Source of the DNA: Paracoccus homiensis
Lineage (GTDB): Bacteria > Pseudomonadota > Alphaproteobacteria > Rhodobacterales > Rhodobacteraceae
Assembly: GCF_900111675.1 (NCBI RefSeq)
Contig: NZ_FOHO01000006.1
Location: 124,001 to 188,000, forward strand
Direction: 5' to 3'
DNA length: 64,000 bases
The first letter of the stretch is position 1. Each line of letters opens with the position of its first letter. A program made the position numbers and the translations under genes. The notes under the pieces were generated by a model, which saw nothing but the letters and a program-made list of their open reading frames with translations, had not been told where the DNA came from and searched no databases. Positions 1 through 64,000 of this stretch are shown one piece after another.

Positions 1-12
1 GAGGCTAGGCGA

Positions 13-852
13 ATGGCGGGGACCACGAATAACGGGCGCCGCAGGCTGATCCTGCATCTGGGCGTTCAGAAGACCGGAAGCACGGCCATTCAGCGGTTTC
101 TACGCCAGAATGCCGATGCGCTGTCAGACGATCTGATCGTGCGCACCCCGGTCGAGGGGACGCCGATGCGCCCGCTTGGCCGTGCGGCCATCGCCCATAG
201 CCTGTCCAACGACCCCGATACCGCAACCGCGCTGCGGCTGGCTTTTGCCGATGTTCTGGCCGAACTGCCCGACAATGGGCTGCCGGTCCTGATCAGCCAT
301 GAAAATCTGGCGGGGGCAATGCCCGGCAATGGTGGCGAGACACGCCTGTATCCCGCACTTCCCGAGATCCTGTCCCTGCTGCGCACCGAGGCCAAGGGGT
401 TCGAGATCGAGGCCGTCGTCTATACCCGCAACATGAAGCAGTGGAAATCCAGCGTCTGGGCGCAGGCCGTGCGTACCGATGGCTATGCCAAGACCGAAGA
501 TGCGTTCCTGGCCGATATCGAAACGCTGCCCGGCTGGGGCGATCTGATCCGTCGTCTGGGCCAGGAAATCGGCGCCGAGAATGTGTGCCGCTGCCGGCTG
601 GAGGATGAGGTCGATGCGAGCCGTCCCGCCGGTCAGTTGCTGCGCCATGCCGGTCTGGACGACGCCCGGATCGCCGCGCTGACGCCCCTTCAGGGGCAAT
701 CGATGCCGCGTCTGTCGGCATCCTCGACCGAATTCCTGCGACGCCTGAACGGCCTGTCGCTAAACCCTTATGCACGGGGCAAGGTAGCCGATCTGGTTGC
801 CCGCGCCCAACCCCTGTTCGCGGCCGAATGGCCGTCCGAAGGCACTTCCTGA
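13..852 (+). CDS. Sulfotransferase-like P-loop protein
   Basis: The 279-residue protein opens with a beta strand followed by GVQKTGST (residues 17-24), which resembles the 5'-phosphosulfate binding loop of PAPS-dependent sulfotransferases. A later stretch [12 protein letters not shown] (about 136-147) fits the 3'-phosphate binding Arg/Ser region. No signal peptide is visible, so it is probably cytosolic. The acceptor cannot be predicted. It lies 11 bp upstream of sdhB and may be cotranscribed with the succinate dehydrogenase genes, which presumably continue to the left. The family assignment rests on these two motifs only; a generic hypothetical protein is the alternative. Confidence 0.6.
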
Positions 853-863
853 AAGGAGCACCC

Positions 864-1643
864 ATGGTCCAGTTCACGCTTCCCAAGAACAGCCAGATCC
901 GGGTCGGCAAGACCTGGCCCAAGCCCGAGGGCGCGACCAATGTGAAGAAATTCCAGATCTATCGCTGGGATCCGGAGGCCGGGGAAAACCCGCGTCTGGA
1001 TACGTATTTCGTCGATCTGGACAAATGCGGCCCGATGGTTCTGGATGCGCTGATCAAGATCAAGTCCGAGATCGACCCGACCCTGTCCTTCCGCCGGTCC
1101 TGCCGCGAAGGGATCTGCGGGTCCTGCGCCATGGTCATCGATGGCGGCAACCGTTTGGCCTGCATCTTTGGTATCGACGAGGTGCAGGGTGATGTGGCGA
1201 TCTATCCGCTGCCGCATATGCCGGTGGTGAAGGACCTGATCCCCGACCTGACGCATTTCTATGCCCAGCATGCCAGCGTGAATCCCTATCTGATCACCAA
1301 ATCGCCCACGCCGGGCAAAGAATGGAAGCAGTCGATCGAGGATCGCAAGAAGCTGGACGGTCTTTACGAGTGCATCCTGTGCGCGTCCTGTTCGACCTCG
1401 TGCCCCAGCTATTGGTGGAACGGCGATCGGTATCTGGGCCCGGCCGCGTTGCTGCATGCCTATCGCTGGATCATCGACAGCCGTGACGAGGCCACGGGCG
1501 AGCGTCTGGACGAGCTGGAAGATCCGTTCAAGCTGTATCGTTGCCACACGATCATGAACTGCACCAACACCTGCCCGAAGGGGCTGAACCCGGCGAAGGC
1601 GATTGCCTCGATCAAGCATATGATGGTCGATCGGGTGGTCTGA
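864..1643 (+). CDS. sdhB: Succinate dehydrogenase iron-sulfur subunit
   Basis: The 259-residue protein is the electron-transfer subunit of complex II on the cytoplasmic face of the inner membrane. It passes electrons from the flavoprotein SdhA to quinone. C80, C85, C88 and C100 form the plant-type 2Fe-2S site ([10 protein letters not shown]). C170, C173, C176, C180, C227, C233 and C237 hold the 4Fe-4S and 3Fe-4S clusters. The start at 864 has GAAAGGAG at 851-858; the frame is open 12 codons further upstream, but homologues begin at MVQFTLPK. Partners sdhC/D/A are not in the window and are expected to the left. A strong bidirectional hairpin terminator follows. Confidence 0.97.
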
Positions 1644-1650
1644 TTTCGGC

Positions 1651-1684
1651 GCCGGGGGCCAGCCCCCGGACCCCCGGGGTATTT
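1651..1684. repeat. GC-rich intergenic repeat copy 1
   Basis: A short palindromic block directly after the sdhB stop: stem CCGGGGGC (1652-1659) and GCCCCCGG (1662-1669), then ACCCCCGGGGTATTT. The 14-mer GCCCCCGGACCCCC (1662-1675) recurs inverted at 57186-57199. Such blocks are common between convergent genes in Rhodobacteraceae genomes, as far as I recall. Confidence 0.55.
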
Positions 1685-1695
1685 CGACAAAGAAG

Positions 1696-1727
1696 AAGGG
1701 CCGAGGGTGGAGACACCTTCGGCCCTT
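1696..1727. terminator. Bidirectional terminator between sdhB and glyS
   Basis: A 14 bp stem (1696-1709 with 1714-1727, one G-T pair) closes a GAGA tetraloop. On the plus strand it is followed by TCGGTTTTG; on the minus strand by CTTCTTCTTT. The position between convergent sdhB and glyS fits termination of both. Confidence 0.85.
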
Positions 1728-1750
1728 TCGGTTTTGCGATGTGGCGGAGG

Positions 1751-4030
1751 TCAGCCCTCGATGCGGGTGAAATCGGCGATCTGGCGGCCGGCCTCGCGGA
1801 TGCGGCTGAGCAGGTTCAGGCGGTTGCGGCGGACGATCTGGTTGTCGCTGTTGACCTGAACTGCTTCGAAGAAGGCGTCGATGGGGGCGCGCAGGGCCGC
1901 GATGGCGGTCATGGCGGCGGGGAAATCCTCGGACGCGGTGGCCTGTCTGATCGCGGGTTCGGCGGTGTCGAGGGCGGCGAAGAGGGCGCGTTCCTCGTCG
2001 GTTTCGGCGAATTTCACATCGGCCCCGAAGCTGTATTCGACGCCGTCCTTTTCCTCGGCCTGGGTCAGGATGTTGCTGGCGCGTTTCAGGCCCTGAGTCA
2101 GGTTCCGGCCGTTTTCGGTCGCCATCATGTCGTTCAGCGCTGTGGCGCGGTTCACGACCAGCACGAGGTCGTCATTGCCCGGTTGGGCAAGGACGGCGTC
2201 GATGATGTCGTGGCGGATGCCTTGGTCGCGGAGATGGACTTTCAAGCGGTCGTGGAGGAAGGCGAGGAGGTCGGCGGAAGCCTTGCTAACGATGGCGCGG
2301 ACCATCGTTACGTAGTCACTCAGGTTCTGATCGTTCCTATTGGCCGATTCCAGCAATGCAGCCGATTTCGCGGCTGGCCCTTCGTCGATTGATCCGGTCG
2401 AGGCACCTGAGTGGAGATTGTCTGCGCAAAGACCATTCAGGAAATCGCGGATCCGCTGGTCTCCGCCTCGTTGAAGATATTGCTCCGCTCGGCTGAGACT
2501 GAATAGCGAACCGGTCGCGAAAAGGAAAATTTTCTCGAGTGAGAGCCTCAAATTGTTTCCGCTAGTCAACCGAATGGTCCCCAACGCCGCCCGCCGTAGG
2601 GCGAATGGGTCCTTCGATCCCGTCGGCTTCTCATCAATCGCCCAGAATCCGGTCAGCGTATCAATCTTGTCGGCCAGTGCGACGGCGACAGAGACGGGGG
2701 CGGTGGGCACGGCGTCGGAGGGTCCCAGCGGCGAATAATGATCGCGGGCGGCGTCGGCGACGGCTTCGGGATGGCCTGCGGCAAGCGCGTAATAGCGGCC
2801 CATGGTGCCTTGCAGTTCCGGAAACTCGCCGACCATGGCGCTGCGCAGGTCAAGTTTGGCCAGTTTCGCGGCCAGTTCGGCCTGATCGGGGTCGGCGCCG
2901 ACCAGCGGGGCGATGTCGCGCGACAGCGCCGCGATGCGGGCGATGCGGTCGGCCTGGCTGCCCAGCTTGTTGTGGAAGGTCACGGAATTCAGGCCCTGGG
3001 CCCAGGTGTCCATTCCCGATTTCGCCTCGCGCAGGTCGTTCTCATAGAAGAAGGCGGCATCCGACAGGCGGGCGGCCAGAACGCGCTGATTGCCGGCGAG
3101 GATCGTTGCGCCATCATCGGGTGTCTCGATATTGGCGACGGTGACGAAACCCTCGATCCGGCCAGTCTTTGGGTTCTTGGCCGAGAAGAATTTCTGGTGT
3201 TCCTTCATCGAGGTTTGCAGCACCTCGGGGGGCAGGTCGAGGAAGCGGTCCTCGATCACGCCCATCAGCGGCACGGGCCATTCGACGAGGCCCGCGACCT
3301 CGGTCATCAGGGCGTCATCGGGGACGATGTCCCAGCCGCGTGCGAAAGCGAGGTTTTCGGCCTGCTGGCGGATGGCGGCTTCGCGTTCGGCGGGGTCCAG
3401 CATGACGCGAGCGCGGCGCAGCTTGGCGGCGTAATCGTCAAATCCGGTGACGGAGAAGGCGTCGGGGGCCATGAAGCGGTGGCCGCGCGTGCTGTCGCCA
3501 GCGGTGATGCCTTCGATCGTCAGGGGAACGACGGTGGCGCCGGAATCGTCGCTGAGCAGGCAGATGATCGAATGCAGCGGGCGGACCCAGCGCATCGCGC
3601 CTGCGCCCCAGCGCATGGATTTCGGCCAGGGGAAGTTGCGGATCGTGCCGTCCAGCACCTCGGCCACGATCTGATCGGCGGGGCGGCCCGGCTTTTCGAT
3701 GGTGGCGAACCAGACCTGGCCCTTCTTGTCGTCGCGGGCCTCAAGCTGATCGCGGGTCAGGCCGGTCGAGCGCAGAAAGCCTTCCAGCGCCTTTTCGGGG
3801 GCGTCGGTGCGCGGGCCCTTGCGTTCCTCGCGGGTGGTGGGGCTGCCGGCGCTGAGGCCTTCGATGGTCAGGGTCAGGCGGCGCGGGGTGCTGAACGCGC
3901 CCGCGCTGGCATAGGTCAGCCCGGCCTCGACCAGGCCGTCGGTGACCAGGCGTTTCAGATCCTCGCGCGCGCGGGCCTGCATGCGGGCGGGGATTTCCTC
4001 GGAAAAGAGTTCGATCAGCAAATCGGGCAT
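1751..4030 (-). CDS. glyS: Glycyl-tRNA synthetase beta subunit
   Basis: The 759-residue protein is the tRNA-binding beta chain of the heterotetrameric bacterial glycyl-tRNA synthetase, which charges tRNA-Gly with glycine. The N terminus [17 protein letters not shown] is diagnostic; HNKLGSQADR (353-362) and the DLRSAMVGEFPELQG block (394-408) lie in the HD-like core, and the C-terminal region is the anticodon-binding part. The chain is longer than the roughly 690 residues usual in enterobacteria. Residues about 488-588 (DNA about 2267-2569) have low GC and non-conserved sequence, and the conserved RLKVHLRDQGIRHDIIDA block follows (596-613). It overlaps the preceding small gene by 1 bp and is cotranscribed with glyQ. 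Confidence 0.95.
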   Translation of the reverse strand: MPDLLIELFSEEIPARMQARAREDLKRLVTDGLVEAGLTYASAGAFSTPRRLTLTIEGLSAGSPTTREERKGPRTDAPEKALEGFLRSTGLTRDQLEARDDKKGQVWFATIEKPGRPADQIVAEVLDGTIRNFPWPKSMRWGAGAMRWVRPLHSIICLLSDDSGATVVPLTIEGITAGDSTRGHRFMAPDAFSVTGFDDYAAKLRRARVMLDPAEREAAIRQQAENLAFARGWDIVPDDALMTEVAGLVEWPVPLMGVIEDRFLDLPPEVLQTSMKEHQKFFSAKNPKTGRIEGFVTVANIETPDDGATILAGNQRVLAARLSDAAFFYENDLREAKSGMDTWAQGLNSVTFHNKLGSQADRIARIAALSRDIAPLVGADPDQAELAAKLAKLDLRSAMVGEFPELQGTMGRYYALAAGHPEAVADAARDHYSPLGPSDAVPTAPVSVAVALADKIDTLTGFWAIDEKPTGSKDPFALRRAALGTIRLTSGNNLRLSLEKIFLFATGSLFSLSRAEQYLQRGGDQRIRDFLNGLCADNLHSGASTGSIDEGPAAKSAALLESANRNDQNLSDYVTMVRAIVSKASADLLAFLHDRLKVHLRDQGIRHDIIDAVLAQPGNDDLVLVVNRATALNDMMATENGRNLTQGLKRASNILTQAEEKDGVEYSFGADVKFAETDEERALFAALDTAEPAIRQATASEDFPAAMTAIAALRAPIDAFFEAVQVNSDNQIVRRNRLNLLSRIREAGRQIADFTRIEG

Positions 4031-4506
4031 CAGTCCATCACTCCGCGTTCCGGGGTCTTGTCGTTGAATTGGTGCCAGCCAAAGATGCGGCCGTCGGGAT
4101 AGACGGCCAGCACGCGATCCACGTCGGGGCGGATCTCGGACTGGCTGAGGACGGCGCGGGCGGCGCCGGTTTCAAGGTCCTGACCGATCTGTTCGGCGTC
4201 ATAGCAGTCGAACCAGTTGGGTCCGATCAGGGGGGTGGGGGCGTCGAAGGGCTGGGCGCCGTCGGGCAGCCCGCCTTCGACACGAAAGCAGGCACGCCAG
4301 CGCAGGGGCGAGCTGTCGGCATCGATGCCCTCGAACCCGATTGCGGTCAGGGGCACCGCACCATCGGCGGTTTGCAGCATCACCTGTGCCCGCGGGCTGT
4401 CGGCGGGGATGCGGTCGTAGAAGCCGTATTCCTGCGCATACCACATGCCGACCCCGGCGCCGAGCGCGGCGAGGATCAGGGCAATGGCGGCGATCTTGCC
4501 GGTCAC
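4030..4506 (-). CDS. DUF6446-type membrane-anchored protein between glyQ and glyS
   Basis: The 158-residue protein has one N-terminal hydrophobic helix (about residues 5-22) after MTGK and then a soluble, presumably periplasmic domain with two Cys residues (in WRACFRVEG and WFDCYDAEQ) and several conserved-looking Trp. From memory the family corresponds to DUF6446, found in Rhodobacteraceae between the two glycyl-tRNA synthetase genes. The start is GTG and overlaps the glyQ stop by 4 bp (GTGA), so translation is probably coupled. The function is unknown, and a role in tRNA charging is not implied by the membrane anchor. Confidence 0.75.
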
Positions 4507-5426
4507 GCGCTGGCCCCTGCGGCATCGGTGGTCAGGAACAGGTCTGCACAGGCCTTGGCCAGCGCCCGGACCCGGCCGATATAGGCCTGACGTTCGGTGA
4601 CCGAGATCACGCCGCGCGCGTCCAGCAGGTTGAACAGATGGCTGGCCTTGATCGCCTGATCATAGGCGGGATGCGCCATCGGGATGCGGCGGCCCGCATT
4701 GTCGGTTTCGGCGGCGGCCAGGATCCGGGCGCATTCGGCCTCGGCATCCTTGAAATGCTGGAACAGCATGTCGGTATCGGCCTGATCGAAATTCCAGCGC
4801 GAATATTCCTGTTCGGTCTGGCGGAAGATATCACCATAGGTCAGCGCGATGGGCGCGTCGGGATCGTTGAAGGGCATGTCCATCACATGCTCGACCCCCA
4901 GGACATACATCGCCAGACGTTCCAGACCGTAGGTCAGTTCGCCCGAGACCGGTTTGCAGTCATGGCCGCCGACCTGCTGGAAATAAGTGAACTGGCTGAC
5001 TTCCATGCCGTCGCACCAGACTTCCCAGCCAAGGCCCCAGGCGCCAAGGGTCGGGCTTTCCCAGTCATCCTCGACGAAGCGGACATCGTGGATCATCGGG
5101 TCCAGTCCGATCGCGCGCAGGCTGCCCAGATACAGATCCTGCAGGTTCGGGGGGCTGGGTTTGATGATGACCTGATACTGGTAGTAGTGCTGCAGGCGGT
5201 TCGGGTTTTCGCCATAGCGGCCATCGGTCGGGCGGCGCGAGGGTTGCACATAGGCCGCGGCCCATGACTTGCCCCCAAGCGAGCGCAGCGTGGTCGCCGG
5301 GTGGAAGGTGCCCGCGCCCACCTCCATGTCATAGGGCTGCAAAACGGCGCATCCTTGTGCAGCCCAGTAGTTTTGCAGCCGCAGGATGATTTCCTGAAAG
5401 CTGCGCGGTCGGTTGGGGCTGGTCAT
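4503..5426 (-). CDS. glyQ: Glycyl-tRNA synthetase alpha subunit
   Basis: The 307-residue catalytic chain of the alpha2beta2 class II glycyl-tRNA synthetase. [20 protein letters not shown], the [17 protein letters not shown] block and the motif [19 protein letters not shown] are hallmark sequences. The frame is open 10 codons further upstream, but the ATG at 5426 has AAAAGGA about 8 bases before it and matches family starts. It is the first gene of the glyQ / small membrane protein / glyS operon and is divergent from the SPOR gene with about 120 bp between starts. Confidence 0.97.
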
Positions 5427-5545
5427 ATGGCCATCCTTTTGCATAGATCGGTCCAAGGCGTCTCGCGCCTTCTAGGCGTGGCTTTGGACAGGGTCAATAA
5501 AGGCCCGTACGCCAGATGCGGGATGCAACGGGGAAGGAGGCAGGA

Positions 5546-6814
5546 ATGCGGCGTTTTTCGGGTGCGATACTGGCGGCCCTGATGCCGGTTGCGGGCTTTG
5601 CGCAGGATGCGGTGATCCGGATCGAGGCAAAGCGCGGCAGCGAGGCGGCGACGATTGCGGCGCAGGGCTGGCGGGACCGGTTCGAGGATGTGGTGACATT
5701 TCCGCTGTCGGGCGACTGGATCGGCATTGCGCTGGGTCCGATGCCGCAGGCGGGGGCCGAGGCGCGTCTGCGGCAATTGCGGGCGGCCGGTCAGATCCCG
5801 TCCGACAGCTTCGTCGCGGCCGCGGCACCCGGTCTGACGCCGGTTCCGGGCGATGACGCCACCGATGCAGCGCCGGAGACGGTGGTCGCGACCCCGGTGC
5901 CGCCCGGCACGCATATCCGGCTGGATGCCCGCAGGAATCGCGAGGATGCCGATGCCGTTCTGGCCCAATGGCGTCAGACCTTCCCGGAGGCAGGCTTGTG
6001 GCAATTGCCGAATGGCTGGTTCGCCGTGACGCTTGGGCCGATGCAGGACGCGACCGCGCGGGCATGGCTGTCGGCGTTTCGAGATGGTGGGCTGCTGCCT
6101 AAAGACGCCTTTACCACGGTCGCTGCCGATCTGGGCCAGGAGGTGACGCCCGGCACCGCGCTGGACCTGCCCGCACCGGGCGATGCCGCGCAGATGCCGC
6201 CCCTGGATCAGGTTCAGAAGGCGCTGCGATGGGCGGGCCATTACGATGGCGACATCGACGGCAAATCCGGTCCCCAGACCCGCGCGGCGATGCAGGCCGA
6301 AATCATGGCCGAACGACTGGCCCCCGACGTGCCGGGCGCGATGCGGAAACTGCTGGAACGGCGGGCGGCGTGGCGCGATCAGATGGGTCTGGTCGAATTG
6401 CGCGACGATCACACGGGTCTGTCGGTCGTCGCACCCATGGACCGGCTGCAATTCGACCGGGTCGAGCGTGTGCTGTCGATCTATGGCCCCAGAAATGACT
6501 CGGGCAGTGCGCTGATCCTGTTCGATCGGGCGGGCGGCCAGCAGGAATTGCAGGACCTTGGCGGCCTGGTCACGGCGCTTGGCTGGGTGCCGAACCCGGA
6601 CCGAAAGATCGAACGCGGGCATATCCGGCTGGAAGGCCGAAACGCGGAACATCACGGGCTTGCCGAAGGCTGGGTCCGCGATGGCCGCGCCCAGGGCTTT
6701 GTCTTGATCTGGCCGGCGGATGATCCCCAGAACCAGCGTCGCATCGCGGCCGAGATCAGCGACTCGTTCCAGCGGATCCCGGCGGCCGACAGCGCGACGA
6801 TGCCCGACGGCTAA
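5546..6814 (+). CDS. Exported SPOR and peptidoglycan-binding domain protein
   Basis: The 422-residue protein has a clear signal peptide (MRRFSGAILAALMPVAGFAQ, cleavage near residue 20). Two SPOR-like repeats follow, each with a GPM and LRQLRAAG/LSAFRDGG style ending. A PG_binding_1 module (PLDQVQKALRWAGHYDGDID) sits around residue 215. The C-terminal region looks like a globular serine-protease-associated domain seen in Rhodobacteraceae homologues, but no Ser-His-Asp triad is evident. It probably acts in the periplasm on or near septal peptidoglycan. AAGGAGG at 5534-5540 fixes the start. The 3' end overlaps trkH by 4 bp, convergently. Confidence 0.75.
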   Translation: MRRFSGAILAALMPVAGFAQDAVIRIEAKRGSEAATIAAQGWRDRFEDVVTFPLSGDWIGIALGPMPQAGAEARLRQLRAAGQIPSDSFVAAAAPGLTPVPGDDATDAAPETVVATPVPPGTHIRLDARRNREDADAVLAQWRQTFPEAGLWQLPNGWFAVTLGPMQDATARAWLSAFRDGGLLPKDAFTTVAADLGQEVTPGTALDLPAPGDAAQMPPLDQVQKALRWAGHYDGDIDGKSGPQTRAAMQAEIMAERLAPDVPGAMRKLLERRAAWRDQMGLVELRDDHTGLSVVAPMDRLQFDRVERVLSIYGPRNDSGSALILFDRAGGQQELQDLGGLVTALGWVPNPDRKIERGHIRLEGRNAEHHGLAEGWVRDGRAQGFVLIWPADDPQNQRRIAAEISDSFQRIPAADSATMPDG

Positions 6815-8262
6815 CCGCGCCAGAATTTGGGCATCAGCAGTACCAGCGCCGAGATCAGTTCCAGGCGGCCCAGATACATGCCCACGATCATCATCCATTT
6901 CGCCGCGGTGGGAAATTCGGCGATGGACCCGTTCGAGGTCACTTCGGGGCCCCAGGTCGGCCCGACATTGGCGATGGCGGTCCAGGCGGCCGTCAGCGCC
7001 GTTTTCGGGTGCAGACCGGTCAGCGACAAGCCGACGATCAGCAGCCCGAAGGTCAGCATGAACAGGGTGAAGAAGGCCATGACCGAATCGACGATATCCT
7101 TGTCCAGCGGGCGCCCTTCATAGCGCAGCGGATAGACGCGATGGGGCGAATGCATGCGCCGGATCTGGGCGCGCACGGCCTGCCACAGCACCAGATAGCG
7201 GAACACCTTGACCGAACAGCCGGTCGATCCGGTGCAGCCCCCGATCAGCCCGCAGATGATCAGCACGGTGAAGGGCAGGTGCCCCCATGCCATCATGTCG
7301 GTCGAGGCAAAGCCCGTCCCCGAAAAGGTCGAGATCGTGTTGAACACCGTCTCGCGCATCACCTCCAGCGGATGATCGCCCTGTTTCATCACCAGCAGGC
7401 GATACAGCACGATGATCGCGCAGGCATAGAAGATCCAGCGCAGATAGGCCCGGATCTGGGTGTCCTGCCAGATCGGGGTAAAGCTGCCGCGCATGACCTG
7501 CACCATGCGGATGAACGGGATCGAGGCCAGCACCATGAAGATCGAGGCGGCCCATTCCAGCGGCCCCAGAAACGCCCCGAAGCTGGCATCATAGCTGGAA
7601 AACCCGCCGGTCGACACGGTGCTGAGCGCGTGGACGATGGCGTCATAGCCAGTCATGCCCAGAAGGATATAGGTCAGGATGCAGGCCGCAGTCAGCAGCA
7701 GGTAGATGCGCGTCATCTCGGCCGCGATTTCGCCCGCGCGGGGCAGGATCTTGCCAAGCGTGTCGAACCCTTCGGACCGGAAGAACTGCATGCCGCCGAC
7801 CTTCATCACCGGCAGAAAGACCATCGCGACGACGACGATGCCCAGGCCGCCGCTCCAATGCAGGATGGTGCGCCAAAGGTGGACGCCGTAGGACAGGCGA
7901 TCCAGTTCGGGGAAGGCGGTCGTGCCGGTTGTGGTGACGCCCGACATCGCCTCGAAATAGGCGTCGGTCAGGCTGGCATGGGGTTCACCGATCACGAAGG
8001 GGATCGCGCCAAAGACCGGCAGCACCGCCCACAGACCGGATGTGATCAGAAAGGCCTGCTGGATGTTCAGCGACTGTTGGTCGCCGCGCGTTGCCACGGT
8101 GATCAGCAGTCCGATGGCGACGGTGACCGCCCCTGCCTCCAGAAAGACCGTCCAGTGCGGATTGCCCTGCCACCAATCCACCGCCATCGGCAGCGCCATG
8201 GCCACGCCCAGGGCCGTGATGATTTTTCCGATGGAATGGGCCACTGGCCGAATGTCGATCAT
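6811..8262 (-). CDS. trkH: Trk-type potassium uptake channel subunit
   Basis: The 483-residue polytopic inner-membrane protein belongs to the TrkH/KtrB superfamily. Four degenerate M-P-M repeats with K+ filter loops are visible: GVTTTGTTAF, VSTGGFSSY, STFSGTGFAS and IANVGPTWG. The start is placed at MIDIRP (8262); the open frame extends further, but the upstream codons are polar, Arg-rich and unlike the family. No trkA partner lies in the window, so the NAD-binding regulatory subunit must be elsewhere. It is convergent with the SPOR gene and divergent from ppx. Confidence 0.93.
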   Translation of the reverse strand: MIDIRPVAHSIGKIITALGVAMALPMAVDWWQGNPHWTVFLEAGAVTVAIGLLITVATRGDQQSLNIQQAFLITSGLWAVLPVFGAIPFVIGEPHASLTDAYFEAMSGVTTTGTTAFPELDRLSYGVHLWRTILHWSGGLGIVVVAMVFLPVMKVGGMQFFRSEGFDTLGKILPRAGEIAAEMTRIYLLLTAACILTYILLGMTGYDAIVHALSTVSTGGFSSYDASFGAFLGPLEWAASIFMVLASIPFIRMVQVMRGSFTPIWQDTQIRAYLRWIFYACAIIVLYRLLVMKQGDHPLEVMRETVFNTISTFSGTGFASTDMMAWGHLPFTVLIICGLIGGCTGSTGCSVKVFRYLVLWQAVRAQIRRMHSPHRVYPLRYEGRPLDKDIVDSVMAFFTLFMLTFGLLIVGLSLTGLHPKTALTAAWTAIANVGPTWGPEVTSNGSIAEFPTAAKWMMIVGMYLGRLELISALVLLMPKFWRG

Positions 8263-8413
8263 GCTGGCTGCTTGCCGCGACCTGCGCGACGCGTCAAGCG
8301 CGACAGTCACAAGCCCGCGATTTCCCACAGCTCCGTTGCCCGATTGCGCGGGGAAACGCAGGGCGGCGGCCTCGGCTGCGATCCTGCTTTGCGGTCAGGG
8401 CCCTCGCGCGCCC

Positions 8414-8442
8414 TTGAACGCCGTGAAACGGCAGGTTAACTT
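8414..8442 (+). promoter_or_regulatory. Candidate promoter of ppx-rlmE
   Basis: TTGAAC (8414-8419) and TAACTT (8437-8442) are separated by 17 bases and end 31 bases before the ppx ATG. The -10 match is weak (3 of 6), so this is only a candidate. Confidence 0.3.
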
Positions 8443-8473
8443 TAGATCAACTTGCTATCGGAGGGCGTGTGCT

Positions 8474-9595
8474 ATGGCGCCCAGGCGTCCTGCGGGTGAG
8501 GACGCGTTCCCGAAATTAACGGTTGAGCCTCCGGTCACCCGCCAAACCGAGGACGGGGCGCTTTATGCGGCCCTGGATCTTGGCACAAATTCGTGCCGGA
8601 TGCTGATTGCGCGACCGCGCGGCAGTCAGTTTCAGGTCATCGACAGCTTTTCCAAGCCCGTGCAGCTTGGGCATGGGCTGGAAGCTTCGGGGCGTCTGTC
8701 CCGCAGTTCGATGGCGCGTACGGTCCACGCATTGCAGGTCTGTCGGCGCAAGCTGGATCAGCACCGTGTCCGCAAGATGCGCATGGTCGCGACCGAGGCC
8801 TGCCGCCGCGCGCGCAACAGCCGCGATTTCCTGCGCACGATCCGCCGCGAAACCGGCCTGCCCGTTGAAATCATCGGCGCCGAGGAGGAAGCGCGGCTTG
8901 CGGTGATTTCCTGCGCGCCCCTGGTCAGTCACAGCACCGACACCTTGCTGGTCGTCGATATCGGCGGCGGTTCGACCGAACTGGTCTGGATCGACCTTGA
9001 AGATGTCGAGCCCAAGGAACGGTCGCGCGCGATCATGCGGCTGTCGGACGGGTTCGGAAATCCGCAGCCGGGCGGGGCGCGGGTCGTGGACTGGATCAGC
9101 GTGCCGCTGGGTGTGGCGACGCTGCGCGACCAGTTCGCCGATGTCGAGGACGATCAGGGCCGCTTTGCCCTGATGAGCTGGTATTTCGAGGAAATGCTGG
9201 CCGATTTCGCCCCCTATGCCGACGGCGCCCCTGATGAGGGGTTTCAGATCATCGGAACCTCGGGGACGGTGACGACGGTCGCGGCCAGCCATCTTGGGCT
9301 GCGCCGCTATGACCGCACCAAGGTTGACGGTTTGGAGATGACGACCGAACAGATCGACCGGGTCATTCATTCCTATCTGGCATTGGGGCCGGATGGGCGG
9401 CGGCAGGACCCGCGCATCGGACGCGAACGGCATGCGCTGATCATGTCCGGCGCGGCGATTTTGCAGACCCTGATGCGGGTCTGGCCGACAAATCGACTTT
9501 CCGTCGCGGATCGCGGCCTTCGCGAGGGGTTGCTTTATGCCCAGATGGTGCGCGATGGGGTGCTGACGCCAGACGGCCTGAACGGAGTGGCATGA
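8474..9595 (+). CDS. Ppx/GppA family phosphatase
   Basis: The 373-residue ASKHA-fold phosphatase has the phosphate-1 loop [16 protein letters not shown] and the phosphate-2 loop [13 protein letters not shown]. Family members hydrolyse polyphosphate or pppGpp; at this short length without the C-terminal HD domain the substrate cannot be decided. ATG 8474 is preceded by GGAGGGCG. The longer open frame upstream overlaps trkH and is spurious. The stop overlaps the rlmE start (ATGA), so the two genes are translationally coupled. Confidence 0.9.
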
Positions 9596-10347
9596 TGAGC
9601 AAGGAACCAAACAGCCGCGCGGGCAAGACCAGCGGCCGTGGACAACGCGACCTGAAGGTTCGCGTCAAGACCGCCAAGGGGCGCAAGATGTCGTCCAAGC
9701 TGTGGCTGGAACGGCAGCTGAACGATCCCTATGTGGCCCGCGCCAAGCGCGAGGGCTATCGCGGGCGCGCGGCGTACAAGATTCTGGAACTGGACGACAA
9801 GTATCGCTTTCTGGTTCCCGGCGCCCGGGTCGTCGATCTGGGATGCGCGCCCGGCGGCTGGTGTCAGGTGGCCGTGGCCCGCGTGAATGCGCTTGGCGAG
9901 AAATCGGGCAAGAAGGTCGGCCGCGTTCTGGGCCTGGACCTGCAAGAGGTCGATCCCATCGCCGGGGCCGAGATCCATCAGTTGGATTTTCTATCCGACG
10001 GGGCCGACGATCTGGTCAAGGAATGGCTGGGCGGGCCTGCGGATGTGGTGATGTCCGACATGGCGGCATCTTCGTCGGGGCACAAGGGCACCGACCACCT
10101 GCGCATCGTCGCGCTGGTCGAGGCGGCGGCGCAGCTGGCCTTCGATGTGCTTGAACCGGGCGGCACCTTCGTCGCCAAGGTTCTGGCAGGCGGCGCCGAG
10201 ACGGAAATGCAGGCGATGCTGAAGCGCAACTTTACCAAGGTCGCCAATGTGAAGCCGCCCGCAAGCCGCAGCGATTCATCCGAGAAATTCGTCGTCGCCA
10301 CCGGTTTCAGGGGGCGTCAGGACGAGGTGGATCAGGACGAGGACTGA
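9592..10347 (+). CDS. rlmE: 23S rRNA (uridine-2552 2'-O)-methyltransferase
   Basis: The 251-residue FtsJ-family enzyme methylates the ribose of U2552 in the 50S A loop. The SAM-binding motif is [14 protein letters not shown]. The K-D-K-E tetrad is readable as the Lys in AAYKIL, Asp in SDMAASSSG, Lys in FVAKVL and Glu in [12 protein letters not shown] basic N-terminal tail of about 40 residues is longer than in E. coli. Two adjacent ATG codons (9592 and 9595) are possible; the first overlaps the ppx stop. The 3' end overlaps the convergent AraC gene by 16 bp. Confidence 0.95.
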
Positions 10348-11384
10348 GCCCGGAACGCCTCGGGGGTGCGGCCGGTGGCGGCCACGAAGGCGCGGGTGAA
10401 ATGGGTATGGCTTGCATAGCCGAAATCCCGCGCGATCTGGGCCGGGCTGTGGCGCGTTTCGCGCAGCGCCTGCACCGCCATTTCCAGCCGGATCTGATGT
10501 ATCAGGTCGATGGCCCGCTTGCCGCGCCCCGACTGGCAGGCATGATCCAGCGCCGCCGATGTCGTGCCCAGTTCTTCGGCCAGATCGGCAATGGTGATGC
10601 CTTGCTTCAGGCGCGATCCCGCCAGGTTCATGAACCGTTCCAACAGGCTGCGATCGCGCTGCGGCATTGTCGCGCGATCCGGCGTTGCGATCAACGGCTG
10701 CAACCGGCCCAGCAGCAGCGCCAGCATCCCCAGCAGGCAATGCATTCCCGCCGCGCCGGCATTGCGGGCGGTTTCGATCGACAATTCGTGCAGCGTCAGG
10801 TGCAGCGCGGCGCCCTCGTCGCCCGCCATGCCCGCGATCATCCGGGCGGGAAAGGGCGGATCGTTGTCCTGCGCCATCTGAGGGGCCAGCAGCATGACCT
10901 GCCCCTCGGCCCCGGCGCGGGGAAGGAAGGCGAAGGCCGTGCCGGCGGGGATGAAGCAGACCGTATCGGGCGCCAGCAGCCGTTCCTTGCGCGGCAGATC
11001 CAACTGTGCATACCCGCGCGTCACCCAGATCAGGCTGTGGTCGCTGCGCGTGCGTGGCTGGGGCGGGTTGCCTTTCGCGCCCCAGACGAAGCTGCCAAGC
11101 GGCAGCAGCCGCAATCCCGTCTGACGTGCGATCGGGCGCTGCGCATAGGGTCTGCTTGTGGGCAGCGCGACCGAGTTCGGGGCGGCGGGGGCGATGTTCT
11201 GCAGACGGGGCGCGGGGTCGGCGAAAACCGGCGCATGACCTTCGGGGATACTGCCATCCGTTACCTTGGCCGCGCCGGGATCGGGGCGCGGGCCGCCAAC
11301 ACTTGCCCAACCGGCATTCTTGCCGAACGGGCTGGCAGAAAACGGAAACCCGTTCCTGAAACTGCCTGCGTCATGCGTTGCCAT
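10332..11384 (-). CDS. AraC-family transcriptional regulator
   Basis: The 350-residue protein has a cupin-like N-terminal sensor half and a C-terminal pair of helix-turn-helix motifs. The second HTH region reads [17 protein letters not shown] and is followed by the usual GRTPEAFR tail. The inducer is unknown. The start at 11384 (MATHDAGS) is chosen because the upstream frame runs into a low-complexity Arg-rich stretch and a dyad-rich leader. A 36 bp imperfect palindrome lies immediately upstream (11402-11437) and could be an autoregulatory operator. No obvious target gene is adjacent. Confidence 0.85.
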
Positions 11385-11401
11385 GCGGAACCATTCCCTC
11401 A

Positions 11402-11437
11402 AAGCCGAATAAGCGAATTTTCGCCTATAAGCGGCTT
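11402..11437. promoter_or_regulatory. Long dyad upstream of the AraC gene
   Basis: AAGCCG at the left and CGGCTT at the right enclose a second, inner pair GCGA / TCGC around an AT-rich centre. The dyad ends 18 bp before the AraC start and is the only AT-rich patch in the AraC/miaA gap. It may be an operator or an mRNA hairpin. Confidence 0.4.
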
Positions 11438-11488
11438 TGTTGCAATAAAGTTCCCCGTGATCCGCGCGTAGGCGGGTGCGGTGTGGCT

Positions 11489-12376
11489 TTAATGTGCCGG
11501 TCCCACCGGCCAGCGATCCCAGCTTTTCATCCGCCCGCGAAACCAGATCCGCTGCGATTTGGCATATTGCCGCGTTGCGATGATCGCCCGCTGGGTTGCG
11601 GTGGCCAGATCGGTTTCGCCACGCAGATGCGCGATCAGTTCTGGGGCACCGATCGCGCGGGCCCATTGCCGGTCCGGGTTCCAGTCGGGGAACAGGGCGC
11701 GGGCCTCGTCCAGCGCGCCCTGATCCATCATCTGGTCGAAGCGACGGGCGATGCGGTCGGCCAGCCAGTCACGATCCGTCGTGATCAGCAGGCGCTGGCT
11801 GTCGGCCGCCGCGATCAGGGGCGGTGGCGTGTCGGCCTGCCATTCGGCCAACCCGCGGCCGGTGGCGCGCAGAACCTCCCACGCGCGCTGGACACGGGCG
11901 GGGTTGCGGGTGTCGATCCTGTCGCGCGTCATCGGGTCCAGGTCGGCCACCATCCGCGAAAGCCCGCCATCCTGACGCAGCAGCGCGTCGCCATCCTGCC
12001 GGACCTGCGGCGGCGTCGGCGGGACATAGGCAAGGCCCTGCGTCAGCGCCGTCAGATACAGGCCGGTTCCGCCGACGATGATCAGCCGCTGATCCATCAG
12101 CGCCGCCACATCGCGCAGCCAGTCCCCGACCGAATAGCTGCGATCCGGCGTCACATGCCCGTACAGCCGGTGGGGGGCCAGCGCCTCGTCCCGAGCCGGG
12201 GGGCGCGCGGTCAGGACGCGCCAGCAGGACCAGACCTGCAACGCGTCGGCATTCACGATCAGACCGCCCTGTGCCTGTGCGACGGCAAGCGCCAGCGCGG
12301 ATTTCCCGCTGGCGGTCGGTCCTGCAATCAGCAGGTGGCGCGAAGGGTCGATCTGTGACAGATCGGGATCAGACAT
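11489..12376 (-). CDS. miaA: tRNA dimethylallyltransferase
   Basis: The 295-residue enzyme adds a dimethylallyl group to A37 of tRNAs that read UNN codons. The P loop is [16 protein letters not shown], followed by [10 protein letters not shown] and the [11 protein letters not shown] motif; the C-terminal [14 protein letters not shown] is the family signature. The start at 12376 (MSDPDLSQ) has CGGAG about 8 bases upstream; the open frame extends another 30 codons into the pyrH leader and is unlikely. It is transcribed divergently from pyrH. Confidence 0.95.
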
Positions 12377-12464
12377 GGGCCGCTCCGGGCGGTTGAACAT
12401 GCGCGTCTTTTGCGACATTTTGCGGCGCGATGAAAGCGGGCGGCCCTTTGGAAAAGGACAGGAC

Positions 12465-13199
12465 ATGACCGATCAAGAGGGCGCAGCGCCCACCCAATAT
12501 GGCCGAGTGATGCTGAAAATCTCGGGCGAGGCGTTGATGGGCGATCAGGGTTTCGGCCTGCATCCGCCCACCGTCGCGCGAATCGCCAACGAGGTCGACA
12601 GCGTCGCCAAGATGGGGGTCGAGGTGTGCATGGTCATCGGTGGCGGCAATATCTTCCGCGGCCTGCAGGGCAGCGCCCAGGGGATGGAACGCACCACCGC
12701 CGACTATATGGGCATGCTGGCCACAGTCATGAACGCGCTGGCGATGCAATCCGCGTTGGAGGCCCTGGGCCATCATTGCCGTGTCATCAGCGCCATCCGC
12801 ATGGATGAGGTCTGCGAGCCCTATATCCGCCGCCGCGCGATCCGCCACCTTGAAAAAAAGCGGATCATCATCTTCGCCGCAGGCACCGGGAACCCCTATT
12901 TCACCACCGATACCGCCGCGACCCTGCGCGCCAACGAGATGAACTGCGAAGCCATCTTCAAGGGCACCAAGGTCGATGGGGTCTATGACAAGGACCCGGC
13001 CAAGCATTCCGACGCCAAGCGTTACGGCAGCGTCAGCTATGACGAGGTGCTGCAAAAGCATCTGGGCGTGATGGACGCCTCTGCGATCGCGTTGGCCCGT
13101 GACAACCGCCTGCCCATCGTGGTCTTTTCGCTGGATGAGCCGGGCGGCTTCCGCTCGATCCTCGAAGGTCGCGGCACTTATACGCGCGTTCACGTCTAG
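12465..13199 (+). CDS. pyrH: Uridylate kinase
   Basis: The 244-residue hexameric UMP kinase makes UDP for RNA and peptidoglycan precursors. [26 protein letters not shown] and [16 protein letters not shown] are family hallmarks, and the [12 protein letters not shown] block is present. ATG 12465 is preceded by AAAAGGA. It heads the cluster pyrH-nav-frr-uppS-cdsA-dxr-rseP-bamA-skp. In most bacteria pyrH is followed directly by frr; here an ion channel gene intervenes. Confidence 0.97.
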
Positions 13200-13214
13200 G
13201 ACAGGGCATTGGGG

Positions 13215-13997
13215 ATGCGTGCGCGTATCGACGGGCTGATCCACGGCCCGGCCTTTCAGACATTCATCACGGCGGTGATTCTGTTCAACGCCGTGATCCT
13301 GGGCCTTGAAACCGCGCCGGCCGTCATGGCCAGCGCGGGGCCGCTGATCCTGTTTCTGGACAGCCTGTGCCTTGCCATCTTCGTGGTCGAGATCGCGGCC
13401 AAGCTTTATACCCGCCGTCTTGGGTTCTTCCGGGACGGGTGGAACATCTTCGATTTTCTGGTCGTGGGCATCGCGCTGATTCCGGCAGCGGACGGTCTGT
13501 CGGTGCTGCGGGCGCTGCGGATCCTGCGGCTGTTGCGCATCGTCTCGGTCACGCCGCGCCTGCGTCGCGTGGTCGAGGGGTTCCTGGCCGCGCTTCCCGG
13601 TATGGCCAGCGTGTTCCTGCTGATGGGGATCATCTTCTACATCTTCGCGGTCATCGCGACCAAGCTGTTCGGCGGGGCGTTTCCCGAATGGTTCGGTTCG
13701 ATGGGGGAATCGGCCTATTCGCTGTTCCAGATCATGACGCTGGAAAGCTGGTCGATGGGCATCGTGCGCCCGGTGATGGAGGTCTATCCCAATGCGTGGC
13801 TGTTCTTCGTGCCCTTCATTCTGGTCACCACCTTCGCGGTGATGAACCTTGTCGTCGGTCTGATCGTCAATTCCATGCAGGATGCCCATCAGGCCGAAGA
13901 GAACGAAGCGACCGGCGCCTATCGCGACGAGGTCCTGCAACGGCTTGAGGCGATCGAGCGTCGGCTGTCCGAGCAGGGTCGTCCGCCGGGGCAATGA
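13215..13997 (+). CDS. Bacterial voltage-gated sodium channel
   Basis: The 260-residue protein has six transmembrane segments, as in the NaChBac/NavAb family of homotetrameric channels. S4 carries four Arg at three-residue spacing (R99, R102, R105, R108). The selectivity filter is TLESWSM (175-181), as in NavAb. S6 contains VMNLVVGLIVNS, and the C-terminal tail 225-252 is a heptad-rich coiled coil typical for tetramerisation. The ATG at 13215 is preferred over a TTG two codons earlier. It sits 15 bp downstream of pyrH, where frr would normally follow. Homologues are known from Paracoccus and other marine Rhodobacteraceae. Confidence 0.93.
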   Translation: MRARIDGLIHGPAFQTFITAVILFNAVILGLETAPAVMASAGPLILFLDSLCLAIFVVEIAAKLYTRRLGFFRDGWNIFDFLVVGIALIPAADGLSVLRALRILRLLRIVSVTPRLRRVVEGFLAALPGMASVFLLMGIIFYIFAVIATKLFGGAFPEWFGSMGESAYSLFQIMTLESWSMGIVRPVMEVYPNAWLFFVPFILVTTFAVMNLVVGLIVNSMQDAHQAEENEATGAYRDEVLQRLEAIERRLSEQGRPPGQ

Positions 13998-14117
13998 CGG
14001 TTCTGCCGGAGGCCCTGGCCGTCCGGCATTTCCTCGCCCATTTTACGGGCAAATGCTTTGCCAATACCCGGCATTGCGGTTACAAGCGGTGAAAATTCAA
14101 GTCAGAGGCAGTCCCAC

Positions 14118-14681
14118 ATGGCAGAGGACATCGAAATCGATATCGACGATCTGGAACGTCGGATGAAAGGCGCGATGGACAGTCTGCGCCACGAATTCTC
14201 TTCGTTGCGCACCGGTCGCGCATCGGCCTCGATGGTCGATCCCGTCCAGGTCGAGGCCTATGGCCAGATGACCCCGATCAACCAGCTGGGCACCGTCAAC
14301 GTCCCCGAACCGCGCATGGTCACAGTGAACGTCTGGGACAAGGGAATGGTCGGCAAGGTTGAAAAGGCGATCCGCGAAAGCGGTCTGGGCATCAATCCGC
14401 AGACCAATGGCACGATCATCATGCTGCCGATCCCCGAACTGAACGAAGAGCGGCGCAAGGAACTGACCAAGGTCGCCGCGCAATATGCCGAAAGCGCCCG
14501 CGTCGCCATCCGCAACGTGCGCCGCGATGGCATGGATCAGGTCAAGAAGGGCAAGGCCAATGGCATGCCCGAGGATGATCAGAAGTTCTGGGAAACCGCG
14601 GTTCAGGAACTGACGGACAAGATGATCGGCAGCGTCGATGAGGCGCTGGAATCGAAGCAAGCCGAAATCATGCAGGTCTGA
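14118..14681 (+). CDS. frr: Ribosome recycling factor
   Basis: The 187-residue protein splits post-termination ribosomes with EF-G. The RRF signature is complete: [23 protein letters not shown], then [15 protein letters not shown] and the [12 protein letters not shown] helix. ATG 14118 ([16 protein letters not shown]) matches family starts; the 20 upstream in-frame codons belong to the leader. It is 8 bp from uppS. Confidence 0.97.
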
Positions 14682-14689
14682 GGACGTCA

Positions 14690-15421
14690 ATGGCCGCCGA
14701 AACCGCACAGGCCGTCGCGTCCCCGGGCGCAGCCGCACCGCGTCATGTCGCCATCATCATGGACGGCAATGGCCGTTGGGCCGTCGAACGCGGCTGGCCG
14801 CGTCTGGTCGGCCATCGGCGCGGGGCCGAGCGGGTGAAGCAGATCGTCCGGGCCTGCCCGGATCTGGGCGTCAACTGGCTGACGATCTACGCCTTCTCGA
14901 CCGAGAACTGGAAACGCTCGACCGAAGAGGTGCTGGGTCTGATGAAGATCTTTCGCCGCTATATCGAGCGTGAGGCCGAGGGCATGTCCGCCGAGGGCGT
15001 GCGCATGCGGTTCATCGGCGGGCGGGAACGTCTGGACCCGAAACTACAGGCGCTGATGGCCGCGATCGAGGCACGGACGGCCGGCAACACGCGGCTGAAC
15101 CTGACCGTCGCGATCAATTATGGCGGGCGTGACGAATTGACCCGTGCCGCGGGTCGCCTGTCGCAGAAAGTGGCGCGGGGCGAAATCGGCGAACCGACAG
15201 AGGCCGACTTCGCGGCCTGTCTGGACACGGCCGGACATCCCGATCCCGATCTGGTGATCCGCACCTCGGGCGAGACGCGCACCTCGAATTTCCTGCCCTG
15301 GCAGGCGGCCTATGCCGAATATGAATTCACGCCCACGCTGTGGCCCGATTTCACGCCGGACCATCTGGGCGCGATCCTTGACCGCTTTGGCCTGCGCGAG
15401 CGTCGCTTCGGGGGCGTATGA
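14690..15421 (+). CDS. uppS: Undecaprenyl diphosphate synthase
   Basis: The 243-residue cis-prenyltransferase makes the C55 lipid carrier for peptidoglycan and O-antigen synthesis. HVAIIMDGNGRWA holds the catalytic Asp; YAFSTENWKR and the SGETRTSNFLPWQ ... LWPDF signature follow. The 20-residue N-terminal Ala-rich extension is unconserved. The stop overlaps the cdsA start (ATGA). Confidence 0.97.
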   Translation: MAAETAQAVASPGAAAPRHVAIIMDGNGRWAVERGWPRLVGHRRGAERVKQIVRACPDLGVNWLTIYAFSTENWKRSTEEVLGLMKIFRRYIEREAEGMSAEGVRMRFIGGRERLDPKLQALMAAIEARTAGNTRLNLTVAINYGGRDELTRAAGRLSQKVARGEIGEPTEADFAACLDTAGHPDPDLVIRTSGETRTSNFLPWQAAYAEYEFTPTLWPDFTPDHLGAILDRFGLRERRFGGV

Positions 15422-16260
15422 GCCCGGCTTCCCGAATAGACAAGCCCGGTGGCGGCAAATGGGCCGATCTGTCGCGGCGCATCGCCTCGACCGTGGTTCT
15501 TCTGGGCATCGGTGTTCTGCTGGCCACGGCCACCGGGATCTGGCTGCGTCTGGGCATGGCGCTGATCTGTGCGATCACCTTCTGGGAACTGGCCAGCATG
15601 ACCGGGTGGCGCCACCCCGAACTGCATGCCGGACCCTTCGGGACATGGCGACCGCTGGCCTTGGCCGCGATTGCAGGGATGTCGCAGCTTGCGGCGCTGG
15701 TACTGTACCATCCGCTGGCATGGCTGTTGCTGTTGCTGCCGATCCTTGCGGGGTTGCCCGGTGCGGCCAGGCGGGATCGCGGGACCTACACGATTTTCGG
15801 CATTGCAATCCTTTTGGTTGCCTATGGTCTGGTGATCTTCCGCGAGGATTTCGGCCTGCCATTCGTGCTGTGGCTGATGGGGATCGTGATCGTGTCGGAC
15901 ACGGCGGGTTACTTCTTCGGCCGCATTCTGGGCGGTCCGAAGTTCTGGCCCTCGCTTAGCCCCAAGAAAACCTGGTCCGGAACGGTCGCAGGCTGGATCG
16001 GCGCGGCCATTCTGGGCGTGTTGCTGTGGCTGTCGGGTCATGGCGACGCCTCGCTGATCTGGGTGTCGCCGCTGGTCTGCTTTGCCGGCCAGCTGGGCGA
16101 TATCGCCGAAAGCTGGTTGAAGCGGCGGGCAGGGGTCAAGGACAGTTCAAACCTGATTCCGGGTCATGGCGGTTTCATGGATCGATTTGACGCAGTGACG
16201 GGCGCGGTTCTGGCGACCATGCTGATCTGGGCCCTGAACTTCGTTCCTGCGGTGAACTGA
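15418..16260 (+). CDS. cdsA: Phosphatidate cytidylyltransferase
   Basis: The 280-residue polytopic membrane enzyme makes CDP-diacylglycerol, the precursor of all phospholipids. The C-terminal signature GVKDSSNLIPGHGGFMDRFD, with catalytic Asp residues, and the SPKKTWSGTVAGWIGA block are present. About eight hydrophobic segments precede it. A soluble N-terminal stretch of about 25 residues comes before the first helix. It is coupled to uppS by a 4 bp overlap and lies 3 bp before dxr. Confidence 0.95.
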   Translation: MSPASRIDKPGGGKWADLSRRIASTVVLLGIGVLLATATGIWLRLGMALICAITFWELASMTGWRHPELHAGPFGTWRPLALAAIAGMSQLAALVLYHPLAWLLLLLPILAGLPGAARRDRGTYTIFGIAILLVAYGLVIFREDFGLPFVLWLMGIVIVSDTAGYFFGRILGGPKFWPSLSPKKTWSGTVAGWIGAAILGVLLWLSGHGDASLIWVSPLVCFAGQLGDIAESWLKRRAGVKDSSNLIPGHGGFMDRFDAVTGAVLATMLIWALNFVPAVN

Positions 16261-16263
16261 CAG

Positions 16264-17421
16264 ATGCGACGCATTTCCATTCTGGGCGCCACCGGCTCGG
16301 TCGGCGCGAACGGTGTTGACCTGATCCGCCGCGCGGGCGGCGCTGCGGCCCATCACACGGTTGCCCTGACCGGCGGGCGCAATATCGCCAAGCTGGCCCA
16401 GATGGCGCGTGAACTGAGGGCCGAGATTGCCGTGACCGCGCATGAGGACCTTTTGTCGGATCTGCGTGATGCATTGTCGGGCAGCACCGTTGCCGCCGCT
16501 GCCGGACCATCCGCGCTGATCGAGGCGGCCTCGCGCCCTGCGGATTGGGTTCTGTCCTCGATCGTCGGTTCGGCCGGATTGGCACCGGGTCTGGCCGCGT
16601 TGAACCAGGGTGGCGTGCTGGCGCTTGCGAACAAGGAATCGCTTGTATGTGCCGGGCCGCTGATCCACGCCGCCGCCAAGGAAAGCGGCGCGCGGATTCT
16701 TCCCGTTGATTCTGAACATTCCGCTATTTTTCAGGCACTTGGGTCAGATAATCTAGAAACGGTCAAGGATGTGACCATCACCGCTTCTGGCGGTGCGTTC
16801 CGCGATTGGCCCTTGGAACGTCTGGCGGCGGCCACGGTTGCACAGGCTTCGACCCATCCGAACTGGGCCATGGGACAGCGGATCACGATCGACAGCGCCT
16901 CGATGTTCAACAAGGCGATGGAAGTTATTGAGGCCAAGGAATTTTTTGGCCTTGGCGCGGACAGGATCAAGGTTCTGGTCCATCCTGAATCGGTCATTCA
17001 CGCCATTGTGTCGCATGTCGATGGTGGCAGCATCGCGCATCTTGGCGCGCCCGATATGCGTCACGCGATCGGCTATGCGCTGAACTGGCCGGACCGTGCG
17101 CCTTTGCCGGTGGCCGCGCTGGATCTGGCCCGGATGGGCAGTCTGACCTTCCGCGCGCCCGATGAAACCCGTTGGCCCGCGCTGCGCCTTGCGCGCGAGG
17201 TGATGGCGGCCGGCGGCATGGCGGGGGCCGTGTTCAACGCGGCCAAGGAACAGGCGCTGGACGATTTCATCGGCGGGCGCATCCGCTTTACCGACATGGC
17301 CCCAAGGGTCGAGGCCTGCCTGAGCTGCCTGTCCGGGAAGGACGGCTTCAGTCTCGATGCCGCCGATCTGGACACCGTGATGCATTGGGACCGCGCCGCA
17401 AGACAGGAGGCCGCCGCATGA
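16264..17421 (+). CDS. dxr: 1-deoxy-D-xylulose-5-phosphate reductoisomerase
   Basis: The 385-residue enzyme is the first committed step of the MEP isoprenoid pathway and thus feeds uppS in the same cluster. ISILGATGSVGANGVD is the NADPH site; LPVDSEHSAIFQ with Asp and Glu metal ligands and the HPNWAMGQRITIDSASMFNK block are diagnostic. Length is normal. Its stop overlaps the rseP start (ATGA). Confidence 0.97.
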   Translation: MRRISILGATGSVGANGVDLIRRAGGAAAHHTVALTGGRNIAKLAQMARELRAEIAVTAHEDLLSDLRDALSGSTVAAAAGPSALIEAASRPADWVLSSIVGSAGLAPGLAALNQGGVLALANKESLVCAGPLIHAAAKESGARILPVDSEHSAIFQALGSDNLETVKDVTITASGGAFRDWPLERLAAATVAQASTHPNWAMGQRITIDSASMFNKAMEVIEAKEFFGLGADRIKVLVHPESVIHAIVSHVDGGSIAHLGAPDMRHAIGYALNWPDRAPLPVAALDLARMGSLTFRAPDETRWPALRLAREVMAAGGMAGAVFNAAKEQALDDFIGGRIRFTDMAPRVEACLSCLSGKDGFSLDAADLDTVMHWDRAARQEAAA

Positions 17422-18749
17422 CAGACCTGATCCCGCAATTCGGCAGCACGATCTATACGCTGGCCTCGTTCGTGGTCGCCCTGGCGGTGATCGTGACGGT
17501 GCATGAATACGGTCATTACATCATCGGCCGCCTGTCGGGCATCCGCGCCGAGGTGTTTTCCGTCGGCTTCGGTCCGCGTCTTGTCTCGCGTCGGGACCGC
17601 CGGGGAACGCTGTGGCAGATCGCGGCGCTGCCGCTTGGTGGCTATGTCCGGTTTCTGGGCGACGCCAATGCCGCAAGCGCGGGCACGGGGCACAGGGTTG
17701 ATCCGGCGCTGCTGCGGCAAACGCTGACCGGGGCACCGCTTTGGGCGCGGTTCGCGACCCTGCTGGCGGGACCGGTCTTCAACTTCATCCTGTCGATTCT
17801 GATCTTTGGCGGGTTCGCGCTGTTTCAGGGCTTGCCGACCCAGCAGGTCGAGGTCGGGGAGATTTCCCCCGCGCCGCCCGGCATCGTGAACCAGTTGCAG
17901 CCCGGCGACCTGATTACCGGTATCGGCGGGCAGAAGGTCGAAAGCTGGGCCGATATCGGCGCGGCCGTCGATACGCTGCCGATTGCGCCGCAGCAGGACT
18001 GGCAGGTTCTGCGCGACGGATTGGAAATCACCGTGACCGGTCCGGACCCGATGCCCGCACGGATCAGCGGCGTGGCACCGCGCAGTGCCGCCGCCGATGC
18101 AGGTTTGATGGCGGGCGACGTCGTCATCGGGATCGACGATCAGCCCATCACCCGCTTTACCCAGATGCGCGACATGGTCGAGGCGGCACAGGGCAATCCC
18201 CTGGCCCTGCAGGTCTGGCGTCCGGACAGCGGCGTCGCGAACTATATGTTGATCCCGAAGGAACAGGATCTGCCGGCGGCCGATGGCGGTTACGAAAAGC
18301 GCTGGCTGATCGGCGTGACCGGCGGCGAAAGCTTTTTCGCCCCGGCCATGCGCCGCGCCGGCCCGATCGAGGCGCTTTGGCTGGGCATCGGGCAGACCTG
18401 GCAGATCATCGCAGGCTCGATCACCGGGCTGTGGGCGATGATCACGGGACAGATCGGCAGCTGCAATCTGGGCGGCGCGATCAGCATTGCCGAAAGCACC
18501 GGGCAGGCGGCCAGTGCGGGGGGCGCAAGCTTTCTGTGGTGGATCGCGGTGCTGTCCGCGGCGATCGGCTTTTTGAACCTGTTGCCGATCCCGGTTCTGG
18601 ATGGCGGGCATCTGATGTTTTACGCGTGGGAGGCCGTGACAGGACGCCCGCCGTCGGATCGTGCGCTGAACCTTTTGACCGCGATCGGCATGGCCGCCGT
18701 GCTGAGCCTGATGATTTTCGGACTCACCAACGACCTTTTCTGCCCCTGA
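17418..18749 (+). CDS. rseP: Site-2 intramembrane zinc protease
   Basis: The 443-residue membrane metalloprotease carries HEYGH (H29, E30, H33) in the first helix and the third-ligand motif PVLDGGHLMFY near the C terminus. At least one PDZ domain (about 120-270, with ISGVAPRSAAADAGLMAGD) lies between. It cleaves membrane-embedded regulators and leftover signal peptides. No rseA homologue is seen in the window, so its substrate is open. The start ATG overlaps dxr by 4 bp; the longer frame inside dxr is a shadow. Confidence 0.95.
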   Translation: MTDLIPQFGSTIYTLASFVVALAVIVTVHEYGHYIIGRLSGIRAEVFSVGFGPRLVSRRDRRGTLWQIAALPLGGYVRFLGDANAASAGTGHRVDPALLRQTLTGAPLWARFATLLAGPVFNFILSILIFGGFALFQGLPTQQVEVGEISPAPPGIVNQLQPGDLITGIGGQKVESWADIGAAVDTLPIAPQQDWQVLRDGLEITVTGPDPMPARISGVAPRSAAADAGLMAGDVVIGIDDQPITRFTQMRDMVEAAQGNPLALQVWRPDSGVANYMLIPKEQDLPAADGGYEKRWLIGVTGGESFFAPAMRRAGPIEALWLGIGQTWQIIAGSITGLWAMITGQIGSCNLGGAISIAESTGQAASAGGASFLWWIAVLSAAIGFLNLLPIPVLDGGHLMFYAWEAVTGRPPSDRALNLLTAIGMAAVLSLMIFGLTNDLFCP

Positions 18750-18763
18750 CCGGCGATGCGGTT

Positions 18764-18792
18764 TTGACAGCCGCCCCGGTTTGAGGCACAAG
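18764..18792 (+). promoter_or_regulatory. Candidate bamA promoter
   Basis: TTGACA (18764-18769) and CACAAG (18787-18792) are spaced by 17 bases in the 101 bp gap between rseP and bamA. This suggests bamA-skp can be transcribed independently of the upstream cluster. The -10 match is only moderate. Confidence 0.45.
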
Positions 18793-18850
18793 CTTTCAGC
18801 AAAAGAAGGCGCGTTTGGCGCCGTGCAGGCAGAAAGCAAGAGGGGCGGCA

Positions 18851-21154
18851 ATGACACAGAAACTGGGCAGGGGCAGTGTGGCCCTGATAGCGGCGCTGAC
18901 CATGTCGGTGCCTGCATCGCTGATGGTGCCTCACGCGGCTTCGGCATATGTTTTCAACGATGTCCGGATCGAAGGATCGCAGCGGGTCGAGGCGGCGACG
19001 GTTCTGTCCTACGCCAATATCGCGCGGGGGCAGGATGTCTCGGCGGGCGAATTGAACGACGCGTTGCAGCGGCTTCAGGGATCGGGCCTGTTCGAGACGG
19101 TGGAAATCGTGCCGCAGGGCGGGACCCTGATCATCAAGGTCAGCGAATACCCGACGATCAACCAGATCAGCTTCGAGGGCAATCGCCGGATCAAGGACGA
19201 TCAGCTGGCCGAGATCGTGCAAAGCCAGTCGCGCCGCGTCTATCAGCCCAGCCAGGCGATCGAGGATGCGAACAACATTGCCCAGGCCTATGCCAGCGAG
19301 GGTCGTCTTGCCGCCCGCGTCGATCCCAAGATCATCCGTCGCAGCGACAACCGCGTTGATCTGGTGTTCGAGGTTCGCGAGGGCGACCTGACCGAGATCG
19401 AGCGCATCAGCTTTACCGGCAACCGGGCGTTCAGCGACAGCCGTCTGCGGAATGTGCTGCAGACCAAACAGGCCGGCATCCTGCGCACCTTCATTCGCCG
19501 CGATACCTTCGCCGCCGAGCGTATTCCGCTGGATGAACAGCTGCTGACCGATTTCTACCGCTCGCAGGGGTATGCCGATTTCAAGGTTCAGGGCGTTGCC
19601 CCGGAACTGGCCCGCGAACGCGATGCGCTGTATATCACCTTCAACATTCAGGAAGGCCCGCGCTACAAGTTCCGCAGCGTTGATACGATCTCGGAGATTC
19701 CGGGTGTCGATGCGGCTGATTTCGCGGCGCAGAACCGCGTGAAGCGCGGCTCTTTCTACAACCCTTCGGATATCGACATCACCATCCGCCGCATGGAAAC
19801 GGTCGCGATCCAGAAGGGGCTGGATTTCGTCAGCATCGAACCGCGGGTGCAGCGCAACCCGGCGACCCAGTCGCTGGACCTGACCTTTGCGCTGACGCGC
19901 GGGCCGCGCGTTTTCGTCGAGCGTATCGATATCGAGGGCAACACGACCACGCTTGACCGCGTGATCCGCCGTCAGTTCAACACCGTCGAGGGTGATCCGT
20001 TCAACCCGCGCGAAATCCGCAACTCGGCCGAACGGGTGCGGGCGCTGGGTTATTTCGCCGATGCGCAGGTCGAGACCCGTCAGGGCACCAGCGACCAGCA
20101 GGTCATCGTCGACGTCAATGTCGAGGAACAGCCGACCGGCTCGCTGACCTTCGGTGCGTCCTACGGCGTCAGCGCGGGCGTCGGTCTGAACGCATCGCTG
20201 ACCGAGCGGAACTTCCTGGGGCGTGGACAGACCGTCGGTCTGACGATTTCGACGGCCGATGGCGACCGCGAAGGGTCGATCAATTTCATCGAGCCGTATT
20301 TCTTGGGTCGTGACCTGCGCTTCCGCTTCCGCACCTGGTACAGCGAGACCGAAGATCTGAATTCGGATTACGACACGCGCAGCATCGGCATCAGCCCGTC
20401 GATCGAGTTCCCGATTTCGGCCAATGGGCGGTTGGAACTGCGCTATACGCTGAAACAGGACAAACTGGACAATGTCGACGAGGACAGCTCGGTCATTCTG
20501 CAGCGTGAAGAGGGCGACCGTTTGTCCTCGGCGCTTGGCTACACCTACACCTGGGATACACGCCGCACGGGCCTGAACCCGGTCACGACCTACAAGTTCA
20601 GCTTCAGCCAGGATGTCGCGGGTGTCGGTGGCGACGTGAAAAGCGTGACCACCACGGCATTGGCCGGGCTAGAAAGCAATGCCTGGCGCGAAGATGTCAC
20701 CTTCCGGGCCGAGCTGGAGGCCGGGGCGGTCTATGGTTACAGCGATTATACGCCCTACATTCTGGACCGCTTCCGTGCCGGATCGCGGATACGCGGCTTC
20801 GAATCCAACGGCATCGGACCGCGTGACCTGAACGCGGTCAACGAGGATGCGTTGGGCGGCAATTACTTCTGGGCGGCGCGCGCGGAAAGCCAGTTCCCCA
20901 TCGGTCTGCCGGAAGAATACGGCATCACCGGCGGTCTGTTCGCCGATGTCGGGTCGATCTGGGGGCTGGACGATACCATCGGCACCGATGGCATTGCCGT
21001 GGATGACGACATGTATGTCCGCGCATCTGTCGGCGCGTCGATCTTCTGGACCACGCCCATCGGTCCGCTGCGGTTCAACTTCTCGAAGGCGATCGCGCAG
21101 GAAGACTATGACGAGGAACAGAATTTCGACCTGACGATCTCGACCCAGTTCTGA
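18851..21154 (+). CDS. bamA: Outer membrane protein assembly factor
   Basis: The 767-residue Omp85 protein inserts beta-barrel proteins into the outer membrane. A signal peptide ends near residue 32 (HAASAYVFNDV). Five POTRA domains cover about 33-430, each with a glycine-rich turn such as FEGNRRIKDDQL, FTGNRAFSDSRL and IEGNTTTLDRV. The C-terminal barrel contains SRIRGFESNGIGPRD and ends in an aromatic residue (STQF), as usual for outer membrane proteins. ATG 18851 matches the signal peptide start. The stop overlaps skp by 1 bp. Confidence 0.97.
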   Translation: MTQKLGRGSVALIAALTMSVPASLMVPHAASAYVFNDVRIEGSQRVEAATVLSYANIARGQDVSAGELNDALQRLQGSGLFETVEIVPQGGTLIIKVSEYPTINQISFEGNRRIKDDQLAEIVQSQSRRVYQPSQAIEDANNIAQAYASEGRLAARVDPKIIRRSDNRVDLVFEVREGDLTEIERISFTGNRAFSDSRLRNVLQTKQAGILRTFIRRDTFAAERIPLDEQLLTDFYRSQGYADFKVQGVAPELARERDALYITFNIQEGPRYKFRSVDTISEIPGVDAADFAAQNRVKRGSFYNPSDIDITIRRMETVAIQKGLDFVSIEPRVQRNPATQSLDLTFALTRGPRVFVERIDIEGNTTTLDRVIRRQFNTVEGDPFNPREIRNSAERVRALGYFADAQVETRQGTSDQQVIVDVNVEEQPTGSLTFGASYGVSAGVGLNASLTERNFLGRGQTVGLTISTADGDREGSINFIEPYFLGRDLRFRFRTWYSETEDLNSDYDTRSIGISPSIEFPISANGRLELRYTLKQDKLDNVDEDSSVILQREEGDRLSSALGYTYTWDTRRTGLNPVTTYKFSFSQDVAGVGGDVKSVTTTALAGLESNAWREDVTFRAELEAGAVYGYSDYTPYILDRFRAGSRIRGFESNGIGPRDLNAVNEDALGGNYFWAARAESQFPIGLPEEYGITGGLFADVGSIWGLDDTIGTDGIAVDDDMYVRASVGASIFWTTPIGPLRFNFSKAIAQEDYDEEQNFDLTISTQF

Positions 21155-21828
21155 TGATCGCCCGATCGGTCACGACCTGTCTGCTGTCGGTTCTGCTGTC
21201 TGGCGGATCGGCAGCGGCGCAGCAGGCGGCCCCACCGCCCGCGGCGGAATTGGCCGAACCCAATACCGAGGCGACCCCGGATCAGGGGTTGCCCAGCCGC
21301 ACCATCGAAAGTGACGGGAACAGCCCGGATCCGCTGGCGGCGCCCTTGCTGACCGTCGATCAAGAGGCGCTGTTCGCCCGGTCGGCATGGGGGCAGCGGA
21401 CACAGCAATTGCTGGAAGATGCGGGCAGTCAGATCGCTGCCGAGAATGAACGCATCGCGCAGGAACTATCCGACGAAGAAGCGCGTCTGACCGAACAGCG
21501 CAAGGCGCTTGCCCCGGCCGAATTTCGTCAGCGGGCCGAGGCGTTCGACGCCCGTGCCACCCGCATTCGGCGAGAACGCGCGCAGGTGGTTCAGGAATTG
21601 AACGCGCGTGGCGAGGCCAGCCGCAATGCGTTTTATCAGGCGGCCCTGCCGATCATGGGCGATGTGATGCAGCAACGCGGCGCGGTCGCGGTGCTGGACC
21701 GGCGCACGGTCTTTGTGTCGCTGGACGCGATCGACGTGACCGATGTTCTGGTTGTCGAACTGGACCGCGCGCTTGGTGCAGGCCCCGAGGAATTGCCAGG
21801 GCCTGCAGACGATCCCGCGCAGGATTAG
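21154..21828 (+). CDS. OmpH/Skp-like periplasmic chaperone
   Basis: The 224-residue protein has a signal peptide (cleavage near SAAAQ, residue 22), a Pro/Ala-rich linker and a long charged coiled coil (about 85-160). This is the layout of Skp/OmpH chaperones that hold unfolded outer membrane proteins for BamA. The second half ends in VLDRRTVFVSLDAIDVTD, the small beta domain. It is coupled to bamA (TGATG). The usual followers fabZ and lpxA are absent; a convergent nucleoside hydrolase gene overlaps its 3' end by 4 bp. Confidence 0.88.
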   Translation: MIARSVTTCLLSVLLSGGSAAAQQAAPPPAAELAEPNTEATPDQGLPSRTIESDGNSPDPLAAPLLTVDQEALFARSAWGQRTQQLLEDAGSQIAAENERIAQELSDEEARLTEQRKALAPAEFRQRAEAFDARATRIRRERAQVVQELNARGEASRNAFYQAALPIMGDVMQQRGAVAVLDRRTVFVSLDAIDVTDVLVVELDRALGAGPEELPGPADDPAQD

Positions 21829-22763
21829 GGCAGGCGTGCGATCCGCTCGCTCAGCAGTGCGAACAGGCCGTCCCGGTCCAGATCGCGGATGAACAGGGCG
21901 TTGGCCGGACGGCCCGACACGCGCCACCAGTCGGCCACGGTCATGCCAAGCGTGAATTCGCCGCTTGTCTCGATTTCGACATTGATCTCGCGGCCGCTGA
22001 ACAGATCGGGCCGCAGCAGCCACGCGATGGTGCAGGGGTCATGCAGGGGTGCGCCGGCGCTGCCGTATTTTTCACGATCATAGCGCTCGAAGAAATCGGT
22101 CCAACTGGCGACGGCGGGGCCGCAGCGGTTGGGCAGATCGGCCATGGCCTGCACCCAGTCGCGCGAGGTCAGCGCCTGATGCGTCGCGTCCAGCGGCAGA
22201 ACAACCAGCGGGACGCCCGACCCAAAGACCAGGCTGGCCGCTTCTGGGTCGACATAGATGTTGAACTCGGCAGCCGGGGTGATGTTGCCCACTTCGAAAT
22301 AGGCGCCCCCCATCAGAACCACCTGCTTGACCCGGCTGACGATGTCGGGGGCTTTGCGGAAGGCGGTCGCGATATTGGTCAAAGGTCCGATCGGCACCAG
22401 CGTGACACTGCCTTCGGGTTCGCGGCGCAGCGTTTCGATGATGAAATCGACCCCGTGGCCGGGATGCAGCGGGGTCGAGGGTTCGGGCAGCTCGATCCCG
22501 TCCAGACCGCTTTTGCCGTGCACATGTTCGGCGGTGACCAGCTTGCGGCCCATCGGGGCGTCGCAGCCGGCAAGGACCGGAATGTCGCTGCGTTCGGCAA
22601 GTTCCAGGATCTTGCGCGCATTCAGTTCGGTCAGCGACAGGGGAACATTTCCCGCGACGGCGGTGATGCCCAGAAGCTCGATCTCGGGGCTGGCCAGCGC
22701 CAGAAGGATGGCGACCGCGTCGTCCTGTCCGGGATCGGTGTCGATGATGATTTTCTGGGTCAT
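21825..22763 (-). CDS. Nucleoside hydrolase (IunH/Rih family)
   Basis: The 312-residue enzyme cleaves the N-glycosidic bond of nucleosides to base and ribose. The Ca-binding N terminus IIIDTDPGQDDAVA, the GPLTNIA motif and the LMGGA segment identify the family. HDPCTIAWLLRP provides the later Asp ligand and active-site His. Whether it prefers pyrimidine or purine substrates is not readable. It is monocistronic, convergent with skp and followed upstream by the iron-binding protein gene. Confidence 0.93.
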   Translation of the reverse strand: MTQKIIIDTDPGQDDAVAILLALASPEIELLGITAVAGNVPLSLTELNARKILELAERSDIPVLAGCDAPMGRKLVTAEHVHGKSGLDGIELPEPSTPLHPGHGVDFIIETLRREPEGSVTLVPIGPLTNIATAFRKAPDIVSRVKQVVLMGGAYFEVGNITPAAEFNIYVDPEAASLVFGSGVPLVVLPLDATHQALTSRDWVQAMADLPNRCGPAVASWTDFFERYDREKYGSAGAPLHDPCTIAWLLRPDLFSGREINVEIETSGEFTLGMTVADWWRVSGRPANALFIRDLDRDGLFALLSERIARLP

Positions 22764-22805
22764 GCCATCCGCCTTGTCGGTTTGGCAGTAATCTGACCGG
22801 GCGGT

Positions 22806-22837
22806 AAAAAAGGCGCAAGTCGAAACCTGCGCCTTTT
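22806..22837 (-). terminator. Terminator of the iron-binding protein gene
   Basis: A 10 bp perfect stem (22808-22817 with 22828-22837) and a 10-base loop, followed on the minus strand by six T residues. It lies 25 bp after the stop of the minus-strand fbpA-like gene. Confidence 0.88.
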
Positions 22838-22862
22838 GGTATGTTCTTGTTTTTCGGGCAGA

Positions 22863-23861
22863 TCAGCCGTCGAAGTTGACCTCTTCGATCAGGGTCAGCG
22901 CCTGCGGACGCAGATCCGAGATCTCGGTCAGGGGGGTGCTGTCGGCGGTGAACTCACCCCAGCTTTGGACGATCTCGGACCGCTCGACATGGTCCGAGAC
23001 CGGGAATTCGTAATTGGTTTCGGCGTAGATCTTCTGTGCTTCGTCGCTGACGAGGAAGTCGATCAGTTTCTGCGCGGCTTCCTTGTTCGGGGCCGCTTTG
23101 GTCATCGCCACGCCCGAGACGTTCACATGCGTGCCGCCGTTTTCGAACACGGGGAACAGGATGCGGACGGAATCGGCCCATTCCTTCTGTTCCTCGTCTT
23201 CCAGCATCTTGCCCATGTAATAGGTGTTGCCCAGGCTGATATCGCATTCGCCGGCCCAGATCGACTTGACCTGCGCACGGTCGTTGCCTTCGGGCTTCTT
23301 GGCCAGGTTTGCCTTGACGCCTTCCAGCCATTCGCGGGTTTCGTCCGGGCCGTGATGCGCCAGGAAGGCCGCGGTCAGCGCGACATTGTAGTCATGGGTG
23401 AAGGGGCGGGTGCAGATGCGGCCCTTCCATTTGGGATCTGCCAGATCTTCATAGCTGGTCAGTTCGCCATCGGCGACGCGATCCTTGCTGGCATAGACGA
23501 TGCGGGCGCGGGTGGTCAGGCCGAACCACTGGCCATCGGCATCGCGCAGAGTGGCGGGCACCACGTCCAGTGCCTCGTCGGTCACCGGCTGGGTGACACC
23601 TGCGTCCTTGACCTCGCCCAGGCGTGCGACATCGACTGTCATGATCAGGTCGGCGGGGCTGCGATCGCCCTCGGCCTGCAGACGCTCGACCATGCCTTTT
23701 TCGACAAAGGCCGTGTTGACGGTGATCCCGGTCTTTTCGGTGAAGGCATCGGTCAGCGGCTTCAGCAGCTCGGGCTGGCGATGCGAATAGATGTTCACTT
23801 CTTCGGCCAGGGCGGGCAGGGCAGTCGCGCCCATCAGCGAAGCGAGGATCAGGTGACGCAT
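22863..23861 (-). CDS. Fe(III) ABC transporter periplasmic binding protein
   Basis: The 332-residue protein has a signal peptide ending ALPALAEE and the FbpA/IdiA pattern: VNIYSHRQPELLKPL at the mature N terminus, FVEKGMVERL and the paired-Tyr segment SLGNTYYMGKM that ligates ferric iron in this family. AAAGGAG precedes ATG 23861; the upstream open frame of 40 codons is the leader. No permease or ATPase gene is adjacent, so it must work with components encoded elsewhere. A strong terminator follows. Iron control (Fur/Irr/RirA) is likely but I see no clear box in the 107 bp gap to uup. Confidence 0.92.
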   Translation of the reverse strand: MRHLILASLMGATALPALAEEVNIYSHRQPELLKPLTDAFTEKTGITVNTAFVEKGMVERLQAEGDRSPADLIMTVDVARLGEVKDAGVTQPVTDEALDVVPATLRDADGQWFGLTTRARIVYASKDRVADGELTSYEDLADPKWKGRICTRPFTHDYNVALTAAFLAHHGPDETREWLEGVKANLAKKPEGNDRAQVKSIWAGECDISLGNTYYMGKMLEDEEQKEWADSVRILFPVFENGGTHVNVSGVAMTKAAPNKEAAQKLIDFLVSDEAQKIYAETNYEFPVSDHVERSEIVQSWGEFTADSTPLTEISDLRPQALTLIEEVNFDG

Positions 23862-23968
23862 AATCGACTCCTTTAGTCGGAAATTTGGCGTCTTTTGCCA
23901 AGTCGCGGATCCCGCGTCAATGCGTCCTGTGGATTGACCGGGCATGACGGGCAGGATAGGGCGCGGGA

Positions 23969-25786
23969 ATGGCACGCGCACCCCTTCTTCAATTGACCGA
24001 TATCTCGCTGACCTTCGGCGGCAATCCGGTTTTCGACAATCTTTCGCTGACGGTTCAGCAGGGCGACCGGGTCGCGCTGGTCGGCCGCAACGGGTCGGGC
24101 AAATCGACCTTGATGAAGGTCATGGCCGGATTGGTCGAACCCGACCGCGGTCAGGTGGTTCTGAATGCCGGCGCCCATACCGGATATATGGAACAGGACC
24201 CGGATCTGTCGGGCTACGAGACGCTTGGCGATTTCGCCAGTGCCGACCTGCCCGAGGCCGAGGCCTATCGCGTTGAAATGGCGGCTGAAGGGCTGAAATT
24301 CGATCCTGACCGTCCGGTGTCCACGGCCTCGGGTGGGGAACGTCGCCGCGCCGCGCTTGCGCGACTGCTGGCGCAGGCACCCGAACTGATGCTGCTGGAC
24401 GAGCCGACGAACCATCTGGACATCGAGGCGATCGGTTGGCTGGAAGATCACCTGAACCAGACCCGCGCGGCCTATGTCATCATCAGCCACGACCGCGCCT
24501 TTCTGCGCCGTCTGACCCGCGCGACCCTGTGGATCGACCGCGGCGAGGTGCGCCGTCAGGAACGCGGATTCGAGCATTTCGAGGAATGGCGCGAGGCGAC
24601 ATGGACCGCCGAGGATGACGCCCGCCACAAGCTGGACCGCAAGATCAAGGCCGAAGCCCGGTGGGCGGTCGAAGGCATCAGCGCCCGTCGCAAGCGCAAC
24701 CAGGGCCGCGTTCGCGCACTTCAGGCATTGCGGGCCGAACGTGCCTCGCAGATCCGGCGTCAGGGAACAGCCGCGCTTGCGCTGGAATCCGGTGCACAAT
24801 CGGGCAAGCGCGTGATCGAGGCCAAGGGCGTCACCAAGACTTTTGGCGAACGCGCGATCCTGAAACCCTTTGATCTGTTGGTCAATCGTGGCGACCGCGT
24901 GGCGTTTGTCGGGCCGAACGGCGTCGGCAAGACCACCCTGATAAAATTGCTGACCGGTGAGATCGCCCCCGATGACGGCCAGATCAAGCTGGGGACCAAT
25001 CTTGAGGTCGCGGTATTCGATCAGGCGCGTGCGGCGCTGAACCCCGATCAGTCGCTGTGGGACTCGCTGACCGGCGATCCGGATATGCGGGTCTCGGGGC
25101 GGGCCGATCAGGTCATGGTCCGTGGCCAGCCGCGCCATGTCGTCGGCTATCTGAAGGATTTCCTGTTCGACGAGGGGCAGGCCCGCGCGCCCGTGCGCAG
25201 CCTGTCGGGCGGTGAAAAGGCGCGGCTTCTGCTGGCACGGCTGATGGCGCGGCCCTCGAACCTGCTGGTCATGGACGAACCGACCAACGATCTGGATGTC
25301 GAAACGCTGGATCTGTTGCAGGATCTGCTGGGCGAATATGACGGCACGGTCCTGCTGGTCAGCCACGACCGGGACTTCATCGATCGCGTGGCCGATACCA
25401 CGGTCGCGATGGAAGGCGATGGCCGCGCGACGGTCTATGCCGGCGGTTGGAGCGATTACCGCGATCAGCGTGGCGATGTGGCGCGCACCGAAACTGCGGC
25501 GCCCCCGCAGGCCGCAAAGGATGTCGCAAAGCCGTCTGCGCCTGCAAAGGCCGCCAAGCCTGGCCTCAGCTTCACGGAAAAGCATCGCCTGGACGAACTT
25601 CCGTCGGTGATCGAACGGCTTGAGGCCGAGATCGCGAAACTGTCACAGTTCCTGTCGGACCCCGATCTTTACCAGACGGCGCCCGCAAAGTTTCAGAAGG
25701 CAACCGACGCGCTGACCGAACGGCAGGCCGCCCTGTCCGCCGCCGAAGAGGAGTGGTTGGCGCTGGAAGAAAAGGCCGCCGGCTAG
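23969..25786 (+). CDS. uup: ABC-F ATPase of the Uup type
   Basis: The 605-residue soluble protein has two ABC domains. The first has GRNGSGKST and SGGERRRAALARLL; the second has GPNGVGKTT and LSGGEKARLLLARLM. The linker between them is charged and carries the arm region. A Lys/Ala-rich linker and a C-terminal coiled coil (about 540-600) match Uup, a DNA/ribosome-associated factor, and not EttA. No transmembrane domain is present. It is divergent from the iron-binding protein gene. Confidence 0.92.
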   Translation: MARAPLLQLTDISLTFGGNPVFDNLSLTVQQGDRVALVGRNGSGKSTLMKVMAGLVEPDRGQVVLNAGAHTGYMEQDPDLSGYETLGDFASADLPEAEAYRVEMAAEGLKFDPDRPVSTASGGERRRAALARLLAQAPELMLLDEPTNHLDIEAIGWLEDHLNQTRAAYVIISHDRAFLRRLTRATLWIDRGEVRRQERGFEHFEEWREATWTAEDDARHKLDRKIKAEARWAVEGISARRKRNQGRVRALQALRAERASQIRRQGTAALALESGAQSGKRVIEAKGVTKTFGERAILKPFDLLVNRGDRVAFVGPNGVGKTTLIKLLTGEIAPDDGQIKLGTNLEVAVFDQARAALNPDQSLWDSLTGDPDMRVSGRADQVMVRGQPRHVVGYLKDFLFDEGQARAPVRSLSGGEKARLLLARLMARPSNLLVMDEPTNDLDVETLDLLQDLLGEYDGTVLLVSHDRDFIDRVADTTVAMEGDGRATVYAGGWSDYRDQRGDVARTETAAPPQAAKDVAKPSAPAKAAKPGLSFTEKHRLDELPSVIERLEAEIAKLSQFLSDPDLYQTAPAKFQKATDALTERQAALSAAEEEWLALEEKAAG

Positions 25787-25842
25787 GCGCGTTTTCGCGG
25801 CAAAAGATGCCGCAGGATCGCCGGGTTAGAGCCGGGGCTTGC

Positions 25843-25871
25843 TTGACTTGTGCGGCCAAATGCGGCATATC
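25843..25871 (+). promoter_or_regulatory. Candidate rplU-rpmA promoter
   Basis: TTGACT (25843-25848) and CATATC (25866-25871) with a 17-base spacer, in the 232 bp gap upstream of rplU. The start of rplU is about 148 bp downstream, leaving a long 5' leader (about 25880-26018) with no clear conserved hairpin that I could identify. Confidence 0.45.
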
Positions 25872-26018
25872 CCAGCGGACCGGCCGGGCTTTTGTCCTTG
25901 GCCGGTGAATTATTTTGAATGAACTCCGTTACATACGGGGCGCAGTCCGAAGGCGGGGCAACCCGGAACACCGATGCGAATCGGGGCCGAGGGACGCGGT
26001 TAACGAAGGAAAGAAGCG

Positions 26019-26387
26019 ATGTTCGCGGTTCTGAAAACGGGCGGCAAGCAGTACAAGGTGCAGGCGGGTGACGTTCTGCGCGTTGAAAAGCTGAATGCTG
26101 CAGCTGGTGAAAAAGTCCAGTTCAACGAAATTCTGATGGTTGGTGCGACGCTGGGTGCGCCGCTGGTCGACGGTGCCTGCGTTCAGGCCGAAGTGATCGA
26201 TCAGATCAAGGCTGACAAGGTCATCACCTATGTCAAGCGCCGCCGCAAGCACAGCTCGCAGCGTACGCGCGGCCACCGTCAGCAGCTGACCCTGCTGCGC
26301 GTGACCGACGTGCTGGAAAAGGGCGCGGACAAGACCGGCGTGAAAACTGCCGTCGGCGCCCGCACCAAAGAAGCTGCTGAAGCGTAA
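26019..26387 (+). CDS. rplU: 50S ribosomal protein L21
   Basis: The protein is 122 residues long. MFAVLKTGGKQYKVQAGDVL and the KVITYVKRRRKHSSQRTRGH basic segment (which fits the L21 signature around the RNA-binding loop) are diagnostic. A C-terminal extension of about 20 residues, rich in Ala, Lys and Gly, is longer than E. coli L21 (103 residues). AAGGAAAG precedes the ATG. It forms an operon with rpmA 12 bp downstream. Confidence 0.98.
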   Translation: MFAVLKTGGKQYKVQAGDVLRVEKLNAAAGEKVQFNEILMVGATLGAPLVDGACVQAEVIDQIKADKVITYVKRRRKHSSQRTRGHRQQLTLLRVTDVLEKGADKTGVKTAVGARTKEAAEA

Positions 26388-26399
26388 GGAGACTGACCC

Positions 26400-26672
26400 A
26401 TGGCACATAAAAAAGCAGGCGGTTCTTCCCGTAACGGCCGCGATTCCGCGGGCCGCCGTCTTGGCGTGAAACTGTATGGTGGCCAGGAAGCCATCGCAGG
26501 CAACATCATCGTGCGTCAGCGCGGCACCAAGTGGTGGCCGGGCGTCAATGTCGGTATGGGCAAGGATCACACCCTGTTCGCGCTGACCGACGGTCACGTC
26601 ACCTTCAAGAAGGGCCTGAAGGGCCGCACCTTCATTTCGGTGATTCCCGCGAGCCTCGAAGCCGCCGAGTAA
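26400..26672 (+). CDS. rpmA: 50S ribosomal protein L27
   Basis: The 90-residue protein starts [20 protein letters not shown], the flexible N-terminal tail that reaches the peptidyl-transferase centre. Next comes [20 protein letters not shown]. There is no cleavable N-terminal extension of the Firmicutes type. AAGGAG is upstream. A GC-rich hairpin follows 27 bp after the stop. Confidence 0.98.
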
Positions 26673-26699
26673 CCCAAGCTTAACATAGCGATGTTAAAG

Positions 26700-26727
26700 G
26701 GGGGGACCGGCGAAAGCCGGTCCCCCC
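26700..26727 (+). terminator. Hairpin after rpmA
   Basis: A perfect 12 bp GC stem (26700-26711 with 26716-26727) with a GAAA tetraloop. There is no U tract, so it may pause or stabilise the 3' end instead of terminating fully. The GNAT gene begins 36 bp later. Confidence 0.65.
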
Positions 26728-26762
26728 GACCTGTTTCAGGGTACGTTTTCCGGGAGGGGAAA

Positions 26763-27350
26763 ATGGTTATGTCTGCACCCATGCGTGAGGGTACGCGATT
26801 GGACGATCTCAAACTTGCCGATGCTGTCGGCGGCCAGCCGATCATCGAAACGCAGCGCTTGGTTCTGCGCCCGCTTCGCCCGTCCGATGTGGGCATGATC
26901 GCGCATTATACGGCCGACCGCCGCGTAGCCGAAGGCACCCGCGCCATCCCCCATCCGCTGCCCCCTGGCGCGGCCGAGGATTTCGTGGCCCGCGCCATGG
27001 CTGTGAACCGGATCGAGGATGTCTGGGCGATTGACGGCTCGGCCCATAATCTGACCGAGTTGCTGGGCGTCGTCTCGCTGACCCGCATGGAAAGCGACCA
27101 GTCCGAGCTTGGCTTCTGGGTCGGGTCCGGCTTCTGGAATACCGGCTTTGCCACCGAAGCCGTGGAAGGGCTGGTGCGGGCCAATCCGCACGGGTCGCGC
27201 ACATTGTTCGCCGAGGCTTTTCAGGACAATCCCGGCTCGGCCCGCGTTCTGACGAATAGCGGTTTTGAATATCTGGGCGATGCCGAAAGCTGGTCCGTGG
27301 CCCGCGACGCAAGGGTCCCGACCTGGACCTATCTGCGCAAGATGGCCTGA
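26763..27350 (+). CDS. GNAT-family N-acetyltransferase
   Basis: The 195-residue protein follows the RimJ/RimL-like pattern: IIETQRLVLRPLRPSD at the N terminus, then ELGFWVGSGFWNTGFATEAV (acetyl-CoA binding strand/helix) and the NPGSARVLTNSGFEYLG motif. The target is unknown; a ribosomal protein is a reasonable guess given its position after rplU-rpmA. GGGAGGGG precedes ATG 26763; another ATG two codons later is possible. Confidence 0.85.
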   Translation: MVMSAPMREGTRLDDLKLADAVGGQPIIETQRLVLRPLRPSDVGMIAHYTADRRVAEGTRAIPHPLPPGAAEDFVARAMAVNRIEDVWAIDGSAHNLTELLGVVSLTRMESDQSELGFWVGSGFWNTGFATEAVEGLVRANPHGSRTLFAEAFQDNPGSARVLTNSGFEYLGDAESWSVARDARVPTWTYLRKMA

Positions 27351-27360
27351 CGATCCGACG

Positions 27361-27381
27361 CGCCCGCCGATCTGGCGGGCG
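27361..27381 (+). terminator. Terminator after the GNAT gene
   Basis: CGCCCGCC (27361-27368) pairs with GGCGGGCG (27374-27381) around GATCT, followed by TTTG. The T run is short. Confidence 0.55.
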
Positions 27382-27472
27382 TTTGCATGACGGGTTTGCG
27401 CCCATTGCGGGTCATTGCAGTTTCTGCATTTCGGGGAATTGTAATCGGCCCGCGAACGCCTAACTCAGCGGA

Positions 27473-28459
27473 ATGAGCACGACTTATTCCCTTCTCGATC
27501 TGGCGCCGGTCCCCGAGGGGTTTACCCCCGCCGACGCGATCCAGAACACCCTTGACCTTGCGCGTCATGCCGAGGATTGGGGGTATCACCGCTATTGGCT
27601 GGCGGAACATCACAACATGCCCGGCATCGCCAGTTCCGCGACCGCGGTCCTGATCGGGCTGGTGGCGCAGGCGACCGCGTCGATGCGGGTTGGGGCGGGC
27701 GGCATCATGCTGCCGAACCACGCGCCGCTGACCGTGGCCGAGGCGTTTGGCACGCTGGCCACCGCCTTTCCCGACCGGATCGATCTGGGCCTTGGCCGCG
27801 CGCCCGGCGGGGACGGTGCCGTCATTCGCGCATTGCGCCGTGACCCGATGGCCGACAGCTTCCCGCAGGATGTCGTTGAATTGCTGACATATCTGGGGCC
27901 GGAACAGAAGGATGCCGCTGTCCGTGCACTGCCGGGCGAAGGAACGAATGTGCCCGTCTGGATCCTTGGCAGCAGCCTGTTCGGCGCGCAACTGGCCGCG
28001 CATCTGGGGCTGCCCTATGCCTTTGCCAGCCATTTCGCACCGTCGGATCTGACGCAGGCGCTGCAGGTGTATCGGGATCGGTTCCGCCCTTCGCCCTGGT
28101 CTGAGAAGCCGCACAGCATGATCGCGATCAATGTCTTTGCCGCCGATGACTCTGCCGAGGCGCATTACATGCGTACGACAATGCAGCTGGCCTTTGCGCG
28201 TCTGCGGACCGGAATGCCCGGCAAGCTGCCGCGTCCGACCCGCGATCTGGATGGCGAAATCGGCGTGAAGATGCGCGAGGCGGTCGATCATGCGCTGACG
28301 ATCAGCGCGGTCGGCAATCCCGATGAGGTGCGCGACCAGTTGCGCATCCTGATCGACACCTACAAACCCGACGAGGTGATCCTGACCGGGCAGATCCACG
28401 ATCACCGCGCGCGGCTGCGTAGCTTCGAGATCGCGGCCGATGTGATGCAGGACCTGTAG
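27473..28459 (+). CDS. Luciferase-like flavin-dependent oxidoreductase
   Basis: The 328-residue protein belongs to the bacterial luciferase-like monooxygenase superfamily (LLM class, YhbW/MsnO8-like). It shows [29 protein letters not shown] and [14 protein letters not shown], which line the flavin pocket of this group. It probably uses reduced flavin and O2, but the substrate is unknown. It appears to be a single-gene unit that converges on cbiB with 3 bp between the stops. Confidence 0.88.
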
Positions 28460-28462
28460 CCT

Positions 28463-29371
28463 CTAGGCGATTGCGGCGGTCAGCAGCAGCGCCGCCGCGA
28501 TCATCAACGCCCGCCGATACAGCCCGATGCCGCGGTCAAGATCCGCGACCTGCGGATCGGGGGCGGCTTCGTTCAGCCACGGTTCGGCGCTGGTGCGATC
28601 GCCATAGGCGCGGGGGCCTGACAGCCGCACATTCAGCGCCCCCGCCATCGCGGCCTCGGGCCAGCCCGCATTGGGCGAGCGGTGTGCGCGGGCGTCGCGC
28701 CGGGCGATCCGCCAGGATCGCGGACTGCCGGATGCCAGCGCCAGCAGCAGCGCGGTCAATCGTGCGGGCAGCCAGTTCGCCACGTCGTCCAGGCGTGCCG
28801 CGAACCAGCCAAACTGGTGATAGCGGGCGTTCTTGTGACCGATCATCGAATCCAGCGTATTGATGGCCTTGTAGGCGGCGATCCCGGGCAGCCCCGCGAC
28901 CATCGCCCAGAACAACGGCGCGATCACCCCGTCCGAGGCGTTCTCGGCCAGGCTTTCAAGGCTGGCGCGGGTCAGGGCTGCCTGATCCGCCTGCGTCACA
29001 TCGCGCCCGACGATCATCGCGGTGGCATGCCGCGCGGCCGTCAGGTCGCCGTGTTGCAAGGGATGCAGCACCGCACGCAGGTGATCGTGCAGAGACCTTG
29101 CCGCCACGAGGGGCCAGGCAAGGATCGCCGCGACCCAGAACCCCAGAAGATCCTGTAGCAGGATGGCGGGCAGGGCGGCGGCGGCGATGGCGATGAGGGT
29201 GGTTGCAATCCCTTTCAGACGCCGCGCCTGTCCGCGATTCAACCGCTGTTCCAGCGCCCCGATCAGCCGCCCCAGCCATGTCACGGGATGGCCGATCCGC
29301 CGATACCAGCGATCCGGCCAGCCGAAGATGACGTCCAGAAGCAGCGCGATCAGGGCGAGGGCAGGGGTCAT
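28463..29371 (-). CDS. cbiB: Adenosylcobinamide-phosphate synthase
   Basis: The 302-residue polytopic membrane protein joins aminopropanol phosphate to adenosylcobyric acid in B12 synthesis (CbiB, also called CobD in aerobic-pathway species). The N terminus LLLDVIFGWPDRWYRRIGHPV and the GRDVTQADQAALTRASLESLAENASDG region (residues about 130-156) are diagnostic. Its ATG overlaps the stop of the upstream phosphatase gene by 4 bp, so the pair is coupled. Confidence 0.93.
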   Translation of the reverse strand: MTPALALIALLLDVIFGWPDRWYRRIGHPVTWLGRLIGALEQRLNRGQARRLKGIATTLIAIAAAALPAILLQDLLGFWVAAILAWPLVAARSLHDHLRAVLHPLQHGDLTAARHATAMIVGRDVTQADQAALTRASLESLAENASDGVIAPLFWAMVAGLPGIAAYKAINTLDSMIGHKNARYHQFGWFAARLDDVANWLPARLTALLLALASGSPRSWRIARRDARAHRSPNAGWPEAAMAGALNVRLSGPRAYGDRTSAEPWLNEAAPDPQVADLDRGIGLYRRALMIAAALLLTAAIA

Positions 29372-29901
29372 GTCAGGTTCACCGCTTCGACCGACCAATC
29401 CGAGCCTGCGCGACGCAGGATGGTCAGCGACAGGGGCGCGATCGCAAAGGACAGCGCGGCCGTCCCCACCACCATCGCAAGCGCCGCGCGCGCCGTTCCG
29501 GCATGGGCGATGATCACGCTGTCGCGGTCCAGCCTTTGCAGAATGGGCTGAACCCGCGCGGCCATGTCCTGAAAACTTTCGCCCCCGTCAGGACGATGCC
29601 GCGCCAGTTCAGACATCGGCAGCGCCCCAAGATCAGGCAGATCGGCATAGCGCAGGCCTTCCCACGCGCCGTAATCCTGTTCCCACAGATCGCGATGCGT
29701 CTGCGTCGGTGTCAGCCCCAGGGCAGCCGCCGTTTGCAGACAGCGCTGCGCGGGGCTGGCGATGATCTGTGCATCCCGGCGCAGCCGCGCCCGGACCCGC
29801 GCGATCATCTGCGAATCGCCGATATCCGCCGACACGTCACGTCGCCCGGCAAGACGGCCATCGGTCAGTGGCGGCGCATGGCGCACGATTGTCAGCAGCA
29901 T
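29368..29901 (-). CDS. cobC: Histidine phosphatase, probable alpha-ribazole phosphatase
   Basis: The 177-residue phosphoglycerate-mutase-like enzyme has the catalytic motif IVRHAPP (RHA in place of the usual RHG), the YGAWEGLRYADLP segment and the second His in VIIAHAGTARA. Coupling to cbiB argues for the CobC role, removing the 5'-phosphate of alpha-ribazole phosphate in nucleotide-loop assembly. A hairpin with B12-box-like sequence lies 18-39 bp upstream. Other phosphatase roles cannot be excluded from sequence alone. Confidence 0.85.
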   Translation of the reverse strand: MLLTIVRHAPPLTDGRLAGRRDVSADIGDSQMIARVRARLRRDAQIIASPAQRCLQTAAALGLTPTQTHRDLWEQDYGAWEGLRYADLPDLGALPMSELARHRPDGGESFQDMAARVQPILQRLDRDSVIIAHAGTARAALAMVVGTAALSFAIAPLSLTILRRAGSDWSVEAVNLT

Positions 29902-29918
29902 CGCGTTCCCCCCTCTGT

Positions 29919-29940
29919 GCCGGTGCAGGACTATCCCGGC
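29919..29940 (-). promoter_or_regulatory. Leader hairpin upstream of cobC
   Basis: On the minus strand GCCGG pairs with CCGGC around a 12-base loop, directly before the GGGGGGAA ribosome site of cobC. The flanking sequence AAGCC...CCTGC...CGGC loosely resembles the B12 box, but the rest of a cobalamin riboswitch is not recognisable. Confidence 0.3.
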
Positions 29941-30006
29941 TTTCGCGCTGACAAAAGCCGAAAGCCACCGCCATTGACCGATGCGCAGAAGACGCGCAGG
30001 CTCTGC

Positions 30007-30036
30007 TTGACGCTTGGGGGGAAACTGCCTTATTCA
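30007..30036 (+). promoter_or_regulatory. Candidate promoter of the leucine catabolic cluster
   Basis: TTGACG (30007-30012), an 18-base spacer and TATTCA (30031-30036) lie 40 bp before the ivd ATG. The expected transcription start falls inside the inverted repeat at 30043-30056. Confidence 0.45.
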
Positions 30037-30042
30037 AGGAAA

Positions 30043-30056
30043 TGAACAAGCGTTCA
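30043..30056. promoter_or_regulatory. Inverted repeat operator upstream of ivd
   Basis: Perfect TGAAC-AAGC-GTTCA dyad placed where transcription should start and 19 bp before the ATG. The half-site size and spacing fit a TetR-family repressor; TetR-type regulators (LiuQ) are known for leucine degradation genes in proteobacteria. Confidence 0.5.
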
Positions 30057-30075
30057 ATAAATGGGAGGTGATGCG

Positions 30076-31236
30076 ATGTTCACGCGCGGGATGGAGTTCG
30101 ATCTGGGCGAGGATGTGAATGCCCTGCGGGACATGGTTCATCGTTGGGCGCAGGATCGGATCAAGCCGATCGCCAGCGCGGTGGATCGCGACAACGCCTT
30201 CCCGAACGATCTTTGGACCGAAATGGGCGATCTGGGCCTTCTGGGCATCACCGTGCCCGAAGAATTCGGCGGCTCGGGGATGGGCTATCTGGCCCATGTC
30301 ATCGCGACCGAGGAAATCGCCCGCGCCAGCGCCAGTGTCAGCCTGTCCTATGGCGCGCATTCGAATCTGTGCGTGAACCAGATCAAGCTGAACGGCAGCG
30401 ATGAACAGCGCGCGAAATATCTGCCCGATCTGTGCAGCGGCAAGGCGGTGGGCGCGCTGGCCATGTCCGAAGAGGGCGCGGGCAGCGATGTCGTCAGCAT
30501 GAAGCTGCGGGCCGAGAAAAAGAACGACCGCTATGTTCTGAACGGCAACAAATACTGGATCACCAACGCCCCCGATGCACAGACGCTGGTCGTCTATGCC
30601 AAGACCGACCCGGATGCCGGCAGCAAGGGCATCACCGCATTCATCGTCGAACGCGGAATGGCCGGGTTCAGCACCAGTCCGCATTTCGACAAGCTGGGGA
30701 TGCGCGGATCGAACACGGGCGAGTTGATCTTCGAGAACTGCGAAATCCCGTTCGAAAACGTTCTGGGCGAAGAGGGGCGCGGCGTCCGCGTCCTGATGTC
30801 GGGGCTGGATTACGAACGCGTCGTGCTGTCGGGGATCGGCACTGGCATCATGGCCGCCTGTCTGGACGAGGTGATGCCATATATGGCCGAGCGCAAGCAG
30901 TTCGGTCAGCCCATTGGGTCCTTCCAGCTGATGCAGGGCAAGATCGCCGATATGTATGTCGCGCTGAACACCGCCCGCGCCTATGTCTACGAGGTCGCGC
31001 GGGCCTGCGATGCGGGCAAGGTGACCCGGCAGGACGCGGCGGGCGCGGTGCTGTATGCCAGCGAACAGGCGATGGTCCAGGCCCATCAGGCGGTTCAGGC
31101 GATGGGCGGCGCGGGCTTTCTGAATGACAGCGTGGTCAGCCGTCTGTTCCGCGATGCCAAGCTGATGGAAATCGGCGCAGGCACCAGCGAGATCCGTCGC
31201 ATGTTGATCGGTCGCGAGTTGATGACGCTGGTCTGA
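30076..31236 (+). CDS. ivd: Isovaleryl-CoA dehydrogenase
   Basis: The 386-residue FAD enzyme oxidises isovaleryl-CoA to 3-methylcrotonyl-CoA, the third step of leucine breakdown. The acyl-CoA dehydrogenase folds are complete: [35 protein letters not shown] and YWITNAPDA. The catalytic base is E247 in [11 protein letters not shown], the position typical of isovaleryl-CoA dehydrogenases and not of short-chain enzymes. ATG 30076 follows GGGAGGTG. It is the first gene of the catabolic cluster and lies behind an inverted repeat operator. Confidence 0.95.
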
Positions 31237-31298
31237 TCCAGGATCCCGCCGCGACGAGGGGCGCGGCGGGGATCTGGCCGACCGCAAGGGGGGAAGGA

Positions 31299-32843
31299 AT
31301 GAGCCGTCTGTTGCCGCATGCCGATCATGCCGCGCTGTGTCGCGGGTTCAGGTGGGAATATGCGCCCGACCTGAACATGGCTGCGCAATGTCTGTCACAT
31401 GATCCCGATGCGACAGCGATCATTGACTATGACGGTGCCGCGCATCCGATCAGCTTTGGCCGACTGGGCCGCATGAGCGATCAGCTGGCCCATGCGCTGA
31501 ATGCCGAGGCGGGCGATCGCGTGGGGGTCTTGCGCACGCAATCGGCATGGACGGCCGCTGCGCATCTGGCGATCTGGAAATCTGCGGCGATCTCGGTCCC
31601 GCTGTTCAAGCTGTTCGGCCCCGAGGCGCTGGCCCTGCGGTTGCGTGACGCGGGTGTGACCTGCGTGATCGCCGACCCCGAAGGTCGCGACATGCTGCGC
31701 GATTTCGACGATATCCGCGTGATCGTTCCGGAAGATGGGCAGCCCGATCAGGGCGGTTTTGCGGCGCGACCCACCGGACCTGAAACGCCTGCCATCATCA
31801 TCTACACCTCGGGTACGACCGGGGCGCCGAAAGGGGCGCTGCACGGCCATCGGGTGCTGACAGGCCACCTGCCGGGCGTCGAGATGAGCCACGATCTGCT
31901 GGGCCAGCCGGGCGACTGCCTGTGGACGCCGGCTGACTGGGCCTGGATCGGCGGGCTGTTCGATGTGCTGATGCCGGGGCTTGCGCTTGGCGTGCCGGTG
32001 GTCGCCGCACGAATGCCGAAATTCGACCCTGCCGCCGTGGCCGATCTGATTTCGACATGTGGCGTGCGCAACGTGTTCTTTCCGCCCACCGCGCTGAAGA
32101 TGCTGAAAGCCGCCGACGCGCGCGTGCCGGGCCTGCGCAGCGTCGCCTCGGGCGGCGAGACGCTGGGGGCCGAGATGCTTGACTGGGGACGCGGTGCATT
32201 TGGCCTGACGATCAACGAATTCTACGGCCAGACCGAATGCAACATGGTCGCCAGTTCCGCCAGCACGATGTTCCCGGTGCGCCCCGGCGCGATCGGCAAG
32301 GCCGCGCCCGGTTTTGACGTCCAGATCATCGACCTGCAAGGCCAGCCGACCAAGGCCGAGGGCGACATTGCCATCCGTCGTGGCGCGGGCAGCATGATGT
32401 TGAACTACTGGAACCGACCCGACGCCACCGCCGACAAGTTTCGCGGCGATTGGCTGCTGACCGGCGATCGTGGCGTGATCGAGGATGGCTATATCCGCTT
32501 TGTCGGGCGCGACGATGACGTGATCACCAGCGCAGGCTATCGCATCGGCCCCTCCGAGATCGAGGATTGCCTGCTGAAACATCCGGCCGTCGCGGCGGCG
32601 GGTGTCGTCGGCAAGCCCGATGCCCTGCGCACCGAAATCGTCAAGGCCTATGTGGTCTTGCGCGACGGTCATACCGCGTCCGACGCGCTGGCCAAAGACC
32701 TGCAATCCCATGCAAAACGCATGTCGGCGGCGCATTCCTACCCGCGCGAGATCGCGTTTCTGGACGCCCTTCCGATGACCGTGACCGGCAAGGTCATGCG
32801 CCGCGAGTTGCGCAATCTGGCGGAGGATGAATGCACAAGCTGA
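31299..32843 (+). CDS. Acyl-CoA synthetase (AMP-forming)
   Basis: The 514-residue adenylate-forming enzyme has IIYTSGTTGAPKGALHGH (P-loop-like A3 motif), NEFYGQTECNM (A5), GDWLLTGDRGVIEDGYIRFVGRDDD (A7-A8, about residues 380-405) and the catalytic C-terminal Lys in PMTVTGKVMRRE. Position between ivd and mccB suggests activation of isovalerate, 3-methylcrotonate or acetoacetate, but the acid is not readable from motifs. The 3' end overlaps the LprI-like gene by 13 bp. Confidence 0.88.
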   Translation: MSRLLPHADHAALCRGFRWEYAPDLNMAAQCLSHDPDATAIIDYDGAAHPISFGRLGRMSDQLAHALNAEAGDRVGVLRTQSAWTAAAHLAIWKSAAISVPLFKLFGPEALALRLRDAGVTCVIADPEGRDMLRDFDDIRVIVPEDGQPDQGGFAARPTGPETPAIIIYTSGTTGAPKGALHGHRVLTGHLPGVEMSHDLLGQPGDCLWTPADWAWIGGLFDVLMPGLALGVPVVAARMPKFDPAAVADLISTCGVRNVFFPPTALKMLKAADARVPGLRSVASGGETLGAEMLDWGRGAFGLTINEFYGQTECNMVASSASTMFPVRPGAIGKAAPGFDVQIIDLQGQPTKAEGDIAIRRGAGSMMLNYWNRPDATADKFRGDWLLTGDRGVIEDGYIRFVGRDDDVITSAGYRIGPSEIEDCLLKHPAVAAAGVVGKPDALRTEIVKAYVVLRDGHTASDALAKDLQSHAKRMSAAHSYPREIAFLDALPMTVTGKVMRRELRNLAEDECTS

Positions 32844-33304
32844 TCGCCCTTGGCTTGATTCCTCTGCTTTCCGCGCCCTTCGCGCAGGCCCAGCAGGCAC
32901 CACCGCTGGACAAGCCCGCCATTCGCGCCTGCTTCAAGGATCACCGCAACACAGACGGTCTGCCCGACTGCGTGGGCCGGGCTGCAACGGCCTGTCAGAC
33001 GGCGCATCCTCAGCCTGAAACGACCATCGCGATCTCGGAATGTCTGATGGCCGATGCGACGGTCTGGGACCGCATTCTGAGCAATCAATACAAGCAGACG
33101 CGCACGCATTTCGACTATCAGCCCGAACTGGGCGACCATCTGCGCGATGCGCAGCGCGGCTGGATCGCGATGCGCGATGCCGATTGCGCGCTGGCCTACG
33201 CCCAATATGGCGGCGGGTCGATGCGGGGGATCGCGGCGGCCAATTGCCGGTTGCGCCACACCGCGTTGCGGGCGTTTCAACTTTACAAGATGCGACAACC
33301 CTAG
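32831..33304 (+). CDS. Secreted LprI/DUF1311-like protein
   Basis: The 157-residue protein has a signal peptide (cleavage near AQA-QQ, residue 20) and four or more Cys in the pattern of the DUF1311/LprI family: [44 protein letters not shown] and [12 protein letters not shown]. Family members include a mycobacterial lysozyme inhibitor; whether this one inhibits anything is unknown. It is embedded between metabolic genes with a 13 bp overlap upstream and looks like a passenger. Confidence 0.8.
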
Positions 33305-33360
33305 CGACCGATTGTCGTGAAATGGGGGCAGGTGAGGCCTGCGAATTCAAGGACCGGACC

Positions 33361-34965
33361 ATGAAACTGAAAAGCCAAGCTTTGACCAATTCCGATGCCT
33401 ATCGTGCCAACCGGCAGGCGCATCTGGCGCTTCTGGATACCGCGCGTCAGGCGGCGCAGGCCGCTGCGGCGGGTGGCGGGGCCAAGGCGATGGACCGCCA
33501 TGTCAGCCGGGGCAAGATGCCGCCGCGCGAACGGGTCGCCAACCTGCTTGATCCCGGTTCGCCCTTTCTGGAAATCGGTGCGACGGCGGCCCATGACATG
33601 TATGACGGCGCGGCCCCCGGCGCGGGCGTGATCGCGGGCATCGGACGGGTGCATGGGCAGGACGTGATGGTCGTGGCCAATGACGCGACGGTCAAGGGCG
33701 GCACCTATTACCCGATGACCGTCAAGAAACATCTGCGCGCCCAGGAAATCGCCGAGGAATGCCATCTGCCTTGCGTCTATCTGGTCGATAGCGGCGGCGC
33801 GAACCTGCCCAATCAGGACGAGGTGTTTCCCGATCGCGACCATTTCGGCCGCATCTTCTTCAATCAGGCACAGATGAGCGCCAAGGGCATTCCCCAGATC
33901 GCCGTCGTGATGGGGTCCTGCACGGCGGGCGGCGCCTATGTTCCCGCCATGTCCGATGTCACCATCATCGTCCGCGATCAGGGCACGATCTTTCTGGCCG
34001 GCCCGCCACTGGTCAAGGCTGCCACGGGCGAGGTGGTCTCATCCGAGGATCTGGGCGGCGGCGATGTCCATACCCGCCTGTCTGGCGTCGCGGACTATCT
34101 GGCCGAGGATGACGCCCACGCGCTGGCCCAGGCCCGCCGCGCCATCGCCAATCTGAACCGCCGCATGCCCGACAGCGTTGTCTGGCAATCGCCCGAGGAT
34201 CCCGCCTATGATCCCGACGAAATCCTGGGCGTCGTGCCCGCCGATCTGCGCACGCCCTATGACATCCGCGAGGTGATCGCCCGCACCGTCGACGGCAGCC
34301 GCTTTGACGAATTCAAGGCCCGTTTCGGCGAAACGCTGGTGACGGGCTTCGCCCATGTTCAGGGCTGCCCGGTCGGGATCGTGGCCAATAATGGCGTGTT
34401 GTTCAGCGAGGCCGCGCAGAAGGGCGCGCATTTCGTCGAACTGTGTTCGCAGCGCGGCATCCCGCTGGTCTTCCTGCAGAACATCACCGGCTTCATGGTG
34501 GGACGTAAATACGAAAACGAAGGCATCGCCCGCCACGGCGCCAAGATGGTCACCGCTGTCGCCACCACCAATGTCCCCAAGATCACCATGCTGGTCGGTG
34601 GCAGCTTTGGCGCGGGCAATTACGGCATGGCGGGTCGCGCCTATTCGCCGCGATTCCTGTGGACCTGGCCCAACAGCCGCATCAGCGTGATGGGCGGCGA
34701 ACAGGCCGCAGGCGTTCTGGCCACCGTCAAGCGCGACGGGATCGAACGGCAGGGCGGCACCTGGTCCCCCGAGGAAGAGGCCGAGTTCAAGCGCCCCACG
34801 ATCCAGATGTTCGACCGCCAGTCGCACCCGCTCTATGCCTCGGCGCGCCTGTGGGATGACGGCATCATCGACCCGCGCCAGACCCGCGATATTCTGGGCC
34901 TCTCCCTGCGCGCCAGCCTGAACGCCCCGATCCAGCCCACGCGCTTTGGCGTCTTCCGGATGTGA
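33361..34965 (+). CDS. mccB: Methylcrotonoyl-CoA carboxylase, carboxyltransferase subunit
   Basis: The 534-residue beta subunit transfers CO2 from carboxybiotin to 3-methylcrotonyl-CoA. Crotonase-fold oxyanion segments are seen in [20 protein letters not shown] and [16 protein letters not shown], with [19 protein letters not shown] in the C-terminal half; the sequence follows MCC and not propionyl-CoA carboxylase. Start ATG 33361 (MKLKSQAL) is family-like; the frame reads 107 codons further upstream into the LprI-like gene as a shadow. The biotin subunit mccA follows after the ASCH gene and a macro-domain remnant. Confidence 0.95.
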
Positions 34966-34972
34966 GGACGCA

Positions 34973-35362
34973 ATGACCGCCCCCGAACCCGCCATCAGCT
35001 TCACCTTCGGCGATTCGCGCGACCTGAACGCCGAATTGCTGCAACTGGTGCGCGACGGGGTGAAAACCGCAACCTGCGGCGCCCTGCGCGATTTCCAGAA
35101 CGGGGCCGAGCCGATGCCGCAGGTCGGTCGCCGCGACATCGCGCTGGACTGGGACGGCAACCCGGCGCTGCTCATTGAAACCACGCAGGTCAGCATCCAC
35201 GCCTTTCGCGACGTGCCCGACGATTTTGCCCTGGCCGAGGGCGAGGGCAGTGTCGCCGAATGGCGCGAAGGCCATATCGCCTATTTTACCCGCAATGGCG
35301 GCTACGATCCCGACATGCTGCTGGTCTGCGAACGCTTCCGCCTGATCAGGGTGCTGCCATGA
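34973..35362 (+). CDS. ASCH-domain protein
   Basis: The 129-residue protein has the ASCH/PUA-like pattern: SFTFGDSRDLNAELLQLV, then the KTATCG segment (ligand-binding Lys-Thr-Ala-Thr), LIETTQVSIHAFRDV and the EWREGHIAYF ending. ASCH proteins bind RNA or nucleotides; one family hydrolyses N4-acetylcytidine. The exact function here is unknown. It starts 7 bp after mccB, and its stop overlaps the start of the macro-domain fragment (ATGA). Confidence 0.8.
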   Translation: MTAPEPAISFTFGDSRDLNAELLQLVRDGVKTATCGALRDFQNGAEPMPQVGRRDIALDWDGNPALLIETTQVSIHAFRDVPDDFALAEGEGSVAEWREGHIAYFTRNGGYDPDMLLVCERFRLIRVLP

Positions 35363-35457
35363 TCCGCGTCTGGCAGGGCGAAATCACCACCCTGGCGGCG
35401 GGTGCGATCGTCAGCGCCGCCGCCAGCGCACAGCTTCTGGAAGGGGCGCTGCGATGA
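35359..35457 (+). pseudogene. Truncated macro-domain remnant
   Basis: A 32-codon frame begins MIRVWQGEITTLAAGAIVSAAA. This aligns with the start of ADP-ribose binding macro domains (typically [22 protein letters not shown]). The Asp of GDI is Glu, the VDAIVNAAN motif has become AGAIVSAAA, and the frame stops after LLEGALR before the glycine-rich loop. What remains could not bind ADP-ribose. It is coupled to the ASCH gene, as if the two once formed a pair. Beyond the stop I see nothing macro-like up to mccA at 35546. Confidence 0.7.
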
Positions 35458-35545
35458 CGGCTTCTTCTTTGCACAAATACCCATTCGCACGCCCGCAACC
35501 CGCAGCCACGACCCAAGGCGCACAGCCCCAAGAACGAGAGACGCC

Positions 35546-37474
35546 ATGTTCGACAAGATCCTGATCGCCAATCGCGGCGAAATCGCCTGCCGCATCATCG
35601 ACAGCTGCCGCCGCCTGGGCGTGGGCACGGTCGCCGTATTCTCGGATGCCGACCGTGCCGCCCGCCATGTCGCCATGGCCGATGAGGCCGTGCATCTGGG
35701 TGGCCCGGCCCCGGCTGACAGCTATCTGCGCGGCGACGCGATCATTCAGGCGGCCAGGGATTGCGGGGCGCAGGCCATCCATCCCGGCTATGGCTTTCTC
35801 AGCGAGAACCCCGATTTCGTCGATGCGGTCGAGGCTGCGGGCCTTGTCTTTATCGGACCCTCGGCCAAGGCCATTCGCGCGATGGGTTTGAAAGACGCCG
35901 CCAAGGCCCTGATGGAAGAGGCGGGCGTTCCCGTCGTTCCGGGCTATCACGGCAGCAATCAGGACCCGGCGCATCTTGCGCAGCAGGCGGATGACATCGG
36001 CTACCCGGTGCTGATCAAGGCCGTCGCGGGGGGCGGCGGCAAGGGTATGCGCCGCGTCGATGATCCCAGGGATTTCGCCGACGCGCTGGCCTCGGCCCAG
36101 TCCGAGGCGAAGAACGCTTTCGGCAATCCCGATGTGCTGATCGAGAAATACGTCCTGCAGCCCCGCCATATCGAGGTGCAGGTCTTTGGCGACGGCCACC
36201 GCGCCGTGCATCTGTTCGAACGCGACTGTTCGCTGCAGCGCCGCCACCAGAAGGTGATCGAGGAAGCCCCGGCCCCCGGCATGACCGAAGACATGCGCAA
36301 GACGATGGGCGCCGCCGCCGTCCGCGCGGCCGAGGCGATCGGTTACAAGGGTGCGGGCACGATCGAATTCATCGTGGACGGCTCCGACGGGCTGCGCAGC
36401 GACGGGTTCTGGTTCATGGAAATGAACACCCGCCTGCAGGTCGAACATCCCGTGACCGAGGCGATCACCGGCATCGATCTGGTGGAATGGCAGCTGCGGG
36501 TGGCCGCCGGCGAAGCCTTGCCCGCCCGGCAAGAGGATCTGACCATCACCGGGCACGCCTTCGAGGCCCGCCTTTACGCCGAGGATGTGCCCGCAGGCTT
36601 TCTGCCCGCCACTGGCCGTCTGGCGCATCTGAATTTCCCGGACGGGGCGCGGATCGAAACCGGCGTGCGTCAGGGCGATACGATCAGCCCGTGGTATGAT
36701 CCGATGATCGCCAAGATCGTCACCTATGGCGCGACCCGCGCCATCGCGTTGCGCGCGCTGGAATCCGCGCTTGTCGATACCGAGGTTGCGGGCTCGGTCA
36801 CCAATGTCGATTTCCTCATCGCGCTGACCCGTCATGACGGGTTCCGCAAGGGCGAGGTCGATACCGGTCTGATCGGGCGCGATCTGGACGACCTGATTGC
36901 CGCTGCCGAACCCGATCCGCGCGCGCGTGCCTTGGCCGTGATCGGCCTTGCCGGTCTGGCCGATGCCGATGTGAAGGGCGGCGCGACCATGTGGCAACCG
37001 CTGCGCCGGACCATCTCCTGGGAAGGCGGTCAGGCCATGCTGGAGGTACTGGGTCCGGGCGCGGCGCGGGTCGATCTGGGCGACAGCATCCATGAGGTGC
37101 GCTGGCAGGGCGACCGCTGGTGGGTCGATGACGCGCTGCGCCGCAACCGGATCGTGTCCCATGACGCCGGGATCAGCGTCTTTGGTGGCCGGACGGTGCA
37201 TCTGACCCGTCACGACCCGCTGGCCCGCGATGCGGCCTCGGCGGGTGGCGATGCCCTGACCCTGTCGCCGATGCCGGGACTGGTGAAGGCCGTCCATGTC
37301 AGCGCGGGGCAGGAGGTGAAGGCAGGCGACAGGCTGGCCGTGCTGGAAGCGATGAAGATGGAACACAGTCTGACCGCCGCCCGCGACGGCACCGTGGCCG
37401 AGGTTCTGGCCCAGGCCGGCGATCAGGTCGAGGCCGGCGCACCGCTGATCCGTCTGGAAGAGGAAGAGGCATGA
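35546..37474 (+). CDS. mccA: Methylcrotonoyl-CoA carboxylase, biotin carboxylase subunit
   Basis: The 642-residue alpha subunit has a biotin carboxylase domain (MFDKILIANRGEIACRII; ATP-grasp loop AGGGGKGMRRV; FMEMNTRLQVEHPVTE) and a C-terminal biotinyl domain. EAMKMEHSL carries the biotinylated K604. A BT-like linker lies between. ATG 35546 has AACGAGAG upstream; 48 codons of open frame before it are non-coding or belong to the macro remnant. It overlaps the GST gene by 4 bp. Confidence 0.95.
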   Translation: MFDKILIANRGEIACRIIDSCRRLGVGTVAVFSDADRAARHVAMADEAVHLGGPAPADSYLRGDAIIQAARDCGAQAIHPGYGFLSENPDFVDAVEAAGLVFIGPSAKAIRAMGLKDAAKALMEEAGVPVVPGYHGSNQDPAHLAQQADDIGYPVLIKAVAGGGGKGMRRVDDPRDFADALASAQSEAKNAFGNPDVLIEKYVLQPRHIEVQVFGDGHRAVHLFERDCSLQRRHQKVIEEAPAPGMTEDMRKTMGAAAVRAAEAIGYKGAGTIEFIVDGSDGLRSDGFWFMEMNTRLQVEHPVTEAITGIDLVEWQLRVAAGEALPARQEDLTITGHAFEARLYAEDVPAGFLPATGRLAHLNFPDGARIETGVRQGDTISPWYDPMIAKIVTYGATRAIALRALESALVDTEVAGSVTNVDFLIALTRHDGFRKGEVDTGLIGRDLDDLIAAAEPDPRARALAVIGLAGLADADVKGGATMWQPLRRTISWEGGQAMLEVLGPGAARVDLGDSIHEVRWQGDRWWVDDALRRNRIVSHDAGISVFGGRTVHLTRHDPLARDAASAGGDALTLSPMPGLVKAVHVSAGQEVKAGDRLAVLEAMKMEHSLTAARDGTVAEVLAQAGDQVEAGAPLIRLEEEEA

Positions 37475-38124
37475 TCCGCCTGCACCATATCCCCGGCTCG
37501 CGCTCGATGCGGGTGTTGTGGCTGCTAGAGGAACTGGGGCTGGACTGCGATCTGCAGAACTGGTCGCTGACCGATGGCAGCCTGCGCCGCCCGGACTTCG
37601 TCGCGATGTCGCCCGCCGGACGCATTCCCGCATTGGAAATCGACGGGCGTGCGATCTTTGAATCCGGCGCGATCATCCAGTACCTGACCGAGCGTCAGGG
37701 CCAGTTGGCCCCCGCGCCGGGCGATCCCGAACGCGCGGAATTTCTGGAATGGATCGGCTTTGCGGAAACGCAGGCCAATATCATTCAGGCGCTGAACATC
37801 CATCACATCTTTCTGCGCCCCGAAGCGGCGCGGTCGGTCCCGCTGATGAAACTGGACACGAAACGGCTGGCGGTGACGGCGGCCGCCTTGGACCGGCATC
37901 TGACGGATCACGACACGCTGCTGGCCTCGGGTTTTTCCGCTGCCGACTGCATGCTGGGCTTCAACATTCAGGCGCTGTTCCGTTTTCTGCCCGAAGGCGA
38001 CTATCCCAACCTGACCGCCTATCGCGACCGGATGACCGCCCGCCCGGCCTATCGCCGGGCCGAAGAACGTGGCGGGTCCGATGCAATCTATGCGCAGGAT
38101 TTCTACGAGGTGCCCCATGACTGA
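37471..38124 (+). CDS. Glutathione S-transferase family protein
   Basis: The 217-residue protein has a thioredoxin-like N-terminal half (HHIPGSRSMRVLWLLEELGL) with the Ser-rich active-site start, PAGRIPALEIDGRAIFESGAIIQYL (glutathione contacts; about residues 48-72), and an all-alpha C-terminal half with FSAADCMLGF. The electrophile is unknown. It is embedded in the leucine cluster, coupled to mccA by 4 bp and overlapping hmgL by 8 bp, so it is probably expressed with the pathway. Confidence 0.9.
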   Translation: MIRLHHIPGSRSMRVLWLLEELGLDCDLQNWSLTDGSLRRPDFVAMSPAGRIPALEIDGRAIFESGAIIQYLTERQGQLAPAPGDPERAEFLEWIGFAETQANIIQALNIHHIFLRPEAARSVPLMKLDTKRLAVTAAALDRHLTDHDTLLASGFSAADCMLGFNIQALFRFLPEGDYPNLTAYRDRMTARPAYRRAEERGGSDAIYAQDFYEVPHD

Positions 38125-38980
38125 GAAGGTCGAAATCTTCGAGATGGGCCCGCGCGACGGGTTGCAGAATGAAAAGCGCCTGATTCCGGCCGCCGACAAG
38201 ATCGCGCTTGTCGATCTGCTGTCGCGATGCGGCTTCCGGCGGATCGAGGTGACCAGCTTTGTCAGCCCGAAATGGGTGCCGCAAATGGCCGATGCGGCGC
38301 AGGTCATGGCCGGGATCACGCGCGCGCCCGGCGTCAGCTACGCCGTGCTGACCCCGAACATGAAGGGATGCGAGGGCGCACGCGCGGCCCGCGCCGATGA
38401 GGTCGCGATCTTTGCCAGCGCCTCGGAAGGGTTCAGCAAGGCCAATCTGAATGCCACCATCGCCGAAAGCCTTGATCGCTTTCGCCCGGTGGCCGAGGCC
38501 GCGCGGGCCGACGGAATCCGGGTGCGCGGTTATGTCAGCGTGGTGACCGATTGCCCCTATGACGGACCGACGCCGCCAGAAAATGTCGCGCGTGTCGCGG
38601 CCGCGCTGCGCGATATGGGCTGCTACGAGATCAGCCTTGGCGATACGATCGGGCAGGGTCGTCCCGAAACAATCGATGCGATGTTGTCGGCGGTCCTGAA
38701 GGAACTGCCCGTCGAACAGCTGGCCGGGCATTATCACGACACTGCCGGGCGGGCGCTGGACAATATCGTGGCCAGCCTTGCACGCGGGCTGCGGGTGTTT
38801 GACGCGGCAGTGGGCGGTCTGGGCGGCTGCCCCTATGCGCCCGGCGCGAAAGGCAATGTCGCGACCGAAAAGGTGGCGCGGCATCTGGCGGCCTCGGGCT
38901 ATGAAACCGGGCTGGACATGGAACTGATCGAACAGGCCGCCGACATGGCGCGCGGTCTGCAAGGGGGCGGCGATGTATAA
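38117..38980 (+). CDS. hmgL: Hydroxymethylglutaryl-CoA lyase
   Basis: The 287-residue DRE-TIM enzyme cleaves HMG-CoA to acetoacetate and acetyl-CoA, the last step of leucine breakdown. The N terminus EIFEMGPRDGLQNEK holds the DRE-like Arg/Asp. TSFVSPKWVPQMAD, GHYHDTAGRALDN and the catalytic-Cys motif VGGLGGCPYAPGAKGN are present. The start at 38117 overlaps the GST gene by 8 bp, and the end overlaps the hydratase by 8 bp. Confidence 0.96.
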   Translation: MTEKVEIFEMGPRDGLQNEKRLIPAADKIALVDLLSRCGFRRIEVTSFVSPKWVPQMADAAQVMAGITRAPGVSYAVLTPNMKGCEGARAARADEVAIFASASEGFSKANLNATIAESLDRFRPVAEAARADGIRVRGYVSVVTDCPYDGPTPPENVARVAAALRDMGCYEISLGDTIGQGRPETIDAMLSAVLKELPVEQLAGHYHDTAGRALDNIVASLARGLRVFDAAVGGLGGCPYAPGAKGNVATEKVARHLAASGYETGLDMELIEQAADMARGLQGGGDV

Positions 38981-39755
38981 CACGATCAAGATCGAGACCG
39001 ATGCGCGGGGCGTGGCGACGCTGTGGCTGGCGCGGTCGGAAAAGCATAACGCCCTGTCCCAAGAAATGATGCAGGAACTGACCGATGCCGCGGCCCGTCT
39101 GGGGCAGGATCCGGCGGTGCGGGTCGTCGTGCTGGCCGCCGAGGGTGCCAGTTTCTGTGCCGGTGGCGATCTAGCATGGATGAAATCGCAGATGCAGGTC
39201 GATGCCGAAACCCGCCGTGATGGGGCGCGGGTGCTGGCCGGGATGCTGTCGGCGCTGAACCTGCTGCCGAAACCGCTGATCGGCAAGGTTCAGGGCAATG
39301 CCTTTGGCGGCGGCGTCGGCATGATGTCGGTCTGCGATATCGCCATCGCCTCGCGCGATGCGAAATTCGGCCTGACCGAGGTCAAGCTGGGCCTGATCCC
39401 GGCCACTATCGGTCCCTATGTTCTGGCCCGCATGGGCGAGGACAAGGCGCGACGCGTCTATTTTTCGGGGCGGATCTTCGGCGCGGAAGAGGCGGTCGGC
39501 CTGAACCTTGCGGCCCGCGCCGTGCCGCTGGCCGATCTGGATCAGGCGGTCGAGGATGAGGTCGCGCCTTTCCTGTTGGGTGCGCCGGGGGCGATCGCCG
39601 CCGCCAAGGCTCAGTGCCGCGCCCTTGGCCCGCGCATCGATCAGGCGGTGATCGAGGACAGCATCGACCGGCTTGTCGCCGCGTGGGAAGGCAGCGAGGC
39701 CCCCGAAGGGATTGGCGCATTCTTCGACAAACGCAAACCGATATGGCAGGCTTGA
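38973..39755 (+). CDS. Methylglutaconyl-CoA hydratase / enoyl-CoA hydratase
   Basis: The 260-residue crotonase-fold protein converts 3-methylglutaconyl-CoA to HMG-CoA if the cluster context is right. The oxyanion-hole segments are SFCAGGDLAWMKSQM (the LAWM signature fits methylglutaconyl-CoA hydratases) and KVQGNAFGGGVGMMSVCD. FGLTEVKLGLIPATIGPYV follows. It overlaps hmgL by 8 bp. This and ivd, mccBA and hmgL together cover all steps from isovaleryl-CoA to acetoacetate. Confidence 0.92.
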   Translation: MYNTIKIETDARGVATLWLARSEKHNALSQEMMQELTDAAARLGQDPAVRVVVLAAEGASFCAGGDLAWMKSQMQVDAETRRDGARVLAGMLSALNLLPKPLIGKVQGNAFGGGVGMMSVCDIAIASRDAKFGLTEVKLGLIPATIGPYVLARMGEDKARRVYFSGRIFGAEEAVGLNLAARAVPLADLDQAVEDEVAPFLLGAPGAIAAAKAQCRALGPRIDQAVIEDSIDRLVAAWEGSEAPEGIGAFFDKRKPIWQA

Positions 39756-39784
39756 TCCGACCCTGACAGGGAAAGGATCGCATC

Positions 39785-40195
39785 ATGAAGATCACGGTCG
39801 AGGCGCTGGTCAAGGCGCCCGTCGACACCGTCTGGCGCTGCTGGACCACGCCGCAGGATATCATGGCGTGGAACGCCGCGTCGGACGATTGGCACACGAC
39901 CGCCGCCACGGTCGATCTGCGCGAGGGCGGTCGGTTTTCCTCGCGGATGGAGGCCAGGGACGGCAGCATGGGCTTTGATTTCGCGGGCCTCTATCGCCGC
40001 GTCGAACCGCCCCGTCTGTTGCAGGCGGTGATGGCGGACGGGCGCGAAATTCTGGTCGAGTTCCTGCCGCAGGACGGTGCCGTTCTGGTCCGCGAAACCT
40101 TCGATGCCGAGGACCAGCATCCTGCCCAGATGCAGCGGCAGGGCTGGCAGGCGATCCTTGATCGCTTTGCCGCCCATGTCGAAGGCGTGGCCTGA
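39785..40195 (+). CDS. SRPBCC (AHSA1-like) protein
   Basis: The 136-residue protein has the START-like helix-grip fold pattern: ITVEALVKAPVDTVWRCWT at the N terminus, then W/N-rich segments DIMAWNAASDDWH and a beta-rich middle with GGRFSSRMEARDGSMGFDFAGLYRR. The C-terminal helix contains GWQAILDRFAAHV. The family binds small hydrophobic ligands, but the role is unknown. It lies 29 bp after the hydratase gene and may be the last gene of the leucine operon. A terminator for the convergent glyA follows. Confidence 0.8.
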   Translation: MKITVEALVKAPVDTVWRCWTTPQDIMAWNAASDDWHTTAATVDLREGGRFSSRMEARDGSMGFDFAGLYRRVEPPRLLQAVMADGREILVEFLPQDGAVLVRETFDAEDQHPAQMQRQGWQAILDRFAAHVEGVA

Positions 40196-40221
40196 ATTTC
40201 GGCGCCCGCCATCCGGGTATG

Positions 40222-40254
40222 AAAAAGCCCCGCTGCACTGCCATGCAACGGGGC
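40222..40254 (-). terminator. glyA terminator
   Basis: An 11 bp stem with one mismatch (40227-40237 with 40244-40254) and six-base loop is followed on the minus strand by five T residues. It lies 20 bp after the glyA stop. Confidence 0.85.
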
Positions 40255-40274
40255 GAGGCGTTCTGCTATAGAAC

Positions 40275-41570
<1,296 letters not shown>

Positions 41571-41744
41571 GGTCTCGCGTCCTCTCGGGCTAGGGTGCGG
41601 CGGAATGGCTGCGTCTTAACGCAAGGACAGTTTTACCGAAAGTGACAAAACGACGCCTTTGCGCCCGGTTGCGTCCTGTGGTGGTCTTGTGTTCGGCAGT
41701 CTTCGCGTCAATGCTGCGCCGACGCAGGGAGGGCCCGTGACCGA

Positions 41745-42506
41745 ATGACCGCGAATATCCATTTCACCGCAAGTCAGGCCGAAATGGCGCAAACCGCGCT
41801 GGCGCGACTGTCCGACCGCTATGGCAATGCCAGCCCCCAGACCGCCGATGTGGTCGTGGCACTGGGGGGCGATGGGTTCATGTTGCAGACGCTGCATGCG
41901 ATGCAGGGGACCGGCAAGCCGGTCTATGGCATGAATCGCGGTACTGTCGGCTTTCTGATGAACGGCTATTCCGAAGAGGCGCTGCCCGAACGGCTAGCCG
42001 CCGCGGAAGAGGCGATCATCAATCCGCTGCGCATGACCGCGACCTGCCGCGACGGCGGACGGCACGAGGCGCTGGCCATCAACGAGGTCAGCCTGCTGCG
42101 CGAGGGTCCGCAGGCCGCCAAGTTGCGCATCCATGTCGATGGCCGGGTGCGGATGCCGGAACTGGTCTGCGATGGGGTGCTGCTGGCGACGCCCGCAGGG
42201 TCGACGGCCTATAACTATTCCGCCCACGGCCCGATCCTGCCCATCGATTCCGAGGTTCTTGCCCTGACCGCGATCGCGCCGTTCCGTCCGCGCCGCTGGC
42301 GGGGGGCCTTGCTGCCGAAGAATGCGCATGTCGCCTTCGAGGTTCTGAACCCCGAACGCCGGCCCGTCATGGCCGATGCGGATTCGCGGTCGGTCCGTCA
42401 CGTCACCTGGGTCGAGGTTCACAGCGCGTCGGACGTGTCGCATCAGTTGCTGTTCGATCCCGGCCACGGATTGCAGGAACGGCTTTTGCGGGAACAGTTC
42501 GTCTGA
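41745..42506 (+). CDS. nadK: NAD kinase
   Basis: The 253-residue enzyme phosphorylates NAD to NADP. The conserved [14 protein letters not shown] (GGDG site) and the NE/D motif INEVSLLRE are present, with the [17 protein letters not shown] block. It is shorter than E. coli NadK (292), as usual in alphaproteobacteria. It is divergent from glyA, and its 3' end lies 3 bp from a convergent membrane protein gene. Confidence 0.95.
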
Positions 42507-42509
42507 CGC

Positions 42510-43532
42510 CTAACCGGCGCAGATCTGTTGCAACGCCAGCCATTGCTGATCGGTCAGCAGGGTTGCGGGCTTGCCGCCATTGCGCATCGGGTCCTGCTCG
42601 ATCAGGTTCAGCACGCTTTGCCCGGTCGGGTCCAACGTGCGGGCATAAGGCTCTGCGCCAATGCCGCGACGGCCCAGTTCTTCCAGCAGGGGGCCGTCCT
42701 CGGGCATGGGGGCTGGTTCGGACAGCAGCGTCTGCCCATAGCCGCGCAGCGCCCCTTGGGGCAGGGTGCCAAGCGTCATCAGCCGCAGCACGGCCTGCGT
42801 TCCGGCATAATCCAGCGCGTCTTGCAGGGTCTGTTCGTCCGACACCGCCAGTTTGGCCGCGATCAGATGCGCGGCGGCGGCTTCCGGTCCGTCATGGGTT
42901 TCCAGCAGATCCGCGCCCATCACATACAGATCGCCGGGCAGGCGGCGCGCGCCATTGACCGGCGCGGGCACCACGCGGATTGCGCTGTCGGTACCGGTGA
43001 TACGCGGGGCCGACCAGTCCAGCACCGCTTGTCCCGATTTGCGTGTGCAGACCGCGCCCGTGCTTTGGGCAATATCGGCCAGAACCGCCAGCCCGACATC
43101 CCGGGCCTGTGCGGGGGGCGCGATCCGGGCGGCATGACGGATCAGCGCGTCGGGCAGCCAGACGACCGCCGCCGCGGCCATCGCCAGCGCCGCGACCACG
43201 AACAGACCGCCGCGCAGGCGACCGGGATGGGCGCGGCGCGACAGGGTGGCCCGCAGGACACGCTCGATCGCGTCGATCATCAGCGGATCATCGACTTCCA
43301 GCGTCTCGTCGGGTTCGCGCATGTTCGGCGTGTACAGCGCGGGGATCTTGCCGGGGTTCAGCCGGGTGATCGAGGGCAGCGACCAATGCGACAGCGGCTT
43401 GTCGGATTTTGGATCGCTAAGGATCAGTGTCGCATCGCCGACCGATACGATCACATCGCGAAGGCGCGCCTTGGGCGTTTCCCGCCACGCGCCCTGCGCC
43501 TCGAGGCGTTCGAATTCTTTCAGCGCCGTCAT
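42510..43532 (-). CDS. Membrane-anchored protein resembling an inactive M48 peptidase
   Basis: The 340-residue protein has a cytoplasmic N-terminal part (about 1-100, with a beta-rich region carrying VIVSVGDATLILSD), one transmembrane helix (about 109-126) and a C-terminal domain. Residues 191-226 follow the layout of M48 peptidases (NG-R-LPGDLYVMGADLLE, then A-rich helix), but where HExxH is expected the sequence is HLIAA (222-226), so zinc catalysis is not possible. Two Cys at about 162 and 338 could form a disulfide. The family likeness is my inference by eye. It is monocistronic and lies downstream of rpoH on the same strand. Confidence 0.55.
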   Translation of the reverse strand: MTALKEFERLEAQGAWRETPKARLRDVIVSVGDATLILSDPKSDKPLSHWSLPSITRLNPGKIPALYTPNMREPDETLEVDDPLMIDAIERVLRATLSRRAHPGRLRGGLFVVAALAMAAAAVVWLPDALIRHAARIAPPAQARDVGLAVLADIAQSTGAVCTRKSGQAVLDWSAPRITGTDSAIRVVPAPVNGARRLPGDLYVMGADLLETHDGPEAAAAHLIAAKLAVSDEQTLQDALDYAGTQAVLRLMTLGTLPQGALRGYGQTLLSEPAPMPEDGPLLEELGRRGIGAEPYARTLDPTGQSVLNLIEQDPMRNGGKPATLLTDQQWLALQQICAG

Positions 43533-43623
43533 GATCGTGGGAACTGCCCGGATTTTTCCGACACCATAACGTCGGCGTGATCCGGGTCAATATCCCCCGA
43601 GGGGCAGGGGATTGGCCTGGCCG

Positions 43624-44532
43624 TCACTCTTCCCCGTCGGGGATGCGCATTCCCTTTTCGCGCGCCAGGGTCCGCATCCGTCCCTGCAGCTTTTCAAAGG
43701 CCCGCACCTCGATCTGGCGGATCCGTTCGCGCGACACGTCATAGCGCGCGGAAAGATCCTCCAGCGTCATCGGGTCGTCGCGCAGGCGGCGTTCCATCAG
43801 GATGTCCTTTTCACGATCGTTCAGGACATCCATCGCGGCAAGCAGCATCTGCCGACGTGTATCCAGTTCCTCGGATTCGGCATAGGCGTCCGCCTGATTG
43901 GCGTCTTCGTCTTCCAGCCAGTCCTGCCATTGCGCGGTGGATTCGCCGTCGCCTGCGCCGACCTGCGCGTTCAGCGATGCGTCACCACCCGACAGGCGGC
44001 GATTCATGTCGATGACTTCCTGTTCGGTGACGTTCAGATCATTTGCGATCTGGGCCACGTTTTCCGGACGCAGGTCGCCATCTTCCAAGGCGCCGATTCG
44101 GGATTTCGCCTTGCGCAGGTTGAAGAACAATTTCTTCTGGGCGCTGGTCGTGCCCATCTTCACCAGCGACCAGGACCGCAGGATATATTCTTGGATCGAG
44201 GCGCGGATCCACCACATCGCATAGGTCGCCAGACGGAAGCCCTTTTCGGGGTCGAAGCGCTTGACCGCCTGCATCAGGCCGACATTCGCCTCGGAAATCA
44301 CTTCGGCCTGGGGCAGGCCATAGCCGCGATAGCCCATCGCAATCTTTGCGGCCAGCCGCAGGTGGCTGGTGACCATCTTGTGGGCGGCCTCGCTGTCCTC
44401 GTGATCGACCCACGCCTTGGCCAGCATATATTCCTCTTCGGGTTCCAGCAGGGGAAACTTGCGGATCTCTTGCAGGTACCGGTTCAGACCCTGTTCGGGA
44501 CTGGGGGCGGGGAGATTGCCATAATTTGCCAT
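43624..44532 (-). CDS. rpoH: Heat-shock sigma factor RpoH
   Basis: The 302-residue sigma-32 type factor has the RpoH box QKKLFFNLR, region 2.4 RLATYAMWWIRASIQEYIL and region 4.2 SRERIRQIEVRAFEKLQ. These separate it from RpoD. An acidic insert (about 190-215) sits between regions 3 and 4. A candidate promoter with a perfect TTGACA lies upstream, overlapping the rluD stop. Targets in this window could include the Hsp20 gene at 54733. Confidence 0.95.
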   Translation of the reverse strand: MANYGNLPAPSPEQGLNRYLQEIRKFPLLEPEEEYMLAKAWVDHEDSEAAHKMVTSHLRLAAKIAMGYRGYGLPQAEVISEANVGLMQAVKRFDPEKGFRLATYAMWWIRASIQEYILRSWSLVKMGTTSAQKKLFFNLRKAKSRIGALEDGDLRPENVAQIANDLNVTEQEVIDMNRRLSGGDASLNAQVGAGDGESTAQWQDWLEDEDANQADAYAESEELDTRRQMLLAAMDVLNDREKDILMERRLRDDPMTLEDLSARYDVSRERIRQIEVRAFEKLQGRMRTLAREKGMRIPDGEE

Positions 44533-44665
44533 CAGCGGGGCCTTTCACAACAGACCGGGAAACGCGGCGTGCGGGCATGGGGTTCCCCATGCGCGGGGTG
44601 CAGCGCCTTGGAAGTCAAAGTCGGGTCACGACGCCAGATATTCTGCCGAGGTTTCCGGGCCAAGT

Positions 44666-44694
44666 AACGTGGGAATGCTTCACGTTCATGTCAA
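44666..44694 (-). promoter_or_regulatory. Candidate rpoH promoter
   Basis: On the minus strand TTGACA (44694-44689), a 17-base spacer and CACGTT (44671-44666). The -35 is perfect and overlaps the end of rluD; the -10 is weak for sigma-70, and the CTTGACA...CCCACGTT arrangement also resembles the alphaproteobacterial heat-shock consensus. Confidence 0.4.
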
Positions 44695-45746
44695 GCGCGC
44701 GTGTCCGCCGCGTGGCCCCCGCTGTCAGACGGGTGACGAAGCTGGTTCAAAAGATTGGCCATGTCGGCGGGCAGCGGGCTGTCGAAGGCCAGCGGTTCGC
44801 CGGTGATCGGGTGATCGAAGCCCAGATGCGCCGCATGCAGGGCCTGACGCGAAAACGCCGCGATCCGCGCCGCAACCGGGCCAAGCGCCTTGGCCGAGGC
44901 CTTGCGTGCCCCGCCGTAAACCGGATCGCCGATCAGACCCAGCCCGGCATGTGACATATGCACGCGGATCTGGTGGGTGCGGCCGGTTTCAAGGCGGCAT
45001 TCGACCAGCATCGCGGCGGGCGGCGTGCCAAAGGACTCGATCATCCGGGCGCGGGTCACCGCATGGCGGCCCTTGTCGAAATAGACCGCCTGCTTTTGCC
45101 TGTCGGTTCCGTGCCGGGCCAGGCGCGAGGTGATCTTCAGGATCGCGCCATCCTCGAAGCTGACGCCGGGTGTGCCGCGCAGGCGGGCATCCGCGCCGTC
45201 AATCACTCCATGAGCCAGCGCAAGATAGCGGCGCTGCGCGCTATGCGCCTCGAACTGGGCGGCAAGGCCGTGATGGGCGCGGTCCGATTTCGCGACGACC
45301 AGCAGCCCCGAGGTGTCCTTGTCGATGCGATGCACGATGCCCGGACGCTTTTCGCCGCCAATCCCCGACAGGCTGTCGCCGCAATGGGCCAGCAGCGCGT
45401 TGACCAGCGTCCCCGACGGGCTGCCCGGCGCGGGATGGACGACCATGCCCGCCGGTTTGTCGACGACGATCAACTCGTCATCCTCATAGGCGATGACCAG
45501 CGGAATCGCCTCGGGCCGGGTTTCGACGGGTTCGGGATCGGGCAGGGCGATCAGGTATTCCTGCCCCTCGCTAACGCGCGCCTTGCCGTCGCGAACGACG
45601 CCCGATGGCCCCGAAATCGCGCCATCGGCCAGAAGTTTCGACAGACGCGACCGCGACAGGCCCGCATCCTCTGGCACCGCAAGCGCAAGCGCCTTATCAA
45701 GCCGGTCAGGCGGATTGGCCGGAATGGTGACGACAAGGTTGGACAT
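44691..45746 (-). CDS. rluD: 23S rRNA pseudouridine synthase, RluD type
   Basis: The 351-residue protein has an S4 RNA-binding domain at the N terminus (LDKALALAVPEDAGLSRSRLSKLL, about residues 16-39) and a RluA-type catalytic domain. Catalytic D142 is in VHRIDKDTSGLL. ETGRTHQIRVHMSHAGLGLIGD follows. The expected reaction is isomerisation of U1911/U1915/U1917 in 23S rRNA. ATG at 45746 overlaps head-on with the ATG of the neighbouring plus-strand gene. A C-terminal extension of about 15 polar residues is not conserved. Confidence 0.93.
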   Translation of the reverse strand: MSNLVVTIPANPPDRLDKALALAVPEDAGLSRSRLSKLLADGAISGPSGVVRDGKARVSEGQEYLIALPDPEPVETRPEAIPLVIAYEDDELIVVDKPAGMVVHPAPGSPSGTLVNALLAHCGDSLSGIGGEKRPGIVHRIDKDTSGLLVVAKSDRAHHGLAAQFEAHSAQRRYLALAHGVIDGADARLRGTPGVSFEDGAILKITSRLARHGTDRQKQAVYFDKGRHAVTRARMIESFGTPPAAMLVECRLETGRTHQIRVHMSHAGLGLIGDPVYGGARKASAKALGPVAARIAAFSRQALHAAHLGFDHPITGEPLAFDSPLPADMANLLNQLRHPSDSGGHAADTRA

Positions 45747-46059
45747 GGACGACGATCTTAACGGCTGGAAGGAAACGGCGAAAGCGGTGCCAGAGCTGCG
45801 CTTTCTGCGGATGCTGGTGACCGGGCTGGCGCTGGTCATGGGGCTGGGCATGATCGCCATTGTGGCGCTGCTGTGGATTCGGCTGGGTCAGCCGCAGATG
45901 CCGCAACTGCCCGACGCGATCAGCCTGCCCGAAGGCGCAACCCCCGAGGCGGTTACCTATGGCCGCAACTGGACGGTCATTGTCACCGATCTGGGCGAGG
46001 TGCTGCTGTATGATCAGGGGGGCAGCCTGCGCAGCCGCACCCCTTTGACGGCGCCCTAG
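45745..46059 (+). CDS. DUF6476-type small membrane protein
   Basis: The 104-residue protein has a short N-terminal cytoplasmic stretch, one strong transmembrane helix (about 28-48) and a small C-terminal domain (GATPEAVTYGRNWTVIVTDLG). From memory it matches DUF6476, found next to rluD in Rhodobacteraceae. The function is unknown. Its ATG (45745) overlaps the opposing rluD ATG (45746-45744), so the two coding regions share two bases. It is convergent with ubiK by 4 bp. Confidence 0.75.
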   Translation: MDDDLNGWKETAKAVPELRFLRMLVTGLALVMGLGMIAIVALLWIRLGQPQMPQLPDAISLPEGATPEAVTYGRNWTVIVTDLGEVLLYDQGGSLRSRTPLTAP

Positions 46060-46298
46060 GCGTCTTTTTCAAGCGCGTCCAGGCGGGCCTTCAGCTCGGC
46101 ATTTTCGGTACGCGCCTTGATCGCCATTTCGCGCACAGCCTCGAATTCCTCGCGGGTGACGAAATCGCGGTCGGCCAGCCAGCGATCGACCCAGCCCTTC
46201 ATCGCGGTTTCCGCCTCGGACTTGGCGCCCTGCGCCACGCCCATCGCATTGGTCATCAGCTTCGAGATATCGTCGAAGAACTTGTTTTCCGTGGTCAT
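46056..46298 (-). CDS. ubiK: UbiK-like accessory factor of ubiquinone synthesis
   Basis: The 80-residue protein (BMFP/YqiC type) has an amphipathic N-terminal helix with KFFDDISKLMTNAMGVAQG, then a C-terminal coiled coil FVTREEFEAVREMAIKARTE and LKARLDALEKDA. Family members help lipid-linked aerobic ubiquinone synthesis. The start is placed at MTTENKFFDD; 17 upstream in-frame codons are unlike the family. Lone gene between two plus-strand units. Confidence 0.85.
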   Translation of the reverse strand: MTTENKFFDDISKLMTNAMGVAQGAKSEAETAMKGWVDRWLADRDFVTREEFEAVREMAIKARTENAELKARLDALEKDA

Positions 46299-46468
46299 CG
46301 GTTCTGGACCCCCTTGATCTGCTTGGCCTGTATATGGGCCGGGTCGCAAAAAGGTTCAATCCGCCCTGAACCGGCGGGCAAGCTCACGTCCCGGTGTGAT
46401 GGGCCCGGTCTTGGTTGACATCGCCCCTTGCGTGACTAGCGTGCGCCGCGTCAACCAGCCGAGGCCGC

Positions 46469-47356
46469 ATGATCCCCTTTCCCGATATCAGCCCCGAGAT
46501 TTTCACGATCAATCTAGGCGGGCTGTCACTGTCGCTGCGCTGGTACGCGCTGGCCTATCTGGCGGGCCTGCTGCTGGGCTGGCGGATCATGGCGCGGATG
46601 ATGCGCGGCGCGGCGATCTGGGGTGATCGCGCACCGATGAAACCCGAAGAGGTCGACGACCTGCTGACCTGGGTGATCCTGGGGGTGATCCTGGGCGGGC
46701 GGCTGGGCTTCGTCCTGTTCTACGAACCGGGCTACTACCTGTCCTATCCCGCCGAGATCATCAAGGTCTGGCAAGGCGGGATGAGCTTTCACGGCGGCTT
46801 TGCCGGCGTCATCGTCGCGGCCTGGCTTTACGCACGCACGCGCGGCATCCCGCCGCTGCGGCTGGCGGATGCGATGGCTGTCGTCGCGCCGATCGGGTTG
46901 TTCTTTGGCCGGATCGCGAATTTCATCAATGCCGAATTGTGGGGTCGTCCGACCGATCTGCCCTGGGGCGTCATCTTCCCCGGCGAGGCCGCGCAAAGCT
47001 GTGATGGTGTCGCCGGAGCCTGCGCCCGCCATCCCAGCCAGCTTTACGAAGCGGGGCTGGAAGGGCTGTTGCTTGGCCTGATCCTGCTGGTCGTGGTGCG
47101 GGCGGGCGGGCTGCGGCGTCCGGGTCTGTCCTTTGGCATTTTTCTGGCGGGTTATGGCGCGGCACGGATGTTCGTCGAGTTGTTCCGCGTTGCGGATGCG
47201 CAGTTCATCACCCCCGACAATCCGCTTGGCCATGTCATCGGCGGCCCTGTGATTGGCCTGACTATGGGGCAGGTGCTGTCGCTGCCGATGGTGGTTCTGG
47301 GCCTGCTGTTCGTGTTGCGCGCGATGGGGCGGATGCCGGTGGCGCGGGCCGCATGA
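46469..47356 (+). CDS. lgt: Prolipoprotein diacylglyceryl transferase
   Basis: The 295-residue inner-membrane enzyme attaches diacylglycerol to the lipobox Cys of lipoprotein precursors. The signature [14 protein letters not shown] is perfect; [11 protein letters not shown] and [13 protein letters not shown] carry conserved catalytic residues (His/Arg). Seven membrane segments are visible. Overlaps midA by 4 bp (ATGA). It supplies lipoproteins that LolC/D (61-63 kb) would sort. Confidence 0.96.
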
Positions 47357-48411
47357 CGCCGCTGGCCGATCTGATCATCCAGCGCATCCATGCAACGGGG
47401 CCGATCACGCTGGCCGATTATATGGAACTGTGCCTGCTGCATCCCGATCACGGCTATTACGCCACGCGCGATCCTTTTGGTGCTGCGGGCGATTTCACCA
47501 CCGCGCCCGAGATCTCGCAGATCTTCGGTGAACTTTGCGGATTGGCGCTGGGACAGGCCTGGCTGGATCAGGGCAGGCCGGGTGCCTGCACGCTTGCGGA
47601 ACCGGGGCCGGGGCGCGGAACGCTGATGGCCGACATGCGGCGCGCGATGCGTTCCGTACCCGGAATGTCGGAAGCTGCACAGACCCATCTGATCGAGGCG
47701 TCGCCCCATCTGCGCCGAATGCAGGCCGATCTTCTGGGTCCGGTGACCCATCTGGATCACGTCGATGCCTTGCCCGATGCCCCTCTGTTTCTTGTCGCGA
47801 ACGAGTTTTTCGATGCGCTGCCCATTCGTCAGTTTCAGCGCGTCGAGGGCGGCTGGTCGGAACGTGTCGTGACCCTTGGTCCCGACGGGCTTGTCTTTGC
47901 GCTGGCGCCGCCCGTCGATTTGCCACGTCAGGGTAAGATCGGCGACGTGATCGAGGATTGCCCGGCCGCCACGCCGATCATGATGGCGATCGCGGGCAGG
48001 ATTGCACAGCATGGCGGCGCTGCGATCATCGTCGATTACGGTGGCTGGAACGGATTTGGCGATACGTTTCAGGCCCTGCGCGGGCATCAAGCCGAACACC
48101 CGCTGGCCCACCCCGGCGAGGCCGATCTGACCGCGCATGTCGATTTCGCGCCGCTGGCCGCCGCGGCGCTGCGCGCCGGGGCCCAGGTGTCGCGACCGCT
48201 GCATCAGGGCGCGTGGTTGCTGGGCCTTGGGGCCGAGGCGCGGGCGCGGCGGCTGATGGCGGCGGGCGATCAGGGGGCGATGTCTGCGCTTCGCCGCTTG
48301 ACCCATGCCGATGAAATGGGTCACCTGTTCAAAGCGATGGCCATCTGGCCGAAGGGGGCGCCCCCGGTGCCCGGATTTGACGCGCTGAGGCTGCATGCAA
48401 ACCACGCTTGA
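47353..48411 (+). CDS. SAM-dependent methyltransferase of the MidA/NDUFAF7 type
   Basis: The 352-residue protein is in the DUF185/MidA family, whose eukaryotic members methylate an Arg in complex I subunit NDUFS2. [31 protein letters not shown] (about residues 33-63) and [18 protein letters not shown] (SAM loop) are diagnostic. [14 protein letters not shown] and [17 protein letters not shown] follow. It is coupled to lgt and overlaps pgeF by 17 bp. Confidence 0.9.
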
Positions 48412-49165
48412 GATACTGACCCATCCCTTGCTGCAGGACACGCGCCACGGGTTCTTCACCCGCAAGGGCGGAGCCTCGTCGGGCCTGTTCGCGGGACTGA
48501 ATTGCGGTCGGCGGTCGACCGACCAAAGCGAGATGGTCGCCATAAACCGTGCCCGCGTGGCAGTGGCGATGGGCGTCGCACCCGAAGGTTTGGCGACGGT
48601 CAAGCAGATCCATTCTGCCGATGTGGTGACCTTGACCGATGGCGATGATGTGGTCGCGACCCGCGATATCGCAGCGGATGGTCTGGTCACGAACCGTCGC
48701 GATCTGGCGCTGGCCGTGCTGACCGCCGATTGTCAGCCGATCCTTCTGGCCGATAGCAGGGCCGGTGTGATCGGCGCCTGTCATGCCGGGTGGCGCGGCG
48801 CGCTTGGCGGCGTGATCGAGGCGACGGTGCAGGCGATGCAGACGCTTGGGGCGACGCAGATCAGGGCGGTGATCGGGCCGTCGATCAGCCAGCGCGCCTA
48901 TGAGGTCGGTCACGACTTCATGGAGGATTTTCTGGCCGAAGATCCCGATCATCACCGCTATTTCGCGGGCGGCCCGAACGGCAAGCCGATGTTCGATCTG
49001 CCATCCTTCGGATTGTCGCGCCTGCGCGACGCCGGGGTCGTGGCCGAATGGTCGCAGCATTGCACCTATTCCGATCCGGACCGCTTTTTCAGCTATCGCC
49101 GCGCGACGCATGAAGGCCAGGTTGATTACGGTCGCCTGATTTCTGCAATTTCTTTGCCCTCGTGA
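48395..49165 (+). CDS. pgeF: Purine nucleoside phosphorylase, YfiH/PgeF laccase-domain type
   Basis: The 256-residue protein has the conserved zinc/active-site residues of the YfiH family: KQIHSADVV (His), LTADCQPILLAD (Cys) and ACHAGWRGALGG (His). The family was once called multicopper laccase, but YfiH proteins are now thought to act on nucleosides or to correct peptidoglycan synthesis. Length is normal. It is coupled to midA. Downstream begins the AT-rich island. Confidence 0.92.
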   Translation: MQTTLEILTHPLLQDTRHGFFTRKGGASSGLFAGLNCGRRSTDQSEMVAINRARVAVAMGVAPEGLATVKQIHSADVVTLTDGDDVVATRDIAADGLVTNRRDLALAVLTADCQPILLADSRAGVIGACHAGWRGALGGVIEATVQAMQTLGATQIRAVIGPSISQRAYEVGHDFMEDFLAEDPDHHRYFAGGPNGKPMFDLPSFGLSRLRDAGVVAEWSQHCTYSDPDRFFSYRRATHEGQVDYGRLISAISLPS

Positions 49166-49280
49166 TTTACTATCTCAGGCATGGGTTGGTATTGCCGTTT
49201 GTTTATTAAACTATGGCGTGTATCACGCGGAAATAATTTCAATCCTTAATGGAAATTTGTTTGATTCTTCCTAGTTTTCG

Positions 49281-49309
49281 TTGACACGTTCTTGTGATTG
49301 ACGTTCCAT
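49281..49309 (+). promoter_or_regulatory. Candidate promoter of the VWA gene
   Basis: Perfect TTGACA (49281-49286) with a 17-base spacer to TTCCAT (49304-49309). It lies in the 205 bp AT-rich gap (49166-49370) between pgeF and the VWA gene; I count 44 G+C in 120 bases of 49201-49320. Confidence 0.4.
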
Positions 49310-49370
49310 GAATGGGCGATTTGGCTGGGCGGCCATGTTTTCGCTGATTTGGTATATTTGTGGAGTGTTA

Positions 49371-50252
49371 ATGATGAAACTAGGGACCTGGCTAAGTGCG
49401 GCAGTCATCGTCGTCGGAACGGCGTTCGGCGCCTCTGCCAAAACCGTCAACGATACGTCGAACGTGGTGTTCATCGTCGACGAATCCGGCTCGATGAGTG
49501 GCGAGCACAACTTTCTGAAAGACGTTGTCACATCGCTGGATTCGGCCTTGGCCGCGGCCGGGGTGACGACGCGCAGCTATGGGGTGGTCGGTTTCGGCGC
49601 AAGCTTCAGCAACCCCGGTTCGCCGCGAACGCTGACCGATTTCGTCAGCGCCGAAGACGCCAAGACCGCGATGTCCGGCCTGCGGCTGAACGGTGGCACC
49701 GAGGACGGCTATACCGGCATCAACCACGCGCTGGATAATCTAAGCTATGCCAGCGGAGCCGCGATCAACTATGTTCTGGTCACAGATGAGGACCGTGACA
49801 ATGTCGACAACGCGCTGACCTATGGATCGGTCTACAAGGACCTTGCCGATCGCAAGATCCTGCTGAACGCGGTGGTCAATGCGCGGTATAATTCGGATGG
49901 CGGTTACGCGCTGGGGATCGACAGCACCGGCGAGGCTTATGTGGCCGACGGCAGTGGTGGCTTCACCCGTTCGACCGGCGGCGTGGCTGTCAGCGGTTCG
50001 GGCACGACCATCAGCAATTATGTTCAGCTGGCATTGGATACGGGCGGCGCCGCATGGGACCTGAACCAGCTGCGCGCAGGCGGCAATACCGCGATGTCGT
50101 TCACTCAGGCCTTCCTGGATATCAAGGTCGAAGAAATCACCACCCAGCCGACCGACCCGAGCCCGGTTCCGGTTCCGGCAGCCTTCCCGCTGTTGCTGGG
50201 CGGTCTGGGCGTGATGGGCGCGATCGGTCGCCGTCGTCGCAAGAACAGCTAA
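49371..50252 (+). CDS. Secreted von Willebrand A protein with VPLPA/PEP-CTERM tail
   Basis: The 293-residue protein has a signal peptide (about 1-23, ending GASAK). The VWA domain (about 31-250) has a MIDAS start VDESGSMSG with D37, S39, S41, and ends with FTQAFLDIKVEEIT. A short Pro/Thr linker leads to the tail VPVPAAFPLLLGGLGVMG then a basic cluster RRRRKNS. This is the VPLPA-CTERM architecture: a Pro-rich recognition motif, a hydrophobic helix and a positive end, processed by a dedicated exosortase. ATG 49371 or 49374; GGAG at 49362-49365. No exosortase gene is in the window. A strong terminator follows. Confidence 0.88.
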   Translation: MMKLGTWLSAAVIVVGTAFGASAKTVNDTSNVVFIVDESGSMSGEHNFLKDVVTSLDSALAAAGVTTRSYGVVGFGASFSNPGSPRTLTDFVSAEDAKTAMSGLRLNGGTEDGYTGINHALDNLSYASGAAINYVLVTDEDRDNVDNALTYGSVYKDLADRKILLNAVVNARYNSDGGYALGIDSTGEAYVADGSGGFTRSTGGVAVSGSGTTISNYVQLALDTGGAAWDLNQLRAGGNTAMSFTQAFLDIKVEEITTQPTDPSPVPVPAAFPLLLGGLGVMGAIGRRRRKNS

Positions 50253-50273
50253 GCGATACTTGAAGTTGAACGG

Positions 50274-50300
50274 AAAGGGCGAGTTACCTCGCCCTTTTTT
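50274..50300 (+). terminator. Terminator of the VWA gene
   Basis: A 10 bp stem (50274-50283 with 50288-50297) with a TTAC loop and a six-T run (50295-50300). It separates the two convergent CTERM genes. Confidence 0.93.
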
Positions 50301-50306
50301 CGTGGC

Positions 50307-50960
50307 TTACGCCCGATTTTTGCGGCGGCGTGCGGCGAAGATCCCCATCGCGCCCAGCAACAGCGCGCCTGACGCTGGTACCGGGACAGATGAAACATCC
50401 CTGACCGACACCTCGTCGATCGTGAAGCTGGCAGTTCTGTTCCAGAAGTTAAATGACCCAATATCGGTGGTCAGATAGCTGCGATAGCCGAGGTTGAACA
50501 TATAGCTGAGGGTCTCGCCTTCCACCAATCCAGCATACAACGCTTTCGTATCGCCGGAACTCATCGAGATGTTTTCCTGGTCAGCTCGTACGTATTCGAA
50601 GGTGCAATTGCATTGGGTGCCGGCAAGAATCCACCACTTTGCCTTACCGCCGTTGCCGTAGTCGTTACCCCAGACGTCCGGCCCATCCGGGGTGTAAAGC
50701 TCTGCCGAAAAGCTGGTTTGATCGCCCGGGTTAAGCCTGGAGTTCAGAACCGGAAGACCATAGCTGTTTCCGTCTGCAAGGAAGAGGTCTTCGTCAACGT
50801 GGATGTCGTTGCGATCGTCGCCATAAATGGTTCCCTGTAATTCTGAATAGGTTGTCCCCAGATAGGTCAGCTTCAGATCATAGCGGTAGGTGGCTGCACT
50901 TGCCGGTGCGGCGGCGGCTGCGGTGATGGCCGCGGCTGCCAGGAATTGAAAAACCTTCAC
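50307..50960 (-). CDS. Secreted PEP-CTERM/VPLPA-type protein of unknown function
   Basis: The 217-residue protein has a signal peptide (about 1-22, ending ASAATYRYD) and a beta-rich body containing two adjacent Cys (TQCNCTFEY) and a repeated Tyr/Asn-rich texture. The tail SVPVPASGALLLGAMGIFAARRRKNRA (about 191-217) is a sorting signal of the PEP-CTERM class. The body resembles DUF or lectin-like PEP-CTERM proteins but I recognise no enzyme motif. GC content is lower than in neighbouring genes. It is convergent with the VWA-CTERM gene; a palindrome lies 32 bp upstream of the start. Confidence 0.8.
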   Translation of the reverse strand: MKVFQFLAAAAITAAAAAPASAATYRYDLKLTYLGTTYSELQGTIYGDDRNDIHVDEDLFLADGNSYGLPVLNSRLNPGDQTSFSAELYTPDGPDVWGNDYGNGGKAKWWILAGTQCNCTFEYVRADQENISMSSGDTKALYAGLVEGETLSYMFNLGYRSYLTTDIGSFNFWNRTASFTIDEVSVRDVSSVPVPASGALLLGAMGIFAARRRKNRA

Positions 50961-50992
50961 GATGTACCCCTTTTTTCAATGCCGTAGGAAAG

Positions 50993-51006
50993 TCACGGCA
51001 CCGTGA
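50993..51006. promoter_or_regulatory. Palindrome upstream of the CTERM gene
   Basis: TCACGG-CA-CCGTGA, a perfect 6 bp inverted repeat in the 126 bp gap between the CTERM gene and the Lrp gene. It could be an operator for the CTERM gene at 50307-50960; the rest of this gap holds a T-rich stretch and nothing else recognised. Confidence 0.4.
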
Positions 51007-51086
51007 TGGGTAAGGTATCCTGTCGGTCTAAAGAAGAATTTAAATGTTGCGCATCGCGCAACTACAGGGCGTATTTCGCGGGTGGG

Positions 51087-51587
51087 TCAGACCGCGGTGC
51101 GCACCCGCTCTTCCACGATTTCGAAGGGCACGGAAGGCTCGTCCTTTGCGCCGCGAATGACCAGCGAAGTCCTGACACTGGCGACATTGGGGGCGGCGGT
51201 CAGATTCTCGGTCAGGAATTTCTGGAAGGTCGACAGATCCGGCGAAACGCATTTCAGGATGAAATCGATCTCGCCGTTCAGCATGTGGCATTCGCGGACC
51301 AGCGGCCATTCCTTGACCAGCCCCTCGAAGGCGGACAGATCGCGTTCTGACTGGCTGGCCAGGCGGACCATGGCAAAGACCTGCACCTCGAAACCCAACT
51401 CGCGGGTATTCAGATCGGCATGATAGCCCCGGATATAGCCCAGTTCTTCCAATGTGCGGACGCGGCGCAGGCAGGGCGGGGCCGAGATCCCGACACGACG
51501 GGCAAGTTCGACATTCGTCATCCGGCCATCGGCCTGCAATTCGGCCAATATCTTGCGGTCGATGTCGTCGAGTTTTGCGCCAGCCAT
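51087..51587 (-). CDS. Lrp/AsnC-family regulator
   Basis: The 166-residue protein has an N-terminal HTH (LDDIDRKILAELQADGRMTNVELARRVGISAPPC, about 5-38) and the RAM effector domain. It probably senses an amino acid; the ligand is unknown. ATG 51587 is chosen because an AAGGG motif precedes it; an ATG five codons upstream has no ribosome site. It is divergent from trxB with 161 bp between starts. Confidence 0.9.
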   Translation of the reverse strand: MAGAKLDDIDRKILAELQADGRMTNVELARRVGISAPPCLRRVRTLEELGYIRGYHADLNTRELGFEVQVFAMVRLASQSERDLSAFEGLVKEWPLVRECHMLNGEIDFILKCVSPDLSTFQKFLTENLTAAPNVASVRTSLVIRGAKDEPSVPFEIVEERVRTAV

Positions 51588-51598
51588 GCTGCCCTTAG

Positions 51599-52747
<1,149 letters not shown>

Positions 52748-52803
52748 TCGCAACAGGGCCGGTCCCCACCCGGCCCAAAGCGTTCCGGTGAAAGGCGGGC
52801 CTG

Positions 52804-53526
52804 ATGCAATTCTCGAACCGGATCGCGATCCCGCAACTGTTTGTGTCCGACGCTGCGGCCGACAAGCTGCGAGACGAGGCGCAGAAGCTGCCCGGCTGGA
52901 ACCTTTGCGGGGAACAGGGCCAGATCTTGCGTTTGCTGATCTGCGGCGGTCTGTTCCCGCTGCGTGGCTACATGTCGCAAGCCGAGGCACAGGCCGTCGC
53001 CGCGACCGGCACCTTGCCCGGTGGCCATGTCTGGCCTTGCCCGATCACCCTTCGGATCACCCCGGATTTTTCGGCCGGGGTCGAGCCTGGGCAGGATATC
53101 GCGCTGTGGCTGGACGGGCAGGTCGTGGCGATCCTGTCGGTCACCGACAGTTGGGTCATGGATGGGGAGCTGCATCTGGGCGGTCGGATCAAGGGGCTGC
53201 CCATGGGGGACGGCACGACGACACCCAATAATCTTCGGGCGATCTGGGACCGCATCGGGGCCGATCGGGTGGTTGCCGGGTCTGACTTGCGCGATCTGCC
53301 CGCCGATGCACCAGCCATCCTGATGACTGATGCAGGCAGGATCCCTGCGACGCTGCCGGGACTGGTTCAGGGGTTTGCGCTGCCGCATTTCGATGCGCAG
53401 GACCGTCCCATGATGAGGGCGATCATCGCACGTAATGCGGGCGCGACACATCTGGCGGCCAAGGATGCCGCTGGGATCGCCGACGCGTTGGCCGATCTGG
53501 GCCTGTCGGTTCACGGTCAGTCATAA
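52804..53526 (+). CDS. Orphan ATP-sulfurylase-like (PUA-type N-terminal) protein
   Basis: The 240-residue protein resembles the N-terminal domain of sulfate adenylyltransferase: FPLRGYMSQAEAQAV (like the LTGFM motif), LPGGHVWPCPITLRI (like LPDGTLWPIPI) and VAILSVTDSWVMD. The catalytic domain motif HxGH is absent, so it is unlikely to make APS. Function unknown; it may bind a nucleotide or be a remnant. Many Rhodobacteraceae carry a long ATP sulfurylase with extra domains, and this may derive from one. It lies 56 bp after trxB. Confidence 0.55.
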   Translation: MQFSNRIAIPQLFVSDAAADKLRDEAQKLPGWNLCGEQGQILRLLICGGLFPLRGYMSQAEAQAVAATGTLPGGHVWPCPITLRITPDFSAGVEPGQDIALWLDGQVVAILSVTDSWVMDGELHLGGRIKGLPMGDGTTTPNNLRAIWDRIGADRVVAGSDLRDLPADAPAILMTDAGRIPATLPGLVQGFALPHFDAQDRPMMRAIIARNAGATHLAAKDAAGIADALADLGLSVHGQS

Positions 53527-53604
53527 AAACCTGCCGGATCATGAACCCCAGTGTGCTATGCTGCGTTGCAGCATCGTGGCTTGCAGCGAATTGAGATAGC
53601 TCTG

Positions 53605-54444
53605 ATGGATTGGCGATCCTCGCTTGAGATATATGATCTGGCGACCGGGCAATGCCGGGTGATCTTTCAGACGCCCCGTCTGATCGAGGCGCCCAATTGG
53701 CATCGTGATGGCTGGTTTCTGGTCAATGGCGACGGGCGGCTATGGCGTATCGACCCGCAGCGCCCCGATCTGCGTGCCATCGATACCGGCGGGCTGATCC
53801 GCTGCAACAATGATCACGGGTTTCTTGACGATGGTCGGATCGTGTTTTCCTGTCACAACGACCAGGGCTCGGGCATCTATGTGCTGAACCCTGATGGCCC
53901 GGCCGAAATGCTGTCAGAACGTCCCAGTTGGTGGCATGGCGCGGGCAGGGGGGCGATCACCTATGCCTGTGTGCGGGGCCGCGACCGCGTGGTGCGGATC
54001 GCGCTGCTGGATCTTGCCAGCGGTCGCGAAACCGTGCTGTCGCCGGGGCCGGGTCATCATGATGGGCCGGATCTTTCGCCCTGCGGCGCTTATGTCTGGT
54101 TCAACAGCGACCGGGGCGGCCATGCGCAGATCTGGCGTGTGCCAAGCGCGGGCGGCGACGCCGAACAGGTGTTTAAGGACCGCCACGTGAACTGGTTTCC
54201 GCACCCGTCGCCCGATGGGCGGCATGTGCTGTATCTGGCCTATCCCCCCGGAACCGAAGGCCATCCCCGCGATCTGGATGTCGGGCTGTGGCTGATGGCG
54301 CCCGATGGCAGCGACCGGCGTCAGGTCGTGGCGCTGTTCGGCGGGCAGGGCACGATCAATGTGCCCTGCTGGGCGCATGACGGACATGCGTTTGCCTTCA
54401 TGCGCTATCGTCCTTTGGCGCAAGACAAAGCCCCCGCCATGTGA
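53605..54444 (+). CDS. TolB-like beta-propeller protein
   Basis: The 279-residue protein is made of repeats of about 40 residues with W/D-rich ends, like a TolB/WD40 propeller: HRDGWFLVNGDGRLWRID, FLDDGRIVFSCHNDQGSG, SPCGAYVWFNSDRGGHAQIWRV and PHPSPDGRHVLYLAY. No signal peptide is visible, so it may be cytosolic or have a missed start. The ribosome site before 53605 is weak, and a GTG at 53551 would add 18 residues, so the start is uncertain. It ends in a hairpin shared with the convergent DUF1150 gene. Confidence 0.75.
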   Translation: MDWRSSLEIYDLATGQCRVIFQTPRLIEAPNWHRDGWFLVNGDGRLWRIDPQRPDLRAIDTGGLIRCNNDHGFLDDGRIVFSCHNDQGSGIYVLNPDGPAEMLSERPSWWHGAGRGAITYACVRGRDRVVRIALLDLASGRETVLSPGPGHHDGPDLSPCGAYVWFNSDRGGHAQIWRVPSAGGDAEQVFKDRHVNWFPHPSPDGRHVLYLAYPPGTEGHPRDLDVGLWLMAPDGSDRRQVVALFGGQGTINVPCWAHDGHAFAFMRYRPLAQDKAPAM

Positions 54445-54456
54445 ATGACGGGGGCT
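54429..54456. terminator. Bidirectional terminator
   Basis: Stem of 12 bp with one mismatch (54429-54440 with 54445-54456) around GTGA, overlapping the stop of the TolB-like gene. On the minus strand it is followed by TTTGTCTT, fitting the end of the Hsp20-DUF1150 unit. Confidence 0.7.
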
Positions 54457-54494
54457 GTCTGACGCCGCACGGAGCCGGACGGCGTCGGGTCGGA

Positions 54495-54722
54495 TCAGTG
54501 AACGCTGACCGGGGTCAGTTCATTCTGACGTGCCAGCATGAAGGCCATCGAACGATCGCGCACAAGGGCAAGACGCTCGCCCTCGGTGTCATGGACGGCA
54601 TACATGCGGTCCAGCCCCGGCACCTGTTCCTGAATTTCCTGCGGAAGGCTTTGGGTGGCCACTTCGCGGATATAGACGGTGTTTTCTTCTTCGGTTTCAC
54701 CGAAATCGAATTTGGTATCCAT
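54495..54722 (-). CDS. DUF1150 family protein
   Basis: The 75-residue protein carries the family pattern: YIREVATQSLPQEI, then GLDRMYAVHDTEGERLALV and AFMLARQNELTPVSVH. It follows the Hsp20 gene by 10 bp, the arrangement typical in Rhodobacteraceae, and is expected to be heat-inducible with it. Function is unknown. Confidence 0.88.
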   Translation of the reverse strand: MDTKFDFGETEEENTVYIREVATQSLPQEIQEQVPGLDRMYAVHDTEGERLALVRDRSMAFMLARQNELTPVSVH

Positions 54723-54732
54723 GATACACCTC

Positions 54733-55143
54733 TTATTTTTGGCTGATCGGGATGGTCTGCACAACCTGCTGCGGGGCAACCCGTTTCAAATCGATGTGAA
54801 GCAAACCGTTTTCCATCAGGGCCGAGACGACCTCGACCCCGTCTGCCAGAACGAAACTGCGCTGAAAGGCGCGCGCGGCGATCCCGCGATGCAGAAACAC
54901 ACGGTCGCCATCGGCATCGGCCATCTTGCCGCGAATGACCAGTTGGCGATCCTCGGTCGTGACCGACAGGTCCTTTTCGCCAAAGCCCGCGACGGCCAGC
55001 GTGATCCGGAACCCGTCCGGCGCGATATGTTCGATATTGTAGGGGGGATAACCCTCGGCCCCCTTGGCGGCACGTTCGGCCAACCTTTCCAACTGATCGA
55101 ACCCCAGAAGGTAGGGATGCGCCCCCAGCGAAATCTTGCTCAT
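54733..55143 (-). CDS. Small heat-shock protein (Hsp20/alpha-crystallin)
   Basis: The 136-residue holdase has the alpha-crystallin domain (about 35-125) with ITLAVAGFGEKDLSVTTEDRQLVIRG and FQRSFVLADGVEVVSALMENGLLHIDL. The C-terminal PISQK tail is similar to the IxI anchoring motif. The N terminus MSKISLGAHPYLLGFDQLERL is IbpA-like in Rhodobacteraceae. The upstream leader (55144-55356) contains a candidate promoter. Pairs with the DUF1150 gene in one unit. Confidence 0.93.
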   Translation of the reverse strand: MSKISLGAHPYLLGFDQLERLAERAAKGAEGYPPYNIEHIAPDGFRITLAVAGFGEKDLSVTTEDRQLVIRGKMADADGDRVFLHRGIAARAFQRSFVLADGVEVVSALMENGLLHIDLKRVAPQQVVQTIPISQK

Positions 55144-55209
55144 CTTCAGCCCTTTGCCTGTCAAGCGACTGCCTGGTGCGGGCCCCGTTGCGGCGACCCG
55201 ATTGGTTAC

Positions 55210-55239
55210 AATATGTGAACCCGACCGCCGGGACGCAAG
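55210..55239 (-). promoter_or_regulatory. Candidate heat-shock promoter of Hsp20-DUF1150
   Basis: On the minus strand CTTGCG (55239-55234), an 18-base spacer and CATATT (55215-55210). The CTTG element suits RpoH recognition, but the -10 is ambiguous. A transcription start about 55205 would leave a leader of about 60 bases. Confidence 0.4.
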
Positions 55240-55356
55240 ATCTTGCCTGACCGCAACAGGGGTCGAAATAGCGCCCGTCGGGGGAACGAGCCTGTTAACA
55301 GGGACAAAACAACGCGCTATAACAAAGAAACCCCGCGTCCAGCCGAGCGTCGCCAG

Positions 55357-55575
55357 ATGAATATGCACCACGAAATGTCCCATGATGAAATTGTCCGCTG
55401 CAAGCTGACGGCACTGCGCATGGAACATCGCGATCTGGACGAGGCAATCGCCGCCCTGTCCTCGCAACAGCTGACCTCGTCGATCAGCCTGCAACGGCTG
55501 AAAAAGCAGAAGCTGTCGTTGAAGGATCAGATCGCGCGGCTGGAAGATGAACTGACGCCCGATATCATCGCCTGA
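55357..55575 (+). CDS. DUF465 family protein
   Basis: The 72-residue, mostly helical protein matches the YdcH/DUF465 pattern in its second half: [22 protein letters not shown], preceded by [17 protein letters not shown]. Small cytosolic coiled-coil proteins of this family are of unknown function. Start ATG 55357; ATG at 55363 is an alternative. It is divergent from the Hsp20 gene and precedes purE by 58 bp. Confidence 0.85.
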
Positions 55576-55633
55576 TTGCGAGCGGCGTCCGTGCAGGCTA
55601 TGGCCTCTGCAGCAAAAGCCAAGGGGGACGCGC

Positions 55634-56119
55634 ATGACCACGCCGGTCGGAATTATCATGGGCAGCCAGTCGGATTGGCCGACGATGAAGGAAGCCGCCA
55701 ACATCCTTGATGAACTGGGCATCGCCTATGAAGCCCGGATCGTCAGCGCCCATCGCACGCCTGATCGCCTGTGGGAATACGGCAAGACGGCCGCGGGGCG
55801 CGGGTTGAAGGTAATCATCGCGGGCGCGGGCGGTGCCGCGCATCTGCCCGGCATGATGGCCTCGAAGACGCGCGTGCCGGTGATCGGGGTGCCGGTCCAG
55901 ACGCGGGCGCTGTCGGGCGTTGATTCGCTGTATTCGATCGTGCAGATGCCCAAGGGATATCCCGTCGCGACCATGGCGATCGGCGCGGCCGGTGCCGCCA
56001 ATGCCGGTCTGATGGCGGCCGGCATCCTTGCCATCGCTGACCCCGCCCTGGCCCAACGCCTGGACGATTGGCGCGAGGCGCTGTCGGCCTCGATCCCGCA
56101 GGAGCCGCGTGATGAGTGA
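55634..56119 (+). CDS. purE: N5-carboxyaminoimidazole ribonucleotide mutase
   Basis: The 161-residue class I PurE converts N5-CAIR to [27 protein letters not shown] (catalytic His) and [17 protein letters not shown] are diagnostic. It forms a tight operon with purK (8 bp overlap). Confidence 0.97.
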
Positions 56120-57167
56120 CATCAGGACCATCGGCATTCTGGGCGGCGGCCAGTTGGGCCGCATGCTGTCGGCGGCGGCCAGCCGTCTGGGGATCCGCTG
56201 TCACATCTATGAACCCGGCGCCGCGCCCGCGGGCGATGTGGCCTGGCAGGTGACGACCGCACCCTATGAAGACGAAGCCGCGCTGCGCGCCTTTGCCCAA
56301 TCCGTCGATGTCATCACCTATGAATTTGAAAACGTGCCGACATCGGCGCTGGATCTGCTTGAAACGATCCGCCCGATCCATCCCAACCGTCGCGCATTGG
56401 CCGTGTCGCAGGATCGTCTGTCGGAAAAGACCTTCCTGAACGAAATCGGCCTGAAGACCGCACCCTTCGCCAATGTCGAGGCGCAGGGCGATCTGCCCGC
56501 TGCCATCGCTGCGGTGGGCACGCCCGCGATCCTCAAGACCCGGCGCATGGGATATGACGGCAAAGGGCAGCTGCGGATCAGCGATCCGGCGCAGGCCGGA
56601 TGGACCGGCGCCCCTTCGGTTCTGGAAGGCTTCGTCGATTTCTCGGACGAGATCAGCGTGATCATCGCGCGCGCCGCCGACGGGCAGGTCGCGGCTTTCG
56701 ATCCCGGTCTGAACGTGCATCGCGACGGTATCCTGCACAGGACCACGGTGCCCTGTGGCCTGCCAGCCGCGTTGACCACGGACGCGATCCTGATGGCGGC
56801 AAAGATCGTCAATGCGCTGGATTATGTCGGCGTGATGGGGGTCGAGCTGTTCGTGACGCCGTCCGGCCTGATCGTGAACGAGGTTGCGCCGCGGGTCCAT
56901 AACTCGGGCCATTGGACGCAGGCGGGCTGCGTCGTCGATCAGTTCGAACAGCATATCCGCGCTGTTGCGGGGTTGCCCCTGGGCGATGGCAAACGTCACG
57001 CCGATGTCGTGATGGAAAATCTGATCGGCGACGATATCGACCGCGTGCCGCAGCTTCTGTCTGAAAGCGGCTGCCAGCTGCATCTCTATGGCAAAGGCGA
57101 TGCCAAGCCGGGTCGCAAGATGGGCCATGTGAACCGGATCACCGGCCAGACCCGGAGCGTAACCTGA
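56112..57167 (+). CDS. purK: N5-carboxyaminoimidazole ribonucleotide synthase
   Basis: The 351-residue ATP-grasp enzyme forms N5-CAIR from AIR, bicarbonate and [15 protein letters not shown], the [13 protein letters not shown]-loop-like strand and [15 protein letters not shown] are family hallmarks. Its start overlaps purE by 8 bp. A GC repeat and purF (minus) follow convergently. Confidence 0.97.
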
Positions 57168-57185
57168 ACATCATGCGCGACCCGC

Positions 57186-57213
57186 GGGGGTCCGGGGGCA
57201 GCCAGCCCCCGGC
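57186..57213. repeat. GC-rich intergenic repeat copy 2
   Basis: Shares the 14-mer GGGGGTCCGGGGGC (57186-57199) with copy 1 in inverted orientation. It contains a stem CCGGGGGC (57192-57199) / GCCCCCGG (57205-57212). It sits between convergent purK and purF and may serve both as a terminator-like hairpin. Confidence 0.5.
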
Positions 57214-57228
57214 CGTCGCGGGACGCAA

Positions 57229-58719
57229 TTACTCGGCTGCCAGTTTGCCCGCCGTCTCGGATCCGGGCTTCATGCGAAAGCCGCGTTCCAGCTGATCGAA
57301 GGGGGCGACCGGGTAATCGCCGGAAAAACATGCGTCGCAATGCTGCGGGCATTTTGCGTTCCGGCCTTCGGCCTCGCCGACCGCACGATACAGACCGTCC
57401 AGCGAAACAAAGGCCAGGCTGTCGACACCGATCCAGTCGCGCATCTCGTCGGGTGTCATCTGGGCCGCCAACAGCTTGTCGCGGTCGGGTGTGTCGACCC
57501 CATAGAAACAGGGCCATGCCGTCGGGGGCGAGGCGATGCGGAAATGAACCTCGGCCGCGCCCGCATCCAGGATCATGTCCTTGATCTTGCGGCTGGTGGT
57601 GCCCCGCACCACGCTGTCATCGACCAGAACGACGCGCTTGCCCGCGATCAGCGACCGGTTCACGTTCAGCTTCAGGCGTACACCCATGTTGCGGATCTGT
57701 TCGGTCGGCTCGATGAAGGTCCGGCCCATATACTGGTTGCGGATGATTCCCATGCCGTAGGGGATGCCCGATTCCTGTGCAAAGCCGATCGCGGCCGGGG
57801 TGCCGCTGTCGGGAACGGGACAGACCAGATCGGCCTCGATCGGGGCCTCGCGGGCCAGTTCAACACCGATCTGACGACGGGTCTCATAGACCGAGCGGCC
57901 GCCGATGATCGAATCGGGCCGCGAGAAATAGACATGCTCGAAAATGCAGAAACGACCGGTCGACGGACCGAAGGGGCGACTGCTTTCGACTTCGCCCTTC
58001 GAGATCACGACCATTTCGCCCGGCTCGATCTCACGCACGAAATCGGCGCCGATGATATCCAGGGCGCAGGTTTCCGATGCCAGACAGAACCCCTCATCCC
58101 CGATCTTGCCCAGAACCAGCGGACGCACGCCCAACGGGTCGCGCACGCCGATCAGCTTGGTGCGGGTCATGGCGATGACGCTGAACGCGCCTTCTACGCG
58201 GCGCAGGGCGTCCTTCATCCGTTCGGGAATGTTGCGCTGGATCGACCGCGCCATCAGGTGGATGATGCATTCGCTGTCGCTGCTGGACTGGAAGATGCTG
58301 CCGCGTTCGATCAGTTCGCGGCGCAGGGCGGCGGCATTGGTGATATTGCCGTTATGCGCAATGGCGCAGCCGCCCATCGAGAATTCGCCGAAGAAGGGCT
58401 GCACGTCGCGGATCGCGGTCGCGGCCTTGGTCCCGGCGGTGGAATAGCGCACATGCCCAATGGCCAGCGGCCCCGGCAGCGTCGCCATCACCTCGGCCTT
58501 CGTGAAATTGTCACGGACATAGCCGAAACGGTGGGCGCTGTTGAAACCCTGTTCGGCATCATGGGCGACGATGCCCCCTGCTTCCTGCCCGCGATGTTGC
58601 AGGGCATGCAGGCCGAGAGCGACGAAATTCGAAGCATCTGCAACGCCGATGGCGCCGAAAACACCGCATTCCTCGTGCAAACGGTCCGAATCGAACGGGT
58701 GGGCCAGGAATGGTTCCAT
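57229..58719 (-). CDS. purF: Amidophosphoribosyltransferase
   Basis: The 496-residue enzyme makes 5-phosphoribosylamine from PRPP and glutamine, the first step of purine synthesis. After processing, C18 (HEECGVFGAIG) would be the N-terminal nucleophile; the propeptide is 17 residues. RPP-binding is in VVLVDDSVVRGTTSRKI and RNQYMGRTF. A leader hairpin lies upstream (58782-58805), between cvpA and purF. The pairing cvpA-purF is classical. Confidence 0.97.
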   Translation of the reverse strand: MEPFLAHPFDSDRLHEECGVFGAIGVADASNFVALGLHALQHRGQEAGGIVAHDAEQGFNSAHRFGYVRDNFTKAEVMATLPGPLAIGHVRYSTAGTKAATAIRDVQPFFGEFSMGGCAIAHNGNITNAAALRRELIERGSIFQSSSDSECIIHLMARSIQRNIPERMKDALRRVEGAFSVIAMTRTKLIGVRDPLGVRPLVLGKIGDEGFCLASETCALDIIGADFVREIEPGEMVVISKGEVESSRPFGPSTGRFCIFEHVYFSRPDSIIGGRSVYETRRQIGVELAREAPIEADLVCPVPDSGTPAAIGFAQESGIPYGMGIIRNQYMGRTFIEPTEQIRNMGVRLKLNVNRSLIAGKRVVLVDDSVVRGTTSRKIKDMILDAGAAEVHFRIASPPTAWPCFYGVDTPDRDKLLAAQMTPDEMRDWIGVDSLAFVSLDGLYRAVGEAEGRNAKCPQHCDACFSGDYPVAPFDQLERGFRMKPGSETAGKLAAE

Positions 58720-58781
58720 GGGCGATCCTGAATGGCTTTGGGCTGTCGAGGGCTATGTAGTGCGGACAGACCCTAAAGTCA

Positions 58782-58805
58782 CGCCCCCGAAATCACTCGG
58801 GGGCG
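58782..58805 (-). promoter_or_regulatory. Hairpin in the cvpA-purF gap
   Basis: A perfect 9 bp stem (58782-58790 with 58797-58805) with a six-base loop, 42 bp after the cvpA stop and 62 bp before the purF start. On the minus strand it is followed by TGACTTTAGG, with no T run; on the plus strand by GATTTT. It may modulate read-through into purF. Confidence 0.5.
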
Positions 58806-58847
58806 GATTTTGCGTCATCTGACTGTCATGATCGCCGCGATGGCGGC

Positions 58848-59444
58848 TTAGTTCGCGGGGGTGTCGTCGGCGTTCACCTCGGCACCGCCGCTCAGCGGGC
58901 AGGTGCGGACCATCTGTTCATAGCGGCGCACGATCCAGCCCGGCGCATCATCGGGGATCTGTTCGTCCATCTGGCCGCGCATCCGTTCGAACACGGCCGC
59001 TGAACGCGATTGTTCAACCATCGTGATCTGCTGGCTGGTCATCACGCGGTCATAGACGATGAAGGCGATGGCGACCAAAAGGATGCCGCGGGCCACGCCG
59101 AACAGAAAGCCCATGCCCTGATCGATGCCCCCAAGCGCCGAGCGCTGCACGACCGAGGAAAACAGCGGGGTGATGATCGAAAAGACCACAAGCGCCAGCG
59201 CAAAGACCACGGCAAAGCCGGCGATCGTTGCAAGTTCGCAACTGTCGCCAAGGAAACGTTCCAGCACCGGCAGCTGTGCGATCATCGGCCGGACGGCGGC
59301 CGCGAACAGAAAGGCCAGCACCGCCGCCGCGATCCAGCCAAGAATGGCCAGCGATTCGCGTACGAAGCCGCGCGACCATGCCAGAATGGCCGAAAGTACG
59401 ATGACCGCCGCAACGACCGCGTCAATGATGGTAAAGCCGTCCAT
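58848..59444 (-). CDS. cvpA: CvpA family membrane protein
   Basis: The 198-residue protein has four hydrophobic segments and the family motif TIIDAVVAAVIVLSAILAWSRGFVRE near the N terminus (about 5-30). CvpA proteins affect colicin V production, biofilm and envelope stress, and commonly precede purF. The C-terminal tail is polar and acidic. It lies 128 bp upstream of purF in the same direction, 42 bp from radA. Confidence 0.9.
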   Translation of the reverse strand: MDGFTIIDAVVAAVIVLSAILAWSRGFVRESLAILGWIAAAVLAFLFAAAVRPMIAQLPVLERFLGDSCELATIAGFAVVFALALVVFSIITPLFSSVVQRSALGGIDQGMGFLFGVARGILLVAIAFIVYDRVMTSQQITMVEQSRSAAVFERMRGQMDEQIPDDAPGWIVRRYEQMVRTCPLSGGAEVNADDTPAN

Positions 59445-59486
59445 AAATCCTGCCCCTGCGCCGGATATCGTTTCAAATCAGGCGAT

Positions 59487-60851
59487 TCAGCCGGCGCCGA
59501 AGATTTCGCCCACAAATCCTGTCAGATCGGAAATGCGCCTTGTGCCCATTCCGTCCGCGCCCTCGACCTTTTGGCCTTCGGGCAAAATCGCTTGTGAAAA
59601 ACCAAGTTTCTGCGCCTCTTTCAACCTGTTTTCCGCCTGAGAAACCGGACGCAGCGCGCCGGAAAGGCTGATTTCACCGAAAAGAACGGCCTCGGCGGGC
59701 AGGGCGCTGTCCTCGCGCGCCGACAGCAGCGCCCCCGCGATCGCCAGGTCGGCGGCGGGTTCCGCGACCCGCATCCCGCCCGCGACGTTCAGGAACACAT
59801 CCAGCCCGGTGAACGGGATGCCGCAACGCGCTTCCAGCACGGCAAGGATGGTGCTGACCCGGCCGCTGTCCAGCCCCACGACCGTGCGGCGCGGACTTGC
59901 CAGGGTCGAGGGCGCCACCAGCGCCTGAACCTCGGTCAGGACCGGGCGCGTGCCCTCGATCCCCGCAAAAACGGCGCTGCCGGGCGAGGGCTGACCGCGT
60001 TCCGACAGAAACAGCGCCGAGGGGTTGGCGACCTCGGCCAGCCCTGCGCCTGTCATCTCGAAAACGCCGATTTCGTCCGCCGGTCCGAACCGGTTCTTGA
60101 CGCTGCGCAGCAGCCGGAACTGGTGGCCGCGCTCGCCCTCGAAATACAGGACCGTATCGACCATATGTTCGACCACGCGCGGCCCGGCGATCTGCCCGTC
60201 CTTGGTGACATGGCCGACGATGATGATCGCAACGCCGCGTTTCTTGGCAAAGGTCACCAGTTCATGTGCGGCGGCGCGGACCTGTGCGACACTGCCCGGT
60301 GCGGCCTCGACCGTATCGGACCACAGCGTCTGCACCGAATCGATGATCGCCAGATCGGGACGCTCGGTGTCGAGGGTGGTCAGGATGTCGCGTAGGTTGG
60401 TTTCCGCGCCCAGCCGCACCGGCGCATCGGCCAGTCCCAGACGCTGCGCCCGCATGCGGACCTGGGCGCTGGCTTCTTCGCCGCTGATATAGATGGCCTG
60501 CTGTCCGCGCCGGGCAAAGGCCGCCGCGCCCTGCAGCAGAAGGGTCGATTTCCCGATACCGGGATCGCCGCCGACCAGCACCGCCGAACCCGGCACCAGC
60601 CCGCCGCCCAGAACCCGGTCCAGTTCGGCCATGCCCGACTGGCTGCGCGGTGGCGGCGGTTCATGCGTGGCAAGCCCCGACAGCGGCACCGAACGCCCCT
60701 TGGCCGCGCCAAGCCCGCGTCCCGGACCCTGTGACAGCGGGGCTTCTTCGATGATCGTGTTCCATGCGCCGCAGGCATCGCAGCGCCCGGCCCATTTCTT
60801 GTGTGCGGCACCACAGGCGGTGCAGGTGAATGCGGTAACGGATTTGGCCAT
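59487..60851 (-). CDS. radA: DNA repair protein RadA
   Basis: The 454-residue protein has a C4 zinc finger (C10, C13, C24, C27), a RecA-like ATPase with Walker A GGDPGIGKSTLL, the KNRFG motif and a C-terminal Lon-protease-like domain. It promotes branch migration in recombination. The start at 60851 (MAKSVTAFTC) fits the finger position; 12 upstream codons are unlike the family. First gene of radA-cvpA-purF. Confidence 0.97.
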   Translation of the reverse strand: MAKSVTAFTCTACGAAHKKWAGRCDACGAWNTIIEEAPLSQGPGRGLGAAKGRSVPLSGLATHEPPPPRSQSGMAELDRVLGGGLVPGSAVLVGGDPGIGKSTLLLQGAAAFARRGQQAIYISGEEASAQVRMRAQRLGLADAPVRLGAETNLRDILTTLDTERPDLAIIDSVQTLWSDTVEAAPGSVAQVRAAAHELVTFAKKRGVAIIIVGHVTKDGQIAGPRVVEHMVDTVLYFEGERGHQFRLLRSVKNRFGPADEIGVFEMTGAGLAEVANPSALFLSERGQPSPGSAVFAGIEGTRPVLTEVQALVAPSTLASPRRTVVGLDSGRVSTILAVLEARCGIPFTGLDVFLNVAGGMRVAEPAADLAIAGALLSAREDSALPAEAVLFGEISLSGALRPVSQAENRLKEAQKLGFSQAILPEGQKVEGADGMGTRRISDLTGFVGEIFGAG

Positions 60852-60986
60852 GCCATATCTTGTGGCATCGGGGCGCAGGGGCCGCAATATGCTTTTGCCG
60901 CACGGGGAAATTCCCTCACGGCATTGTCGGCTTGATCTTCGTGCGTTCGGCGGTCAGGTTCCACGCGATCCCTGCAAGGTTTGCCC

Positions 60987-62288
60987 ATGTCCAGTCCCGC
61001 CCCGTTCTCGCGCTATGAATTCCTGATCGCCTGGCGTTACCTGCGTGCCCGCCGGGCCGAGGGTGGGGTCAGCGTGATGACATGGATCAGCCTGATCGGG
61101 ATCGCGCTGGGGGTGATGGCGCTGATCGCGACGCTGGCCGTGCGTGCCGGGTTTCGGGCCGAATTCGTCGATACGATCCTTGGCGCGAATGCCCATACCA
61201 GCGTCTACATGGCCCCGGACCGGTTCGAAAACGAACTGACTGGCGAGGTCTATGTCACGCCCGGCCGGATCGCCGATTATGATGCGATGGCGCAAAAGCT
61301 TGCCGATATCGACGGCGTGACGCGCACCGCGCCGGTCATTCGCGGGCAGGTCATGGCGACCGCGAACGATGCCTCGAACGTGGCCGAGGTCTATGGCATC
61401 CGTCTGGACGATTTGAAGGCGATTCCGCGTATCGTCGATCCTGAAACCTCGTCGGGCGAGATCGAGGATTTCGGCAGTGGCATTGCCATCGGCTCGGGCA
61501 TTGCGCGCGACCTGAACCTGCGCCTTGGCGACAAGCTGCGGCTGATCGCGCCGCAGGGGGCCAAGACCGCCTTTGGCACGACGCCGCGGGTCAATGCCTA
61601 TACCGTGACCTATGTGTTCAGCGCCGGACGCTATGACATCGACCAGACGCGCATCTACATGCCCCTGACCGAGGCCCAAAGCTATTTCAATCGCGAAGAT
61701 GTCGTCGACGAGATCGAGGTCTTTGTCAGCGATCCCGAAAAGGTCGATGACTGGACGCTGCCGCTGTTGCAGGCGGCCGGCGACCGCGCCCAGATCTGGA
61801 GCTGGCGCGACAGTTCCGGCAGCTTTCTTGCGGCGCTGGACATGGAGGATGACGTGATGTTCGTGATCCTGTCTGTCCTTGTGCTGATCGCGTCCATGAA
61901 CATCACCTCGGGGCTGATCATGCTGGTCAAGAACAAGGGCCGCGATATCGGCATTCTGCGCACCATGGGCCTGACCGAGGGCGCGGTGCTGCGCGTCTTC
62001 TTTCTGTGCGGGGCCTTCACGGGCATCATCGGGACCATCGCAGGCGTGATCCTTGGCGTGCTTCTGGCGTTGAATGTCGACAGTATCATGGCGCTGATCA
62101 ACAGCCTGACGGGCGGCAATGCCTGGCAGCCCGAAGTGCGCGGCATCTATCGTCTGCCCGCCGATCTGCGCGCCTGGGACGTGTTCCGCGCCGTGGCCCT
62201 GTCGCTGACCCTGTCCTTCGTGGTCACAATCTTCCCCGCGCGCCGCGCCGCGCGCATGAACCCCGTCGAGGCGCTGCGCTATGAATGA
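60987..62288 (+). CDS. Lipoprotein-releasing permease LolC/LolE
   Basis: The 433-residue inner-membrane protein has one N-terminal membrane helix (about 30-55), a large periplasmic domain and three C-terminal helices (about 290-420), the MacB/LolC fold. [14 protein letters not shown] at the N terminus and [15 protein letters not shown] at the end are typical. Alphaproteobacteria have a single LolC/E-type permease acting as a homodimer. The ATG at 60987 is preferred to a TTG two codons before. It overlaps lolD by 8 bp. Confidence 0.93.
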
Positions 62289-62952
62289 TGTTCTGCAACT
62301 GACCGGCGTGTCCAAGACCTATGGCAAGGGCGGCCCGGCCCCGGTCGAGGTTCTGTCCAGCATCGACCTGCGCGTCGCGCGGGGCGAGGTGGTGGCGCTG
62401 GTCGCGCCGTCCGGGGCGGGCAAATCGACGCTGCTGCATATCGCGGGGCTGTTGGACACACCCGATTCCGGGCAGGTTCTTCTGCGCGGGCGCGACATGA
62501 CCGGTTTGCCCGACAAGGCCCGGACCGAGGCGCGTCGCGCCGAACTGGGCTTCATCTATCAGTTCCACCATCTGCTGCCCGAATTCAGCGCCGCCGAGAA
62601 CATCGTGCTGCCGCAGCTTGCGAACGGCACCCCGGCCCGTGCGGCGCAGGCGCGTGCCGCCGATCTGCTGGATCGTGTCGGTCTGGGCCATCGCGCCGCC
62701 CACCGCCCGGCCGAACTGTCCGGAGGCGAACAACAGCGCGTGGCCTTCTGCCGCGCCCTTGCCAACGGCCCGGCGCTGCTTCTGGCCGATGAGCCGACCG
62801 GCAACCTTGATCCCGACACCTCAGACAGGGTGTTCGATGTGCTGATGGCGCTGGTCCGCGAAACCGGGCTGTCGGCGCTGATCGCGACACATAATCACGA
62901 CCTGGCTGCCCGGATGGATCGAGTGATCCGTCTGAAGGAAATTGTTGCCTGA
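62281..62952 (+). CDS. lolD: Lipoprotein-releasing ABC ATPase
   Basis: The 223-residue ATPase drives release of outer-membrane lipoproteins. Walker A is APSGAGKST, with Ala in place of the first Gly of the usual pattern; the signature is [15 protein letters not shown] and Walker [31 protein letters not shown] matches the LolD Q loop. It is coupled to the permease gene. The following cytochrome gene starts 57 bp later. Confidence 0.96.
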
Positions 62953-63009
62953 ACGACCTGAACCCGGCAACCTGCCGTCAAAAGCATTATGGTACCGGAG
63001 GGGGCTTGG

Positions 63010-63417
63010 ATGCGGGCAGTGGTGTTTTCTGGTCTGGGTGCGGTCACCCTTGCGGCGCTGATCGGGGCATGCGCGCCGGATGCGCAGGTGACGACCGCGC
63101 GCAGCGATTACAAGGAACTCTGCGTCGAATGCCACGGGCCGACCGGCAGGGGTGATGGCCCGCTGGCCCAGGGGCTGGACCCAAGACCCGCCGACATTAC
63201 CCAGGTCGCGGCGATGAATGGCGGCGTCTTTCCCAAGAACCGCGTCATGAGCCATATCTACGGCTTCACCCCCGGTCGCAGCGAAAGCCCGATGCCGCAA
63301 TTCGGCGATCTGCTGAACGGGCGCACGGTAATGTACGATTCCGGCGACGGCATCGAAACCCCGACCCCGTGGCGTCTTGTCGCGCTGATGGAATATGTCG
63401 AGGGGATGCAGGAATAG
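63010..63417 (+). CDS. Monoheme cytochrome c lipoprotein
   Basis: The 135-residue protein has a lipobox LIGAC (Cys about residue 21) after a hydrophobic signal, so it should be a membrane-anchored periplasmic lipoprotein. CVECHG is the heme-binding motif; the distal Met is probably the M of SPMPQFGDLL. Length and spacing match small c-type cytochromes such as those feeding cbb3 oxidase. GGAGGGGG (62997-63004) precedes ATG 63010. It lies after lolCD, whose products would sort it. Confidence 0.85.
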   Translation: MRAVVFSGLGAVTLAALIGACAPDAQVTTARSDYKELCVECHGPTGRGDGPLAQGLDPRPADITQVAAMNGGVFPKNRVMSHIYGFTPGRSESPMPQFGDLLNGRTVMYDSGDGIETPTPWRLVALMEYVEGMQE

Positions 63418-63424
63418 GTGCGAG

Positions 63425-64000
63425 TTGACTGATCGTTGCGGCGATGATGGTGCCGACGAGCGCAGCCGCAGAATCGTTGAGTCGCATCAGCCTGCGGTCG
63501 TCATGCCCGAGCAGGCAGAAGGCTTTACGCGGCTCCTCAAGTTTCTGAAATTTGAGTTGGTTCACATCCGCCTGAAATGGCGCGTGTATCAAGCGTTCTA
63601 CGGGACGAACACTGAAAGATTGGATTTGCTGAACAGTGTTTCCGGTACCACCGCAGTTATTATCCAAGATGCTTTGTATAACGACGTTATACTTAGCCTG
63701 TGTCGTCTAGGTGATCGTGCGAGCAGCAGGGGACGAGCCAATAACAGTTATAAGGCCCTTCTTGAGATGTTAGAGGAAGGTCCGCTAAAACTCCGACTTT
63801 CGGAACTCATTCGTGAATTTGGCGATATGTGCAAGCCTTTGATAAGTCGTAGGAACTGGTTCGTAGCGCATTCCGACCGCCGCGCAGTGTTCGATGGTGC
63901 CGGGGAAGGAGTGGTGTCAGGGCCCGAAGTGGACTCTGCGATAGAGGCAGCGCGATCGGTGCTGACCTTCATCTACTCAGAAATGTTCGACACAAGGATT
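63425..64000 (+). CDS. Partial HEPN/AbiU2-like protein at the right edge
   Basis: An open frame runs without a stop to the end of the window (it is truncated there). A TTG at 63425 or the ATG at 63503 could be the start. After 63503 the protein is helical and reads LNSVSGTTAVIIQDALYNDVILSLCRLGD, then RRNWFVAHSDRR, an R-x(4-6)-H motif characteristic of HEPN nucleases. The order of helices resembles the AbiU2 family of abortive-infection proteins. GC content is 46% by hand count over 63541-63840, far below the flanking cytochrome gene, and rare codons (AGA, ATA, CTA, TTA) are common. Horizontal acquisition is likely. The rest of the gene lies outside. Confidence 0.6.
   Translation, partial: MTDRCGDDGADERSRRIVESHQPAVVMPEQAEGFTRLLKFLKFELVHIRLKWRVYQAFYGTNTERLDLLNSVSGTTAVIIQDALYNDVILSLCRLGDRASSRGRANNSYKALLEMLEEGPLKLRLSELIREFGDMCKPLISRRNWFVAHSDRRAVFDGAGEGVVSGPEVDSAIEAARSVLTFIYSEMFDTRI

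Follow-up and report, generated by a model that had tools for sequence, protein, structure and literature searches.

A lone HEPN_AbiU2 gene in an exchangeable slot beside parE in Paracoccus

The window analysed here, a stretch of 64,000 nucleotides from Paracoccus homiensis (source assembly of 3.87 Mb in 39 contigs), ends inside a gene of low GC content. The question raised by this locus is whether that gene is the start of a rightward-extending defence or toxin locus, as the first-pass annotation proposed, or is complete in itself. The gene lies on the forward strand at 63503-64219 (1104-1820 in locus L002), with 63503-64000 in the window and its last 219 bases past the window edge. Its frame is open from 63395, the ATG at 63503 is the likeliest start, and the stop occupies 64217-64219. 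Within the 238-residue product, the sequence RNWFVAHSD (63851-63877, forward strand) supplies R117, H123 and D125. The R-x(4-6)-H pattern of HEPN proteins read there at the outset is present as an intact R-x5-H motif with a polar residue after the arginine (R117-N118-x4-H123). With 93.4 bits the protein scores far above the 26.8 bits that Pfam model HEPN_AbiU2, PF18734, requires (E 1.6e-26, computed on the 201 residues translated from 63395-63999), which bears out the family suggested from the motif. The same model matches all 14 aligned members of the lineage at E 0.01 or better, with a best value of 1.1e-27. No PADLOC model matches the protein, and searches against PHROGs, NCBIfam and PDB sequences returned nothing better than E 0.07. 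The window gene is thus a HEPN_AbiU2 family member with an intact motif, and the site that it occupies is unusually constant.

The composition of the gene was reported correctly from the first reading. Directly after the cytochrome gene upstream, itself 64.6% GC, the interval 63541-63840 has exactly the 139 G or C bases in 300 that had been claimed. Scanned in 300-base segments at a step of 20, the window has two regions at or below 48% GC, this one and another that begins at 49041-49221. Rare codons are likewise enriched, at 30 of 238 codons; the rare set comprises codons that are each below 0.3% in seven neighbouring genes, where the set as a whole makes up 1.6% of codons. In every one of the 19 copies measured, the HEPN gene has a lower GC content than the DNA that flanks it.

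The neighbours of the gene answer the question of an island. On the left, a c-type cytochrome-like lipoprotein gene (62989-63417, forward strand, stop at 63415-63417) has a CxxCH haem site by reading; its product has no Pfam match at 1e-5 and a weak NCBIfam cytochrome match (E 1.7e-4), and is matched in 65 of the 125 Paracoccus genomes. Upstream of it lies an ABC transporter ATPase gene (62281-62952, forward strand; ABC_tran E 1.5e-32), lolD-like by reading. On the right, the stop of parE (756.6 bits with TIGR01055, whose cut-off is 723.35) lies 4 bases from the HEPN stop, the two genes meeting tail to tail on opposite strands. The seven proteins tested beyond parE are a GST, an alpha/beta hydrolase, DUF1007, NicO and FixG-like proteins, a P-type ATPase and a D-Ala-D-Ala carboxypeptidase. 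PADLOC matches none of the nine neighbours tested, and ARAGORN finds no tRNA in the window or in 20 kb of L002. No antitoxin or AbiU-type partner gene adjoins the HEPN gene, which has 85 bases to the cytochrome stop and 4 to the parE stop, nor do mobile genes lie next to it. Clear direct repeats that could serve as insertion marks were absent, with only pairs of 10-13 bases present. A defence island directly to the right is ruled out by these flanking genes, the PADLOC result and the ordinary Pfam matches. Low GC and rare codons would suit the edge of a larger island or mobile element, but with parE 4 bases past the HEPN stop, seven housekeeping or metal and respiration proteins after it and no tRNA nearby, we give that reading next to no chance. 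Of the acquired locus first proposed, the foreign-looking composition stands, as does variable presence in relatives; its rightward continuation does not.

Using one genome per species, a protein search finds the lineage in eight of 125 Paracoccus genomes, namely the window genome and seven others at 57, 52, 34, 32, 29, 28 and 25% identity, so that most relatives lack the gene. All eight copies lie on the 3' side of parE and converge with it, even at 25% identity. The gap between the HEPN and parE stops is -4 in four genomes, 3, 4 (the window) and 30 in three others, and 556 in G124. In this last genome (L069), the stretch between the two genes, 46-560 bases after the parE stop, carries a gene for the antitoxin BrnA (E 1.4e-17) and a remnant of the toxin BrnT, which covers profile positions 1-23 only and scores below cut-off. 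The far-side neighbour is a cytochrome or PAP2 gene for three carriers and hemF for five (names checked by Pfam); because this neighbour differs, the HEPN gene keeps to parE and not to the gene on its other side. An apparent HEPN fragment in G123 (L063) was rejected, having entered its cluster through an out-of-frame reading of hemF. The Pfam family at large occurs in 14 of 125 Paracoccus genomes. The six further proteins (L161, L162, L164, L168, L169 and L173) belong to different subfamilies, with a weak lineage profile match or none, and no parE was found in their flanks of up to 1.5 kb, some of them cut by contig ends.

Outside the genus, profile searches of family, order and class samples of 394, 390 and 385 genomes found 14 genomes in all: five of 392 other-genus genomes in the family sample, eight in the order sample, one of them shared with the family sample, and two others in the class sample. 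In seven of the 14 the HEPN and parE stops are at most 94 bases apart (-4, 0, 1, 5, 6, 9 and 94), and in an eighth 1,176 bases separate them. Taken over all genomes with a lineage match, 14 of 22 copies fall within 94 bases of parE, and in five the stops overlap by 4 bases. No parE was found in the examined flanks of G601, G615, G709, G803 and G814. The frame in G369 runs into a contig end, and the copy in G709 (L188) is truncated and interrupted by an in-frame stop. The idea that the gene spreads on phages and plasmids was rejected: such records gave one phage and two plasmid matches, all below 30% identity at 60-66% coverage, and a pattern scan of viral contigs gave no confirmed relative. 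A literature search by titles and the opening lines of abstracts, with subscription literature mostly outside its scope, returned no account of an HEPN or AbiU2 gene tied to a position beside parE.

The space between the cytochrome and parE stops, 63418-64223 (806 bases, 63418-64000 in the window, no strand assigned), behaves as a replaceable slot. In comparisons of the window locus with G050, G078, G054 and G068, the sequences are homologous up to the parE stop and again from the cytochrome stop onward. G068 (L098) represents the empty site, with 51 bases between the stops as against 806. Each of the eight carriers was compared with its two nearest non-carriers, and three gave a clean swap: blastn similarity breaks off right where parE stops and returns with the following gene. 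G124, with HEPN and BrnTA in 1.34 kb, pairs with G107, which has other cargo in 0.93 kb, and the two then match at 94.5% over 4,659 bases. G031 and G060 pair with G040 and G018, whose slots both hold a ynfA-family gene, and match them beyond the slot at 93.8% over 5,275 bases and 86.4% over 5,271 bases, respectively. In all three pairs the last 200 bases of parE are 90-96% identical, and there is no blastn match inside the slot. For G064 the far-side match resumes only 1.3 kb out, and for G000, G035, G102 and G005 none was found against the two nearest non-carriers.

A census of 120 parE 3' flanks with seven probe genes shows how varied this site is. The nearest probe is PAP2 in 26 flanks, ChaC in 24, cytochrome in 11, hemF in 10, HEPN in seven and lolD in four, while 38 contain none; G085, G086 and G094, which lack a parE match at 1e-80, and also G103 were left out. 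By hand count, a ynfA-like gene directly follows parE in 25 Paracoccus genomes, in two pieces in two of them. A ynfA match of some kind is present in 78 of the 125 genomes, so this family also lives elsewhere. A 260-residue protein with membrane-like ends occurs in three of 125 genomes, each time in the slot. Low GC is also concentrated here. Among 117 flanks (the 120 plus the window locus, less four shorter than 700 bases), 11 first 600-base bins after parE are below 56% GC, compared with 25 of 903 further bins, and seven of those 11 hold something other than the HEPN gene. The frequency of such bins outward from parE runs 9.4, 8.6, 6.0, 2.7 and 0.9%, then 0-2.8%. The census, the swap pairs and the cargo together place different accessory genes at one position between core genes, as in a hotspot.

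Individual loci (L041-L160) show further occupants, including ChaC-family genes, a Trypsin_2 protein in G084 and low-GC unknowns in G015, G100, G107 and G114. About 1.1-2.7 kb after parE in G022 (L044) stand two similar low-GC proteins of 163 and 156 residues and a third small one. One of these low-GC proteins was searched against Pfam and had no match; as a guess, the row might represent repeated immunity-type genes.

Is the HEPN gene inherited at this site or brought to it? The AU test does not reject a single clade of Paracoccus HEPN proteins (p 0.289), so the trees give no proof of pure transfer. HEPN and parE identities correlate across 15 genomes (Mantel r 0.65, a value reached by 0 of 5,000 permutations), and also among Paracoccus genomes alone (r 0.39, p 0.037); G137 was dropped from this test for its short parE piece, and the G124 piece covers half the columns. 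The possible single clade and this correlation together mean that vertical inheritance with loss explains much of the pattern. Exchange is favoured by the swaps, by the low GC relative to flank in 19 copies, and by discord in G124, whose HEPN protein is closest to that of the window and whose parE, from a partial piece, is closest among carriers to those of the hemF-type genomes G060 and G102. The tree separates G601, G615 and G369, a clade with 100/100 support, from 16 parE-linked copies. Adding G814 and the weak G803 puts unlinked copies at two separate positions, so it is not firm that the link to parE arose only once. We read the HEPN gene as an old, fast-evolving lineage, often lost and sometimes exchanged at one address.

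The protein changes quickly around a conserved core. Pairwise identity among the eight Paracoccus copies is 23-56% in the tree alignment, and R117, H123 and D125 are invariant in all eight. Every one of 14 lineage members has the motif histidine and 11 have the arginine, which is replaced by S or V, with the histidine kept, in G614, G716 and G265. A C-terminal P-x-W-L has P and L invariant in the 14 and W in 13, with F in the other, and one further leucine is invariant. Values of dN are 0.39-0.55 in six HEPN pairs, with dS saturated in four; dN/dS is about 0.23-0.28 in the two pairs where dS can be estimated. A single AlphaFold job with five sequences gave, for the P. salsus copy, an all-helical model of poor confidence (mean pLDDT 59.6), and Foldseek with this low-confidence model gave no usable hit and no PDB match at E 0.001. 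For these reasons the assignment of the HEPN fold rests on the Pfam match.

The explanation we hold somewhat more probable than all others together is that of a single-gene cassette in an exchangeable core-gene slot, encoding a predicted solo RNase that would abort phage infection. The locus is a complete one-gene accessory cassette between the stops of convergent core genes, here the cytochrome c gene and parE. Close relatives differ in their slot contents by entire genes, with no mobile-element genes in those slots that were read, and the simplest route would be homologous recombination in the flanking core genes combined with vertical inheritance and loss. The protein would act as a dimeric, metal-independent RNase with R117 and H123 as its HEPN active site, silent until phage infection and then cleaving RNA so that the infection aborts. 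HEPN enzymes of other families are described as metal-independent RNases that use the motif histidine and, where tested, the arginine (PMC3710099). That a solo HEPN RNase aborts phage infection is the most likely function. A silent-until-triggered mode, by analogy with the staphylococcal protein Tha, would be the likeliest given the missing partner gene, the reported lack of toxicity of lactococcal AbiU2 alone in E. coli and the Tha precedent itself. Against this explanation stand the lack of a PADLOC model, the clean swap in only three of eight carriers and the loss of the motif arginine in three of 14 members; a literature search for phage, toxicity or RNase data on this lineage found none.

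Many HEPN proteins are toxins of toxin-antitoxin pairs, and the gene could be such a toxin, its antitoxin being an RNA or encoded elsewhere. AbiF offers a precedent, as one of the Abi proteins with an HEPN domain (PMC3710099) that has an RNA antitoxin (PMC12373285). The absence of an adjacent partner speaks against this, as do the lack of any Rfam match and of tandem repeats in 900-2000 of L002, searches that an unrepeated or unknown RNA would escape, and the report (PMC3985639) that lactococcal AbiU2 alone does not inhibit growth of E. coli; we regard a toxin as unlikely. That the gene is a decaying relic without function seems very improbable. Its presence is patchy and the copy in one other genus (L188) is broken, but the frame here is intact, motif R and H persist in all eight Paracoccus copies despite their divergence, and dN/dS is well below 1 where measurable.

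A functional tie to parE is improbable too, less so than a relic and more so than a toxin. An old resident gene might have its expression coupled to parE by the overlapping convergent 3' ends, or its product might guard topoisomerase IV. The 14 of 22 copies close to parE, the 4-base stop overlap in five of them and the position of 16 linked copies on one side of a 100/100 branch from three others all fit. So does a consensus scan that finds no terminator-like site between the genes (shuffles average 1.1); with only 4 bases between the stops, the HEPN and parE transcripts may overlap. A tie of this kind is hard to square with the 117 of 125 Paracoccus genomes that have no relative of the gene, with the unrelated genes that hold the same slot and with the unlinked copies in two tree places once G814 and G803 are added. 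The HEPN gene is not alone in keeping to the slot, because the 260-residue protein is also found only there. More speculative still, and given little credence, is a scheme in which a working link holds the lineage tail to tail with parE throughout an order: readthrough from parE would restrain HEPN as antisense RNA, and a phage that takes over the cell would release it by depriving the host of transcription or topoisomerase IV. If true, overlapping 3' ends would form an abortive-infection switch with a core gene as sensor.

Known systems resemble the proposed solo RNase cassette in part. With the HEPN_AbiU2 family of Anantharaman et al. (2013, PMC3710099) the protein shares the profile, the Rx4-6H motif and the polar residue after R. 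The AbiU2 operons that this paper lists contain Sel1-repeat or restriction-modification genes, whereas the Paracoccus gene is alone between core genes and its lineage keeps to parE. Lactococcal AbiU, made up of AbiU1 and AbiU2, shares family-level AbiU2 homology (PMC3985639), but comprises two genes where only one is present here. Tha, an HEPN anti-phage protein of S. aureus prophages, has RNase activity, loses protection in the H270A mutant and is triggered by a phage tail protein (PMC11087260). It is likewise an HEPN protein with an R-x-H motif and reportedly has no effect on growth when expressed free of phage. In contrast to the Paracoccus protein, it is prophage-borne, has 301 residues with a C-terminal HEPN domain, and its motif is R-x4-H, not R-x5-H. 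The slot recalls hotspots without mobile elements, where recombination takes place at flanking core genes (Oliveira et al. 2017, PMC5635113), in its variable cargo between core genes and lack of an integrase; unlike those hotspots, it holds mostly one or two genes, is bounded by stop codons, and varies across species, not strains.

On this evidence, a likely defence gene can be maintained and exchanged as a solitary insert, one gene long, next to a core gene. Such inserts escape searches for islands or for signatures of mobile elements, as well as PADLOC models. The 3' end of parE provides a fixed address at which to seek more uncharacterised accessory genes of Rhodobacterales. With pairs such as G031/G040 and G124/G107, exchange can be tested directly.

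A separate observation concerns the other low-GC region of the window. Near it, two proteins encoded at 49308-50252 (forward strand) and 50307-50960 (reverse strand) have C-terminal tails of the form VPVPA...LLLG...RRRKN, which we take to be similar to VPLPA/PEP-CTERM sorting tails.
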